From Nitrospirota bacterium (GTDB lineage: Bacteria; Nitrospirota; Thermodesulfovibrionia; Thermodesulfovibrionales; JdFR-85): a stretch of 44,356 nucleotides of DNA. The number at the start of each line of letters is the position of its first letter. Within the stretch, counting starts at the first letter, position 1. Below, piece by piece: positions 1 to 44,356 of the stretch. The notes under the pieces are model-generated. The model did no database searches. It was given only the letters and a program-made list of their open reading frames with translations, and had not been told where the DNA came from. The DNA is taken from positions 1 to 44,356 of the forward strand of contig WGEZ01000098.1 in NCBI GenBank assembly GCA_015492515.1, written 5' to 3'. A program made the translations under genes and the position numbers.

Positions 1-1
1 A

Positions 2-2158
2 GCGGGAATAGGGGAGGGTGCATCGGGCGGGGGGTCGAGGACGGGGGAGGACTTCGATATATATCTCGTCGACAGGGAGAGGGAACTGATCACATCGTCA
101 CTGTACAGCAAGGGATCGGAGGTGGAGAAGATCGACACGCCGCCCGTGAATGCATGCGCCTCGGGTAAGACGACCACATCCATCTACAGGAGCTTCCACG
201 GCAGGGAAGTGATCGGGGTCTCGATCTGCATACCGGATATGGACTGGACCCTCCTCACCGAGATCGACACAGCCAGGGCCTTCGCTCCGATGGAGGCCCT
301 GAGGATACGCATATTCGAGCTCGGAGGTGTGATCGCGGTCCTCGCCCTCCTTCTCGCATACCTGTTTGCCAGGAAGATCATTACGCCTGTGACCGTTCTG
401 TCGAGGGTCACCCGGAAGCTCGCAGGGGGAGACTTCTCCATCCGTGCTCCGGTGGTCACGAAGGACGAGATCGGAGAGCTCGCCGTCTCCTTCAACATGA
501 TGGCCTCCCAGCTCGCGGATGCGCAGCGTGAGGTACTCGCCGAGAAGTTCCGCCTCGAGTCCCTGATAGGCGGGGTCAAGGAGGGGATCATCCTCTCTGA
601 CGCGGATGACAACGTGGTGCTCCTCAGCGCCTCGGCCGAGGAGATCTTCGGGGTGAAGAACTCCGAGGTTGCGGGAAGATCGATACTAAACTGCTGCCGG
701 TGGTCGTCAGAGGGGCTCTTCGAGGCCTTCAAGGCCTGCAGGAAAGGGATGTATCTCACCAGCGAGATCACCTACAGGGGAAGGGAGTTCGAGATAACCG
801 CCTCGCCAATAAAGAAGAACGGAAACTACTTCGGCATGGTCATGATCATGCGCGACATCACCGAGCGGAAGCGAATGGAAGAGGAGCGCGAGAGGGCGGA
901 GAGGCAGCTCCGTGAGAACCAGCAGGTCCTGCTCCAGAAGCACGAGGAGCTGAACAGGCTCTTCAAACAGGTGGAGATCGCGAAGAAGGAGTGGGAGAGA
1001 ACCATGGACTGTATAGAGGATATGGTCATCCTCACCGATGCCGGCGGAGCGGTAAGGAGGTGCAACAGGGCGGTGGTTGATTTCCTGAAGACCTCCTACG
1101 ACGGCATCATCGGCAAGGACTGGGAGGAGGTGCTGAACGGGTTCGACGTCAAACTCGGTATCCTTTACGAACGGGGGGTAGAGCTGTTCCACAAGGAGAG
1201 CGGCAGGTGGTATGTGCTCAATTCCTATCCCTTCAGGGACATCCGCTTCAACGAGATCTCGGGAACGGTGATCACGATCCATGATGCAACGGAGCTGAAA
1301 GAGATCACCATGGAACTGGAGAGGAAAGGCAGGGAGCTTGAGCGGACCTACACCGAGCTGAAGCAGGCCCAGTCCAAGATACTCCAGTCTGAGAAGATGG
1401 CCTCGATAGGGCAGCTTGCAGCGGGGGTGGCGCATGAGATCAACAACCCCATAGGCTTCATATCGAGCAATCTCGGCACCCTCGGGAAGTACCTGAAGAG
1501 GCTCGTGGAGTTCATACGTCTGCAGTCAGAGGTGGTCGGCTCCATCGGTGATCCCGTGAGGAAGGCTGAACTCGAGGAGAAGCGGAGGAGGTTGAAGCTT
1601 GACTACATAATCGACGACGTGGGGACCCTGATAGAGGAGTCCCTCGAGGGCGCCGAGAGGGTGAAGAAGATAGTGCAGGACCTGAAGGGCTTCTCGAGGG
1701 TGGATGAGGCGGAGTACAAGCATGCCGACATCAACGAATGCATCGAGAGCACCCTGAACATCGTCTGGAACGAGTTGAAGTACAAGGCCACCGTCAGGAA
1801 GGACTACGGGGAGATACCGCTGACCAGGTGTTTCCCTCAGCAGCTGAACCAGGTCTTCATGAACCTCCTGGTCAATGCGGCCCATGCGATAGAGACGCAG
1901 GGAGAGATAGCGATAAGGACGTGGCAGGAGGAGGGCTCGATCTTCGTATCCATATCAGACACGGGTTGCGGCATACCTGAAGAGAACCTCAACAGGATAT
2001 TCGAGCCCTTCTTCACCACGAAGGAGGTGGGGAAGGGGACCGGTCTGGGCCTCAGCATAGCCTACGACATAGTGAAGAAGCACAATGGCGAGATCACCGT
2101 CAGGAGTGAACCCGGAAGGGGTACGACCTTCACGTTGAGGATACCCGTGCTGGAGTGA
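2..2158 (+). CDS. Sensor histidine kinase (dCache-HAMP-PAS-PAS-HisKA-HATPase), 5' truncated by window edge
   Basis: The frame is open from the first bases of the window, so the true start lies outside; a GTG at 122 is an internal codon. The visible N-terminus is the distal part of an extracytoplasmic dCache-type sensor ([17 protein letters not shown] near 50-110, then [12 protein letters not shown]). It is followed by one membrane segment (about nt 310-375), a HAMP linker, a PAS domain (about nt 530-860), a coiled coil, a second PAS domain (about nt 990-1310), and a HisKA box [11 protein letters not shown] with its His codon at 1433-1435. The HATPase domain has an N box ([15 protein letters not shown]) and a G1/G2 region ([16 protein letters not shown]). 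All catalytic motifs are present, so it should be an active kinase. The ligand is unknown and no response regulator lies next to it. Confident on family, not on stimulus. Confidence 0.93.
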
Positions 2159-2226
2159 GGACGGGGAGGCCTATGTCTTCAGCTCCGGTGACCCGGGATT
2201 CCGGCAACGCAGGCCTTGCGCTTTTA

Positions 2227-2303
2227 TGGTGCGCCCAGGAGGATTCGAACCCCCAACCTACGGATTCGTAGTCCGGCGCTCTATCCAGTTGAGCTATGGG
2301 CGC
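2227..2303 (-). tRNA. tRNA-Arg (anticodon ACG)
   Basis: On the minus strand the 77 nt fold as a full cloverleaf. The acceptor stem is GCGCCCA/TGGGCGC, the D arm GCTC/GAGC, and the anticodon loop CTACGAA gives anticodon ACG (read as ICG after deamination). The T arm is GGGGG-TTCGAAT-CCTCC, followed by discriminator A and an encoded CCA. The first anticodon-stem pair (27-43) is a C-U mismatch. It lies downstream of nadC on the same strand and seems to have its own promoter. Confidence 0.96.
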
Positions 2304-2353
2304 GTGTGCGTCACAAGGCCTTTCCGGGAAGGGGCCGACGAGCGGCCATATCT

Positions 2354-2384
2354 ATCATAGCATATATGGGTCGTAAAATATCAA
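2354..2384 (-). promoter_or_regulatory. Candidate promoter for tRNA-Arg
   Basis: On the minus strand TTGATA (2379-2384) and TATGAT (2354-2359) are separated by 19 nt, about 45 nt upstream of the tRNA 5' end, in a locally AT-rich pocket between nadC and the tRNA. The 19-nt spacing is longer than the ideal 17, so this is only a fair match. Confidence 0.35.
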
Positions 2385-2400
2385 AAACCGGGGCATCCCT

Positions 2401-3255
2401 TCAGAGACCTTCGAGGATCTCCAGGCTTATGTCCACCGCCCGGGCCGAGTGGGTCAGGGCGCCGACGGAGATGAAGTCCACCCCGGTGAGGGCTATCTCC
2501 CGGATGTTTTCCAGCCCCACCCCGCCGGAGGCCTCGACGAGCGTTCCGGGGCTCCGGCCGCGGACGATCCCCACGGCCTCCCTGATCGTCTCCACCGGCA
2601 TGTTGTCGAGCATGACCACGTCCGCCCCCGCCTGGAGCGCCTCCTTAAGCTCCTCGATGCCCTTCACCTCCACTTCTATCTTCATCAGGTGGTGTGCCCC
2701 TTCCCTGGTGCATTCCACCGCCCTGCTTATCCCTCCCGCTGCCGTTATGTGGTTGTCCTTGATCAGGATGCCGTCGTAGAGGCCGAAGCGGTGGTTATGC
2801 CCGCCGCCGATCCTTACGGCGTACTTCTCGAGACACCTCATGCCCGGCGTCGTCTTCCTCGTATCAAGGAGGCGGGCTCCGGTGCCTGAGATCAGCTCCG
2901 CGAACCTCCTCGTGAGGGTGGCTATCCCGGAGAGCCTCTGCAGTATGTTGAGGGCCACCCGTTCGCCCGTCAGGATCGCCCTCGTGGGACCCCTCAGGGT
3001 TGCGATCCTCTGCCCCGCCTTCACCTCCTCGCCGTCGTTGAGGTGGGCCTGGAAGGAGAGCCCCCTGTCGAGCAGTTCGAAGACCTCTCCGGCGAAGGGA
3101 AGCCCGGCGAGGACGAAGTCCTCCCTGCCGAGGATGACGGCCTCCGAGGTGTGGCCTGAGGGTACGATCAGACCGGTGGTGAGATCACCGGTGCCTATAT
3201 CCTCCTTCAGGGCGCTTGAGAGAAACTCCCTGACAGTGCCTCTGTACGGAACCAT
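2401..3255 (-). CDS. nadC: Nicotinate-nucleotide pyrophosphorylase (carboxylating)
   Basis: Quinolinate phosphoribosyltransferase. It converts quinolinate and PRPP to nicotinate mononucleotide, CO2 and PPi in de novo NAD synthesis in the cytosol. The 284 residues match the usual family length. Hallmarks are visible: DTRKTTPG at 131-138, GGGHNHR at 150-156, KDNH at 166-169, and C-terminal phosphate-binding strands (VEASGGV, ISVGALTHSA). The ATG start has a GGAG-type ribosome site and lies 2 nt after the stop of the upstream repeat protein, so it is probably co-transcribed from valS. Its product feeds NaAD, the substrate of LarB encoded about 5 kb away, but the link is only metabolic. Very sure. 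Confidence 0.96.
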   Translation of the reverse strand: MVPYRGTVREFLSSALKEDIGTGDLTTGLIVPSGHTSEAVILGREDFVLAGLPFAGEVFELLDRGLSFQAHLNDGEEVKAGQRIATLRGPTRAILTGERVALNILQRLSGIATLTRRFAELISGTGARLLDTRKTTPGMRCLEKYAVRIGGGHNHRFGLYDGILIKDNHITAAGGISRAVECTREGAHHLMKIEVEVKGIEELKEALQAGADVVMLDNMPVETIREAVGIVRGRSPGTLVEASGGVGLENIREIALTGVDFISVGALTHSARAVDISLEILEGL

Positions 3256-3257
3256 CC

Positions 3258-3737
3258 CTATCTCCTCAGGAGCGAGAGAAAGCCCATGAAGCCGCCTATG
3301 ACGGCTCCCAGAGAGAGGGCCGACCTCCAGTCAAGCAGGGTCTGGACGTTGCCCTCGACGTTGTTCGCAAGCAGCAGGATGGTCTTTGCATTCTCGGCCG
3401 TCACTTCCCTGGCGGCGATCAGGCACGACGCACTGTTTACGACCTGCGCGTCACCCCTGGATATGGTGACCGAGGAGAAGGACTGCTGGAGCCTGGTGCT
3501 GTTTCCAGAGGTGACGCCGCTTATGCTCTGGTTCAGCTTGACGTCGTCGCCTCGAACGAGGCATGCTGCACCCTGTGTCACCTCCACCCTCTCTCCGTCG
3601 ATACTGAGTGCACCGACCTGCTGCAGCTCCACGTGCCCTGCCTCCACGGACCTGACGGTGCTCTGGGCCACGCTCACGAATTCGGCGTCTATGAGGCCGA
3701 GGTCCTTCTTCTCAACTTCCCTCTTTCTTCCGCCCAT
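3258..3737 (-). CDS. 15-residue tandem-repeat protein with C-terminal membrane anchor, unknown function
   Basis: I do not recognise a named family. The 159 residues contain about seven tandem units of roughly 15 residues between residues 20 and 125. Each has the form V-x-L/V-x-Q/N-S/G followed by a turn with G or A (VELQQVGALSIDGER, VEVTQGAACLVRGDD, VKLNQSISGVTSGNS). This periodicity suggests a beta-solenoid. The last 25 residues (ALSLGAVIGGFMGFLSLLRR) form a glycine-rich membrane segment with a basic tail, so it is probably tail-anchored with the repeats in the cytoplasm; there is no signal peptide. The start overlaps the 3' end of valS by 26 nt and nadC follows after 2 nt, so the three are translationally linked. 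Real gene: high confidence. Function: unknown. Confidence 0.8.
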   Translation of the reverse strand: MGGRKREVEKKDLGLIDAEFVSVAQSTVRSVEAGHVELQQVGALSIDGERVEVTQGAACLVRGDDVKLNQSISGVTSGNSTRLQQSFSSVTISRGDAQVVNSASCLIAAREVTAENAKTILLLANNVEGNVQTLLDWRSALSLGAVIGGFMGFLSLLRR

Positions 3738-6618
3738 CGTCTTCCCCCTTTAGCTCTTGGAGTTTATCGATGCTCTCAAGGATCCTCTCCTTCTTGAGCG
3801 TAAATTCGTTGTACTTCAGTTTCTCCTTCTCCACGACCTCCTTCGGTGCCTTCCTAAGGAACTCCTCGTTCAGGAGCTTCCTGTCCAGGGCGGTGATGGA
3901 GTCCTCGATCTTCTGCAGATCCTTCCTGAGTCGTCTCAGCTCGGAGTCTACATCGAGAAGCCCTTCGAGGGGAACATAGACCTCGAGGTGGTCTCTTACA
4001 GAGGTGGCGACGCCCTTACCCTTCCTGACGGCGGTGTCGACCTCGAGCTTCTTCGTCCGTGCGAGCCTGCTGATATAGAGGGCGTTGCCTTTGAGGACCT
4101 CGCCGATCCCGGGGTTGTTGGGTTTTATCTGTGCCGTCAGCTCGAGGGAGGGCGCCATGTTCAGCTCTCCACGGATGCTCCGTATGCCCGAGATGGCCTC
4201 CATGATGTAGGACATCTTCTCCTCTGCGTCCGCGTCGCTTTCTTCGGGATGCGGAAAGGGGCTGATCATTATGCTCCTGTCCGTATGGGGGAGGGCCTGC
4301 CAGATCTCCTCCGTTACAAAGGGCATGAAGGGGTGCAGAAGCCTGAGGGAGCCGTCCAGGGTATGGAGGAGGCACCGGAGGGTGGCGGCCTTCAGTCCCC
4401 GGGATTCCTTCACCGCGGGGTCGGCTCCGGTGTCTGCCCCGCTCCGGCCCTGGTCATAGATTATCGGCTTCGAGAGCTCGATATACCAGTCGCAGAACTC
4501 GTGCCAGATGAACTGGTAGATCGCATTGGCGGCGTCGTTGAACCTGTACTCACCGAGGGCTGTGTTGATCCTCTCAGCGGTCTTCGAGAGCCTGCTCAGT
4601 ATCCACCTCCCCGGTATGTCGAGATCGTCCCTCCATGACGTCTCATGCGTGGATGCAGGCACGACCCCCTCGGTATTCGTGAGTATGAACTTGGCTGCGT
4701 TCCAGAGCTTGTTGATGAAGTTCTTGTAACCCTCGACCCGCTCTTCGGAGAACCTTATATCCCTTCCCTGCGCTGCAAAGGCCGTGAGGGCGAAGCGGAA
4801 GGCATCGGCGCCGAACCGGTCGATCATCAGGAGCGGATCTATCACGTTCCCCTTCGACTTGCTCATCTTCTGTCCTGTCGCATCCCTCACTATCGCGTGT
4901 ATGTAGACGTCATGGAACGGGATGTCATCCATGAACCTGAGACCCATCATGATCATCCTGGCCACCCAGAAGAACAGGATGTCGAAGGCCGTAACGAGCA
5001 CGCTTGTGGGGTAATAGGTCTTGAGGTCATCGGTGTCGTCAGGCCAGCCGAGGGTGGAGAAGGGCCAGAGGGCGGAAGAGAACCAGGTGTCCAGCACATC
5101 GTTGTCCCTGATGAGCTCCTTACTGCCGCAGAAGGGGCACTCCCCGGGGTCTTCCCTTGAGCAGATCGGCTTCACCGTCATCTCCACCTTGACGGTCTTG
5201 GCGTTGTTGACGATATCTTCAGGTGCCAGCCCGCGGAGTCTCAGCTCCGTGTAGGTCCCTCCCCTCACTTCATCACCGCCGGCGTTGAGGGGCCTGTACA
5301 GGGTCACGTGGATGAGGTCCCCCTGATGTTGACCCTCCTCGGTCTTGCAATAGGGGCAGTACCAGACCGGTATCTGATGGCCCCACCAGATCTGCCTGGA
5401 TATGCACCAGTCCTTGATGTTCTCCATCCAGGCGAAATAGCTCTTCTTCCACCCCTCGGGGATGAGCCCTATCCTTCCATCCCTGACGGCCTTCACCGCC
5501 TCTTCCGCAAGCCCCTTGACGTCGACGTACCACTGGACTGTGGAGAGAGGCTCGATGATGGTCTTGCACCGGTAACAATGCCCGACGGAATGCAGATGCC
5601 TCTGCTCCTTCTCGATGAGGCCGAGCTCTTTGAGGTCTTCGAGCACCTTTCTCCTGCACTCGTACCTGTCCAGACCGGCGTAGTTCTTGCCGGCTGCATC
5701 GGTCATCTTTCCGTCGTCGTCGATCACGGAGATGAAGGGGAGCTTCGGGGTCTGCCTCCTCGCGATGGCCTCGTCGTTGAAGTCATGAGCCGGGGTGACC
5801 TTGACCGCACCGGTCCCGAACTGAGGGTCGACCCCTTCATCCGCTATGATCGGGATCTCCCGCCTGGTGAGGGGGAGCTTCACCATCTTTCCCACGAGGT
5901 CCTTGTATCTGCCGTCCTCCGGGTGGACCGCAACGGCTGCATCGCCTAACATGCTCTCCGGCCTCGTGGTGGCGACGACGACATAGCCACCCTCGTCCCC
6001 GGAGAGGGGATATCGGATGAAGGTGAGCCTGCCCTCCAGTTCTTCGTGTTCCACCTCGAGGTCCGAGAGGGCCGTATGACACCTCGGGCACCAGTTTATC
6101 AGCCTCAGGTCCCTGTATATCAGTCCGTCCTCGAAGAGCTTCACGAAGACCTCCCTGACGGCCCTGGAGAGGCCCTCGTCGAGGGTGAACCTCTGCCTTG
6201 ACCAGTCGCAGGATGCACCGAGCCGCTTGAGCTGGTTGATGATCCTCTCGCCGTACTCCTCCTTCCACCTCCACACCCTCCTGAGGAACTCCTTCCTGCC
6301 GAGGGTGTACCTGTCGAGCCCCTCACGGCCGAGCTCCCTCTCCACCACGTTCTGGGTGGCTATGCCCGCATGGTCGGTCCCCGGCAACCAGAGCGCCCTG
6401 AACCCCTGCATCCTCTTCCACCGGATGAGGATGTCCTGCAGGGTGGCGTTCAAGGCGTGCCCCATATGCAGCGATCCCGTGACGTTCGGCGGCGGGATCA
6501 CGATGCAGTAGGGTTCACCCTCGGGGTTGACCTCGGGCCGGAAGAGGCCCTCCCTCTGCCACAGCTCGTACCACTTCATCTCGTCGTTGAATCTGTAGCT
6601 TCTGCCAAGTTCACCCAT
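3712..6618 (-). CDS. valS: Valyl-tRNA synthetase
   Basis: Class I aminoacyl-tRNA synthetase that charges tRNA-Val and edits mischarged Thr. The 968 residues show PPPNVTGSLHMGH (HIGH variant, 42-54), the CP1 editing domain (ATTRPESMLGDAA near 216-228, GTGAVKVTPAHD near 268-279), WCPRC and CYRC zinc-type cysteines, KMSKS at 584-588, the anticodon-binding region (WHEFCDWYIE) and a C-terminal coiled-coil arm. Between CPYC (421-424) and CPFC (494-497) there is an unusually long insert of about 70 residues. The ATG has AGGAG upstream. The gene is separated from the upstream receiver gene by a terminator, so it should have its own promoter in 6619-6707; I did not find a convincing one, and no T-box. 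Confidence 0.97.
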   Translation of the reverse strand: MGELGRSYRFNDEMKWYELWQREGLFRPEVNPEGEPYCIVIPPPNVTGSLHMGHALNATLQDILIRWKRMQGFRALWLPGTDHAGIATQNVVERELGREGLDRYTLGRKEFLRRVWRWKEEYGERIINQLKRLGASCDWSRQRFTLDEGLSRAVREVFVKLFEDGLIYRDLRLINWCPRCHTALSDLEVEHEELEGRLTFIRYPLSGDEGGYVVVATTRPESMLGDAAVAVHPEDGRYKDLVGKMVKLPLTRREIPIIADEGVDPQFGTGAVKVTPAHDFNDEAIARRQTPKLPFISVIDDDGKMTDAAGKNYAGLDRYECRRKVLEDLKELGLIEKEQRHLHSVGHCYRCKTIIEPLSTVQWYVDVKGLAEEAVKAVRDGRIGLIPEGWKKSYFAWMENIKDWCISRQIWWGHQIPVWYCPYCKTEEGQHQGDLIHVTLYRPLNAGGDEVRGGTYTELRLRGLAPEDIVNNAKTVKVEMTVKPICSREDPGECPFCGSKELIRDNDVLDTWFSSALWPFSTLGWPDDTDDLKTYYPTSVLVTAFDILFFWVARMIMMGLRFMDDIPFHDVYIHAIVRDATGQKMSKSKGNVIDPLLMIDRFGADAFRFALTAFAAQGRDIRFSEERVEGYKNFINKLWNAAKFILTNTEGVVPASTHETSWRDDLDIPGRWILSRLSKTAERINTALGEYRFNDAANAIYQFIWHEFCDWYIELSKPIIYDQGRSGADTGADPAVKESRGLKAATLRCLLHTLDGSLRLLHPFMPFVTEEIWQALPHTDRSIMISPFPHPEESDADAEEKMSYIMEAISGIRSIRGELNMAPSLELTAQIKPNNPGIGEVLKGNALYISRLARTKKLEVDTAVRKGKGVATSVRDHLEVYVPLEGLLDVDSELRRLRKDLQKIEDSITALDRKLLNEEFLRKAPKEVVEKEKLKYNEFTLKKERILESIDKLQELKGEDDGRKKEGS

Positions 6619-6707
6619 ACCTCAAGCTCCTGTTCATGAATGTCTACAGCGACTCCGTGCCCCCGTTCCGGGCACGGAAGCGGTTACGTCCATCCGGTCC
6701 GCAGAGC

Positions 6708-6742
6708 AATAAAACAGGAGCAAGCCCTGGAAGGCTTGCCCC
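6708..6742 (-). terminator. Rho-independent terminator of the receiver-protein gene
   Basis: On the minus strand a 10-bp stem (GGGGCAAGCC / GGCTTGCTCC, one G-U) with a 6-nt loop at 6717-6742 is followed by TGTTTTATT. It lies about 60 nt past the stop of the minus-strand receiver gene and before valS. Confidence 0.8.
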
Positions 6743-6803
6743 GGATTAGGTACGGCTCATGTTTAAGGCTTGATCTCCTGACGGTTACAAGAGATGCAAA
6801 GGC

Positions 6804-7919
6804 TCAGAAGGCGGACTTTATCCTTTCCACTTCACGGGTGATGATGGTCTCGGCAAGTTCAGGTACGGTCTCCCATATGATCCTCTCGATCTGCTCCCTC
6901 AATGACCCGCTCATGTCGTCCATCACACCCTTCAGCGCCTCGCTGATCAGCCCTGGTGCGGTCTCGGCGACCATCCCTTCCATCGATGACCTCACGATGC
7001 TGGAGACGTTGTCCGCTATGATCCCCTGAATGTCCAGGCTGCCGAGGGCCTCCTTCAGGTTCTTCTCCACGGCGGAGGTGAAGGCGGCGTAAAACTCGTT
7101 TCTGTCCAGGGAGTTGACCAGCTCGGAGATCTTCTCCTCCGCGATCGCCCTCATCTCCTCCGGACTCGGCAGGGGGACCTCCACGGCGGGTCTTTCCTTG
7201 ACCGCCTCTTCTTCCCCGACGGCGGGCTCACCCCCGGTCTCCTCTGCCAGGGGCTCCTCTATGGCCTCCAGGGCCTCGGCCTCGTCATCGAAGTTCAGCT
7301 CTTCCTCCAGTCCCCAGGTCTCCTCGGAGGGCTCCAGGGTCAGGTCCTCGCCCACCCAGACCTCTTCCTCCTCCTCCTCTTCTCCTTTCTCCGGAGCGGT
7401 CTCGGCGGTCTCAGCAGCCGCGGGCTCCTCGGCTGCAACGGCCGCGGCCTCCATCGCGGCGGTCTCCGGCGCTGCGCCCGTGTCTTCAGAAGCGGCCATG
7501 ACCACCTCCTCTTCCTCCGCATAGGCCTCCTCCAGGCCTTCAGCAACCGCCTCTTCCTCCAGCGCACCGCTCAACTTCGCCATGAGCTCATGAGATTCGA
7601 AGGGCTTTATTATATAGTCATCGGCGCCCACGGACCTTGCAAGCTCCTCGTCTATCGGCTCATAGGCGCCGGCCAGGAGGATGACCGGGATATGAGCGGT
7701 CATCTCGTCGTTCTTGACCCTCTCGCACAACTGGTAGCCGTTCATCCTGGGCATCTCTATATCGGCGAGTATAATGTCCGGCATGTATTCCTTTACTGCA
7801 GACCAGGCCTCCTCTCCGTCGTTGACCGACCTGATCTCGAAGTCCTCATCGGTCAGGATCAGTTCAACGACCTTCTGGATCGTTACGCTATCATCGGCCA
7901 AAAGAAGTTTCTTGCTCAT
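6804..7919 (-). CDS. Response-regulator receiver protein with acidic linker and C-terminal helical domain
   Basis: The 371 residues begin with a CheY-like receiver domain (1-120): acidic pocket D9-D10, phospho-acceptor D53 in LADIEMPRMNG, and the conserved Lys in IIKPFES. The segment usually carrying the switch Thr/Ser reads VILLAGAYEPIDEE, so that position is changed. Residues about 125-260 are a very acidic, Ala/Glu-rich low-complexity linker. Residues 265-371 form a helical C-terminus with repeated amphipathic units (EKISELVNSL, IERIIWETVPELAETIITREVERIK). No DNA-binding or enzymatic output domain is seen. Proteins of this layout occur in motility and polarity systems of delta-proteobacteria, but the role here is unknown. 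It is monocistronic, with a promoter at 8003-8031 and a terminator at 6708-6742. Confidence 0.88.
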   Translation of the reverse strand: MSKKLLLADDSVTIQKVVELILTDEDFEIRSVNDGEEAWSAVKEYMPDIILADIEMPRMNGYQLCERVKNDEMTAHIPVILLAGAYEPIDEELARSVGADDYIIKPFESHELMAKLSGALEEEAVAEGLEEAYAEEEEVVMAASEDTGAAPETAAMEAAAVAAEEPAAAETAETAPEKGEEEEEEEVWVGEDLTLEPSEETWGLEEELNFDDEAEALEAIEEPLAEETGGEPAVGEEEAVKERPAVEVPLPSPEEMRAIAEEKISELVNSLDRNEFYAAFTSAVEKNLKEALGSLDIQGIIADNVSSIVRSSMEGMVAETAPGLISEALKGVMDDMSGSLREQIERIIWETVPELAETIITREVERIKSAF

Positions 7920-8002
7920 CTTTCACCTCTCATTTGCGAGCCGAACCCGCTTATTTTAATGTATCAAAAGTCCCGGGATTCAAGTCATGATCCCTCAATG
8001 AA

Positions 8003-8031
8003 ATTTTATTGCTAACAGTGAAAAAAGTCAA
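8003..8031 (-). promoter_or_regulatory. Sigma-70-type promoter for the receiver-protein gene
   Basis: On the minus strand TTGACT (8026-8031) and TAAAAT (8003-8008) are separated by exactly 17 nt. The predicted start near 7997 gives a leader of about 77 nt that ends in AGGTGAAAG before the ATG at 7919. Confidence 0.65.
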
Positions 8032-8056
8032 GTATTTTAAAAGAATGTAAGAAAAT

Positions 8057-8062
8057 TATAAT
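8057..8062 (+). promoter_or_regulatory. Consensus -10 box (TATAAT) immediately upstream of larB
   Basis: TATAAT ends 11 nt before the larB ATG (8074) and would give a leader of about 5 nt with no Shine-Dalgarno sequence. No convincing -35 box is seen at 15-19 nt. This intergenic region (7920-8073) is AT-rich and shared with the divergent receiver gene. Confidence 0.45.
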
Positions 8063-8073
8063 ATATATTAGCC

Positions 8074-8817
8074 ATGAATGTCATTCAGCTTAAGGAGATC
8101 CTCCGGAAGGTGCGCGACGGGGTTCTCTCGCCCGAGACCGCCCTGGAGGAGCTGAAGGTGCTCCCCTTCGAGGCCGTAGGCCCATCTCACGTCGATCACC
8201 ACAGGACCCTGAGACAGGGGATACCGGAGGTGGTCCTTGCGGAAGGGAAGACCCGCGAGGAGGTCCTGCAGATATCGAGGACGATCTACAGCAGGAGCGG
8301 CAGGTTGCTCGTGACCAGGGCCGATGAGGAGATATACAGGGCGCTGGCCATCAAGGAGGCGAGATACCATCCGCGATCAAGGGTCATCACCGCCGGGGAG
8401 GAGGCCTCAAAACGAGGGTTCGTCCTGGTGATGACCGCTGGAACGTCGGACATCCCCGTCGCCGAAGAGGCGGCGCTGACGGCATCCTTCCTCGGCAGCA
8501 GGGTCGAATCCGTGTGCGACGTGGGAGTGGCCGGCATCCACAGGCTCTTCGCACAGAGAGGGCTCCTGGAGGAGGCGAACGTGGTGGTCGTCGCCGCCGG
8601 CATGGAAGGGGCACTCCCCTCGGTGGTGGGTGGTATCACGGACAAGGTCGTCATCGGTGTCCCGACCTCCGCAGGTTACGGGACCTCCCTCGGTGGACTG
8701 ACAGCCCTCTTCTCGATGCTGAACTCCTGTGTCCCCGGGATCGCCGTGGTCAACATAGACAACGGATTCGGTGCAGGCTGTCTCGCACACAGGATCAACA
8801 TCGGCCGGTGCGGTTGA
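8074..8817 (+). CDS. larB: LarB, nickel-pincer nucleotide cofactor biosynthesis (PurE-related carboxylase)
   Basis: The 247-residue protein matches LarB. It has an N-terminal helical region (LKEILRKVRDGVLSPETALEELKVLPF), the family signature VDHHRTLRQGIPEVVLAEGKT (about 38-58), and a C-terminal PurE-like fold (VMTAGTSDIPVAEEAALTA, VVVAAGMEGALPSVVGGI, GVPTSAGYGTSLGGLTALFSMLNSC). Characterised LarB carboxylates the pyridinium ring of nicotinate adenine dinucleotide and hydrolyses the dinucleotide bond, the first step to the cofactor of lactate racemase and related LarA enzymes. LarC, LarE and LarA are not in this window. The ATG has no Shine-Dalgarno but sits just after a TATAAT box, so the mRNA may be nearly leaderless. 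Family assignment is firm; the client enzyme is unknown. Confidence 0.93.
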   Translation: MNVIQLKEILRKVRDGVLSPETALEELKVLPFEAVGPSHVDHHRTLRQGIPEVVLAEGKTREEVLQISRTIYSRSGRLLVTRADEEIYRALAIKEARYHPRSRVITAGEEASKRGFVLVMTAGTSDIPVAEEAALTASFLGSRVESVCDVGVAGIHRLFAQRGLLEEANVVVVAAGMEGALPSVVGGITDKVVIGVPTSAGYGTSLGGLTALFSMLNSCVPGIAVVNIDNGFGAGCLAHRINIGRCG

Positions 8818-8859
8818 AGCCGAGCCCTGCTCATAGAATTTAATATAGTTTTATGATAG

Positions 8860-8865
8860 TATAAT
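8860..8865 (+). promoter_or_regulatory. Candidate -10 box for the CoA-activase gene
   Basis: TATAAT lies 36 nt before the ATG at 8902, in an AT-rich 84-bp spacer after larB, with a CGGAGG ribosome site before the ATG. No clear -35 hexamer is present. Confidence 0.4.
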
Positions 8866-8901
8866 TTATAAATCATCTCTAACGATTATCCGGAGGTCAA
8901 G

Positions 8902-11900
8902 ATGTCCCTGATCGTAGGAGTAGACGGAGGCTCGGTAAGCGTCAAGGCGGCCGTTCTGGATGACGACGGCAGGGTCGTCCACACGGAGTATCACCGGCAC
9001 CTGGGACATCCCGTGGAGAAGGCCGTTGAACTCCTCAGGGCTGTTTCTGCAAGGTATCCCGACATCAGGGTCGTCTTCACCGGCTCCACGGGGAAGCTTA
9101 TGGCGAGGGCGGCCGGTGCCGAACATGTCAATGAGCTCGTCTCCTACAGTACATCGACGAAGAGGCTCTATCCCGATGTCCACACAATAGTTGAGATGGG
9201 TGGGGAGGACTCGAAGCTCATAATCCTCGAGCGCGAAAGCATCAACGACTTCTCCCTGAACTCCGTATGCGCCGCCGGTACGGGCTCCTTCCTTGATCAG
9301 CAGGCGGAGAGGCTGAGGCTGAGCATAGAGGAGTTCAGCGAGATGGCGCTCCGCTCCAGGAAGCCTCCGAGGATAGCGGGGCGGTGCAGTGTCTTCGCCA
9401 AGTCTGACATGATCCATCTGCAGCAGATAGCCACCCCTGTGGAGGATATAGTGGCCGGTCTCTGTTTCGCCGTTGCGAGGAACTTCAAGGGCTCGATCGT
9501 GAGGGGCAGGCCCCTGCCCCTGAAGATATCCTTCCAGGGAGGGGTGGCCCTCAACAGGGGGATGGTGAGGGCCTTCAGGGAGGTCCTCGAGGTGGAGGAA
9601 CTGATAATACCCGAGCACACGGCCGTGATGGGAGCGATAGGGGCCGCGCTCAAGGCGCTGGAGGACGGAAAGGCGGCGGTCCTGGACCTTGACAGGCTCC
9701 ACGACGCTGTCCGCTCCCTGGGGCACACAGGGCCGGGCCAGAGGCCCCTCGTCCAGGAGGGGGACGGCTTCAGGGAGAGGCATCTGAGCCCGGGTCTCAA
9801 GCTCAGCGGTGCGGTCCCGGACCGGAAGGCCTCTCGGGAGGGGCCGCTGAAGGTCTACCTGGGCATAGACATCGGCTCCATCAGCACCAACCTCGCGGTG
9901 ATAGACGAAGAGAACAGGCTGATAGCAAAGCGGTATCTGATGACGGCGGGAAGGCCGATCGAGGCCGTGAGGCAGGGTCTGCGGGAGATAGGGCAGGAGA
10001 TCGGCGACGGCGTCCGGGTCTGCGGGGTGGGCACAACAGGGTCGGGCAGGTACATGATCGCCGATTTCGTCGGAGCCGATGTGGTGAAGAACGAGATCAC
10101 GGCACAGGCAACCGCCGCGGTCTTCATCGATCCAGGGGTTGACACCATCTTCGAGATCGGGGGCCAGGATTCAAAGTACATCTCCCTCAGCGACGGGGTC
10201 ATTGTGGATTTCGAGATGAACAAGGCCTGCGCCGCCGGCACCGGTTCATTCCTTGAAGAGCAGGCGGAGAAGTTGAACATCTCGATCAAGGACGAGTTCG
10301 CAGAGTGCGCCTGTTCCTCGGAACACCCCTGCAGGCTTGGTGAGAGATGCACGGTCTTCATGGAGAACTCCCTGATGGCGAACCTCCAGCGGGGAGCGCG
10401 CAAGAACGACCTCCTGGCAGGGCTGGCGTACTCGATAGTGGAGAACTACATCAACCGGGTGGTGGCGGGAAGACGCATCGGAGACCGCATATTCTTCCAG
10501 GGAGGCACGGCGTTCAACAAGGCCGTGGTGGCCGCCTTTGAGAAGTTTCTCGGTAAGGAGATCACGGTGCCGCCCCACCATGACGTGACCGGCGCTGTGG
10601 GCATGGCCCTGATAGCCAAGGAACGGATGAGCAGAAGCGGCTCAGCCACGGTCTTCAAGGGCTTCGACCTTGCCGGCCGGCCCTATCGGCAGAGCTCCTT
10701 CGAGTGCAAGGGGTGTGAGAACCTCTGCGAGATCAACAGGGTGAAGATAGAGGGGGAGGATAGGTACCTCTTCTACGGCGGCAGGTGTGAGAAGTACGAC
10801 GTCAGAAGGAGGACGAACAAGGACCTGCCGGACCTCTTCGCCTTCAGGGAGGAGGAGCTCTGGAGGCCCCACAGGGAGCGGTCGGAGGCGCTGCAGGGCT
10901 CGCACGCCCTCTCAGGCAGGGGCAGGATGGGGCTCCCTTACGTCTTCTACTTCCAGGACCATCTCCCTTACTGGAGCACCCTCCTCTGGGAGCTCGGCTT
11001 CGAGGTGGTGGTCTCACCCAGGACCAACAAGAGGATCGTCAACATCGGTACGGAGACGGTGCTCGCTGAGACGTGCTTCCCCGTCAAGGTGGCCCACGGA
11101 CACGTCAGGCACCTCCTGGAGTCAGGTGTCAGGAGGATCTTCATCCCCAGCTTCGTGAACATGAATACCGAGGATGACCCCTATGAGAAGGGGCATGCCT
11201 GTCCCCTCACCCAGAGCTTCCCCTATCAGGCGAGGGTCGCCTTCAGGGAGGCGGAGATCATCACGCCCATCGTCGATCTCAAGAGGGGGGAGGAGTTCAT
11301 CTTCAAGGAGCTGAAGCGGACCCTGGGTCCCTTCGGGATCAGGGCGGGAGAGCTGAGAAGGGCGATGCGGAAGGCGGAGCTGGCGCAGGAGGGCTTCGTC
11401 AGTCGTATCAAGGAGAGGGGGAGGGAGGTCCTCTCAGGGCTGGATGAACGGGCGGTGGTGATTATAGGCAGGTCCTACAACGCCTTCGATATGGGGGTCA
11501 ACCTTGAGATACCGAGAAAGCTCGCGACCCTCGACGTCCTCTCCATCCCTATGGACCTCCTCCCGGAGGAGGAGATCCACGAGGACTGGCCCGATATGTA
11601 CTGGAGGTCGGGCCAGAGGATACTGAAGGCGGCGAGGGTCGTCAAGAAGCATGGACACCTCTACCCTATATTTATCGGCAGCTTCTCCTGCGGGCCTGAT
11701 TCGTTCATCCTGAAGTTCTTCGAGAAGGAGCTTGCAGGCAAGCCCTGCCTCAACATCGAGATAGACGAGCACAGCGCCGATGCAGGGGCGATCACGAGGT
11801 GCGAGGCCTTCCTCGACAGCATCGACGCACAGCTCGAGGCAGGCAGGATACACTGCCGCGAGACCCCTCCGCCGAAGAGGCTCGAGAGGAAGGAGTTCAT

Positions 11901-13098
11901 GATAAGGAGCTCCTTCCGAAGGAGGACCGTCTATCTGCCGAGGATGTCAGACCATGCCTTCGCGCTCAAGGCCGCCTTCGAGTGCTGCGGCGTGCCGGCC
12001 GAGGTGCTCCCCGAGACGGATGCCGAGGCGCTCGAGATCGGCAGGAGGTACGTGACCGGGAAGGAGTGCTATCCCTGCACCGTCACGACGGGCGATATGC
12101 TCAAGAAGGTCTTCTCCAGCGGCTTCAGGCCCGAGGAGTCGGCCTTCTTCATGCCCTCCGGTACGGGACCGTGCAGGTTCGGTCAGTACAACGTCTTCCA
12201 CAGGATGGTCCTCGACGAGCTCGGGTTCAAGGACGTCCCGATATTCTCTCCCGTGCAGGATGTGACCCTGTACAAGGATATCGGGATCGTGGGAAAGGAC
12301 TTCGTCGCCAAGTCATGGGAGGGGATCATCGCCTTCGAGATGCTCACCAAGTGCCTTCACGAGACGAGGCCCTACGAGCGGGAGAAGGGCTCTACAGACA
12401 GGCTATACAACGACTACCTCCAGAGGCTTCCCGCCGTCCTGAGCGGTACAAACGGAGACCTGCAGCCCTTCATGCTCCAGATGAGGAGGGACTTCGAGGC
12501 CATCCCCAGGGTCGACGTGAAGAAGCCCCTGATCGGGATCGTGGGTGAGATATTCGTCAGGTCGAACAGGTTCTCCAATGAAGAGTTGATAAGGAGGATC
12601 GAGGCCCTCGGGGGCGAGGCCTGGCTCGCATCCGTGGATGAGTGGTTGTACTACATCAACTTCATGTCCCTTAAAAAGTCCTTGCGAAAAAGGGACTTCT
12701 CTGGTATTATAGATATCTCGCTGAAGCGGCTCTTTCAAAAACGGATTGCTCGAAGGCTTGAGAGACCCTTTGAGGGCTTCCTGAAGACCCTCCATGAACC
12801 GGATACGAGGGTGATCCTGAAGAAGGCCTCACCCTATCTGCACGATTCCTTCGAGGGCGAGGCCATACTCAGCGTCGGCAAGTCCATCGACCTGATCGAG
12901 AAGGGGGTCTCGGGGATCATCAACGCGATGCCCTTTGGATGCATGCCCGGCACGGTGGTGACGGCGATCATGAGGGGGATATCGGAGAGGTTCGGTGTGC
13001 CGTCGATAAGCATCCCCTTTGACGGAACGGACTCTTCCACGACGGAACTCCAGCTCGAGGCCTTCATGGAGCAGGCATCCAGGAGAAACGGTCTATAG
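8902..13098 (+). CDS. Giant double-activase / 2-hydroxyacyl-CoA dehydratase-activator-like fusion protein
   Basis: The 1398 residues contain two tandem ASKHA-type BcrAD/BadFG ATPase modules (about 3-255 and 316-575). Each has the nucleotide-binding motifs (VGVDGGSVSVKAA / LGIDIGSISTNLA; EMGGEDSK / EIGGQDSK) and the two cysteines that hold a subunit-bridging [4Fe-4S] cluster (C123/C162 and C443/C483, within CAAGTGSF and RC-S/T-VF). A Cys-rich linker (CKGCENLCEI, about 600) leads to a DUF2229-type domain (LPYVFYFQDHLPYWSTLLWELGF, about 675) and an HgdB-like C-terminus (about 1000-1390, with GKECYPCTVTTGD and FGCMPGTVVTAI). Known activases use ATP hydrolysis to drive low-potential electron transfer to dehydratases or reductases. 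Fused forms this size occur in many anaerobes with no assigned substrate. ATG with CGGAGG upstream. Domain calls are firm; the reaction is unknown. Confidence 0.93.
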   Translation: MSLIVGVDGGSVSVKAAVLDDDGRVVHTEYHRHLGHPVEKAVELLRAVSARYPDIRVVFTGSTGKLMARAAGAEHVNELVSYSTSTKRLYPDVHTIVEMGGEDSKLIILERESINDFSLNSVCAAGTGSFLDQQAERLRLSIEEFSEMALRSRKPPRIAGRCSVFAKSDMIHLQQIATPVEDIVAGLCFAVARNFKGSIVRGRPLPLKISFQGGVALNRGMVRAFREVLEVEELIIPEHTAVMGAIGAALKALEDGKAAVLDLDRLHDAVRSLGHTGPGQRPLVQEGDGFRERHLSPGLKLSGAVPDRKASREGPLKVYLGIDIGSISTNLAVIDEENRLIAKRYLMTAGRPIEAVRQGLREIGQEIGDGVRVCGVGTTGSGRYMIADFVGADVVKNEITAQATAAVFIDPGVDTIFEIGGQDSKYISLSDGVIVDFEMNKACAAGTGSFLEEQAEKLNISIKDEFAECACSSEHPCRLGERCTVFMENSLMANLQRGARKNDLLAGLAYSIVENYINRVVAGRRIGDRIFFQGGTAFNKAVVAAFEKFLGKEITVPPHHDVTGAVGMALIAKERMSRSGSATVFKGFDLAGRPYRQSSFECKGCENLCEINRVKIEGEDRYLFYGGRCEKYDVRRRTNKDLPDLFAFREEELWRPHRERSEALQGSHALSGRGRMGLPYVFYFQDHLPYWSTLLWELGFEVVVSPRTNKRIVNIGTETVLAETCFPVKVAHGHVRHLLESGVRRIFIPSFVNMNTEDDPYEKGHACPLTQSFPYQARVAFREAEIITPIVDLKRGEEFIFKELKRTLGPFGIRAGELRRAMRKAELAQEGFVSRIKERGREVLSGLDERAVVIIGRSYNAFDMGVNLEIPRKLATLDVLSIPMDLLPEEEIHEDWPDMYWRSGQRILKAARVVKKHGHLYPIFIGSFSCGPDSFILKFFEKELAGKPCLNIEIDEHSADAGAITRCEAFLDSIDAQLEAGRIHCRETPPPKRLERKEFMIRSSFRRRTVYLPRMSDHAFALKAAFECCGVPAEVLPETDAEALEIGRRYVTGKECYPCTVTTGDMLKKVFSSGFRPEESAFFMPSGTGPCRFGQYNVFHRMVLDELGFKDVPIFSPVQDVTLYKDIGIVGKDFVAKSWEGIIAFEMLTKCLHETRPYEREKGSTDRLYNDYLQRLPAVLSGTNGDLQPFMLQMRRDFEAIPRVDVKKPLIGIVGEIFVRSNRFSNEELIRRIEALGGEAWLASVDEWLYYINFMSLKKSLRKRDFSGIIDISLKRLFQKRIARRLERPFEGFLKTLHEPDTRVILKKASPYLHDSFEGEAILSVGKSIDLIEKGVSGIINAMPFGCMPGTVVTAIMRGISERFGVPSISIPFDGTDSSTTELQLEAFMEQASRRNGL

Positions 13099-13175
13099 GC
13101 CGTCACTTTTATCTCGGAGGGCCCTGAGAGCCCCGTCCTGATCCATATCTGCTGTTTAAGAAAGGAGGTGAGTGA

Positions 13176-13262
13176 GTGGGAAACGTCAAGAAATGGCGTA
13201 AGAAGAAGATCAACAAACACAAGCACAGGAAACTCCGCAGGAGGATGAAGCATAAACGATAG
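13176..13262 (+). CDS. bS22/mS38-like small ribosomal protein (AURKAIP1/COX24 type), 28 aa
   Basis: A 28-codon gene starts at GTG with a perfect AGGAGG at 13163-13168, 7 nt upstream. An in-frame TGA sits directly before the GTG, so this start is forced. The product (GNVKKWRKKKINKHKHRKL, then RRRMKHKR) is almost entirely Lys/Arg/His and matches the AURKAIP1/COX24 signature. That signature is shared by mitochondrial mS38 and the tiny actinobacterial small-subunit protein bS22, which sits near the decoding centre. The pattern KK-x-R-KKK-x-x-KHK-x-RKL is visible. It lies between the giant activase gene and a small coiled-coil gene, all on the plus strand. Such genes are usually missed because of their size. 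Confidence 0.82.
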   Translation: MGNVKKWRKKKINKHKHRKLRRRMKHKR

Positions 13263-13307
13263 GCCCCGCATTCATCAGAGGAGACACCAACCCAGAAAGG
13301 AACGCAG

Positions 13308-13520
13308 ATGAAGGAAGAAAGGGTGTTGAACGAGAGGATAAGACTCCTTGAGAAGGAGATACAGACCCTTGTGTCCGAGATGCAGAAGATCGAGTCCCTC
13401 ATCGCAGGGATGGACGATCTGGATCTGGAGCTCAAGGGCATAAAGGTCTTTCTCGGCAGGATCCATCCTGAATTCAAGAAGGAGCTGCCGTTGATCGTGA
13501 AGAAGCTGAAAGAGAGCTGA
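13308..13520 (+). CDS. Small coiled-coil protein, unknown function
   Basis: The 70-residue product has a heptad-rich N-terminal half (ERIRLLEKEIQTLVSEMQKIESLIAGM), then DLDLELKGIKVFLGRIHPEFKKELPLIVKKL. It has no signal peptide, membrane span or cysteines, so it is probably a cytoplasmic dimerising helix. The ATG has an AAAGGA ribosome site. It follows the bS22-like gene by 45 nt and precedes the hydrolase by 29 nt, suggesting one transcript. I do not recognise a family. Confidence 0.65.
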   Translation: MKEERVLNERIRLLEKEIQTLVSEMQKIESLIAGMDDLDLELKGIKVFLGRIHPEFKKELPLIVKKLKES

Positions 13521-13549
13521 GCCCGGGATGGAGATCCGCCGACGACGCG

Positions 13550-14518
13550 ATGGCATCCCTCCCTGAGTGCATCCTTCGCAGGGGCTTCAAGGACAGCCCG
13601 CTCTGCCTCTTCATCCACGGCCTCGGCATGGATATGAACATATGGGCGGAGCCGGAGAAGACGAGGATACTCGCCGGCAGCTTCCCCCTGACCGTCCTGC
13701 TCTCCGAGGGGCCTCCTGAACCGCCGGAGGGCGAGGCATCCCTTAAAGACTACATCACCACCGGTCGCCAGCCCCGCAGTCCGAAGACGTCCTTCCATGA
13801 CCTGATGAACGAGGGCTATACCGTCATGGCCTACTCCCAGAGACGGCCTGCAACGGACTGCATGACCCTCGTGGAAGAGCTGGGGCTCCTGCTCGACAGA
13901 CATGGGCGGATTGCCGCCAGAGGCGTGGTCCTCATCGCCCACAGCAGGGGAGGGCTCGTTGCAAGGAAGGCCGTGGAGCTGCTCGATCTCAGGTGCATCG
14001 GACTGGTTACGCTCTCCACGCCACACAGCGGGAGCTCGCTGGCCAGGCTGGCGGGGATGCTCTCCGGGTTCTCGAAGGTGCTGTATCCGTTCTTCATGAA
14101 TGCCGAGATCGGCACCGTGCGGGGGGTCCTCAGGAGGGTGACGGAGTTTCTGAAGAGCGAGGCCATAAGGGAGCTCCTCCCAGGCTCGGCCTTCATAAGG
14201 AGCCTCGACGACGAGGTCCTCAGAGGTGTGAAGGGCCTCTCCATGGGAGGGACCGATCCCGCCCTCTTCACCCTCTACAGGTGGCGCAAGGGCAGCTATG
14301 AGAAGATGCTCTCCATACCGGATATCCTGGTATCCTTTCTGCCTGAGGAGATGGTCCCCGAGGAACTGCTGAAGGGTAAGGGCGACGGCCTGGTGAGCGC
14401 CGGCAGCTCGGTGATCCCTCACGCCGTAGAGCACCACAACCACCCCCTGAACCATGCAAAGATAATCTTCGACCCGGAGGTGAGGAGAAAGATCAGGGAG
14501 TTCGTCTCCGACCTGTGA
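13550..14518 (+). CDS. Alpha/beta-hydrolase, lipase/PGAP1-like
   Basis: The 322 residues show an alpha/beta-hydrolase triad. An oxyanion-hole loop FIHGLGMD is near 19-26, the nucleophile elbow is AHSRGG (about 125-130), the probable acid is the Asp in GKGDGLVS (about 280), and the probable base is the His in PLNHAKI (about 303). It resembles triacylglycerol lipase/PGAP1-type esterases. There is no signal peptide, so it is probably cytoplasmic, acting on esters of unknown identity. The start is uncertain: ATG 13550 has only GGAG 17-20 nt upstream, and no better in-frame start exists before the upstream gene. Fold: confident. Substrate: unknown. Confidence 0.85.
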   Translation: MASLPECILRRGFKDSPLCLFIHGLGMDMNIWAEPEKTRILAGSFPLTVLLSEGPPEPPEGEASLKDYITTGRQPRSPKTSFHDLMNEGYTVMAYSQRRPATDCMTLVEELGLLLDRHGRIAARGVVLIAHSRGGLVARKAVELLDLRCIGLVTLSTPHSGSSLARLAGMLSGFSKVLYPFFMNAEIGTVRGVLRRVTEFLKSEAIRELLPGSAFIRSLDDEVLRGVKGLSMGGTDPALFTLYRWRKGSYEKMLSIPDILVSFLPEEMVPEELLKGKGDGLVSAGSSVIPHAVEHHNHPLNHAKIIFDPEVRRKIREFVSDL

Positions 14519-14541
14519 GCCTTCAACAGGCCTGATTGTTT

Positions 14542-14547
14542 TATAAT
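14542..14547 (+). promoter_or_regulatory. -10 box (TATAAT) positioned for a leaderless mqnE transcript
   Basis: TATAAT ends 7 nt before the mqnE ATG (14555), so the predicted transcription start falls on or next to the A of ATG. No Shine-Dalgarno sequence precedes the ATG. No good -35 hexamer is seen. Confidence 0.4.
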
Positions 14548-14554
14548 CAGATAT

Positions 14555-15694
14555 ATGCTTGGAAGGATTGAGCAGAAGGTTCTCCGGGGTGGGAGGCTCA
14601 CCCCCGAGGAGGCCCTGGCCCTCTTCGAGACCGACGACATCCACCTCCTCGGCAGGCTTGCTGACACCGCGGCGGAGAGGAGAAGCCGCGGAAGGGCCTA
14701 CTTCGTACAGAACCGCCACATCAACCATACGAACCTCTGTCTGAACCGGTGCCGTTTCTGTGCCTTCAGCAGGTCGAAGGGGGAACGGGGGGCCTTCGAG
14801 CTCTCGACCGAGGAGGTGCTGGAGAGGCTGGAAGGCTCACCTGAGGGCCTGAGCGAGCTCCACATGGTGGGCGGGCTTCATCCCGAATGGCCCTTCGAGC
14901 ACTATCTGGAGCTGCTGAGGGCGGTGAAGGAGAGGTTTCCGCGGCTGGGCATCAAGGCCTTCACCGCCGTTGAAGTGGACCACTTCTCAAGGATCAGCGG
15001 CCTGAGCCTGAGGGAGACACTGGCGAGGCTGAAGGAGAGCGGGCTCGACCTGATGCCCGGCGGCGGGGCCGAGATATTCAGTGAAGGGGTCAGGAAGAGG
15101 CTCTGTCCAGAGAAGATAACCGCCGAGAGATGGCTCGAGGTGCACAGGACGGCCCATGAGCTCGGTATAAGGACGAACGCCACCATGCTCTACGGGCATA
15201 TAGAGTCCTATGCCGACAGGGTGGACCACATGATCCGGCTGAGGAGACTACAGGATGATACGGGCGGCTTCCAGGCCTTCATCCCCCTCTCCTACCACCC
15301 CTTCAACACCGAGATAAGGGGCGGCCGTCCCTCAGGGATCGACGACCTGAGGACCATCGCCGTAAGCCGCCTGGTGCTCGACAACTTCGATCACATAAAG
15401 GCCTACTGGGTGATGCTGGGCGAGAAGCTCACCCAGGTGGCCCTCCTCTTCGGCGCCGATGACATCGACGGCACGGTCGTCGAGGAGAAGATCACCCATG
15501 CAGCAGGCGCCCTCACCTCCGAAGGGCTGACCAGGGAGGCGCTGATCGGGCTGATCAGGGGGGCGGGCAAGGTGCCCGTGGAGAGGGACGCCTTCTACAG
15601 GGAACTGAATCTCTATGGAGACCGTTACGAGGATAGACAGGGAGACGGCGCTGAGGCTCCTGACCGGTTCAGGACTGCTCGAGCTCGGCAGTGA
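14555..15694 (+). CDS. mqnE: Aminofutalosine synthase (radical SAM)
   Basis: Radical-SAM enzyme of the futalosine route to menaquinone. It joins 3-[(1-carboxyvinyl)oxy]benzoate to SAM to give aminofutalosine. The CxxxCxxC cluster motif is CLNRCRFC, in the context NRHINHTNLCLNRCRFCAFSR (about 50-70). Further family marks are MVGGLHPEWP, IKAFTAVEVDHF, LMPGGGAEIFSEGVRKRLCPEKI and GFQAFIPLSYHP. It has 379 residues; the last 25 or so (YEDRQGDGAEAPDRF onward) are an extension caused by an 80-nt overlap with mqnC in another frame and are not conserved-looking. It forms an operon with mqnC. Very sure of function. Confidence 0.95.
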   Translation: MLGRIEQKVLRGGRLTPEEALALFETDDIHLLGRLADTAAERRSRGRAYFVQNRHINHTNLCLNRCRFCAFSRSKGERGAFELSTEEVLERLEGSPEGLSELHMVGGLHPEWPFEHYLELLRAVKERFPRLGIKAFTAVEVDHFSRISGLSLRETLARLKESGLDLMPGGGAEIFSEGVRKRLCPEKITAERWLEVHRTAHELGIRTNATMLYGHIESYADRVDHMIRLRRLQDDTGGFQAFIPLSYHPFNTEIRGGRPSGIDDLRTIAVSRLVLDNFDHIKAYWVMLGEKLTQVALLFGADDIDGTVVEEKITHAAGALTSEGLTREALIGLIRGAGKVPVERDAFYRELNLYGDRYEDRQGDGAEAPDRFRTARARQ

Positions 15695-16670
15695 GGCCGA
15701 CAGGGTGAGGAAGCGGCTCCATCCCGAAGGTGTGGTCACCTTCGTTGTGGACAGGAACATAAACTACACCAACGTCTGTATAAACCGCTGCCGGTTCTGT
15801 GCCTACTACAGGGGGCCTGATTCTCCGGAGGCCTTCGTCCTTGGGAGGGATGAGCTCTTCCGAAAGATCGAGGAGACCCTTGAAGAGGGCGGCACTCAGA
15901 TACTGCTCCAGGGAGGGCTCCATCCGGGCCTCGACCTCTCCTTCTACCTGGAGATGCTCAGATCCATAAAGGAGAGGTTTGATATCAATATCCACGGCTT
16001 CTCCCCTCCCGAGATACACTACATCGCCGGGCGGGCCAACCTCACCGTCGGGGAGACGCTCCAGAGCCTGAGGGATGCGGGGCTTGACTCCATCCCCGGT
16101 GGAGGCGCTGAGATACTATCCGACAGGGTGCGGCAGGTCCTGAGCCCCCGGAAGATCAGGTCTGCAGAGTGGCTCGAGGTGATGGAGGAGGCCCACAGGC
16201 TCGGGATGAGGACGACGGCCACCATGATGTTCGGCTCCGTCGAGGGGCCGGAGGATATAGTGGAGCACCTTGACGCACTCAGAGGACTCCAGGACAGGAC
16301 GGGGGGGTTCACCGCCTTCATACCCTGGAGCTTCCAGCCGAAGAACACCGAACTGGGAGAGACCGTGCAGGACCGCCCCCTCGGAGCCGGCGGTGCGGAG
16401 TACCTGAGGATCGTCGCCGTCTCGAGGCTGTATCTTGACAACTTCCCCAACATCCAGGCCTCATGGGTCACGCAGGGCATAAAGATGGCGCAGGTCGCAC
16501 TGAGGTTCGGAGCCAATGACTTCGGCTCCACCATGATCGAAGAGAACGTTGTGAGGGCTGCAGGTGTAAGCTACAGGGCCTCAAGGAGGGGGATAGTCGA
16601 TGCCATACGTTCTGCAGGCTTCAAACCAGCGCAGAGGGACACCCACTACAACATAATCCGGCGCCTCTGA
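15615..16670 (+). CDS. mqnC: Cyclic dehypoxanthinyl futalosine synthase (radical SAM)
   Basis: This enzyme cyclises dehypoxanthine futalosine to the cyclic intermediate of the futalosine menaquinone pathway. The 351 residues include the radical-SAM motif CINRCRFC (NINYTNVCINRCRFCAYYR), GGTQILLQGGLHPGLDLSFY, HGFSPPEIHYIA, SIPGGGAEILSDRVR and GFTAFIPWSFQPKNTEL, all typical of MqnC. ATG 15615 lies inside the 3' end of mqnE, with AGGGAA 5' of it. It is paralogous to the preceding mqnE (similar core, different signature motifs). The menaquinone made here is the expected electron donor for QmoABC encoded later in the window. Confidence 0.95.
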   Translation: METVTRIDRETALRLLTGSGLLELGSEADRVRKRLHPEGVVTFVVDRNINYTNVCINRCRFCAYYRGPDSPEAFVLGRDELFRKIEETLEEGGTQILLQGGLHPGLDLSFYLEMLRSIKERFDINIHGFSPPEIHYIAGRANLTVGETLQSLRDAGLDSIPGGGAEILSDRVRQVLSPRKIRSAEWLEVMEEAHRLGMRTTATMMFGSVEGPEDIVEHLDALRGLQDRTGGFTAFIPWSFQPKNTELGETVQDRPLGAGGAEYLRIVAVSRLYLDNFPNIQASWVTQGIKMAQVALRFGANDFGSTMIEENVVRAAGVSYRASRRGIVDAIRSAGFKPAQRDTHYNIIRRL

Positions 16671-16882
16671 AGCGGAAAAAAGGGGGGCGGTGCTCCGTTC
16701 CCGCCGCATGTCTTCGCGACGTCACATCGACGAGGGGTTTATGATAAAATGAAGTGAGGCAGCCACGGTGCATCCCGTTGCAGGTGGCATCGTCGTGCCA
16801 GGGGCACGGCAACATTAGGTCCCGGGAGAGGTGGGCGGGGCCTTCGCAAGAGGCATGAACAGACCCTGGTGGAGGTGAAGTG
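16671..16882 (+). promoter_or_regulatory. 212-bp gap with possible promoter and structured leader of the flavoprotein gene
   Basis: An AT-rich stretch (TTTATGATAAAAT, 16738-16750) could be a -10 region, giving a leader of about 125 nt. The leader contains a nested stem: outer CGTTGC/GGCAAC (around 16786-16812) enclosing CGTGCC-AGG-GGCACG (about 16794-16808). I compared it by eye with common riboswitches, SRP RNA and 6S RNA and found no match. The function is open. Confidence 0.3.
16675..16706 (-). terminator. Weak terminator-like hairpin on the minus strand
   Basis: On the minus strand GGCGG, a 10-nt loop, CCGCC, then CCCC and six T residues. No minus-strand gene is known upstream of it. It may end an unidentified antisense or small RNA, or be chance. 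Confidence 0.25.
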
Positions 16883-17836
16883 ATGACGGAGCACGACACA
16901 TACGACGTCGTTATCATCGGCGGTGGACCCGCGGGGCTTACGGCGGCCCAGTATGCCGCAAGGTCGGATCTCAAGACGGTGGTTGTAGATAAATCACCGG
17001 CAGCGAGTGCTATCGCGTTCGCCGAGAGGATCGAGAACTACCCTGGGCTCAAAGAACCCATATCGGGGAGGGAGCTTATAGAGATACTCCGGGAGCAGGC
17101 CCTCGGGTTCGGTGCAGAGTACGTCGAGGCACAGGTCATCGGCGTGAAACTGGAGGGTGAGATAAAAGAGGTCTACACCATCGACAGGACCTTCCGCGGA
17201 AGATCGGTGATCATCGCCACGGGCGCAATGGGCCGGAAACCGACCATCAAGGGCGAGAAGGACTTCCTCGGAAAGGGTGTGAGCTACTGTGCGATATGCG
17301 ATGCGGCCTTCTTCAGGGGGAAGACGGTCTCCGTCATCGGCAACACGGAAGAGGCCGTTAAGGAGTCGGAGGTGCTCAGCCGTTTCGCCGAGAAGGTGTA
17401 CCTGATCTCGCCGACGGAGAAGCTCAAGGTGGCTGAGGATTCCGTGGCGGTGGAAGGGAACGTGGAGGTCTTGAGGGGCTACATCGTCGAGGAGATCGAA
17501 GGTGATGAGGTGGTGGAGAAGATACACCTGAAGAGGGTGAGCGACGAAGGGGACGAGTATCTGCCCGTGGACGGCGTGTTCGTCTACCTCCACGGCAGCA
17601 GGCCGATAGTCGACTTCCTCAATTTCGCCGTGGACCTGAGCGACGAGGAGTGCGTGATAACGAACAGGCTGATGGAGACGAACATCCCCGGGGTCTTTGC
17701 GGCAGGCGACGTCACGTGTGTCGAGGTGAGGCAGGCCGTCATAGCGGCTGCCAACGGTTGCGTGGCAGCGCTCTCTGCCGAGAAGTTCATACATGGAAGG
17801 AAGAGAAGAAAATACGACTGGGCGAAGTCGAAGTGA
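16883..17836 (+). CDS. Thioredoxin-reductase-like flavoprotein with atypical pyridine-nucleotide site
   Basis: The 317 residues have the low-molecular-weight thioredoxin reductase layout. The FAD-binding N-terminus is VVIIGGGPAGLTAAQYA, the redox disulfide CAIC lies within GVSYCAICDAAFF (about 136), and the C-terminal FAD motif is GVFAAGDVT. In the NADPH domain the usual GGGDSA reads IGNTEEAV and the usual HRRxxxR reads ISPTEKLKV, so the residues that bind NADPH are lost. It may use another donor (ferredoxin or NADH) or act on a different disulfide. ATG 16883 is preferred over GTG 16880 because GGAGG is 7 nt upstream. No thioredoxin gene is adjacent. The next gene starts in a GTGA overlap with its stop. 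Family sure; cofactor inferred. Confidence 0.85.
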   Translation: MTEHDTYDVVIIGGGPAGLTAAQYAARSDLKTVVVDKSPAASAIAFAERIENYPGLKEPISGRELIEILREQALGFGAEYVEAQVIGVKLEGEIKEVYTIDRTFRGRSVIIATGAMGRKPTIKGEKDFLGKGVSYCAICDAAFFRGKTVSVIGNTEEAVKESEVLSRFAEKVYLISPTEKLKVAEDSVAVEGNVEVLRGYIVEEIEGDEVVEKIHLKRVSDEGDEYLPVDGVFVYLHGSRPIVDFLNFAVDLSDEECVITNRLMETNIPGVFAAGDVTCVEVRQAVIAAANGCVAALSAEKFIHGRKRRKYDWAKSK

Positions 17837-19800
17837 GGGCCTCGGTCTGCAGAAACCCCCTCTTCATCCTCTCCTTCATCATCCTCGTCCTTTCGGTCCT
17901 TGAGGGCCGCGGGGAAGGCGGCATGCCCGGGGATGTCAGGGAAGAGACAGACGATCCGCGCTACAGAGAGGTCGTCAGAGGTATCGCCTCCGACGCCGAC
18001 CGTGCCGGGCTGCTGAGGGACTATCTGCTCTTCTTCACGGCGAAGGACTCCTGTAAGAGAGATGATCACCACCGGTGCCTCCGGGAGATAGAGAGGTTCC
18101 TCGTCCTCTTTTCCGGGACGTACCTCACGAGGGAGATGAGGCTCCTGAGGCTCAGGACGCTCCATGCAATGCTGAACCATGACCCCACGGGAGACAGCTG
18201 CTCAGGAGACGCCCCCGTCCCCGCCTCCCTCGAGGGGGAGGCCCTGCGGTCCGCCGAGGATTACCTCAAGGATTATCCCGACGATGAAGAGGCGCTTTAC
18301 CTCTATGCACGGATGTTGAAGCGGTCGGGGAAGGACCTGAAGGCCCGGAGGATCTTCAAGTCCCTCTACATCAGGGCGGGCGAGTATTACAGTGAGGTGC
18401 AGGGGATGATCTCCCCGGAGGAGCTCACCGTCGAGGAGGTGTTGGTGCATAACCGGAACCTCTACGAGTCCCTGAGGCTGAAGGAGTCCGAGGCCCTCCT
18501 CCTCAACGCACTCCGGAGGAAGCCCCTCCGGAGGGTGAGGACCCTGTACATCGCTCTGGCGGATACGTACTTCAGGATGAAGGACTACCGTAGGGCAGCC
18601 CTATACTACAGGAAGGGCGGGGACGAGTACAAGGCCGCGATATCCCTTTACAGGCACGGTGACCTCGATGCCTTCAACGGCATACTCCGCAAGGTGAGGC
18701 ATGAGAGGACGTCCGCCACCTGCAGGCTCTACATGCTGAAGGGGCTCGGGGAGAGGCGTGACGGCAGGGTCAACAGGGCCCTCGGCGTATTCAGAAGGCT
18801 CTACAGGGGCTACCCCTGCAAGGAGGAGGCCCTCTGGCAGATCGCATGGACAGAGTACCTGACGGGCAACTACCTGAGCGCCTCATACAACCTCAAGACC
18901 CTCTACAAGAGGCACAGGGCCCCGAAGTACCTCTACTGGTACGCCAGGGCCCTCGAGAGGCGCGGATTCGATGCCGGCAGGCTTTATCGCCGTCTGCCCG
19001 AGGATTCCTTCTACTCGGTCATGGTCGGGTTGCGTTCAGGCGTACCTGCAAGGGGCACCCCCCTGCGGGATATCGGAACTGCCCTCACCGAGGAAACAGG
19101 CACCCCTGTCTCCGGAAGGCTCGCAAGGAGATTGAGACGGGCTGAGCTCCTTGAGGCCTTAGGGCTGCACGATTATGCCGTGAAGGAGCTCCTTGCCTTC
19201 GAGTCGACATCGAAGGGCTCGGAGAGGTCGCTCGTCTGCATCGGTCTTCACAGGATCAGGGCCTATAACGAGGCCTTGCGCTGTGCGAACAGGACGGGGG
19301 CCTTCGACGGCGCCCACAGGATATCCTACCCCGTTGCATACAGGGAGATAGTGATGGGCGTTGCCGAGGAGTTCGCCATCGATCCCCTGATAATATACTC
19401 GGTCATGAGGGAAGAGAGCAGGTTCGACGAGGACGCCTTCTCACGGGCCGGTGCAGTGGGGCTGATGCAGCTCATGCCCTATACCGCAAGGAGGATGGCG
19501 AGGTCGCTGAGCGGAGGGGTCGAGGTCACCTCCTCGAGGGACATCATCCCTCCCCATCTCAATATAACCCTCGGCAGTCTCTATCTCAAACAGCTTCTCG
19601 AGGAGTTCAAGTCGATCCCTCTTGCTGCCGCCGCCTATAACGCTGGAGAGGGAGCGGTCCGGAGATGGCTCGACTCCCACCGGTACCGGGATGTCGACGA
19701 GTTCATCGAGGACATCCCTTACAGGGAGACGAGGAAGTACGTAAAGAGGGTGTTGAAGACCTACTTCAAGTACCTGGACATCTACGTCGGGAAGGACTGA
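17833..19800 (+). CDS. Soluble lytic murein transglycosylase (Slt70-like)
   Basis: The start is GTG 17833 in a GTGA overlap with the flavoprotein stop. This gives 655 residues beginning with a hydrophobic export segment (NPLFILSFIILVLSVLEG), so it is periplasmic. The middle (about 100-480) is a long series of helical TPR-like hairpins like the superhelical domain of Slt70. The C-terminal SLT domain carries the catalytic Glu at residue 528 in MREESRF, plus AGAVGLMQLMPYTA and AAAAYNAGEGAV. Such enzymes cleave the MurNAc-GlcNAc bond of peptidoglycan with formation of 1,6-anhydro-MurNAc. The ends of this gene and the ferritin-like gene are only 4 nt apart, tail to tail. Confidence 0.92.
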   Translation: MRASVCRNPLFILSFIILVLSVLEGRGEGGMPGDVREETDDPRYREVVRGIASDADRAGLLRDYLLFFTAKDSCKRDDHHRCLREIERFLVLFSGTYLTREMRLLRLRTLHAMLNHDPTGDSCSGDAPVPASLEGEALRSAEDYLKDYPDDEEALYLYARMLKRSGKDLKARRIFKSLYIRAGEYYSEVQGMISPEELTVEEVLVHNRNLYESLRLKESEALLLNALRRKPLRRVRTLYIALADTYFRMKDYRRAALYYRKGGDEYKAAISLYRHGDLDAFNGILRKVRHERTSATCRLYMLKGLGERRDGRVNRALGVFRRLYRGYPCKEEALWQIAWTEYLTGNYLSASYNLKTLYKRHRAPKYLYWYARALERRGFDAGRLYRRLPEDSFYSVMVGLRSGVPARGTPLRDIGTALTEETGTPVSGRLARRLRRAELLEALGLHDYAVKELLAFESTSKGSERSLVCIGLHRIRAYNEALRCANRTGAFDGAHRISYPVAYREIVMGVAEEFAIDPLIIYSVMREESRFDEDAFSRAGAVGLMQLMPYTARRMARSLSGGVEVTSSRDIIPPHLNITLGSLYLKQLLEEFKSIPLAAAAYNAGEGAVRRWLDSHRYRDVDEFIEDIPYRETRKYVKRVLKTYFKYLDIYVGKD

Positions 19801-19804
19801 GGGC

Positions 19805-20221
19805 CTATCCGCCCTTCTTCACCTCTCCAAGGAGCTCGCTGAACTCATCCCGGTGTTCGATCTCCTCCTCGAGTATCCGTTTCAGTCTCGAGGCAACCCT
19901 CTCGTCCTTGATCAGCCTTATGTGTTCTGAGTACATCGCTATCGCCTCCTCCTCGAGGGCGATCAGTCGCTTCAGATACCCCTCGGTGCCTCCCCTGCCG
20001 AAATTCAGCGGCCTGTGTTGCATTGTGGGGACGCCGCCGAGGTCCACGATCAGCTCAGCGAGCCATTCAGCATGACGCATCTCGTCCTTGGCGATCTCCT
20101 CCATCCCTCTGCTCGGGCGGCACTGACCGGTGACGAAGCTGTTCCGCATGTACACCAGTATCGCCTCGATCTCGCCCGAGAGGTCCTGATTCAAGAGCCT
20201 GATCACTTCCGATCTCTTCAT
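19805..20221 (-). CDS. Ferritin-like / bacterioferritin-family protein
   Basis: 138-residue four-helix protein with di-iron-type ligands in each helix: GEIEAILVYMRNS, EEIAKDEMRHAEWLAELI (E-x-x-H), LEEEAIAMYSEHI and EEEIEHRDEFSELL (E-x-x-H). It is likely an iron or peroxide handling protein in the cytoplasm. I chose the ATG at 20221, preceded by AAAGGAGG 6 nt away, over an in-frame start 12 codons further upstream that lacks a ribosome site. Its own promoter is at 20274-20303. It may be a bacterioferritin or a ferritin-like oxidase; there is no heme-ligand evidence. Confidence 0.87.
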   Translation of the reverse strand: MKRSEVIRLLNQDLSGEIEAILVYMRNSFVTGQCRPSRGMEEIAKDEMRHAEWLAELIVDLGGVPTMQHRPLNFGRGGTEGYLKRLIALEEEAIAMYSEHIRLIKDERVASRLKRILEEEIEHRDEFSELLGEVKKGG

Positions 20222-20273
20222 GACGCCTCCTTTTGTTGTGTTTATGAGGTCAATCACATCCCCCGCGCTGTAT

Positions 20274-20303
20274 ATTAAAGCCGGTTTCGCCGTTTCCTGT
20301 CAA
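20274..20303 (-). promoter_or_regulatory. Promoter of the ferritin-like gene
   Basis: On the minus strand a perfect TTGACA (20298-20303) and TTTAAT (20274-20279) are separated by 18 nt, about 50 nt before the ATG. I saw no clear Fur or PerR palindrome over it. Confidence 0.6.
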
Positions 20304-20327
20304 CGCCCTCAAGGAGAGGGATCGGAG

Positions 20328-20350
20328 GAGGGGGTGGCTGCCCCCTTTTC
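20328..20350 (+). terminator. Probable rho-independent terminator
   Basis: AGGGGG, loop TGGCTG, CCCCCT, then TTT. It is on the plus strand just before the thrS promoter. The nearest plus-strand gene upstream is the transglycosylase, 530 nt away, so a transcript ending here would run antisense across the whole ferritin-like gene. Confidence 0.5.
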
Positions 20351-20352
20351 AA

Positions 20353-20382
20353 TTGAAAACGGTACGGAGAATCCTGTATAAT
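20353..20382 (+). promoter_or_regulatory. Promoter of the thrS-infC-rpmI-rplT-pheS operon
   Basis: TTGAAA (20353-20358) and a perfect TATAAT (20377-20382) are separated by 18 nt. The predicted start is near 20389, giving a leader of about 95 nt to the likely thrS start at 20484. Confidence 0.7.
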
Positions 20383-20483
20383 CTCTTGATAGGCCCCGTC
20401 CTGTGCAGGGCCGTGGGGTGATCAATACTGCAGCCCTTGAAAGGGTCTGGCGAAGGACGGACAGAGGTCAAGGGAGGTCAGTC

Positions 20484-22388
20484 ATAAATATCAAGATCGA
20501 CGATGAGGTGAGGGAGGTCTCCGGAGAGGGTCTTCCGGAGCTCCTGAGGGAGATGGGTGCGGTGGCCATCAAGGTCGACTCCGTCATCCACGACATTGAG
20601 GATGCTGAAGGCCTGCCCGAAGACGCCGTGATCGAGCCGGTGACCCTTGAGACGAGGGAGGGCATCGAGATCTACAGGCACAGCACATCCCATGTGATGG
20701 CCCATGCAGTGAAGGATCTCTTCCCGGAGACAAGGATCGCCATCGGGCCCTCGACCGAAGAGGGCTTCTATTATGACTTTGACACGGAGAGACCCTTTAC
20801 ACCTGAAGACCTTGACAGGATCGAGGAGAGGATGAGAGAGATCATCGCCGAGGACAGGCCCTTTGTGAAGCGTACCCTCGGGAAGGAAGAGGCCCTGAAA
20901 CTCTTCAGAGAGATGGGCGAGCCCTACAAGGTGGAGCTGCTCCAGGAGATCGAGGACAGGGAGGTCACCGTCTATGAAGAGGGGGGCTTCATCGATCTCT
21001 GCAGAGGACCCCATCTCCCGTCGACGGGTTACATCAAGGCCTTCAAGCTCCTTGGTGTGGCCGGCGCCTACTGGAGGGGTGACGAGAAGCGGAAGATGCT
21101 CCAACGGATTTACGGAACCGCCTTCCAGGATCGGCAGAAGCTGGAGGCCTATCTGGAGTTCCTCCAGGAGGTCAAGAGGCGGGACCACCGGAGGCTCGGC
21201 AGGGAGCTCGACCTCTTCAGCACGAGCGACGAGATAGGGGCCGGGCTGATCCTCTGGCACCCGAAGGGCTCGATTATCAGGAAGGTGATCGAGGATTTCT
21301 GGCGGGACGAGCACCTGAGGTCCGGATATCAACTGATCTACACCCCTCATATCGCGAAGCTGGAGCTCTGGAGGAAGAGCGGCCACTGGGATTTCTATCG
21401 CGAGAACATGTACTCACCGATGGAGGTCGAGGGCGTCGATTACGAGATAAAGCCCATGAACTGTCCGTTCCATATCACCATCTACAAAAGCGCCCTCAGG
21501 AGCTACCGCGAGTTCCCTGTGAGGTATGCAGAGCTGGGCACCGTATACAGGTTTGAACGATCGGGCGTCCTCCACGGGCTGCTGAGGGTGAGGGGGTTCA
21601 CCCAGGACGATGCCCACATCTTCTGCAGGGAAGACCAGATTGAGGAGGAGATAGAGTCGGTGCTGGAGTTCACGCTCTTCATCCTCAGGACCTTCGGCTT
21701 CGAGGACTATGAGATATTCCTGTCCACGCGGCCTGAGAAGTTCGTGGGGACCCCCGAGGACTGGGACCGTGCAACGGGCGCCCTGAGGCTCGCCCTCGAG
21801 GACAAGGGGCTCGCCTACGGGGTCGATCCGGGAGAGGGCGTGTTCTACGGGCCGAAGATCGACATCAAGGTGAGGGATTCCCTCGGAAGGCCTTGGCAGT
21901 GCAGCACCATTCAGGTCGATTTCAACAATCCCGAGAGGTTCGACGTCACCTACAGGGGCCCGGACGGCAGAGAACACAGGCCGATAATGATCCACAGGGC
22001 GCTGATGGGCTCCCTGGAGAGGTTCTTCGGCATCCTGATCGAGCATTACGCCGGGGCGTTCCCCCTGTGGCTTTCTCCCGTTCAGATCGGTATAATAACC
22101 GTTTCGGAGAGGCACGCAGGTTATGGAGAGGGCCTTGTGAAGGGGCTGAGGGATGCCGGCATCAGGGTGGAGCCGTTCTTCGGCAGCGAAAAGCTCGGAT
22201 TCAAGATCCGTCAGGCCACTGTCAGAAAGATCCCCTATTCGGTTATAATAGGCGACAGAGAGGTTGCTTCCGGCAGGTTTCCGGTGAGAAAGAGGGACGG
22301 AGAGAACGTCGGTCCCTATGAGCTCGAAGAACTGGTCGAGAGGTTGAAGGCAGAGATCGATTCAAGGAGTCTGTCCTCGAAGCTATAG
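20484..22388 (+). CDS. thrS: Threonyl-tRNA synthetase
   Basis: Class II synthetase that charges tRNA-Thr. From the proposed start it has 634 residues: a TGS domain (NIKIDDEVREVSGEGL onward), an editing domain with HSTSHVMAHAV, a catalytic core with zinc-type Cys in MNCPFHI, motif 2 (TVYRFERSGVLHGLLRVRGFTQDDAH) and the anticodon-binding C-terminus. The start is unusual. GGGAGG (20472-20477) is 6 nt before an ATA codon (20484), exactly where ThrS proteins normally begin. The only standard in-frame starts are GTG 20403 and GTG 20418, which lack a ribosome site, lie within about 30 nt of the predicted transcript start and would add a non-family extension of 22-27 residues. Function very sure; the ATA start is an inference. 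Confidence 0.95.
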   Translation: MNIKIDDEVREVSGEGLPELLREMGAVAIKVDSVIHDIEDAEGLPEDAVIEPVTLETREGIEIYRHSTSHVMAHAVKDLFPETRIAIGPSTEEGFYYDFDTERPFTPEDLDRIEERMREIIAEDRPFVKRTLGKEEALKLFREMGEPYKVELLQEIEDREVTVYEEGGFIDLCRGPHLPSTGYIKAFKLLGVAGAYWRGDEKRKMLQRIYGTAFQDRQKLEAYLEFLQEVKRRDHRRLGRELDLFSTSDEIGAGLILWHPKGSIIRKVIEDFWRDEHLRSGYQLIYTPHIAKLELWRKSGHWDFYRENMYSPMEVEGVDYEIKPMNCPFHITIYKSALRSYREFPVRYAELGTVYRFERSGVLHGLLRVRGFTQDDAHIFCREDQIEEEIESVLEFTLFILRTFGFEDYEIFLSTRPEKFVGTPEDWDRATGALRLALEDKGLAYGVDPGEGVFYGPKIDIKVRDSLGRPWQCSTIQVDFNNPERFDVTYRGPDGREHRPIMIHRALMGSLERFFGILIEHYAGAFPLWLSPVQIGIITVSERHAGYGEGLVKGLRDAGIRVEPFFGSEKLGFKIRQATVRKIPYSVIIGDREVASGRFPVRKRDGENVGPYELEELVERLKAEIDSRSLSSKL

Positions 22389-22470
22389 GGCTGTTCTCCA
22401 TACTGTTGCGGGATCATGGAGGCGTCGTTTAAGACTGAACCGGCAGCTTGAGAACTGAGGAGGTGGGGTA

Positions 22471-22965
22471 ATAGCACAACAGTACAGAGTAAACGAGAGG
22501 ATCAGGGCGAGGGAGGTAAGACTCATCGACTCCGACGGGAAGCAGATCGGCATCGTCCCGGTGAGGGAGGCCCTGAGGGTTGCGAGGGAGAGGGACCTGG
22601 ACCTCGTCGAGGTGGCTCCCAATGCCGCCCCTCCGGTCTGCAGGATAATGGATTACGGGAAGTTCAAGTACCAGCAGAGCAAGAGACATTCCCACAGGAA
22701 GACGCCGGAGGTGAAGGAGGTGAAGGTGAGGCCCCGTATCGATATGCATGATCTGGAGTTGAAGATCAAGCACACCATACGCTTCCTCGAGAGCGGCAAC
22801 AAGGTGAAGGTGAGCATGTTCTTCAGGGGCCGCGAGATCGTCAGGCCCGAGCTCGGCATGCAGGTCTTCGAGAAGTTCATAGAGAGGCTGAAGGACAAGT
22901 ACAGCATCGAGAGCAAACCGAGGTTCGAAGGCAAGAGCATTACGATGATCGTTTCACCGAAATAG
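22471..22965 (+). CDS. infC: Translation initiation factor IF-3, starting at ATA
   Basis: IF-3 binds the 30S subunit, prevents premature 50S joining and proofreads start codons. Read from ATA 22471 the 164 residues cover the whole family: AQQYRVNERIRAREVRLID, the N-domain to VEVAPNAAPPVCRIMDYGKFKYQ, a linker, and the C-domain (KVRPRIDMHDLELKIKH, FFRGREI). The first standard start in frame is GTG 22561, which would remove 30 conserved residues. AGGAGG (22458-22463) lies 7 nt before the ATA. A rare start codon on infC is known from E. coli (AUU), where it mediates autoregulation by IF-3; the same logic is likely here. Confidence 0.94.
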   Translation: MAQQYRVNERIRAREVRLIDSDGKQIGIVPVREALRVARERDLDLVEVAPNAAPPVCRIMDYGKFKYQQSKRHSHRKTPEVKEVKVRPRIDMHDLELKIKHTIRFLESGNKVKVSMFFRGREIVRPELGMQVFEKFIERLKDKYSIESKPRFEGKSITMIVSPK

Positions 22966-23009
22966 GATGACCTGTTGAACGGGTAGACAGAGAGAGCAAG
23001 GAGGAAGAG

Positions 23010-23207
23010 ATGCCGAAGTTGAAGACGCACAGGGGCGCGGCCAAGCGTTTCAAGATCACCGGCACGGGCAAGGTCAAAAGGCGCAAGGCCAATAAGAGCC
23101 ATCTCCTGACCGGCAAGCCTGCAAAGAGGACGAGGCGGTTGAGGGAGTCCGCGATCGTGGACAAGACCCAGGAGAAGGCGATCAGGAGACTGCTGCCCTA
23201 TAAGTGA
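23010..23207 (+). CDS. rpmI: 50S ribosomal protein L35
   Basis: 65-residue basic protein with the L35 pattern ([51 protein letters not shown]). The ATG has AAGGAGG upstream. It has the normal position between infC and rplT and binds 23S rRNA in the large subunit. Autoregulation of this operon by L20 is known in other bacteria; I could not identify the RNA operator here. Confidence 0.97.
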
Positions 23208-23216
23208 GAAATGACC

Positions 23217-23300
23217 GTTTTTCCATTGTTCATCGTTCATTTTCCACTTTCCAATTGAGATGATAAATGGTGAATGCCAGATGGTAAATGATGAATAGGA
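23217..23300 (+). repeat. AT-rich imperfect inverted repeat between rpmI and rplT
   Basis: A stretch rich in TTCATcgTTCATTTTCC-type and GGTAAATGATGAAT-type words, facing each other, in otherwise GC-rich DNA. The left arm (about 23224-23246) is imperfectly complementary to the right arm (about 23262-23297). This kind of CATTTACCATTTATCAT spacer repeat is common in intergenic DNA of many anaerobes. It is transcribed within the ribosomal protein operon and would form an imperfect hairpin. Confidence 0.5.
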
Positions 23301-23310
23301 AGGAGGAGCC

Positions 23311-23676
23311 ATGCCCAGGACGAAGGGTAGTTTCAAGACGCGAAGGAGGCGGAAGAAGGTCCTCGATAGGGCGAAGGGCTACTACGGTGCCAGGAGCAGA
23401 TGCTACAAGGTGGCGAAGCAGGCGGTGGAACATGCACTCCGCTACTCATACAGGGACAGGAGGGCCAGGAAGCGTGAGTTCCGGAGCCTCTGGATCGTGA
23501 GGATCAACGCCGCAGTGAGGGGGGCCGGCCTGACCTACAGCCAGTTCATCAACGGGCTGAACAAGGCCGGCATAGGGCTCGACAGGAAGGTGCTTGCCGA
23601 CCTCGCCTATCACGATCCAGGGACCTTCGGCGACCTCGTGGAGAAGGCGAGGGAGGCCCTTGCGGTGCAGCAGTAG
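23311..23676 (+). CDS. rplT: 50S ribosomal protein L20
   Basis: 121 residues with the L20 N-terminal basic extension ([29 protein letters not shown]) and globular C-domain ([38 protein letters not shown]). It is needed early in 50S assembly. The ATG has AAGGAGGAGCC upstream. It is separated from rpmI by 103 nt holding an AT-rich inverted repeat, longer than the usual short gap. Confidence 0.97.
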
Positions 23677-23686
23677 ATGATGAGGA

Positions 23687-24739
23687 ATGGAAGAGATAGA
23701 GAGAATCCGTGAGGCCTTTGATGCCGACTCCAGGGGGATATCCTCCCTGAAGGACCTGAACCGGTTGAGGATCAAGTATCTCGGCAGACGGGGCCTCGTC
23801 ATCCAGGAGTTGAAGTCCCTCTCCTCCCTGCCTCCCTCCGAAAGGCCCCCCAGGGGCAGGGCGATCAATGACCTTAAGGCATACATCGAGTCGGTGATGG
23901 AGAGGCTCGAGGAGGAACTCTCCGCTGCAGAGCTCAAGCAGAAGATCGAGGCCGAGTCCATCGATATAACCCTCCCCGGGAAATACATCCCCCCCGGGAG
24001 CAGCCACCCGGTAAACAGGGTCCTCGACGAGATCGTCGAGATCTTCCGGTTCATGGGCTTTACAGTTGAGGAAGGACCGGAGGTCGAACTCGACTACTAC
24101 AACTTCGAGGCCCTCAACATCCCGAAAGACCACCCTGCGAGGGAGATGCAGGATACGTTCTACGTGGCTGCCGGAGGCGGTGGAGGCCGGCTCCCTGCAG
24201 AGAGTGACGTGGTCCTGAGGACCCATACCTCGCCGGTGCAGATACGGGTGATGGAGAAGAGGAGGCCGCCGCTCAGGTTCATAGCCCCCGGAAAGGTGTA
24301 CCGGTGTGATGCGGACGTATCGCACACCCCGATGTTCCACCAGGTCGAGGGGCTGATGGTGGACGAAGGGGTCACCTTCGCCCACCTGAAGGGGGTGCTT
24401 GAGCTCTTCATCCACAGGCTCTTCAGCACCGACACACCCGTGAGGTTCAGACCGAGCTACTTCCCCTTCACCGAACCATCCGCCGAGGTGGACATAGGCT
24501 GTATCCTCTGCAGGGGGAAGGGGTGCAGGGTCTGCAAGGGCACTGGCTGGCTCGAGGTGCTCGGGGCAGGCATGGTCCATCCGCGGGTCTTCGAGGCCGT
24601 CGGTTATGATCCGGAGAGATACACGGGCTTTGCCTTCGGCATGGGTGTGGAGCGGCTTACCATGCTCAAGTTCGGGATAGACGACATACGCCTCTTCTTC
24701 GAGAACGACATCAGGTTCTTAAAGCAGTTCCGGGTGTGA
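23687..24739 (+). CDS. pheS: Phenylalanyl-tRNA synthetase alpha subunit
   Basis: 350 residues: an N-terminal coiled coil (about 1-90), motif 1 with HPVNRVLDEIVEIFRFMGF, motif 2 with RTHTSPVQIRVM and KVYRCDADVSHTPMFHQVEG, the Cys pattern CILCRGKGCRVCKGTGW found in many bacterial PheS proteins, and motif 3 (GFAFGMGVERLTMLKFGIDDIR). It catalyses charging of tRNA-Phe as an alpha2-beta2 enzyme. The beta subunit gene pheT is not downstream; a sensor gene starts 10 nt after the stop. pheT must therefore be elsewhere in the genome. Last gene of the thrS operon proper. Confidence 0.97.
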   Translation: MEEIERIREAFDADSRGISSLKDLNRLRIKYLGRRGLVIQELKSLSSLPPSERPPRGRAINDLKAYIESVMERLEEELSAAELKQKIEAESIDITLPGKYIPPGSSHPVNRVLDEIVEIFRFMGFTVEEGPEVELDYYNFEALNIPKDHPAREMQDTFYVAAGGGGGRLPAESDVVLRTHTSPVQIRVMEKRRPPLRFIAPGKVYRCDADVSHTPMFHQVEGLMVDEGVTFAHLKGVLELFIHRLFSTDTPVRFRPSYFPFTEPSAEVDIGCILCRGKGCRVCKGTGWLEVLGAGMVHPRVFEAVGYDPERYTGFAFGMGVERLTMLKFGIDDIRLFFENDIRFLKQFRV

Positions 24740-24749
24740 CCGGGATGTC

Positions 24750-26231
24750 ATGATGCCGTCCAGAGACTCGTCCTTCAGGGGGCTTCCTCCCCGGAAACGA
24801 TTCACCCTCACGCTGCTGCTCATATACGCCGTCTCCCTCCCCGTGATATCCGGCATATCCTACTATATCCTGAGAGACAGCGCAGTCAGGGACGCCTACA
24901 GGACGGCGAGGCTGTACCTCTCCACCATCGAGGCGGCAAGGCATTATGTGGGCACGGAGCTGAGGCCTGTGCTCTATGAAGAACTCCCCGAGAGGTTCAT
25001 AGTGGAGGGGATGTCGAGGTCTTACATCGCGAGAAAGATCGCGAAGAAGGTGCTGGAAGAGCTGCCGGGATACCGGTACAAGAACGCCTCTTTGAATCCG
25101 AGAAACCCTCAGAGTGCTGCAGATGATTTCGAGAGGGATATAATCGAGAGGTTCAAGGAGTCGAAGCAGAGGGAGTGGAGGGGGGTCAGGTCCGATGATG
25201 GACGCCAGTACTATGTGATTGCCCTTCCTGGCAAGCCCGTCAAGGAGAGCTGCCTCCGCTGTCACGGAGACCCGGAGACGGCCCCAAGAGAGATCGTTGA
25301 ACGATACGGCACCAAGGCGGGCTTCTACATGAAGGTCGGTGATATAGTGGATGCTCTCTTCGTCTACACCCCGATAAACGTCCCCCTCAAGAGAGCGAGA
25401 GATACGGTGATGGTGTTTATTGGTATGTACACCGTCTTCTTTGCGTTTATCTTCGTCGTGATCGACAGGAGGTTCCGCTGGTTCTACCAGAGGATCGAGT
25501 CCGACAAGAAGGAGATAGAGGAGTTCAACAGGGAGATCCTCAACCTGAACCAGGAGATGGAGGCCATCGTGGCGGAGAGGACGACGGGGATGATCGGCCT
25601 GAGGGTCGCCGACCGCATCAGGAACCCCCTCACGATCATCGGCGGGCTCTGCAACCGCCTCCTGAGGAAGGAGCTGGATGAAGAGACCCGCGAGAAGATC
25701 AGCAGCATCCTCCTGGAATGCAGAAAGATGGAGGAGATGATCGAGGAGTTCGACGCGCTCGTCAAGACCAAGCGGTTCCTCTTCAAACGTGTCGATCTCA
25801 ACGAGATCATCCTCTCCGTCGTCCGGCCCCTGGAGAAGGAGATCAGGGAACGGGGGATCGAACTCACCCTCCGGCTTCAGGACAAACCCCTTCTGATGAA
25901 CGCCAACAGGCAGCTTCTGAAGATCGCCGTCGGACACCTCCTGAGCAACGCCATCGACGCCTCATCCCCCGGAGACAGGATAAGCATCGTCACAGCCGCC
26001 GAGGATGACAGGATCGTCCTGGAGATCAGCGATACCGGGGTCGGCATATCCGAGGAGGACCTGCCCAGGATATTCAACCCCTTCTTCAGCACCAAGGAAC
26101 GTATCGGGATGGGGCTGCCCCTCGTGAAACAGGTGGTGGACGAGCACCTCGGTGAGATAACCGTTGAGAGTGAACTATACAAGGGCACTACCTTCCGTAT
26201 AACCTTTCCCCGCTACTGGATCGGGGAGTAG
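24750..26231 (+). CDS. Membrane heme-c sensor (DUF3365/Tll0287-like) with kinase domain lacking the phospho-accepting His
   Basis: 493 residues. Membrane span about 17-42; periplasmic DUF3365/Tll0287-like domain (about 45-215) with a heme-c attachment site CLRCHGDP (C168, C171, H172); second span about 220-245; coiled coil; then a HisKA-like helix and a HATPase domain (LLSNAIDASS, DTGVGISEEDLPRIFNPFFSTKE, MGLPLVKQVV). Where kinases have A-H-E-I-R-N-P, this protein reads A-D-R-I-R-N-P with Asp at residue 288, so it cannot autophosphorylate in the usual way. It may bind ATP and modulate, or transphosphorylate within, the next sensor. The gene follows pheS closely and begins the sensor-sensor-regulator set. 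Heme sensing of redox state or gas is an inference. Confidence 0.88.
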   Translation: MMPSRDSSFRGLPPRKRFTLTLLLIYAVSLPVISGISYYILRDSAVRDAYRTARLYLSTIEAARHYVGTELRPVLYEELPERFIVEGMSRSYIARKIAKKVLEELPGYRYKNASLNPRNPQSAADDFERDIIERFKESKQREWRGVRSDDGRQYYVIALPGKPVKESCLRCHGDPETAPREIVERYGTKAGFYMKVGDIVDALFVYTPINVPLKRARDTVMVFIGMYTVFFAFIFVVIDRRFRWFYQRIESDKKEIEEFNREILNLNQEMEAIVAERTTGMIGLRVADRIRNPLTIIGGLCNRLLRKELDEETREKISSILLECRKMEEMIEEFDALVKTKRFLFKRVDLNEIILSVVRPLEKEIRERGIELTLRLQDKPLLMNANRQLLKIAVGHLLSNAIDASSPGDRISIVTAAEDDRIVLEISDTGVGISEEDLPRIFNPFFSTKERIGMGLPLVKQVVDEHLGEITVESELYKGTTFRITFPRYWIGE

Positions 26232-26356
26232 AGCGGGCAGGCAGGGACGCCAGGGTGTATTCTTTCCGGTCTTTTGCTGTAAAATAATACTGTGGCTCCG
26301 GACCCTTCATCCCGTATGTGAGGGCGGCGAAGAGATGGAGCGGGACCGGATGTGAC

Positions 26357-28339
26357 ATGCCTATGAGGCGGTTCACCATGAAGCCGCATATCAAGATAAA
26401 GCCCCTGAGAGATCTGACCCTCACCACGAAGTTCCTCTTCGGGATAGGGATAATCATCATCTTCTTCTGGTTCATCTTCAACATCCTCATCTATCTGAAC
26501 CTCAAGGACAACAGCATCCAGCAGACGAGGGAGAAGACGGAGATGCTCTTCTCCCATATCCAGGCGACCGTCGAGTACATCAGAAAGCAGCTCAGACCGA
26601 AGCTCTTCCATATCCTTCCGGGAGACGTCTTTGTTCCGGAGGCGATGTCGGTCTCCTTCATGAACAAGGAGATAATGTCCGAGTTCAAGAAGGGCTTCCC
26701 GGACTTCGAGTACCGGAGGGTCGCGATCAATCCCATGAATCCAGAGAACAGACCCAACGAGGTGGAGCTCGAGTATATCGCCAAGTTCAGGGAAGGGAAG
26801 ATCGATACCATCAAGGGGGTGGTCGAGCGGGGGGGTAAGAAGTACTTCCTCCACGCAAGACCGATAGTGGTGGAGGCCGAGTGCCTCTCCTGCCACGGTG
26901 ATCCCACGAAGGCGCCGGTGACGCTCGTGAACATGTACGGTGACAGGGGGGGGTTCAACAGAAAAGCGGGGGAGATAATCGGCGTGGAGTCGATAACCAT
27001 CCCCGTGGACGAGACGTTTTATCAGATAAAGGGGCTGGTCTTCTCCATGTTTCTCTCCGGGATCGTGGGTGTCTTCTTCCTCTTCGCCGCCGTCAACTAC
27101 TACATTAGCATCGTCGCCATAAGGCCCATAAAGAGCGTCAGCGGTTTCTTCAAGTCCGTCGTCGAGGGGAAGAAGGACCTGGAGACGCGCTTCATGGTGA
27201 GGAGCAAGGACGAGATCGGTGAGCTCGCCGAGTCCTTCAACCAGATGATGGAGTACCTGAAGAACTCGCAGGAGCAGCTCAGGAACTCGGAGAAGAAGTA
27301 CAGGAGGATCTTCGAGGGATCGAAGGACACCATCCTCGTGGCCGACTGTGAGGGGTTCATCCAGGACATCAACCAGTCGGGCCTGGAGCTCTTCGGCTGC
27401 AAGGACAGGTCGAGGCTTATCAACGAAAGGACCCTGTACGACCTGTTCACGGAGAAGAACCACTACGCCGAATTCCTGAAAAAGATGGAGGGGAACGGCT
27501 ATGTGAGGGAGTACGAGACGCAGCTGAAGGGTGTCGACGGGAGGGTGGTGGACGTCCTCATAACGGCGAACTTCCGGAGGGACGAGGACAACAGGATATG
27601 CGGGTACGAGGCGATCATCAAGGACATAACGGAATGGAAGAGGGTGCAGGAGCAGCTGAAGGAGGCGGACAGGCTCACATCGATAGGCCAGCTCGCCGCC
27701 GGCCTCGCCCATGAGATAAACAACCCCCTCGGTATCATCATGGGCTACACGGGGATACTGCTGAAGGAGGTCGGTGAGGACAGCCCCATCAGGCCTGACC
27801 TCGAGGTGATAAACCGGAACACCGAGGCCTGCAAGAGGATCGTCGAGGACCTGCTGAAGTTCTCCCGGAGGACGGAGACGAGGCCGGAGCCCCACGACAT
27901 AAACAGCCTGATCGAGGAATGCCTCGAGCTCTTCTCCTACAGGTTCGATGAAAAGGGCATCGGGGTCGAGAGGCGGTACGATGAAGGCATGCCGGAGATC
28001 ATGGTGGACGCCGAAAAGATGAGGCAGGTGCTCATAAACATACTGATGAACGCCTATCAGGCGGTGGATGCCGGAGGGTCGATCGCTGTCGAGACCGCTG
28101 TGGAGAAGGAGGACGGAAGGGTCGTAGTATCGATCAGCGACAACGGCTGCGGCATCCCGGAGGAGATAAAGGGCCGTGTCTTCGAGCCCTTCTTCACCAC
28201 CAAGGAACCGGGAGAGGGGACGGGGCTCGGCCTCTCGGTCAGCTACGGGATCGTGAAGGAGCACGGCGGAGAGATCACGGTGGAATCCACGGAGGGCAGG
28301 GGCAGCACCTTCTCGATCCATCTGCCCCTGAGGGCCTGA
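26357..28339 (+). CDS. Heme-c sensor histidine kinase (DUF3365-HAMP-PAS-HisKA-HATPase)
   Basis: About 660 residues. A first span is near 20-45, then a periplasmic DUF3365-like domain with heme-c motif CLSCHGDP (C176, C179, H180), a second span about 225-250, HAMP, PAS (about 310-430), and a HisKA domain with H452 in LAHEINNPLGI. The HATPase domain has [33 protein letters not shown] and GTGLGLSVSYG. All catalytic motifs are intact, unlike the preceding sensor, with which it shares the periplasmic domain. The start is uncertain: ATG 26357, ATG 26363, ATG 26378 and GTG 26318 are in frame and none has a strong ribosome site. The regulator gene follows after 4 nt and is the obvious phosphorylation partner. 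Confidence 0.91.
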   Translation: MPMRRFTMKPHIKIKPLRDLTLTTKFLFGIGIIIIFFWFIFNILIYLNLKDNSIQQTREKTEMLFSHIQATVEYIRKQLRPKLFHILPGDVFVPEAMSVSFMNKEIMSEFKKGFPDFEYRRVAINPMNPENRPNEVELEYIAKFREGKIDTIKGVVERGGKKYFLHARPIVVEAECLSCHGDPTKAPVTLVNMYGDRGGFNRKAGEIIGVESITIPVDETFYQIKGLVFSMFLSGIVGVFFLFAAVNYYISIVAIRPIKSVSGFFKSVVEGKKDLETRFMVRSKDEIGELAESFNQMMEYLKNSQEQLRNSEKKYRRIFEGSKDTILVADCEGFIQDINQSGLELFGCKDRSRLINERTLYDLFTEKNHYAEFLKKMEGNGYVREYETQLKGVDGRVVDVLITANFRRDEDNRICGYEAIIKDITEWKRVQEQLKEADRLTSIGQLAAGLAHEINNPLGIIMGYTGILLKEVGEDSPIRPDLEVINRNTEACKRIVEDLLKFSRRTETRPEPHDINSLIEECLELFSYRFDEKGIGVERRYDEGMPEIMVDAEKMRQVLINILMNAYQAVDAGGSIAVETAVEKEDGRVVVSISDNGCGIPEEIKGRVFEPFFTTKEPGEGTGLGLSVSYGIVKEHGGEITVESTEGRGSTFSIHLPLRA

Positions 28340-28343
28340 GCTT

Positions 28344-29759
28344 ATGAACACCGGAGAGAAGATACTCATCGTCGACGACAAGAAGGACATGGTCTCCTTC
28401 CTGAAGAGGCTCGTCTCCTCGGAGCTGGGTATGGCTGTGAAGGGGGCGACCTCAGGCGAGGAGGCCCTCAAGGAGCTCTCCCAGAACAGCGTCGATGTGG
28501 CCGTACTGGACGTCAAGATGCCGGGACAGGACGGGATCAGCCTCCTGAAGGAGATGAAGGCCTTGGACAGGGACCTGGCGGTGATCATCCTGACCGGATA
28601 CGGCACCGTGGAGATGGCCGTGGAGGCCCTCAAGCTCGGTGCATACGACTTCCTCACCAAGCCTGTGAACAACGAGAGGCTCATCCACACCATAAAAAGG
28701 GCGCTCGAGTACAGGAGGGTGGTGAGGGAGAAGACCCTCCTGGAGGAGAAGATAAAGTACGCCCTCCTGAAGAGGGAACTGATCGGCGAGAGTCCGGCCA
28801 TGAAGGAGCTCCTCGACGACATCAGGGCCGTTGCCGAGACGGAGGAGACGGTCCTCATAACCGGTGAGACGGGCACGGGCAAGGAGCTCGCCGCGAGGAC
28901 GATACACAGGCTGAGCAGGAGGCAGAAGGGTCCCTTCATCGCCGTCAACTGCCCCGCGATACCCGAGTCGATCCTGGAGAGCGAACTCTTCGGATACAAG
29001 AAGGGCGCCTTCACATCGGCCACGAGCGACAAGAAGGGGCTCTTCGAGGCCGCTGACGGCGGCACCATCTTCCTTGACGAGATAGGCGACATCCCCCTCG
29101 CCGTACAGACCAAACTCCTGAGGGTCCTCCAGGAGAAGGAGTTCAAGCCCCTCGGTGACACCGAGAGCGTCAGGGTGGATGTGCGGGTCATAGCGTCGAC
29201 CAATCAGGACCTGGAGAGGAAGATCGAGGAAGGGCAGTTCAGGGACGATCTCTACTACAGGCTGAACGTGATCACCGTCAGGATGCCCTCCCTTAACGAG
29301 CGTCTCGAGGACATCCCCCTCCTGGCCGAACACTTCCTGAGGGAGTATTCGATCGAGTACGGGAAGGATCACATAACGGGGTTCTCTGATGACGCCCTCT
29401 CCTACCTCACCAGCAGGAACTGGAAGGGCAACGTCAGGGAGCTCCAGAACACCATAAAGCGGGCGGTCATCTTCTCCAAGGACCCCGTGATAGAGGCATC
29501 CACCCTCGAGAGCCCGACGAGGGCACCAGCCCCGAGCGACGACCTCTTCAGCCACTTCCTCTCACTGGACTACAAGACGGCGAGGAGCAAGGCCCTCGAA
29601 CACTTCACCGTCAGCTACATCAAGAACCTCCTGGAGAAGACGGGTGGAAACGTCACCCATGCCGCGCGGATGGCGGGGATAGAGAGGCAGTCCTTACAGC
29701 ACCTCCTGAGGAAGTACAACATCGAACCCCGGGAGTTCAAAGAAAACGGCGCTCCCTGA
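28344..29759 (+). CDS. NtrC-family sigma-54-dependent response regulator
   Basis: 471 residues: a receiver domain with phospho-acceptor D56 (VLDVKMPGQDG) and switch Lys (LTKPVN); an AAA+ domain with Walker A GETGTGKE (174-181), the sigma-54 contact loop reading GAFTSA (221-226; consensus GAFTGA), Walker B FLDEIGD and arginine fingers in the FRDDLYYRLNV region; and a Fis-type helix-turn-helix (NVTHAARMAGIERQSLQHLLRKYNI). It activates sigma-54 RNA polymerase from distant sites. Two sensors lie directly upstream. The first intergenic region downstream has paired dyads and a sigma-54 promoter, which makes the transporter genes its likely targets. Confidence 0.95.
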   Translation: MNTGEKILIVDDKKDMVSFLKRLVSSELGMAVKGATSGEEALKELSQNSVDVAVLDVKMPGQDGISLLKEMKALDRDLAVIILTGYGTVEMAVEALKLGAYDFLTKPVNNERLIHTIKRALEYRRVVREKTLLEEKIKYALLKRELIGESPAMKELLDDIRAVAETEETVLITGETGTGKELAARTIHRLSRRQKGPFIAVNCPAIPESILESELFGYKKGAFTSATSDKKGLFEAADGGTIFLDEIGDIPLAVQTKLLRVLQEKEFKPLGDTESVRVDVRVIASTNQDLERKIEEGQFRDDLYYRLNVITVRMPSLNERLEDIPLLAEHFLREYSIEYGKDHITGFSDDALSYLTSRNWKGNVRELQNTIKRAVIFSKDPVIEASTLESPTRAPAPSDDLFSHFLSLDYKTARSKALEHFTVSYIKNLLEKTGGNVTHAARMAGIERQSLQHLLRKYNIEPREFKENGAP

Positions 29760-29791
29760 AACCGGACGGGAGACGGCGGCCTCCCTTCACC

Positions 29792-29832
29792 GGTGCAAAA
29801 AGAGCTTTGCAGTGCAATAGAAATTTTGCACC
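29792..29832 (+). promoter_or_regulatory. Tandem dyad enhancer sites, probable regulator-binding UAS
   Basis: Two 18-bp dyads lie side by side: TGCAAA-N6-TTTGCA (29794-29811) and TGCAAT-N6-TTTGCA (29813-29830). The whole block is also one large perfect-armed palindrome, GGTGCAAAA...TTTTGCACC, centred on 29812, with an inner TTGCA-G-TGCAA. The layout resembles NtrC-type enhancer pairs and lies about 105-125 bp upstream of the sigma-54 promoter. Confidence 0.75.
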
Positions 29833-29917
29833 TTTCGGTCCCTTCAGCCTTCACCTCCCCTGACCCTGATCCTTAAAATTCAACCACTTCTGCTCAGGGA
29901 GCATCCAGCGTCTCAGC

Positions 29918-29933
29918 TGGCATAATGATTGCT
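29918..29933 (+). promoter_or_regulatory. Sigma-54 (-24/-12) promoter
   Basis: TGGCATAATGATTGCT matches the consensus TGGCACG-N4-TTGCW with correct GG to GC spacing. The predicted transcription start is near 29945, upstream of the leader ORF and the transporter genes. A sigma-54 activator gene ends 158 bp upstream. Confidence 0.85.
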
Positions 29934-30002
29934 CTTAAATCCACTCGATCCGGTTTGCTTCACATCCGTTCATGCCACGCACATACGGGGAGGAGGTGAT
30001 AG

Positions 30003-30029
30003 ATGGAGAAAGTCTGCAAGGGGGAGTAG
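30003..30029 (+). CDS. Candidate 8-codon leader peptide (MEKVCKGE)
   Basis: ATG followed by seven sense codons and TAG, with a perfect AGGAGG (29991-29996) exactly 6 nt upstream. It lies between the sigma-54 promoter and the first structural gene. It could be a regulatory leader or a vestigial start. An overlapping 22-codon frame from ATG 29972 has no ribosome site. The strong ribosome site is the only evidence for translation. Confidence 0.4.
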   Translation: MEKVCKGE

Positions 30030-30064
30030 ATCTTTGTTAATCTTTACCAAGAGGAGGTAGAAAG

Positions 30065-30256
30065 ATGGAGGAGGAAAGAAAGGCTGCAGCAGGTACGGGT
30101 TCCCTGACCGGTGAGGCCCTCGAGGCGGAAGACGTACTTGCCGGGGCGGAGCCATGGGAGCCGATCGAGACGAAACTGGTTCTCTGGTCCTTTGTTATAG
30201 CGATCATCGCGCTGGTAATCGGTCTGTTCGTCGTGCCGACCTCGGTCCTGCACTGA
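30065..30256 (+). CDS. Small single-span membrane protein next to the YeiH-family transporter
   Basis: 63 residues: an acidic cytoplasmic N-terminus (about 1-35, ending in PWEPIETK) and one membrane span (LVLWSFVIAIIALVIGLFVV, about 38-57). ATG with AGAGGAGGTAGAAAG upstream. It is the first gene after the sigma-54 promoter and probably co-transcribed with the next two. Possibly an accessory subunit of the transporter. No named family recognised. Confidence 0.75.
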   Translation: MEEERKAAAGTGSLTGEALEAEDVLAGAEPWEPIETKLVLWSFVIAIIALVIGLFVVPTSVLH

Positions 30257-30266
30257 GGATACACCC

Positions 30267-30509
30267 GTGGAACTGGTGATCAGACATAACGGCAGAGACT
30301 GGGTGGTTGAGGGTGACGGTCTGAGCCTCTCGGCCCCGACCCTTGAGGAGCTCGACCGGAAGGTGGGCACGACCATGAGGGAGAAGGGGTTGATTAAGGA
30401 GGGGGAGAAGACGGAGGTCTTCATGGCCTTCGACAACTCGACCATCCCGGAGTGGATCCGTCAGTATGCCCAGCACTACTTCAACAGGATCCTTGTGGTG
30501 CAGGGTTAG
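30267..30509 (+). CDS. 80-aa soluble protein, DUF5395-like
   Basis: Starts at GTG, 10 nt after the preceding stop, with GAGGA upstream. The sequence (VIRHNGRDWVVEGDGLSL, TLEELDRKV, VFMAFDNSTIPEWIRQYAQHYFNRILVV) resembles what I recall as DUF5395; I am not certain of the number. It has no signal peptide or membrane span, so it is cytoplasmic. The invariant-looking DNSTIPEWIRQYAQHYFNR block suggests a binding surface. Its position directly before a YeiH-type transporter suggests a regulatory or accessory part of that system. Confidence 0.75.
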   Translation: MELVIRHNGRDWVVEGDGLSLSAPTLEELDRKVGTTMREKGLIKEGEKTEVFMAFDNSTIPEWIRQYAQHYFNRILVVQG

Positions 30510-30576
30510 GACGGGGTTCGGCATCGTGATCGAGGTGTATCAAAGAGTTCCGAACATAACAAAGGGAGGTTAATTG

Positions 30577-32172
30577 ATGACAGAGAGAAAATGGTATACA
30601 GGGATGACCACCCAGGAAGACTGGTGGGCTGTCTGGCTGGGTGTCGGTTTCTTCTTCCTGTCTCTATTTAACATCGCAGGGATCGACCTCGTGGGCTGGA
30701 TCACCTACCCGACTAAGTGGGTGTTCAGTGTGCCAGAGGGCGGTAAGGGTGCCGTCGGGCACGCGTTTTATGCCCTCGGCAAGAAGTACAGCGTGACCGC
30801 CAAGGGCTTCTACAAGGGCCTCGGCTGGTGGAGCGTGCTCTGGACCTATGTGGTCTTCACCATCGCCACCTGTATCGGTGCGGCCTTCATGAAGTGGGAC
30901 CTCAAGAGGTTCTTCGTGGGCTGGACGCTCATCTACTTCATGACCATCGCCACCTGGTTCATCGGCCACCACGCATTCATCGCCGCCAACAAGACCAACA
31001 TGCACAAGTACGGGCTGAGCTTCGCCCTCTCCCTCGGTGGAGGCGGTTCGTTCATCCTGGCACTGATCATCGGACTGATCATCGGGAACTTCTTCAAGGG
31101 GTTTGCGAACTACCTGAGTGTGGCGGCAAAGCCTGAGTGGTACATCAAGACCGCCATCGTCACCCTCGGTGTGAAGCTCGGTTACCTGCCCATAAAGCTG
31201 GCCGGCATGTCCCAGAAGCTGGGCAAGAAGGCGGCGGAGCTGACCTTCGAGATGTTCTTCGCGGGCGCCATGGCCACCATCGTGGCGTACATGGTCTTCT
31301 GGCCCGGTGTGTACATCATCTCGAGGCTGATATTCAAGCTGCCCCGCAAGACAGCGGCCGTCCTCGGTTCCGGCATCTCCATCTGCGGCGTCTCTGCTGC
31401 TGTTGCTACAGGTGGCGCTGTTAAGGCCAAGCCTGTTGTATCCATCATGGTCGCTGCTCTTGTCGTTGTATGGGCGGTTATCGAGATGATCATCCTGCCC
31501 GGGTTCTTCACCCATGTGTGGCCCAAGACGGATGATCCCCTTGTGGCCGCCGCCGCAATGGGTTTGGCCGTCAAGACGGACGGCGCGGACGCTGCTGCAG
31601 GCGCCATGATGGACGAGTTCATGCGCACCAAGATAGAGGTGGATACCAACGGTGCGGTGAAGTGGCCTGAGGGTATCATCACCGCCGGTGCAGTCATGAC
31701 CAAGGTCTGGATCGACATGTTCATCGGTGTCTGGGCCTTCGTGCTCGCAATGGTATGGGTCTACCGGATAGAACGACGGCCGGGAGAGAGGGTGCCCGCC
31801 TCAGAGGTCTGGCACAGGTTCCCGAAGTTCGTCATCGGCTACTTCTTCTGCTGGTTCTTCCTCCTCGCCCTGTACTTCGGTCCCGGCAAGGCCGGCGCGC
31901 CTGAGGCAAAGGCCTTCCTCAAGTCCGTCAAGGCCGGTGCGGTGCCTGTAGAGAAGGGTATGCGGAAGCTCTTCTTCATGCTCACCTTCATGAGCCTCGG
32001 GATAATAACGGACTTCAAGAAGCTGAAAGAGGCCCAGTTCGGAAAGATGGTATGGGTCTACTTCGTGGCCCTCTTCCTGTTCATCATCCCCATGGCCATA
32101 ATCATCGCCTACCTCTTCCACCACGGGATGCAGATACCGAACATAGCCGAGTACGTGAAGCCCGGTGCATAG
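30577..32172 (+). CDS. YeiH-family putative sulfate/anion transporter
   Basis: 531 residues, very hydrophobic, with about ten or more membrane spans. The central motif GSGISICGVSAAVATGGAVKAKP is characteristic of the UPF0324/YeiH family (Cons_hypoth698), often labelled a putative sulfate exporter. The protein is longer than typical YeiH (about 350 residues) through an N-terminal addition and inserted hydrophilic parts (about 330-380 and 405-470). ATG 30577 has GGGAGG 7 nt upstream; a TTG at 30574 is less likely. Its position before the sulfate reduction operon supports transport of sulfate, sulfite or a related anion, but direction and substrate are unproven. Transcription from the sigma-54 promoter is likely and ends at 32186-32216. 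Confidence 0.88.
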   Translation: MTERKWYTGMTTQEDWWAVWLGVGFFFLSLFNIAGIDLVGWITYPTKWVFSVPEGGKGAVGHAFYALGKKYSVTAKGFYKGLGWWSVLWTYVVFTIATCIGAAFMKWDLKRFFVGWTLIYFMTIATWFIGHHAFIAANKTNMHKYGLSFALSLGGGGSFILALIIGLIIGNFFKGFANYLSVAAKPEWYIKTAIVTLGVKLGYLPIKLAGMSQKLGKKAAELTFEMFFAGAMATIVAYMVFWPGVYIISRLIFKLPRKTAAVLGSGISICGVSAAVATGGAVKAKPVVSIMVAALVVVWAVIEMIILPGFFTHVWPKTDDPLVAAAAMGLAVKTDGADAAAGAMMDEFMRTKIEVDTNGAVKWPEGIITAGAVMTKVWIDMFIGVWAFVLAMVWVYRIERRPGERVPASEVWHRFPKFVIGYFFCWFFLLALYFGPGKAGAPEAKAFLKSVKAGAVPVEKGMRKLFFMLTFMSLGIITDFKKLKEAQFGKMVWVYFVALFLFIIPMAIIIAYLFHHGMQIPNIAEYVKPGA

Positions 32173-32185
32173 AGAGAGCTCGATG

Positions 32186-32216
32186 AAGCGGGGCCGGTAC
32201 CGGCCCCGCTTTTTTT
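32186..32216 (+). terminator. Strong rho-independent terminator
   Basis: A 10-bp GC-rich stem (AAGCGGGGCC / GGCCCCGCTT) with loop GGTACC is followed by a T run. It is 14 nt after the transporter stop and closes the sigma-54 transcription unit. Confidence 0.95.
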
Positions 32217-32237
32217 CCAGCACTCCCCCCTCTGAGG

Positions 32238-32266
32238 TTGACAACCGGCCCGAAAGATGATAATAT
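32238..32266 (+). promoter_or_regulatory. Sigma-70-type promoter for the 61-aa gene
   Basis: A perfect TTGACA (32238-32243) and TAATAT (32261-32266) are separated by 17 nt, about 47 nt before the ATG. Confidence 0.85.
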
Positions 32267-32312
32267 TGAATTAGAGGGTAGTGAAACCTATCATAAAAAG
32301 GAGGGGTGAGAG

Positions 32313-32498
32313 ATGGCGGAGAAACCGGAGATAACCGAGTCAACGGCCACACAGTTCGTTCTGGTGAGGGACAAGGCTGGAAAGGAGTTCGTTTGCAGGC
32401 TGACGGACCTGAAGGACCCGTCGAGTCTCACGGAAGAGGAGAAGAAGCGCTGCTATGAGAACGCGGAAGAGGCGATGAAAGAGATCGAGGGCTTTTAG
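32313..32498 (+). CDS. Small acidic protein (61 aa), unknown function
   Basis: A short soluble protein (ESTATQFVLVRDKAGKEFVCRL, LTEEEKKRCYENAEEAMKEI). It has a beta-hairpin-like first half, a charged amphipathic helix at the end and two cysteines (28 and about 48). ATG with AAAAGGAGGGG upstream. It has a private consensus promoter and a private strong terminator, so it is a monocistronic, probably well expressed gene between the transporter unit and the sulfate operon. Family not recognised. Confidence 0.82.
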   Translation: MAEKPEITESTATQFVLVRDKAGKEFVCRLTDLKDPSSLTEEEKKRCYENAEEAMKEIEGF

Positions 32499-32533
32499 GA
32501 CTGTAAAACAGAGCGCCTCTTGTGCCAAGCCAT

Positions 32534-32571
32534 GATCTATGGGAACATCCGTTCCCATAGGTCTTTTTTTA
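32534..32571 (+). terminator. Strong rho-independent terminator of the 61-aa gene
   Basis: A 13-bp stem (GATCTATGGGAAC / GTTCCCATAGGTC, one G-U) with loop ATCC is followed by seven T residues. Confidence 0.95.
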
Positions 32572-32596
32572 TCATCCGAGCACATCGGGAGAATAT

Positions 32597-32953
32597 ATGG
32601 ACCGTCCCCGGAAGAAGGAAAGGCTGAGGAGCGAGATCATCAGGGAGCTGACGATCAAGGCCAGGTTTCTGAGTTATATCTGTATCGCCTCAATAATAGT
32701 CTTCTCCATAGGGGTGATGAAGCTGTACCCGAACTGGAGGGCCTCCAAGCTCCTCTTCTTCTTCGCGTTACTGATGGAGTTCTTCTCCTTCGGACTCTTC
32801 ATCTATACGAGGCGGATCCTCGGCGTTCTGAGGTCCGATCCGAGTGATCAGAAGCTTGCAGAGTGTGCCGATTTCCTCTCGATGTACTACTTCCCGAAGT
32901 TCCTCTTCAGGAAGAAGCGCAACCCCTTCATCATCTCCGATGACGGTGACTGA
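32597..32953 (+). CDS. Two-span membrane protein, unknown function
   Basis: 118 residues with a basic N-terminus, two membrane spans (LSYICIASIIVFSIGVMKLY, about 25-44; LLFFFALLMEFFSFGLFIYT, about 52-71) and a cytoplasmic C-terminus (about 72-118) rich in basic and aromatic residues (YYFPKFLFRKKRNPF). ATG with GGGAG about 6 nt upstream. It lies alone between a terminator and the promoter of the sulfate operon; its own promoter was not found. No family recognised. Confidence 0.7.
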   Translation: MDRPRKKERLRSEIIRELTIKARFLSYICIASIIVFSIGVMKLYPNWRASKLLFFFALLMEFFSFGLFIYTRRILGVLRSDPSDQKLAECADFLSMYYFPKFLFRKKRNPFIISDDGD

Positions 32954-33274
32954 TGCTCCCCCCTTCAGAGGCCCGTCATCTCGCCGAGAGGGATTTCCCT
33001 TTAAAATTAGACCCTTACCCTGAGCCCGCCGGAGGGCGCAAAGATGCCCGAAATATATAAAAAAATCTTATATGCTGATTTTAATTTTTTTCTTGAAATA
33101 AGAATTTTCCTTTATGTAGTATATGGAGTTTCCGGCTGAGACCCTGATGTGCAGAATCGCAGATCCTGCTGTAAGCACGGGCACCGAAGGGAAGATAAAT
33201 ATAAGAGATCGCATCCAAGAGACGGACAATTTCCTGAAGACACTTAACTTCAATACAACGGAGGTACCCATTCG
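32954..33274 (+). other. 321-bp intergenic region before adk
   Basis: The first half holds two short GC hairpins and a very AT-rich tract (33050-33115). The promoter for the sulfate operon is at 33093-33122. The rest is a leader of about 145 nt containing a 43- to 51-codon frame (ATG 33147 or 33123) whose TGA overlaps the adk ATG as ATGA. That frame has no ribosome site and no recognisable product. No known riboswitch was recognised. Confidence 0.4.
33093..33122 (+). promoter_or_regulatory. Candidate promoter of the adk-sat-apr-qmo operon
   Basis: TTGAAA (33093-33098) and TAGTAT (33117-33122) are separated by 18 nt within an AT-rich tract. The predicted start is near 33129. Confidence 0.6.
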
Positions 33275-33922
33275 ATGAGAATAGTGCTGCTTGGTGCGCC
33301 GGGTGCTGGAAAAGGGACTCAGGCGAAGAAGTTGATCGAGAAGTACGGCATTCCCCAGATCTCTACAGGTGATATCCTCAGAAAGGCCGTTGCAGACGGC
33401 ACCCCCCTTGGAAAAGAGGCAAAATCTTACATGGACAAAGGCGAGCTTGTCCCTGACTCAGTGGTGATCGGGCTCGTGAAGGAGAGGCTCGCTCAGGATG
33501 ACTGCAAGGCCGGTTTCATCCTGGACGGCTTTCCGAGGAACACGTCACAGGCGGAGACCCTCGACAGGGTGCTCGAGGAGATGGGTATGCCGCTGCAGGT
33601 GGCCCTCAGCATCGACGTGGACATGGACGTTCTGATGAAGCGGCTCACCGGCAGGAGGACCTGCAGGCAGTGCGGGCAGATGTACAACATCTACTTCTCA
33701 CCCCCTGCTGAAGAGGGGATCTGCGACAGGTGCGGTGGAGAGCTCTACCAGAGGGATGACGACAGGGAGGAGACCATCCGTAAGAGGCTCGAGGTCTACC
33801 AGTCCCAGACGGCTCCCCTCATCGAGTATTATGAAAAGAAGGGTATCCTCAGAAGGGTTGAGGGAACGGGCGGCATCGACGAGATATTCGAAAGGATCTG
33901 TTCAATACTGGACAGCATATAG
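33275..33922 (+). CDS. adk: Adenylate kinase
   Basis: 215 residues: P-loop GAPGAGKGT (7-15), AMP-binding STGDILR, the GFPRN motif, and a LID domain of the zinc-binding type with CRQC and CDRC pairs. It interconverts AMP + ATP and 2 ADP. Heading the sulfate operon, it recycles the AMP released by APS reductase, which completes the two-ATP cost of sulfate activation. ATG preceded by ACGGAGG. Elsewhere adk usually lies in ribosomal protein operons (secY-adk), so this position looks like a functional pairing. Confidence 0.97.
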
Positions 33923-34033
33923 GAAAATACGGCAATACGACGGTTCGATGATACGGAAGATGAGCACAGGAGGACGGGAAAGAAACAATAAATAACGTAA
34001 TCTCGTATAACTAAATAAATCAAGGAGGACGCT

Positions 34034-35248
34034 ATGGCACTGGTAAACCCCCATGGAAAAGAGAAGAGACTGAAACCCCTGCTGCTTGAGGGAGATGAGC
34101 TCAAAGAGGAGAAGGCGAGGGCGAAGACCCTTACGGAGGTGAGGATGACCTCCCGGGAGACGGGAGACCTGATAATGCTCGGCATAGGCGGCTTCACACC
34201 CCTGGAGGGGTTCATGGGGTATGACGACTGGAAGGGTGTCTGTGAAAACTACACGATGGCCGACGGAACCTTCTGGCCGATTCCGATCACCCTCTCGACG
34301 ACGAAGGGGCAGGCTGACAGCATCAAGGACGGCGAGGACGTTGCGCTCGTGGACGAAGAGAGCGGTGAGGTAATGGGTATCATGACGGTGAGGGAGAAGT
34401 ACACCATCGACAAGGAGTATGAATGCAAGCAGGTCTTCAGGACCACCGATATCGAGCATCCCGGTGTTGCCAAGGTGATGGCCCAGCCGGAGGTGAACCT
34501 TGCAGGCCCTGTTAAGGTCCTGAGCGAGGGTAGGTTCCCGACGGAGTACAGGGGCGTGTACATGAGGCCGGCTGAGACGCGGAAGGCCTTCGAGGAGAAA
34601 GGCTGGTCCACCGTTGCAGCCTTCCAGACGAGGAACCCGATGCACCGCTCCCATGAATACCTCACCAAGATCGCGATCGAGATCTGCGACGGCGTCTTCA
34701 TCCACATGCTCCTTGGAAAGCTCAAGCCCGGTGACATCCCTGCCGACGTCAGGCAGAAGGCCATAGATGCGTTGATTAATAACTATTACGTGAAAGACAC
34801 GATAATGGTCGGTGGATATCCACTGGACATGAGGTATGCAGGCCCGAGGGAGGCCCTCCTGCACGCCGTCTTCAGACAGAACTACGGCTGCAGCCATCTG
34901 ATCGTCGGTCGTGACCACGCCGGTGTCGGCGACTACTACGGTCCCTTCGACGCACACAAGATCTTCGACGAGATACCGAAGGACGCCCTCGAGACTCAGC
35001 CCCTCAAGATCGACTGGACGTTCTACTGCTACAAGTGCGACGGCATGGCCTCCATGAAGACCTGTCCGCACGACAAGGAGGACAGGCTGATCCTGAGCGG
35101 GACGAAGCTCAGAAAGATGCTCTCCGAGGGTGAGGAGGTGCCGGAGCACTTCAGCCGTCCCGAGGTCCTCAAGATCCTCCGCGAGTACTATGAGGGGTTG
35201 TCTGAGAAGGTGGAGATCAAGATGCATAAATATGCAGAGGGAGCCTGA
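34034..35248 (+). CDS. sat: Sulfate adenylyltransferase (dissimilatory, ATP sulfurylase)
   Basis: Catalyses ATP + sulfate to APS + PPi in the cytoplasm. The 404 residues show the homo-oligomeric (Sat) family marks: [11 protein letters not shown] with the HxxH nucleotide-binding pair (about 197-207), [12 protein letters not shown] (about 295-306), and a zinc-type cluster CYKCDG...CPHD. No APS kinase domain is fused, as expected for a dissimilatory enzyme. ATG with CAAGGAGGACGCT upstream. The 111-bp gap after adk is AT-rich. Confidence 0.97.
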
Positions 35249-35378
35249 GGTTGACGGTCTGCCGTCGGTCCAGGGTTCGATCAAAAATTTCGAAGAGAAG
35301 GGAGGTGGGGTGACCCCGGTCTTTGTTTCTGTATCAGTACCCTGAGCAATAACGTTAAAGTAAAGGAGGTAAGAGTGT

Positions 35379-35798
35379 ATGCCAAGCTTTGTTATTACTG
35401 AAAAGTGCGACGGCTGCAAGGGTCAGGAGAGAACGGCGTGTCAGTATATCTGCCCTCACGACCTGATGGTCCTCGACAGAGACCGGATGAAGGCCTACAA
35501 CCAGGAGCCGGAGCAGTGCTGGGAGTGCTACAACTGCGTGAAGATATGTCCGCAGCAGGCCATCGAGGTGAGGGGTTATGCTGACTACATACCCCTGGGC
35601 GGAAACGTCATCCCCCTGAGAGGGACGGACTCCATCATGTGGACGATAAAGTTCAGAAACGGCGTGCTCAAGAGGTTCAAGTTCCCCATCAGGCTGACGC
35701 CCGAGGGCTCCATCGATCCTTACAAAGGGGCTCCTGAGCCGGACTACTCCAAGATAAAGGGGCCCGGTTATTTCAACTACGAAGCCAGAACACAATAA
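35379..35798 (+). CDS. aprB: Adenylylsulfate reductase beta subunit
   Basis: 139-residue iron-sulfur subunit with two [4Fe-4S] cluster motifs: C10, C13, C21, C25 (first) and C47, C50, C53, C57 (second). These are followed by the C-terminal tail that wraps the alpha subunit (PDYSKIKGPGYFNYEARTQ). It carries electrons to the FAD of AprA. ATG with AAAGGAGG upstream. The aprB-aprA order is standard. Confidence 0.97.
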   Translation: MPSFVITEKCDGCKGQERTACQYICPHDLMVLDRDRMKAYNQEPEQCWECYNCVKICPQQAIEVRGYADYIPLGGNVIPLRGTDSIMWTIKFRNGVLKRFKFPIRLTPEGSIDPYKGAPEPDYSKIKGPGYFNYEARTQ

Positions 35799-35817
35799 AT
35801 ACCAGGAGGTGATATAG

Positions 35818-37854
35818 ATGGAAAAGGAAACCTGCACATTTTCATTCTGCGAGAAGCCCGAGGTCGTGGAGCACGAGACGGACTTCTTGCTCATCGGCGG
35901 CGGGATGGCGGCATGCGGCGCGGCCTTCGAGGCCACTGCATGGGCGAACCCGAAGAAGATAAGGATAACGATGGTCGACAAGGCCGCCACGGACCGCAGC
36001 GGTGCCGTTGCAATGGGGCTTTCCGCCATCAACACCTACATGGGCGGCAACGACATCAAGGACTACGTGAAATACGTCAGGAACGACCTCATGGGGATCA
36101 TCCGTGAGGACCTCGTCTTCGACCTCGGCAGGCATGTGGACAACTCCGTCCACCTCTTCGAGGAGTGGGGGCTGCCCATCTGGAAGAAGGGCGACGACGG
36201 CTTCTCCCTTGACGGCCATCAGGCGAGGGATGCGGGCAAGCCGCTCCTGAAGGACGTCGAGGACAATGCAGAGAGGGAAAAGCTCGTCTGCAGATCCGGC
36301 CGCTGGCAGATAATGATCAACGGCGAGTCCTACAAGGTGATCGTCGCCGAGGCTGCAAAGAAGGCCCTCGAGGCAAACAGGCAGGCCACGGGTGTGGAGC
36401 AGAACCACTTCGAGAGGGTGTTCATCACGAGGCTGCTGCTGGATGCCAACAAGCCGAACACCATCGCCGGTGCGATCGGTTTCAGCGTGAGGGAGAACAA
36501 GGTATACATCTTCAGGGCGAAGGCGATGCTCCTCGTCCCGGGCGGATGCGTCAACGTCTTCAGGCCGCGTTCGGTCGGTGAGGGCATGGGAAGGACATGG
36601 TTCCCCGTCTGGAACTCCGGCTCCGGATACGCGATGGGTGCCCAGGTAGGGGCGGAGCTCGTCCAGATGGAGAACAGGTTCGTGCCTGCGAGGTTCAAGG
36701 ACGGCTACGGTCCCGTCGGAGCCTGGTTCCTCTTCTTCAAGGCGAAGGCGACGGACAGCTACGGAGACGACTACTGCGCCAATCAGGAGTATATCGAGGA
36801 CGCCAAGAAGAAGTACGGCAAATACGTCGACGCCATGGGAACGACCATCAGGAACCACCTCATGATGGAGGCGATGATAAGGGGTAAGGGCCCCATCCTG
36901 ATGAACACCCACACCGCGATGCAGGCCATGGGACAGACCTTCAAGGAGAAGCTCGGCGAGAAGGAAGGTGCCAAGAAGCTCAAACACCTTGAGGCCGAGG
37001 CCTGGGAGGACTTCCTCGACATGACCATAGGACAGGCGGGCATGTGGGCCGCCAACAACATCGAGCCCGACAAGACACCCTCGGAGATAATCCCCTCAGA
37101 GCCGTACTTCCTCGGTTCCCACGCCGGTTGTGCGGGCTTCTGGGTGAGCGGCCCCGGTGACATCCCCGGAGCACCTGCCGAGTGGTCATGGGGGTACAAC
37201 AGGATGAGCACCGTGAACGGCCTCTTCATGGCCGGTGACACCTGCGGTGCATCGGGCCACAAGTTCTCCTCCGGCTCTCACGCCGAAGGGAGGATCGCCG
37301 GCAAGGCGGCAATCGCCTACATCCTGGACAATGCGGACTTCACACCGACGCTGAAGGAGAACGTCGATGATCTCGTAGCAGAGATATACCTCCCCAGGGA
37401 GATCTACGAGAAGTACAAGAACTACTCCACCTCGCCGCACCACATAAGCGTGAACCCCCACTTCATCAAGCCCGACCAGTTCCAGAAGAGGCTCATGAAG
37501 ATAGCCGACGAGTACTTCGGCGGTGTCAGCACCTGGTTCAAGACGAGCAAGACCATGATCGAGGAGGGCCTGAGGCGGCTGCAGCTCCTGAAGGAGGACG
37601 CCAGCAGGCTCGCTGCATCGAACCTCCACGAACTCCTCAGGTGCTGGGAGAACTACCACAGGGTGATCACCGCAGAGGCCCATGCAAGACACGTCCTCTT
37701 CAGGGAGGAGTCGAGGTATCCGGGCTACTACTACAGGGCCGACTATGATCTCATCGACGACGACAACTGGAAGTGCTTCACCGTCTCCAAGTACGACGCA
37801 GAGGCTGACAAGTGGGAGTTCAGGAAGGTCCCCTACGTACAGCTCTTCGATTGA
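35818..37854 (+). CDS. aprA: Adenylylsulfate reductase alpha subunit
   Basis: 678-residue FAD subunit that reduces APS to sulfite and AMP (reductive direction inferred from qmo and sat context). The FAD-binding motif is LLIGGGMAACGAAFEA, with AATDRSGAVAMGLSAINTYMG near 55-80, NHLMMEAM and SGSHAEGRIAGKAA later. Length and all blocks match dissimilatory AprA. ATG with AGGAGGTGATATAG upstream, 19 nt after aprB. Confidence 0.98.
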   Translation: MEKETCTFSFCEKPEVVEHETDFLLIGGGMAACGAAFEATAWANPKKIRITMVDKAATDRSGAVAMGLSAINTYMGGNDIKDYVKYVRNDLMGIIREDLVFDLGRHVDNSVHLFEEWGLPIWKKGDDGFSLDGHQARDAGKPLLKDVEDNAEREKLVCRSGRWQIMINGESYKVIVAEAAKKALEANRQATGVEQNHFERVFITRLLLDANKPNTIAGAIGFSVRENKVYIFRAKAMLLVPGGCVNVFRPRSVGEGMGRTWFPVWNSGSGYAMGAQVGAELVQMENRFVPARFKDGYGPVGAWFLFFKAKATDSYGDDYCANQEYIEDAKKKYGKYVDAMGTTIRNHLMMEAMIRGKGPILMNTHTAMQAMGQTFKEKLGEKEGAKKLKHLEAEAWEDFLDMTIGQAGMWAANNIEPDKTPSEIIPSEPYFLGSHAGCAGFWVSGPGDIPGAPAEWSWGYNRMSTVNGLFMAGDTCGASGHKFSSGSHAEGRIAGKAAIAYILDNADFTPTLKENVDDLVAEIYLPREIYEKYKNYSTSPHHISVNPHFIKPDQFQKRLMKIADEYFGGVSTWFKTSKTMIEEGLRRLQLLKEDASRLAASNLHELLRCWENYHRVITAEAHARHVLFREESRYPGYYYRADYDLIDDDNWKCFTVSKYDAEADKWEFRKVPYVQLFD

Positions 37855-37867
37855 TTCGAACCATAAC

Positions 37868-37906
37868 GGATGGGCAGGGGGCTCCCTGCCCATCCAAAAA
37901 ATTTTT
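37868..37906 (+). terminator. Hairpin between aprA and qmoA, possible partial terminator or mRNA stabiliser
   Basis: A perfect 12-bp stem (GGATGGGCAGGG / CCCTGCCCATCC) with loop GGCT is followed by AAAAAA and then TTTTT. The T run is displaced by six A residues, so termination may be partial. It lies 14 nt after the aprA stop. Confidence 0.6.
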
Positions 37907-37984
37907 GCTTTGATCCTTGGAGGATGCCGACTTCTGGCATGAGGTCGGCGGCCTTCAACTTTCAAGGCGAACGGGAGGAGCAAG

Positions 37985-39244
37985 ATGGGACAAGACAAGG
38001 GGATCCTCGTTGTAGGGGGAGGGATAAGCGGCCTTACCACCGCTGTTGAGGCCGCCGAGACGGGTTACACCACGGTTACGATAGTGGAGAAGAACCCTTA
38101 CCTCGGAGGCCGTGTCGCACAGCATTACAGGTACTTTCCGAAACTCTGCCCCCCTTACTGCGGTCTCGAGATAAACTTCAGGAGGATAAAGCAGAACCCC
38201 GCGATAAGATACTACACGATGGCAGAGGTGGAGGATGTCTCGGGGTCAGCGGGTGATTTCAGGGTGAGGGTAAGACAGAGCCCCAGGTACGTCAACGAGA
38301 AATGCACGGCCTGCAATGCCTGTGTCGAGGCCTGTCCTGTGGAGAGGCCGAACGACTTCAACTTCGGGATGGATACAACGAAGGCGATCTACCTGCCTCA
38401 CGAGATGGCCTTTCCCATGCGCTATGTGATCGACGACAGGCACTGCAAGGGCCTGGAGTGCTCAAAGTGTGTCGATGCCTGTAAGTTCGGCGCCATCGAC
38501 CTTCAGATGAAGCCCTCCACCGTTGAACTCAACGTCGGCAGCATCGTCTACGCAACGGGCTGGAACCCCTATGACGCCGCACGGATGGACAACCTCGGTT
38601 TCGGCAGGATAAAGAACGTGATAACAAACATGATGATGGAGAGGCTCTCGGCACCCAATGGGCCCACAAAGGGGAAGATCCAGAGACCTTCCGACGGCAA
38701 GGAGGTAAAGAGGATCGCCTTTGTACAGTGTGCAGGCTCAAGGGACGAGAACCATCTGCCCTACTGTTCGGCCATATGCTGTATGGCCTCGCTGAAGCAG
38801 GCGACCTATCTGAGGGAGAAGGTCCCCGATTCGAAGGCCACGATCTTTTACATCGATCTGAGGGCCCCCGGCAAGTACGAGGACTTCCTCAGACGCGTCG
38901 ACGCTGACGAAAACATCGTCATGATCAAGGGAAAGGTGGCGAAGATCGAGGAAGACCAGGCCACCGGAGACGTGGTCGTCACAGCCGAGGACGTGGCAGG
39001 AGGGAAGAAGATACAGGAGGGGTTCGACATGGTGGTCCTTGCGGTGGGTATGGAGCCCCAGACGAGGACGAGGGAGTTTCCGGGAGGGCTCAGGTATGAG
39101 GAGAACGGCTTCATCGACGTGGAGCAGCCTGCAGGGGTGTTCGGCGCAGGGGTCGCAAAGAAGCCGCTCGATGTCACCTCCTCCGTCCAGGACGCCACCG
39201 CTTCGGCCATAAAGTGCATTCAAACCGTAGCAGGAGGTAAATAG
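37985..39244 (+). CDS. qmoA: QmoA, quinone-interacting oxidoreductase flavoprotein subunit
   Basis: 419-residue HdrA-like flavoprotein: N-terminal FAD motif LVVGGGISGLTTAVEA, CPPYCGLE, ferredoxin-type cysteines (CTACNACVEACPVE about 104-117; CKGLECSKCVDACKFGA) and HdrA blocks (FVQCAGSRDENHLPYCSAICC). Part of the QmoABC complex, which passes electrons from menaquinol to AprBA. ATG with GGGAGGAG upstream. It follows aprA by 130 nt, including the hairpin. Confidence 0.96.
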   Translation: MGQDKGILVVGGGISGLTTAVEAAETGYTTVTIVEKNPYLGGRVAQHYRYFPKLCPPYCGLEINFRRIKQNPAIRYYTMAEVEDVSGSAGDFRVRVRQSPRYVNEKCTACNACVEACPVERPNDFNFGMDTTKAIYLPHEMAFPMRYVIDDRHCKGLECSKCVDACKFGAIDLQMKPSTVELNVGSIVYATGWNPYDAARMDNLGFGRIKNVITNMMMERLSAPNGPTKGKIQRPSDGKEVKRIAFVQCAGSRDENHLPYCSAICCMASLKQATYLREKVPDSKATIFYIDLRAPGKYEDFLRRVDADENIVMIKGKVAKIEEDQATGDVVVTAEDVAGGKKIQEGFDMVVLAVGMEPQTRTREFPGGLRYEENGFIDVEQPAGVFGAGVAKKPLDVTSSVQDATASAIKCIQTVAGGK

Positions 39245-39245
39245 A

Positions 39246-41480
39246 ATGGAGAAGAAGCTCGGTGTATACATATGCAGCGATTGCGGGATAGGGGACTCCC
39301 TGGACATCGAGGGGCTCCAGAATGCGACCAGGAAGTATCAGCCGGCGGTATGCAAGACACATCCCTTCCTCTGCAGTCAGGAGGGGGTCCAGTTGATAAA
39401 GGACGACATCCAGAACGAGGGGATAAACACGATAGTGATAGCCGCCTGTTCCCAGAGGGTCAACCAGGACGTGTTCGACTTCGATCCCCTCACCTACGTC
39501 ACCGAGAGGGTGAACCTCCGGGAACACGTGGTATGGGTCCAGCCTCCGGGGGATGAGAACACCCAGCTCATGGCGGTTGACTACCTGAGGATGGGGATAA
39601 CGAGGGCGATGAAGGCGTTGCCTCCTGAGCCTAAGAAGGCCGAGCTGGAGAAGACGATCCTCGTTGTGGGAGGCGGTGTGGCCGGGCTGTCGGCCGCCCT
39701 GGAGACGGCTAAGGCGGGGTATAAGGCGGTGATAGTGGAGAAGGCGGGGGAGCTGGGCGGCTGGGCCAAGAAGATGCACAGGACCCTGCCGAGCAGGCCG
39801 CCTTACGCAGAGCTCGAGCCTCCCGACATAGAGGGCAAGATCCGGGCCGTGGAGGAGAACCCCGATATCAGGGTGTACACAAACGCCTCCATCGAGGCCA
39901 TAGACGGTGAGCCGGGCATGTTCGACGTCACCGTCAGCTCCAGCGGCTCCTCTGAGACCTTCAGGGTGGGGGCGGTGGTCTTCACCATAGGCTGGAAGCC
40001 CTACGATGCAACAAAGCTCGAGGATCAGGGCTACGGGAGGTATAAAAACGTCATAACCAACGTCGAGCTCGAGGAGATGGCGAACAACGGAGGGCTGAAG
40101 AGGCCGTCCGACGGCGGTGCCGTGCAGAGCGCCGTATTCATACAGTGCGCGGGACAGAGGGACGAGAACCATCTGCCCTACTGTTCTTCTGTCTGCTGCC
40201 TCACCTCGCTGAAGCAGGCGAAGTACGTCAGGGATTCAAACCCTGATGCCGGTGCGTTCATCATATACAAGGATATGAGGACGCCGGGGCTGTACGAGAA
40301 CTTCTACAGGTCCGCCCAGGACGACGAGGGTATATTCCTTACGAAGGGCGAGGTCCTGGGGATGGAAGAAAACCCGGACGGCACGATAAACGTGAAGGTG
40401 GACAACAAGCTTCTCGGTGCCGTCACCACGATAAAGGCTGATCTGGTCGTACTTGCAACGGGCATGGTCACCAACATGGTGCCCGAGGAGAGGGAGCCGA
40501 ACAACCTCACGGACGAGTTCATAGGTGACATCGTTGAGAAGCAGACCCAGGACGGGATCGTGAAGGAGCTCGAGCCTCAGTCCATCGTACTCAACCTCAA
40601 GTACAGGCAGGGTCCCGAGCTGCCCCATCTGAGATACGGCTTCCCGGACTCGCACTTCATATGCTTCCCTTACGAAACACGGAGGACGGGTATATATGCA
40701 GCCGGTGCCGCAAGGCATCCGATGGATATGGCCTCTGCAGAGCTCGACGGCGCAGGTGCGGCGCTTAAGGCGATACAGTGTGTGGAGCTTACCTCGCAGG
40801 GGAAGTCCGTACACCCCAGGGCAGGGGATCAGACCTTCCCGGAGTTCCGGCTCGAGTCCTGCACGCAGTGCCGGCGCTGTACCGTCGAGTGTCCCTTCGG
40901 AACACTCGATGAGGACGAGAAGGGCACACCGAGGGAGCACCCCTACAGGTGCCGTCGTTGCGGCGTGTGCATGGGTGCATGCCCGCAGAGGATCGTCAAC
41001 TTCAAGAACTACAGTGTGGACATGATCTCCTCGATGTTGAAGGAGATAGATGTGCCCGAGGACGAGGACTTCCCCCTCATCGTCGGGTTCATATGCGAGA
41101 ACGACGCCTATCCGGCCCTCGATATGGCGGGGATCAACAGGATACAGTATCCGCCGAACTTCAGGTTCATATCCCTCAGGTGCCTCGGCGGGACGAATCT
41201 CGTCTGGATCGCCGATGTCCTCTCCAAGGGTGCCGACGGGGTCATACTGATCGGATGCAAGTTCGGAGACGACTACCAGTGCCATTTCATAAAGGGCAGT
41301 CAGATGGCGAACGAGAGGCTCGGGAAGGTGCAGGAGACCCTCAGCAGGTTGATGCTCGAGGCCGACAGGGTCGAGCAGGTACAGCTCGCCATCAACGAAT
41401 ACGACAGGCTGCCGGAGATCCTCGATGAATTCATCGAGAAGGTCAAGGAGATAGGGCCGAACCCGTACAAGGGATTCTGA
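39246..41480 (+). CDS. qmoB: QmoB, HdrA-MvhD-like flavo-iron-sulfur subunit
   Basis: 744 residues. The N-terminal part is HdrA-like (YICSDCGIGDSL, then FAD motif LVVGGGVAGLSAALETA about 138-155, IQCAGQRDENHLPYCSSVCC). There are two ferredoxin-type clusters (CTQCRRCTVECPFG, CRRCGVCMGACPQR about 540-580) and a C-terminal MvhD-like domain (FICENDAYPALDMAGINR, CLGGTNLVWIADVLSKGADGVILIGC). It starts 1 nt after the qmoA stop, so translation is coupled. Paralogue of QmoA. Located at the cytoplasmic face of the complex. Confidence 0.96.
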   Translation: MEKKLGVYICSDCGIGDSLDIEGLQNATRKYQPAVCKTHPFLCSQEGVQLIKDDIQNEGINTIVIAACSQRVNQDVFDFDPLTYVTERVNLREHVVWVQPPGDENTQLMAVDYLRMGITRAMKALPPEPKKAELEKTILVVGGGVAGLSAALETAKAGYKAVIVEKAGELGGWAKKMHRTLPSRPPYAELEPPDIEGKIRAVEENPDIRVYTNASIEAIDGEPGMFDVTVSSSGSSETFRVGAVVFTIGWKPYDATKLEDQGYGRYKNVITNVELEEMANNGGLKRPSDGGAVQSAVFIQCAGQRDENHLPYCSSVCCLTSLKQAKYVRDSNPDAGAFIIYKDMRTPGLYENFYRSAQDDEGIFLTKGEVLGMEENPDGTINVKVDNKLLGAVTTIKADLVVLATGMVTNMVPEEREPNNLTDEFIGDIVEKQTQDGIVKELEPQSIVLNLKYRQGPELPHLRYGFPDSHFICFPYETRRTGIYAAGAARHPMDMASAELDGAGAALKAIQCVELTSQGKSVHPRAGDQTFPEFRLESCTQCRRCTVECPFGTLDEDEKGTPREHPYRCRRCGVCMGACPQRIVNFKNYSVDMISSMLKEIDVPEDEDFPLIVGFICENDAYPALDMAGINRIQYPPNFRFISLRCLGGTNLVWIADVLSKGADGVILIGCKFGDDYQCHFIKGSQMANERLGKVQETLSRLMLEADRVEQVQLAINEYDRLPEILDEFIEKVKEIGPNPYKGF

Positions 41481-41550
41481 GAACGTTATTTACGAAGATC
41501 AGGTTATGTATTCTCGTATCCTCGAATAACAGAATAAACGGGAGGTTTCC

Positions 41551-42669
41551 ATGGCAGAAGAGACGGTAATATCGCCGGACATAAAGTTCATCAGGGAGCT
41601 GAAGGAGACCGGCGGTGAGACATTGAAGAAGTGTTATCAGTGTGCCACCTGTTCCGTTGTCTGTCCCATATCTCCTGACGACAGGCCCTTCCCCCGGAAG
41701 GAGATGGTCATGGCCCAGTGGGGCATGAAGGAGGAGATCTTCTCGTCCCCCGATATCTGGACCTGTCACAACTGTAACGACTGTTCGAAGTACTGTCCCA
41801 GGGGGGCGAGGCCCGGCGACGTGCTCGGTGCCCTGAGGCAGAGGTTCATAAAGGAGGCAGCCGTCCCCGGGTTCATGGGCAATCTGGTAACGGAGCCGAA
41901 GATGACCCTCGTCGCCCTCGCGATACCACTGCTGTTGTTCCTCGTGGTGCTCGGCGTCACCGGTCACCTCGGGATCCCCGAGGGCAGGATTGTGTACTCG
42001 AAGCTCTTCCCCATCAGGTACATCGAGGTCATCTTCCTCTCTGCGGTGGGCCTGGCGGGCGTCGCTTATCTGACGAGCCTGAGCCGCTTCTGGAACAGGC
42101 TCACGAGAGTCAACGGCCGCGGCTATTCGAAGGCCTTTGTGCCGGCCCTTGTGGAGACGATCACGGAGTTCCTGAAGCACAGCAAGTTTGCGAAATGTGA
42201 GGCGAACAGGGACAGGAAGAACGGCCACCTCCTGGTCTTCTACGGCTTTGTCGGTCTCTTCATAACCACCCTCTGGATAACCTTCTACTACTACGTCCCG
42301 AAGATCCACTCACCCATACCCCTCAGCGACCCGATGAAGTGGTTCGGGAACCTGAGCGCCCTCACACTCCTTACGGGCAGCCTGATCGTCATAGCCAACA
42401 GGACGAAGGACAAGGGGATAAACACCAGGAGCTCGTCCTTCGACTGGACCTTCGTGATCATGGTGCTCCTGGTCTGCGTCACCGGGATCCTGACCGAGTT
42501 GATCAGGCTGGCCGGGATCGCTGCCCTTGCGTACCCGATGTATCTCGTTCATCTCACCTTTGTCTTCTATATAATCGTCTATTTCCCGTATTCGAAGCTC
42601 GCCCACATGGGATACAGGACGCTGGCGATCGCCTATTCCAAGATGACGGCGCGGGACGTGGAGGCGTGA
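41551..42669 (+). CDS. qmoC: QmoC, HdrC-HdrE-like membrane subunit
   Basis: 372 residues: an N-terminal HdrC-like half with two cluster motifs (CYQCATCSVVCP, 28-39; CHNCNDCSKYCP about 72-83), then about six membrane spans of a cytochrome-b/HdrE/NarI-like domain (about 125-365). It takes electrons from menaquinol in the membrane. ATG with GGGAGG upstream. The gap before it (41481-41550) is AT-rich. Confidence 0.96.
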   Translation: MAEETVISPDIKFIRELKETGGETLKKCYQCATCSVVCPISPDDRPFPRKEMVMAQWGMKEEIFSSPDIWTCHNCNDCSKYCPRGARPGDVLGALRQRFIKEAAVPGFMGNLVTEPKMTLVALAIPLLLFLVVLGVTGHLGIPEGRIVYSKLFPIRYIEVIFLSAVGLAGVAYLTSLSRFWNRLTRVNGRGYSKAFVPALVETITEFLKHSKFAKCEANRDRKNGHLLVFYGFVGLFITTLWITFYYYVPKIHSPIPLSDPMKWFGNLSALTLLTGSLIVIANRTKDKGINTRSSSFDWTFVIMVLLVCVTGILTELIRLAGIAALAYPMYLVHLTFVFYIIVYFPYSKLAHMGYRTLAIAYSKMTARDVEA

Positions 42670-42740
42670 AGGGTCCGGGATCGATGGTCTCATCCGCGGT
42701 CAACGATAGAGAATCGATTATCTAAAAGGAGGTTCAATTA

Positions 42741-44356
42741 ATGGAAGGGTTGAGTTTATGGGCTCCAGTGTTTGGGGCGGGCGGTCTGATAATCGCCTTG
42801 ATCATCTATCTGAGGGTTGCTGCCAAACCGGCCGGATCAGGGCTGATGATCGAGATAGCCGATGAGATACACACCGGTGCCATGGTCTATCTCAAGAGGC
42901 AGTACTCGATCCTCTTCTTCGTGGTTGCAGCCATTGCCGTCCTGATCTACTTCATTCCCACCCTCGGTCCGGGGACGGCGGTTGCATACGTCAGCGGAGC
43001 GCTCAGTTCGGTGCTTGCGGGTTTCTTCGGGATGAAGTCCGCCACCAAGGCGAACGTCCGGACGGCCCAGGCGGCGAACCTGTACAAGCCGGATGCCGCA
43101 AAGGCCCTCTCCGTGGCCTTCAACGGAGGAGCGGTGATGGGTCTCTCCATAACGAGTATCGGGCTGATAGGCGTGGGTATATTCTTCTATCTCTTTGGGA
43201 AGCCTGAGTTTGCCTACAAAATCAATGGATTCGCCATGGGTGCCTCCTCGATCGCGCTGTTCATGCGTGTCGGCGGCGGCATATACACGAAGACAGCGGA
43301 CGTCGGCGCTGATCTTGTGGGCAAGGTCGAGGCCGGTATACCTGAGGACGACCCCCGCAACCCCGGTGTGATCGCCGACAACGTGGGCGACAATGTGGGT
43401 GATGTGGCGGGGCTCGGTGCTGACCTCTTCGAGTCATACGTGGGGTCGATCATCGCCACGATAGCCCTTGGAGCAACGGCCGTGGCAGGCTCCAAGATAG
43501 CGGAACTCGGCAGCAGCACCACACTGATGGCGCTGCCCATCGTGATCGCGATTATGGGGTTCATCGCCTCGCTGATAGGTGTTTTCTCCATGAGGGTGCT
43601 GGAGAAGTTCGATCCGGCGGCAGCGCTGAGGTACTCCACCTTCATTGCTGCGGGCGTGTTCCTCATCTTCTCCTATCTGGCCTGCTCCACGATGGCGGTG
43701 AGCACCACGGTCTTCTGGGCGATCCTCGTCGGTTCCATAGGCGGCATATCCATCGGTCTGCTCACAGAGTACTATACAGCGGCGGCCCCTATAAGGAGGA
43801 TAGCCGAGTCGAGCAAGACCGGTGCGGGAACGAACATCATAACAGGCCTTGCAGTGGGCCTGGAGAGCACCGCCCTTCCGGTGCTCGCCATGTGCGTGGC
43901 CATATTCATCGCATCAAAGATCGCGGGTCTCTACGGGATCGGGATCGCAGCGGTGGGGATGCTCGGAACGATCGGGGTCACGATGAGCGTGGACGCCTAC
44001 GGCCCGATCGCCGATAATGCAGGCGGTATCTCAGAGATGGCAGGGCTGGGTGAGGACACAAGGAAGATCACCGACAGTCTCGATGCGCTCGGAAACACGA
44101 CGGCGGCGATCGGCAAGGGGTTTGCAATAGGTTCTGCAGCGCTCACAGCACTGGCCCTCTTCTCCGCGTACACACAGTCCATCGCAGCGAAGAGCGGCAA
44201 GGCCTTCACCATAGTGATAACAGAGCCCATCGTCGTGATTGGCCTGCTGATCGGCGGCATCATACCCTTCTTCATAGGCGCCCTCACGATGACCTCCGTC
44301 GGAAAGGCGGCGATGAAGATGGTCGAAGAGATAAGGCGCCAGTTCAGGGAGATACC
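42741..44356 (+). CDS. hppA: Membrane-bound K+-dependent-type pyrophosphatase, 3' truncated by window end
   Basis: The frame runs off the window after 538 codons with no stop. Family blocks are all present: [66 protein letters not shown] (substrate site), [28 protein letters not shown] and [13 protein letters not shown]. At the K+ determinant the sequence is [16 protein letters not shown] (A455, G458), which indicates the K+-dependent group. E231 in DLFESY is at the helix-6 position seen in Na+-pumping and some H+-pumping members, so the ion is not decided. It hydrolyses the PPi from Sat and stores the energy as an ion gradient. ATG with AAAAGGAGG upstream, 71 nt after qmoC. Confidence 0.95.

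Follow-up and report, generated by a model that had tools for sequence, protein, structure and literature searches.

The array at positions 29,792-29,832 of the window (the whole 44,356-nt stretch of Nitrospirota DNA that was analysed) very probably consists of two upstream activating sequences through which an NtrC-type response regulator, encoded immediately upstream, would control an operon for a predicted transporter. Two 18-bp palindromes make up the array, putative activator site 1 (TGCAAAAAGAGCTTTGCA, 29,794-29,811) and putative activator site 2 (TGCAATAGAAATTTTGCA, 29,813-29,830). Both match TGCAA-N8-TTGCA without mismatch, with their centres 19 bp apart; the remaining matches in the window all carry two mismatches. 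The first-pass annotation had described the block as two such 18-bp sites and also as a nested dyad centred on a single base, and these descriptions are correct to the base: GGTGCAAAA (29,792-29,800), TTGCA-G-TGCAA (29,807-29,817) and TTTTGCACC (29,824-29,832) share the centre 29,812. Since two adjacent palindromes always create such symmetry about their midpoint, the nested dyad simply follows from the two sites and is no separate feature.

The surroundings of the array agree with those expected of a sigma-54 enhancer. Downstream, a sigma-54 promoter -24/-12 element (TGGCATAATGATTGCT, 29,918-29,933, + strand) matches TGGCAY-N5-TTGCW perfectly. It lies 87 bp from the second site, and the distance from the array centre to the -24 element is 106 bp, within the 80-200 bp that separate palindromic upstream activating sequences from a -24/-12 promoter. 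Upstream (28,344-29,759, + strand) is the gene of a response regulator with receiver, sigma-54 AAA+ and Fis-type HTH domains (Pfam PF00072, PF00158 and PF02954), which aligns with the NtrC1 structure 1ny5 at E=1.6e-106. Its score against the ntrC model TIGR01818 (412.8) is below the cut-off of 558.6, and the protein is thus of NtrC type and not NtrC sensu stricto. As is expected for an enhancer, an activator carrying both PF00158 and PF02954 is encoded next to the sites, and sigma-54 itself is encoded in the genome (DNA-binding domain E=2.4e-63).

Comparative analysis was based on regulator homologues at E <=1e-120, present in 40 of 199 genomes, and on relatives of the transporter drawn from a wide collection. 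Thirty regulator loci were retrieved and 28 were counted; L013 was left out because its site is displaced from the regulator by extra DNA, and L032 because site and promoter are both missing there. A site was defined as having at most one mismatch and a spacer of 7 or 8 and as lying near the regulator stop codon, with expectations taken from dinucleotide shuffles. Such a site is found in 27 of the 28 loci (0.9 expected) and a tandem pair in 24 (0.005 expected), while a -24/-12 match lies downstream in 26; several loci are closely related, so these counts overstate the independent evidence, although seven or more families of the order are represented. The sites have therefore been kept together with regulator and promoter across many genera, and the first-pass proposal of NtrC-type sites ahead of a sigma-54 promoter is well backed by these numbers. 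Where both array and promoter were found, the array centre precedes the -24 element by 82-198 bp. The commonest pair spacing is 19 bp (14 of 24 pairs), the others falling within 18-23 bp. The earlier wording was "nearly two helical turns"; 19 bp corresponds to about 1.8 turns, and that this is no whole number counts against the activator-site reading.

Departures from the common pattern, some of which count against this reading, are of several kinds. Only one clear site is present in L005, L022 and L033, and L018 has only sites with two mismatches. In L010 and L011 the sites are paired, but no -24/-12 element passed the threshold, and L008, L014 and L016 keep the half-sites around an N7 spacer. 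In many loci site 1 overlaps the TAG stop codon of the regulator, its TTGCA then reading TAGCA. The symmetrised half-site derived from 34 sites is RG-TGCAA followed by A/T-rich bases.

A rival reading is an RNA stem-loop formed by the outer arms at the end of the regulator mRNA, serving as a terminator or processing signal. The arms GGTGCAAAA and TTTTGCACC are able to pair in the predicted fold, but the fold is unexceptional (z = -1.24), the array gives no terminator-like match, and the pair spacing is variable. In addition, the site keeps with the promoter where the regulator gene is more distant: in L013 and L035 about 870 bp separate regulator and operon, and the site remains 126 bp before the promoter. 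Of 17 half-site substitutions none is compensated on the other arm, which argues against a hairpin, and such a pattern would fit base-specific recognition by a protein and not RNA pairing. We consider an RNA element very unlikely.

The adjacent regulator is very probably the protein that binds the sites, and a comparison with more distant lineages points the same way. Loci in Desulfobacterota-type MAGs (L048, L050 and L053) and in Thermodesulfatator (L059) show the same operon and layout, but their sites read TGCYAAC-N4-GTTRGCA, at a spacing of 21 or 19 bp; in these loci, matches to this motif that score 10 or more of 12 are confined to the arrays and their immediate vicinity. Desulfacinum (L039) has a weaker pair, 19 bp apart. 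The recognition-helix residues of the regulators there are ERVSLQKII, KRQSLQKIL and TRAALQKIM, as opposed to mostly ERQSLQHLM. This comparison was made by inspection of few loci, and it supports the adjacent regulator as the probable binder because the site differs in step with the recognition helix although the tandem arrangement persists. Binding by another transcription factor, either a repressor or a co-activator, appears improbable to us. The identity of the binder is deduced from such comparisons, and many dimeric regulators could use palindromes of this type; against this, the array adjoins the regulator gene in nearly all orthologous loci even when a different transporter paralogue lies downstream, the site sequence shifts along with the recognition helix, and a distance of 82-198 bp to the -24 element is typical of sigma-54 activators.

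The exact TGCAA-N8-TTGCA site occurs three times in the 2.19-Mb genome, and the reversed-pattern control not at all. The third exact site is within the coding sequence of a histidine kinase (C134:5641), and one site plus the next half-site occurs only once, at this array. Among 13 perfect TGGCAY-N5-TTGCW elements in the genome, only that at 29,918-29,933 is accompanied, within the retrieved flanks of up to 1.5 kb per side, by a site with no more than one mismatch. The first-pass annotation had named random occurrence across the genome with no link to sigma-54 promoters as the finding that would speak against the motif; what we observe instead is a near-unique exact site 87 bp before a perfect -24/-12 element. 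Its suggestion of a searchable regulon signature is right, yet the regulon looks tiny, with one operon here by exact match. A larger regulon in this genome was considered and rejected, given that the third site is inside a kinase coding sequence and that the other 12 sigma-54 elements have no site with at most one mismatch in their retrieved flanks. Two relatives (G047 and G038) contain a second tandem array with a spacing of 23, about 2.2 kb past the first (L137:5606-5646 as reverse complement; L138:6137-6177). It precedes a further signalling gene, so that the regulon of these relatives possibly includes a second operon.

Across the order, the exact site-plus-half-site pattern is found in 28 of 176 genomes. 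Many of these matches are in simple repeats or distant from the regulator, and for this reason the exact pattern alone is unreliable as a signature beyond this genome. Such matches, together with the 0-10 exact single sites per genome in relatives, are what could be said for chance palindromes without function. That reading is barely credible, being already contradicted by the comparative counts, above all the tandem pair kept in 24 of 28 loci, and by the empty reversed-pattern control in this genome.

The operon that the sites would control consists of three genes on the + strand. The first (30,065-30,256) codes for a 63-aa small protein with one hydrophobic stretch, which had no match in the Pfam scan and in nearly all loci is conserved ahead of the DUF5395 and transporter genes. 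The second (30,267-30,509) codes for a DUF5395 protein (PF17373, E=9.5e-30), a family of which we found no mention in the open-access literature searched. The third (30,577-32,172) codes for a membrane protein, a predicted sulfur-oxyanion transporter, which scores 60 bits against PF03601 (Cons_hypoth698; gathering cut-off 24.5) and 23.4 against the YeiH subfamily model TIGR00698 (cut-off 232.6). Because of the latter score we call it only YeiH-like. In loci of the same family, small protein-DUF5395-transporter is the usual make-up of the operon downstream of the array. In other parts of the order the downstream operon carries a different transporter paralogue (about 27% identical), in some cases with a rhodanese-like protein, so named from its sequence, in front of it. 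The small protein and DUF5395 (30,065-30,509) are also found together with the YeiH-like transporter in sulfate reducers from several phyla. In the leader (29,990-30,029), a strong ribosome-binding-like stretch, GAGGAGGTGA, is followed by a possible 8-codon frame, MEKVCKGE (30,003-30,029), before the true first gene. A AAAGGGGGTGA-like element is present in the leaders of 13 of 28 promoter-bearing loci, mostly those with small protein-DUF5395 operons; this might be a leader peptide or a standby ribosome site.

The closest relatives of the transporter are found in Nitrospirota (Thermodesulfovibrio-type) MAGs, and beyond the operon lie genes for ATP sulfurylase, AprA and QmoC, which belong to dissimilatory sulfate reduction. 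YeiH confers sulfite resistance in Salmonella (PMC12880088), and because of this and the sulfate-reduction neighbourhood we infer that the transported substrate is sulfate or sulfite. The main text of a survey covering sulfate transport in sulfate reducers (PMC5840216) does not name YeiH. The transporter is the only PF03601 protein in the genome.

Between the regulator gene and a second kinase gene lies the gene of a sensor histidine kinase (26,318-28,339, + strand; Pfam matches PF11845, PF00672 and PF00512) with a Tll0287 heme-c domain, HAMP and PAS. Tll0287 (sCache_heme) kinases are recognised by PF11845 together with a CXXCH heme-c motif (PMC12889525); the protein here matches PF11845 at E=2e-37 and contains CLSCH in its translation. 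Such domains carry heme c, one membrane-bound example having NO-sensor properties and another fitting redox sensing (PMC12889525), so that the putative signal would be redox state or NO. The second kinase, just 5' of this conserved one (24,750-26,231), also has a Tll0287 heme-c domain (CLRCH). Most orthologous loci have the kinase next to the regulator, but in three genera no kinase gene adjoins it, and therefore the sensor kinase is no fixed part of the system. In genera with N7 spacers (L043:1-3768, L040:1-2326) the regulator gene stands without a neighbouring kinase, and its sensor has apparently been lost or is encoded at another place in the genome.

NtrC-type activators bind their sites as phosphorylated dimers that assemble into an AAA+ oligomer; through DNA looping this oligomer reaches the sigma-54 closed complex and remodels it. 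By analogy, the heme-c (Tll0287) kinase next door probably phosphorylates the regulator, whose dimers would occupy both abutting sites, presumably cooperatively, and build an active AAA+ oligomer. This oligomer would loop the DNA and open or remodel the closed complex of sigma-54 polymerase at 29,918-29,933, so that the operon of small protein, DUF5395 and YeiH-like transporter would be turned on.

The enteric NtrC enhancer of glnA has the consensus TGCACC-N5-GGTGCA. The array resembles enteric NtrC sites in having two palindromes of about 17-18 bp with TGCA half-sites before a sigma-54 promoter, to be bound, as we infer here, by dimers of an NtrC-type regulator. It differs in that the half-site is RGTGCAA, with the arms reversed in order, in that the sites abut at 19 bp whereas the enteric sites lie further apart, and in that the regulator falls below the NtrC model cut-off. 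In Desulfovibrio vulgaris, activator genes of sigma-54 regulons adjoin the promoters they control and most regulons comprise one to four operons, according to a study of these regulons (PMC4641369); the system here is similar in having its activator gene beside the promoter and a small regulon. The main text of that study contains neither a TGCA motif nor a mention of sulfate transport; a similar motif may be among the logos in its figures (PMC4641369). Like YeiE-YeiH of Salmonella (PMC12880088), the locus would combine a neighbouring dedicated regulator with a YeiH-family membrane protein tied to a sulfur oxyanion. Unlike that system, in which YeiE is LysR-type, control here would rest with sigma-54 and a two-component regulator, and the membrane protein is below the YeiH subfamily cut-off. 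No description of the motif in sulfate reducers was found in the open-access literature searched.

The array is a real regulatory element of a familiar type, very probably sigma-54 activator sites, and the circuit to which it belongs is apparently undescribed, as far as the open-access literature searched shows. A wider reading, which we put forward only tentatively and consider rather doubtful, is that of a dedicated cross-phylum sulfate-respiration cassette in which a heme-c (redox/NO) kinase and a sigma-54 activator, via tandem 18-bp sites, control the YeiH-like protein as a main sulfate/sulfite transporter. Bearing on the role as a main transporter, no SulP permease match was found in this genome, although there are two DASS-family matches. 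The shifted-site arrays in Desulfobacterota-type loci provide a natural case of DNA recognition changing with its site. For uncultured Nitrospirota sulfate reducers, the results supply a site that can be searched for, together with its probable regulator and target, in the control of sulfur-oxyanion transport near sat-apr-qmo. They also open a way to test which signals heme-c Tll0287 kinases respond to and which substrates YeiH-like and DUF5395 proteins carry.
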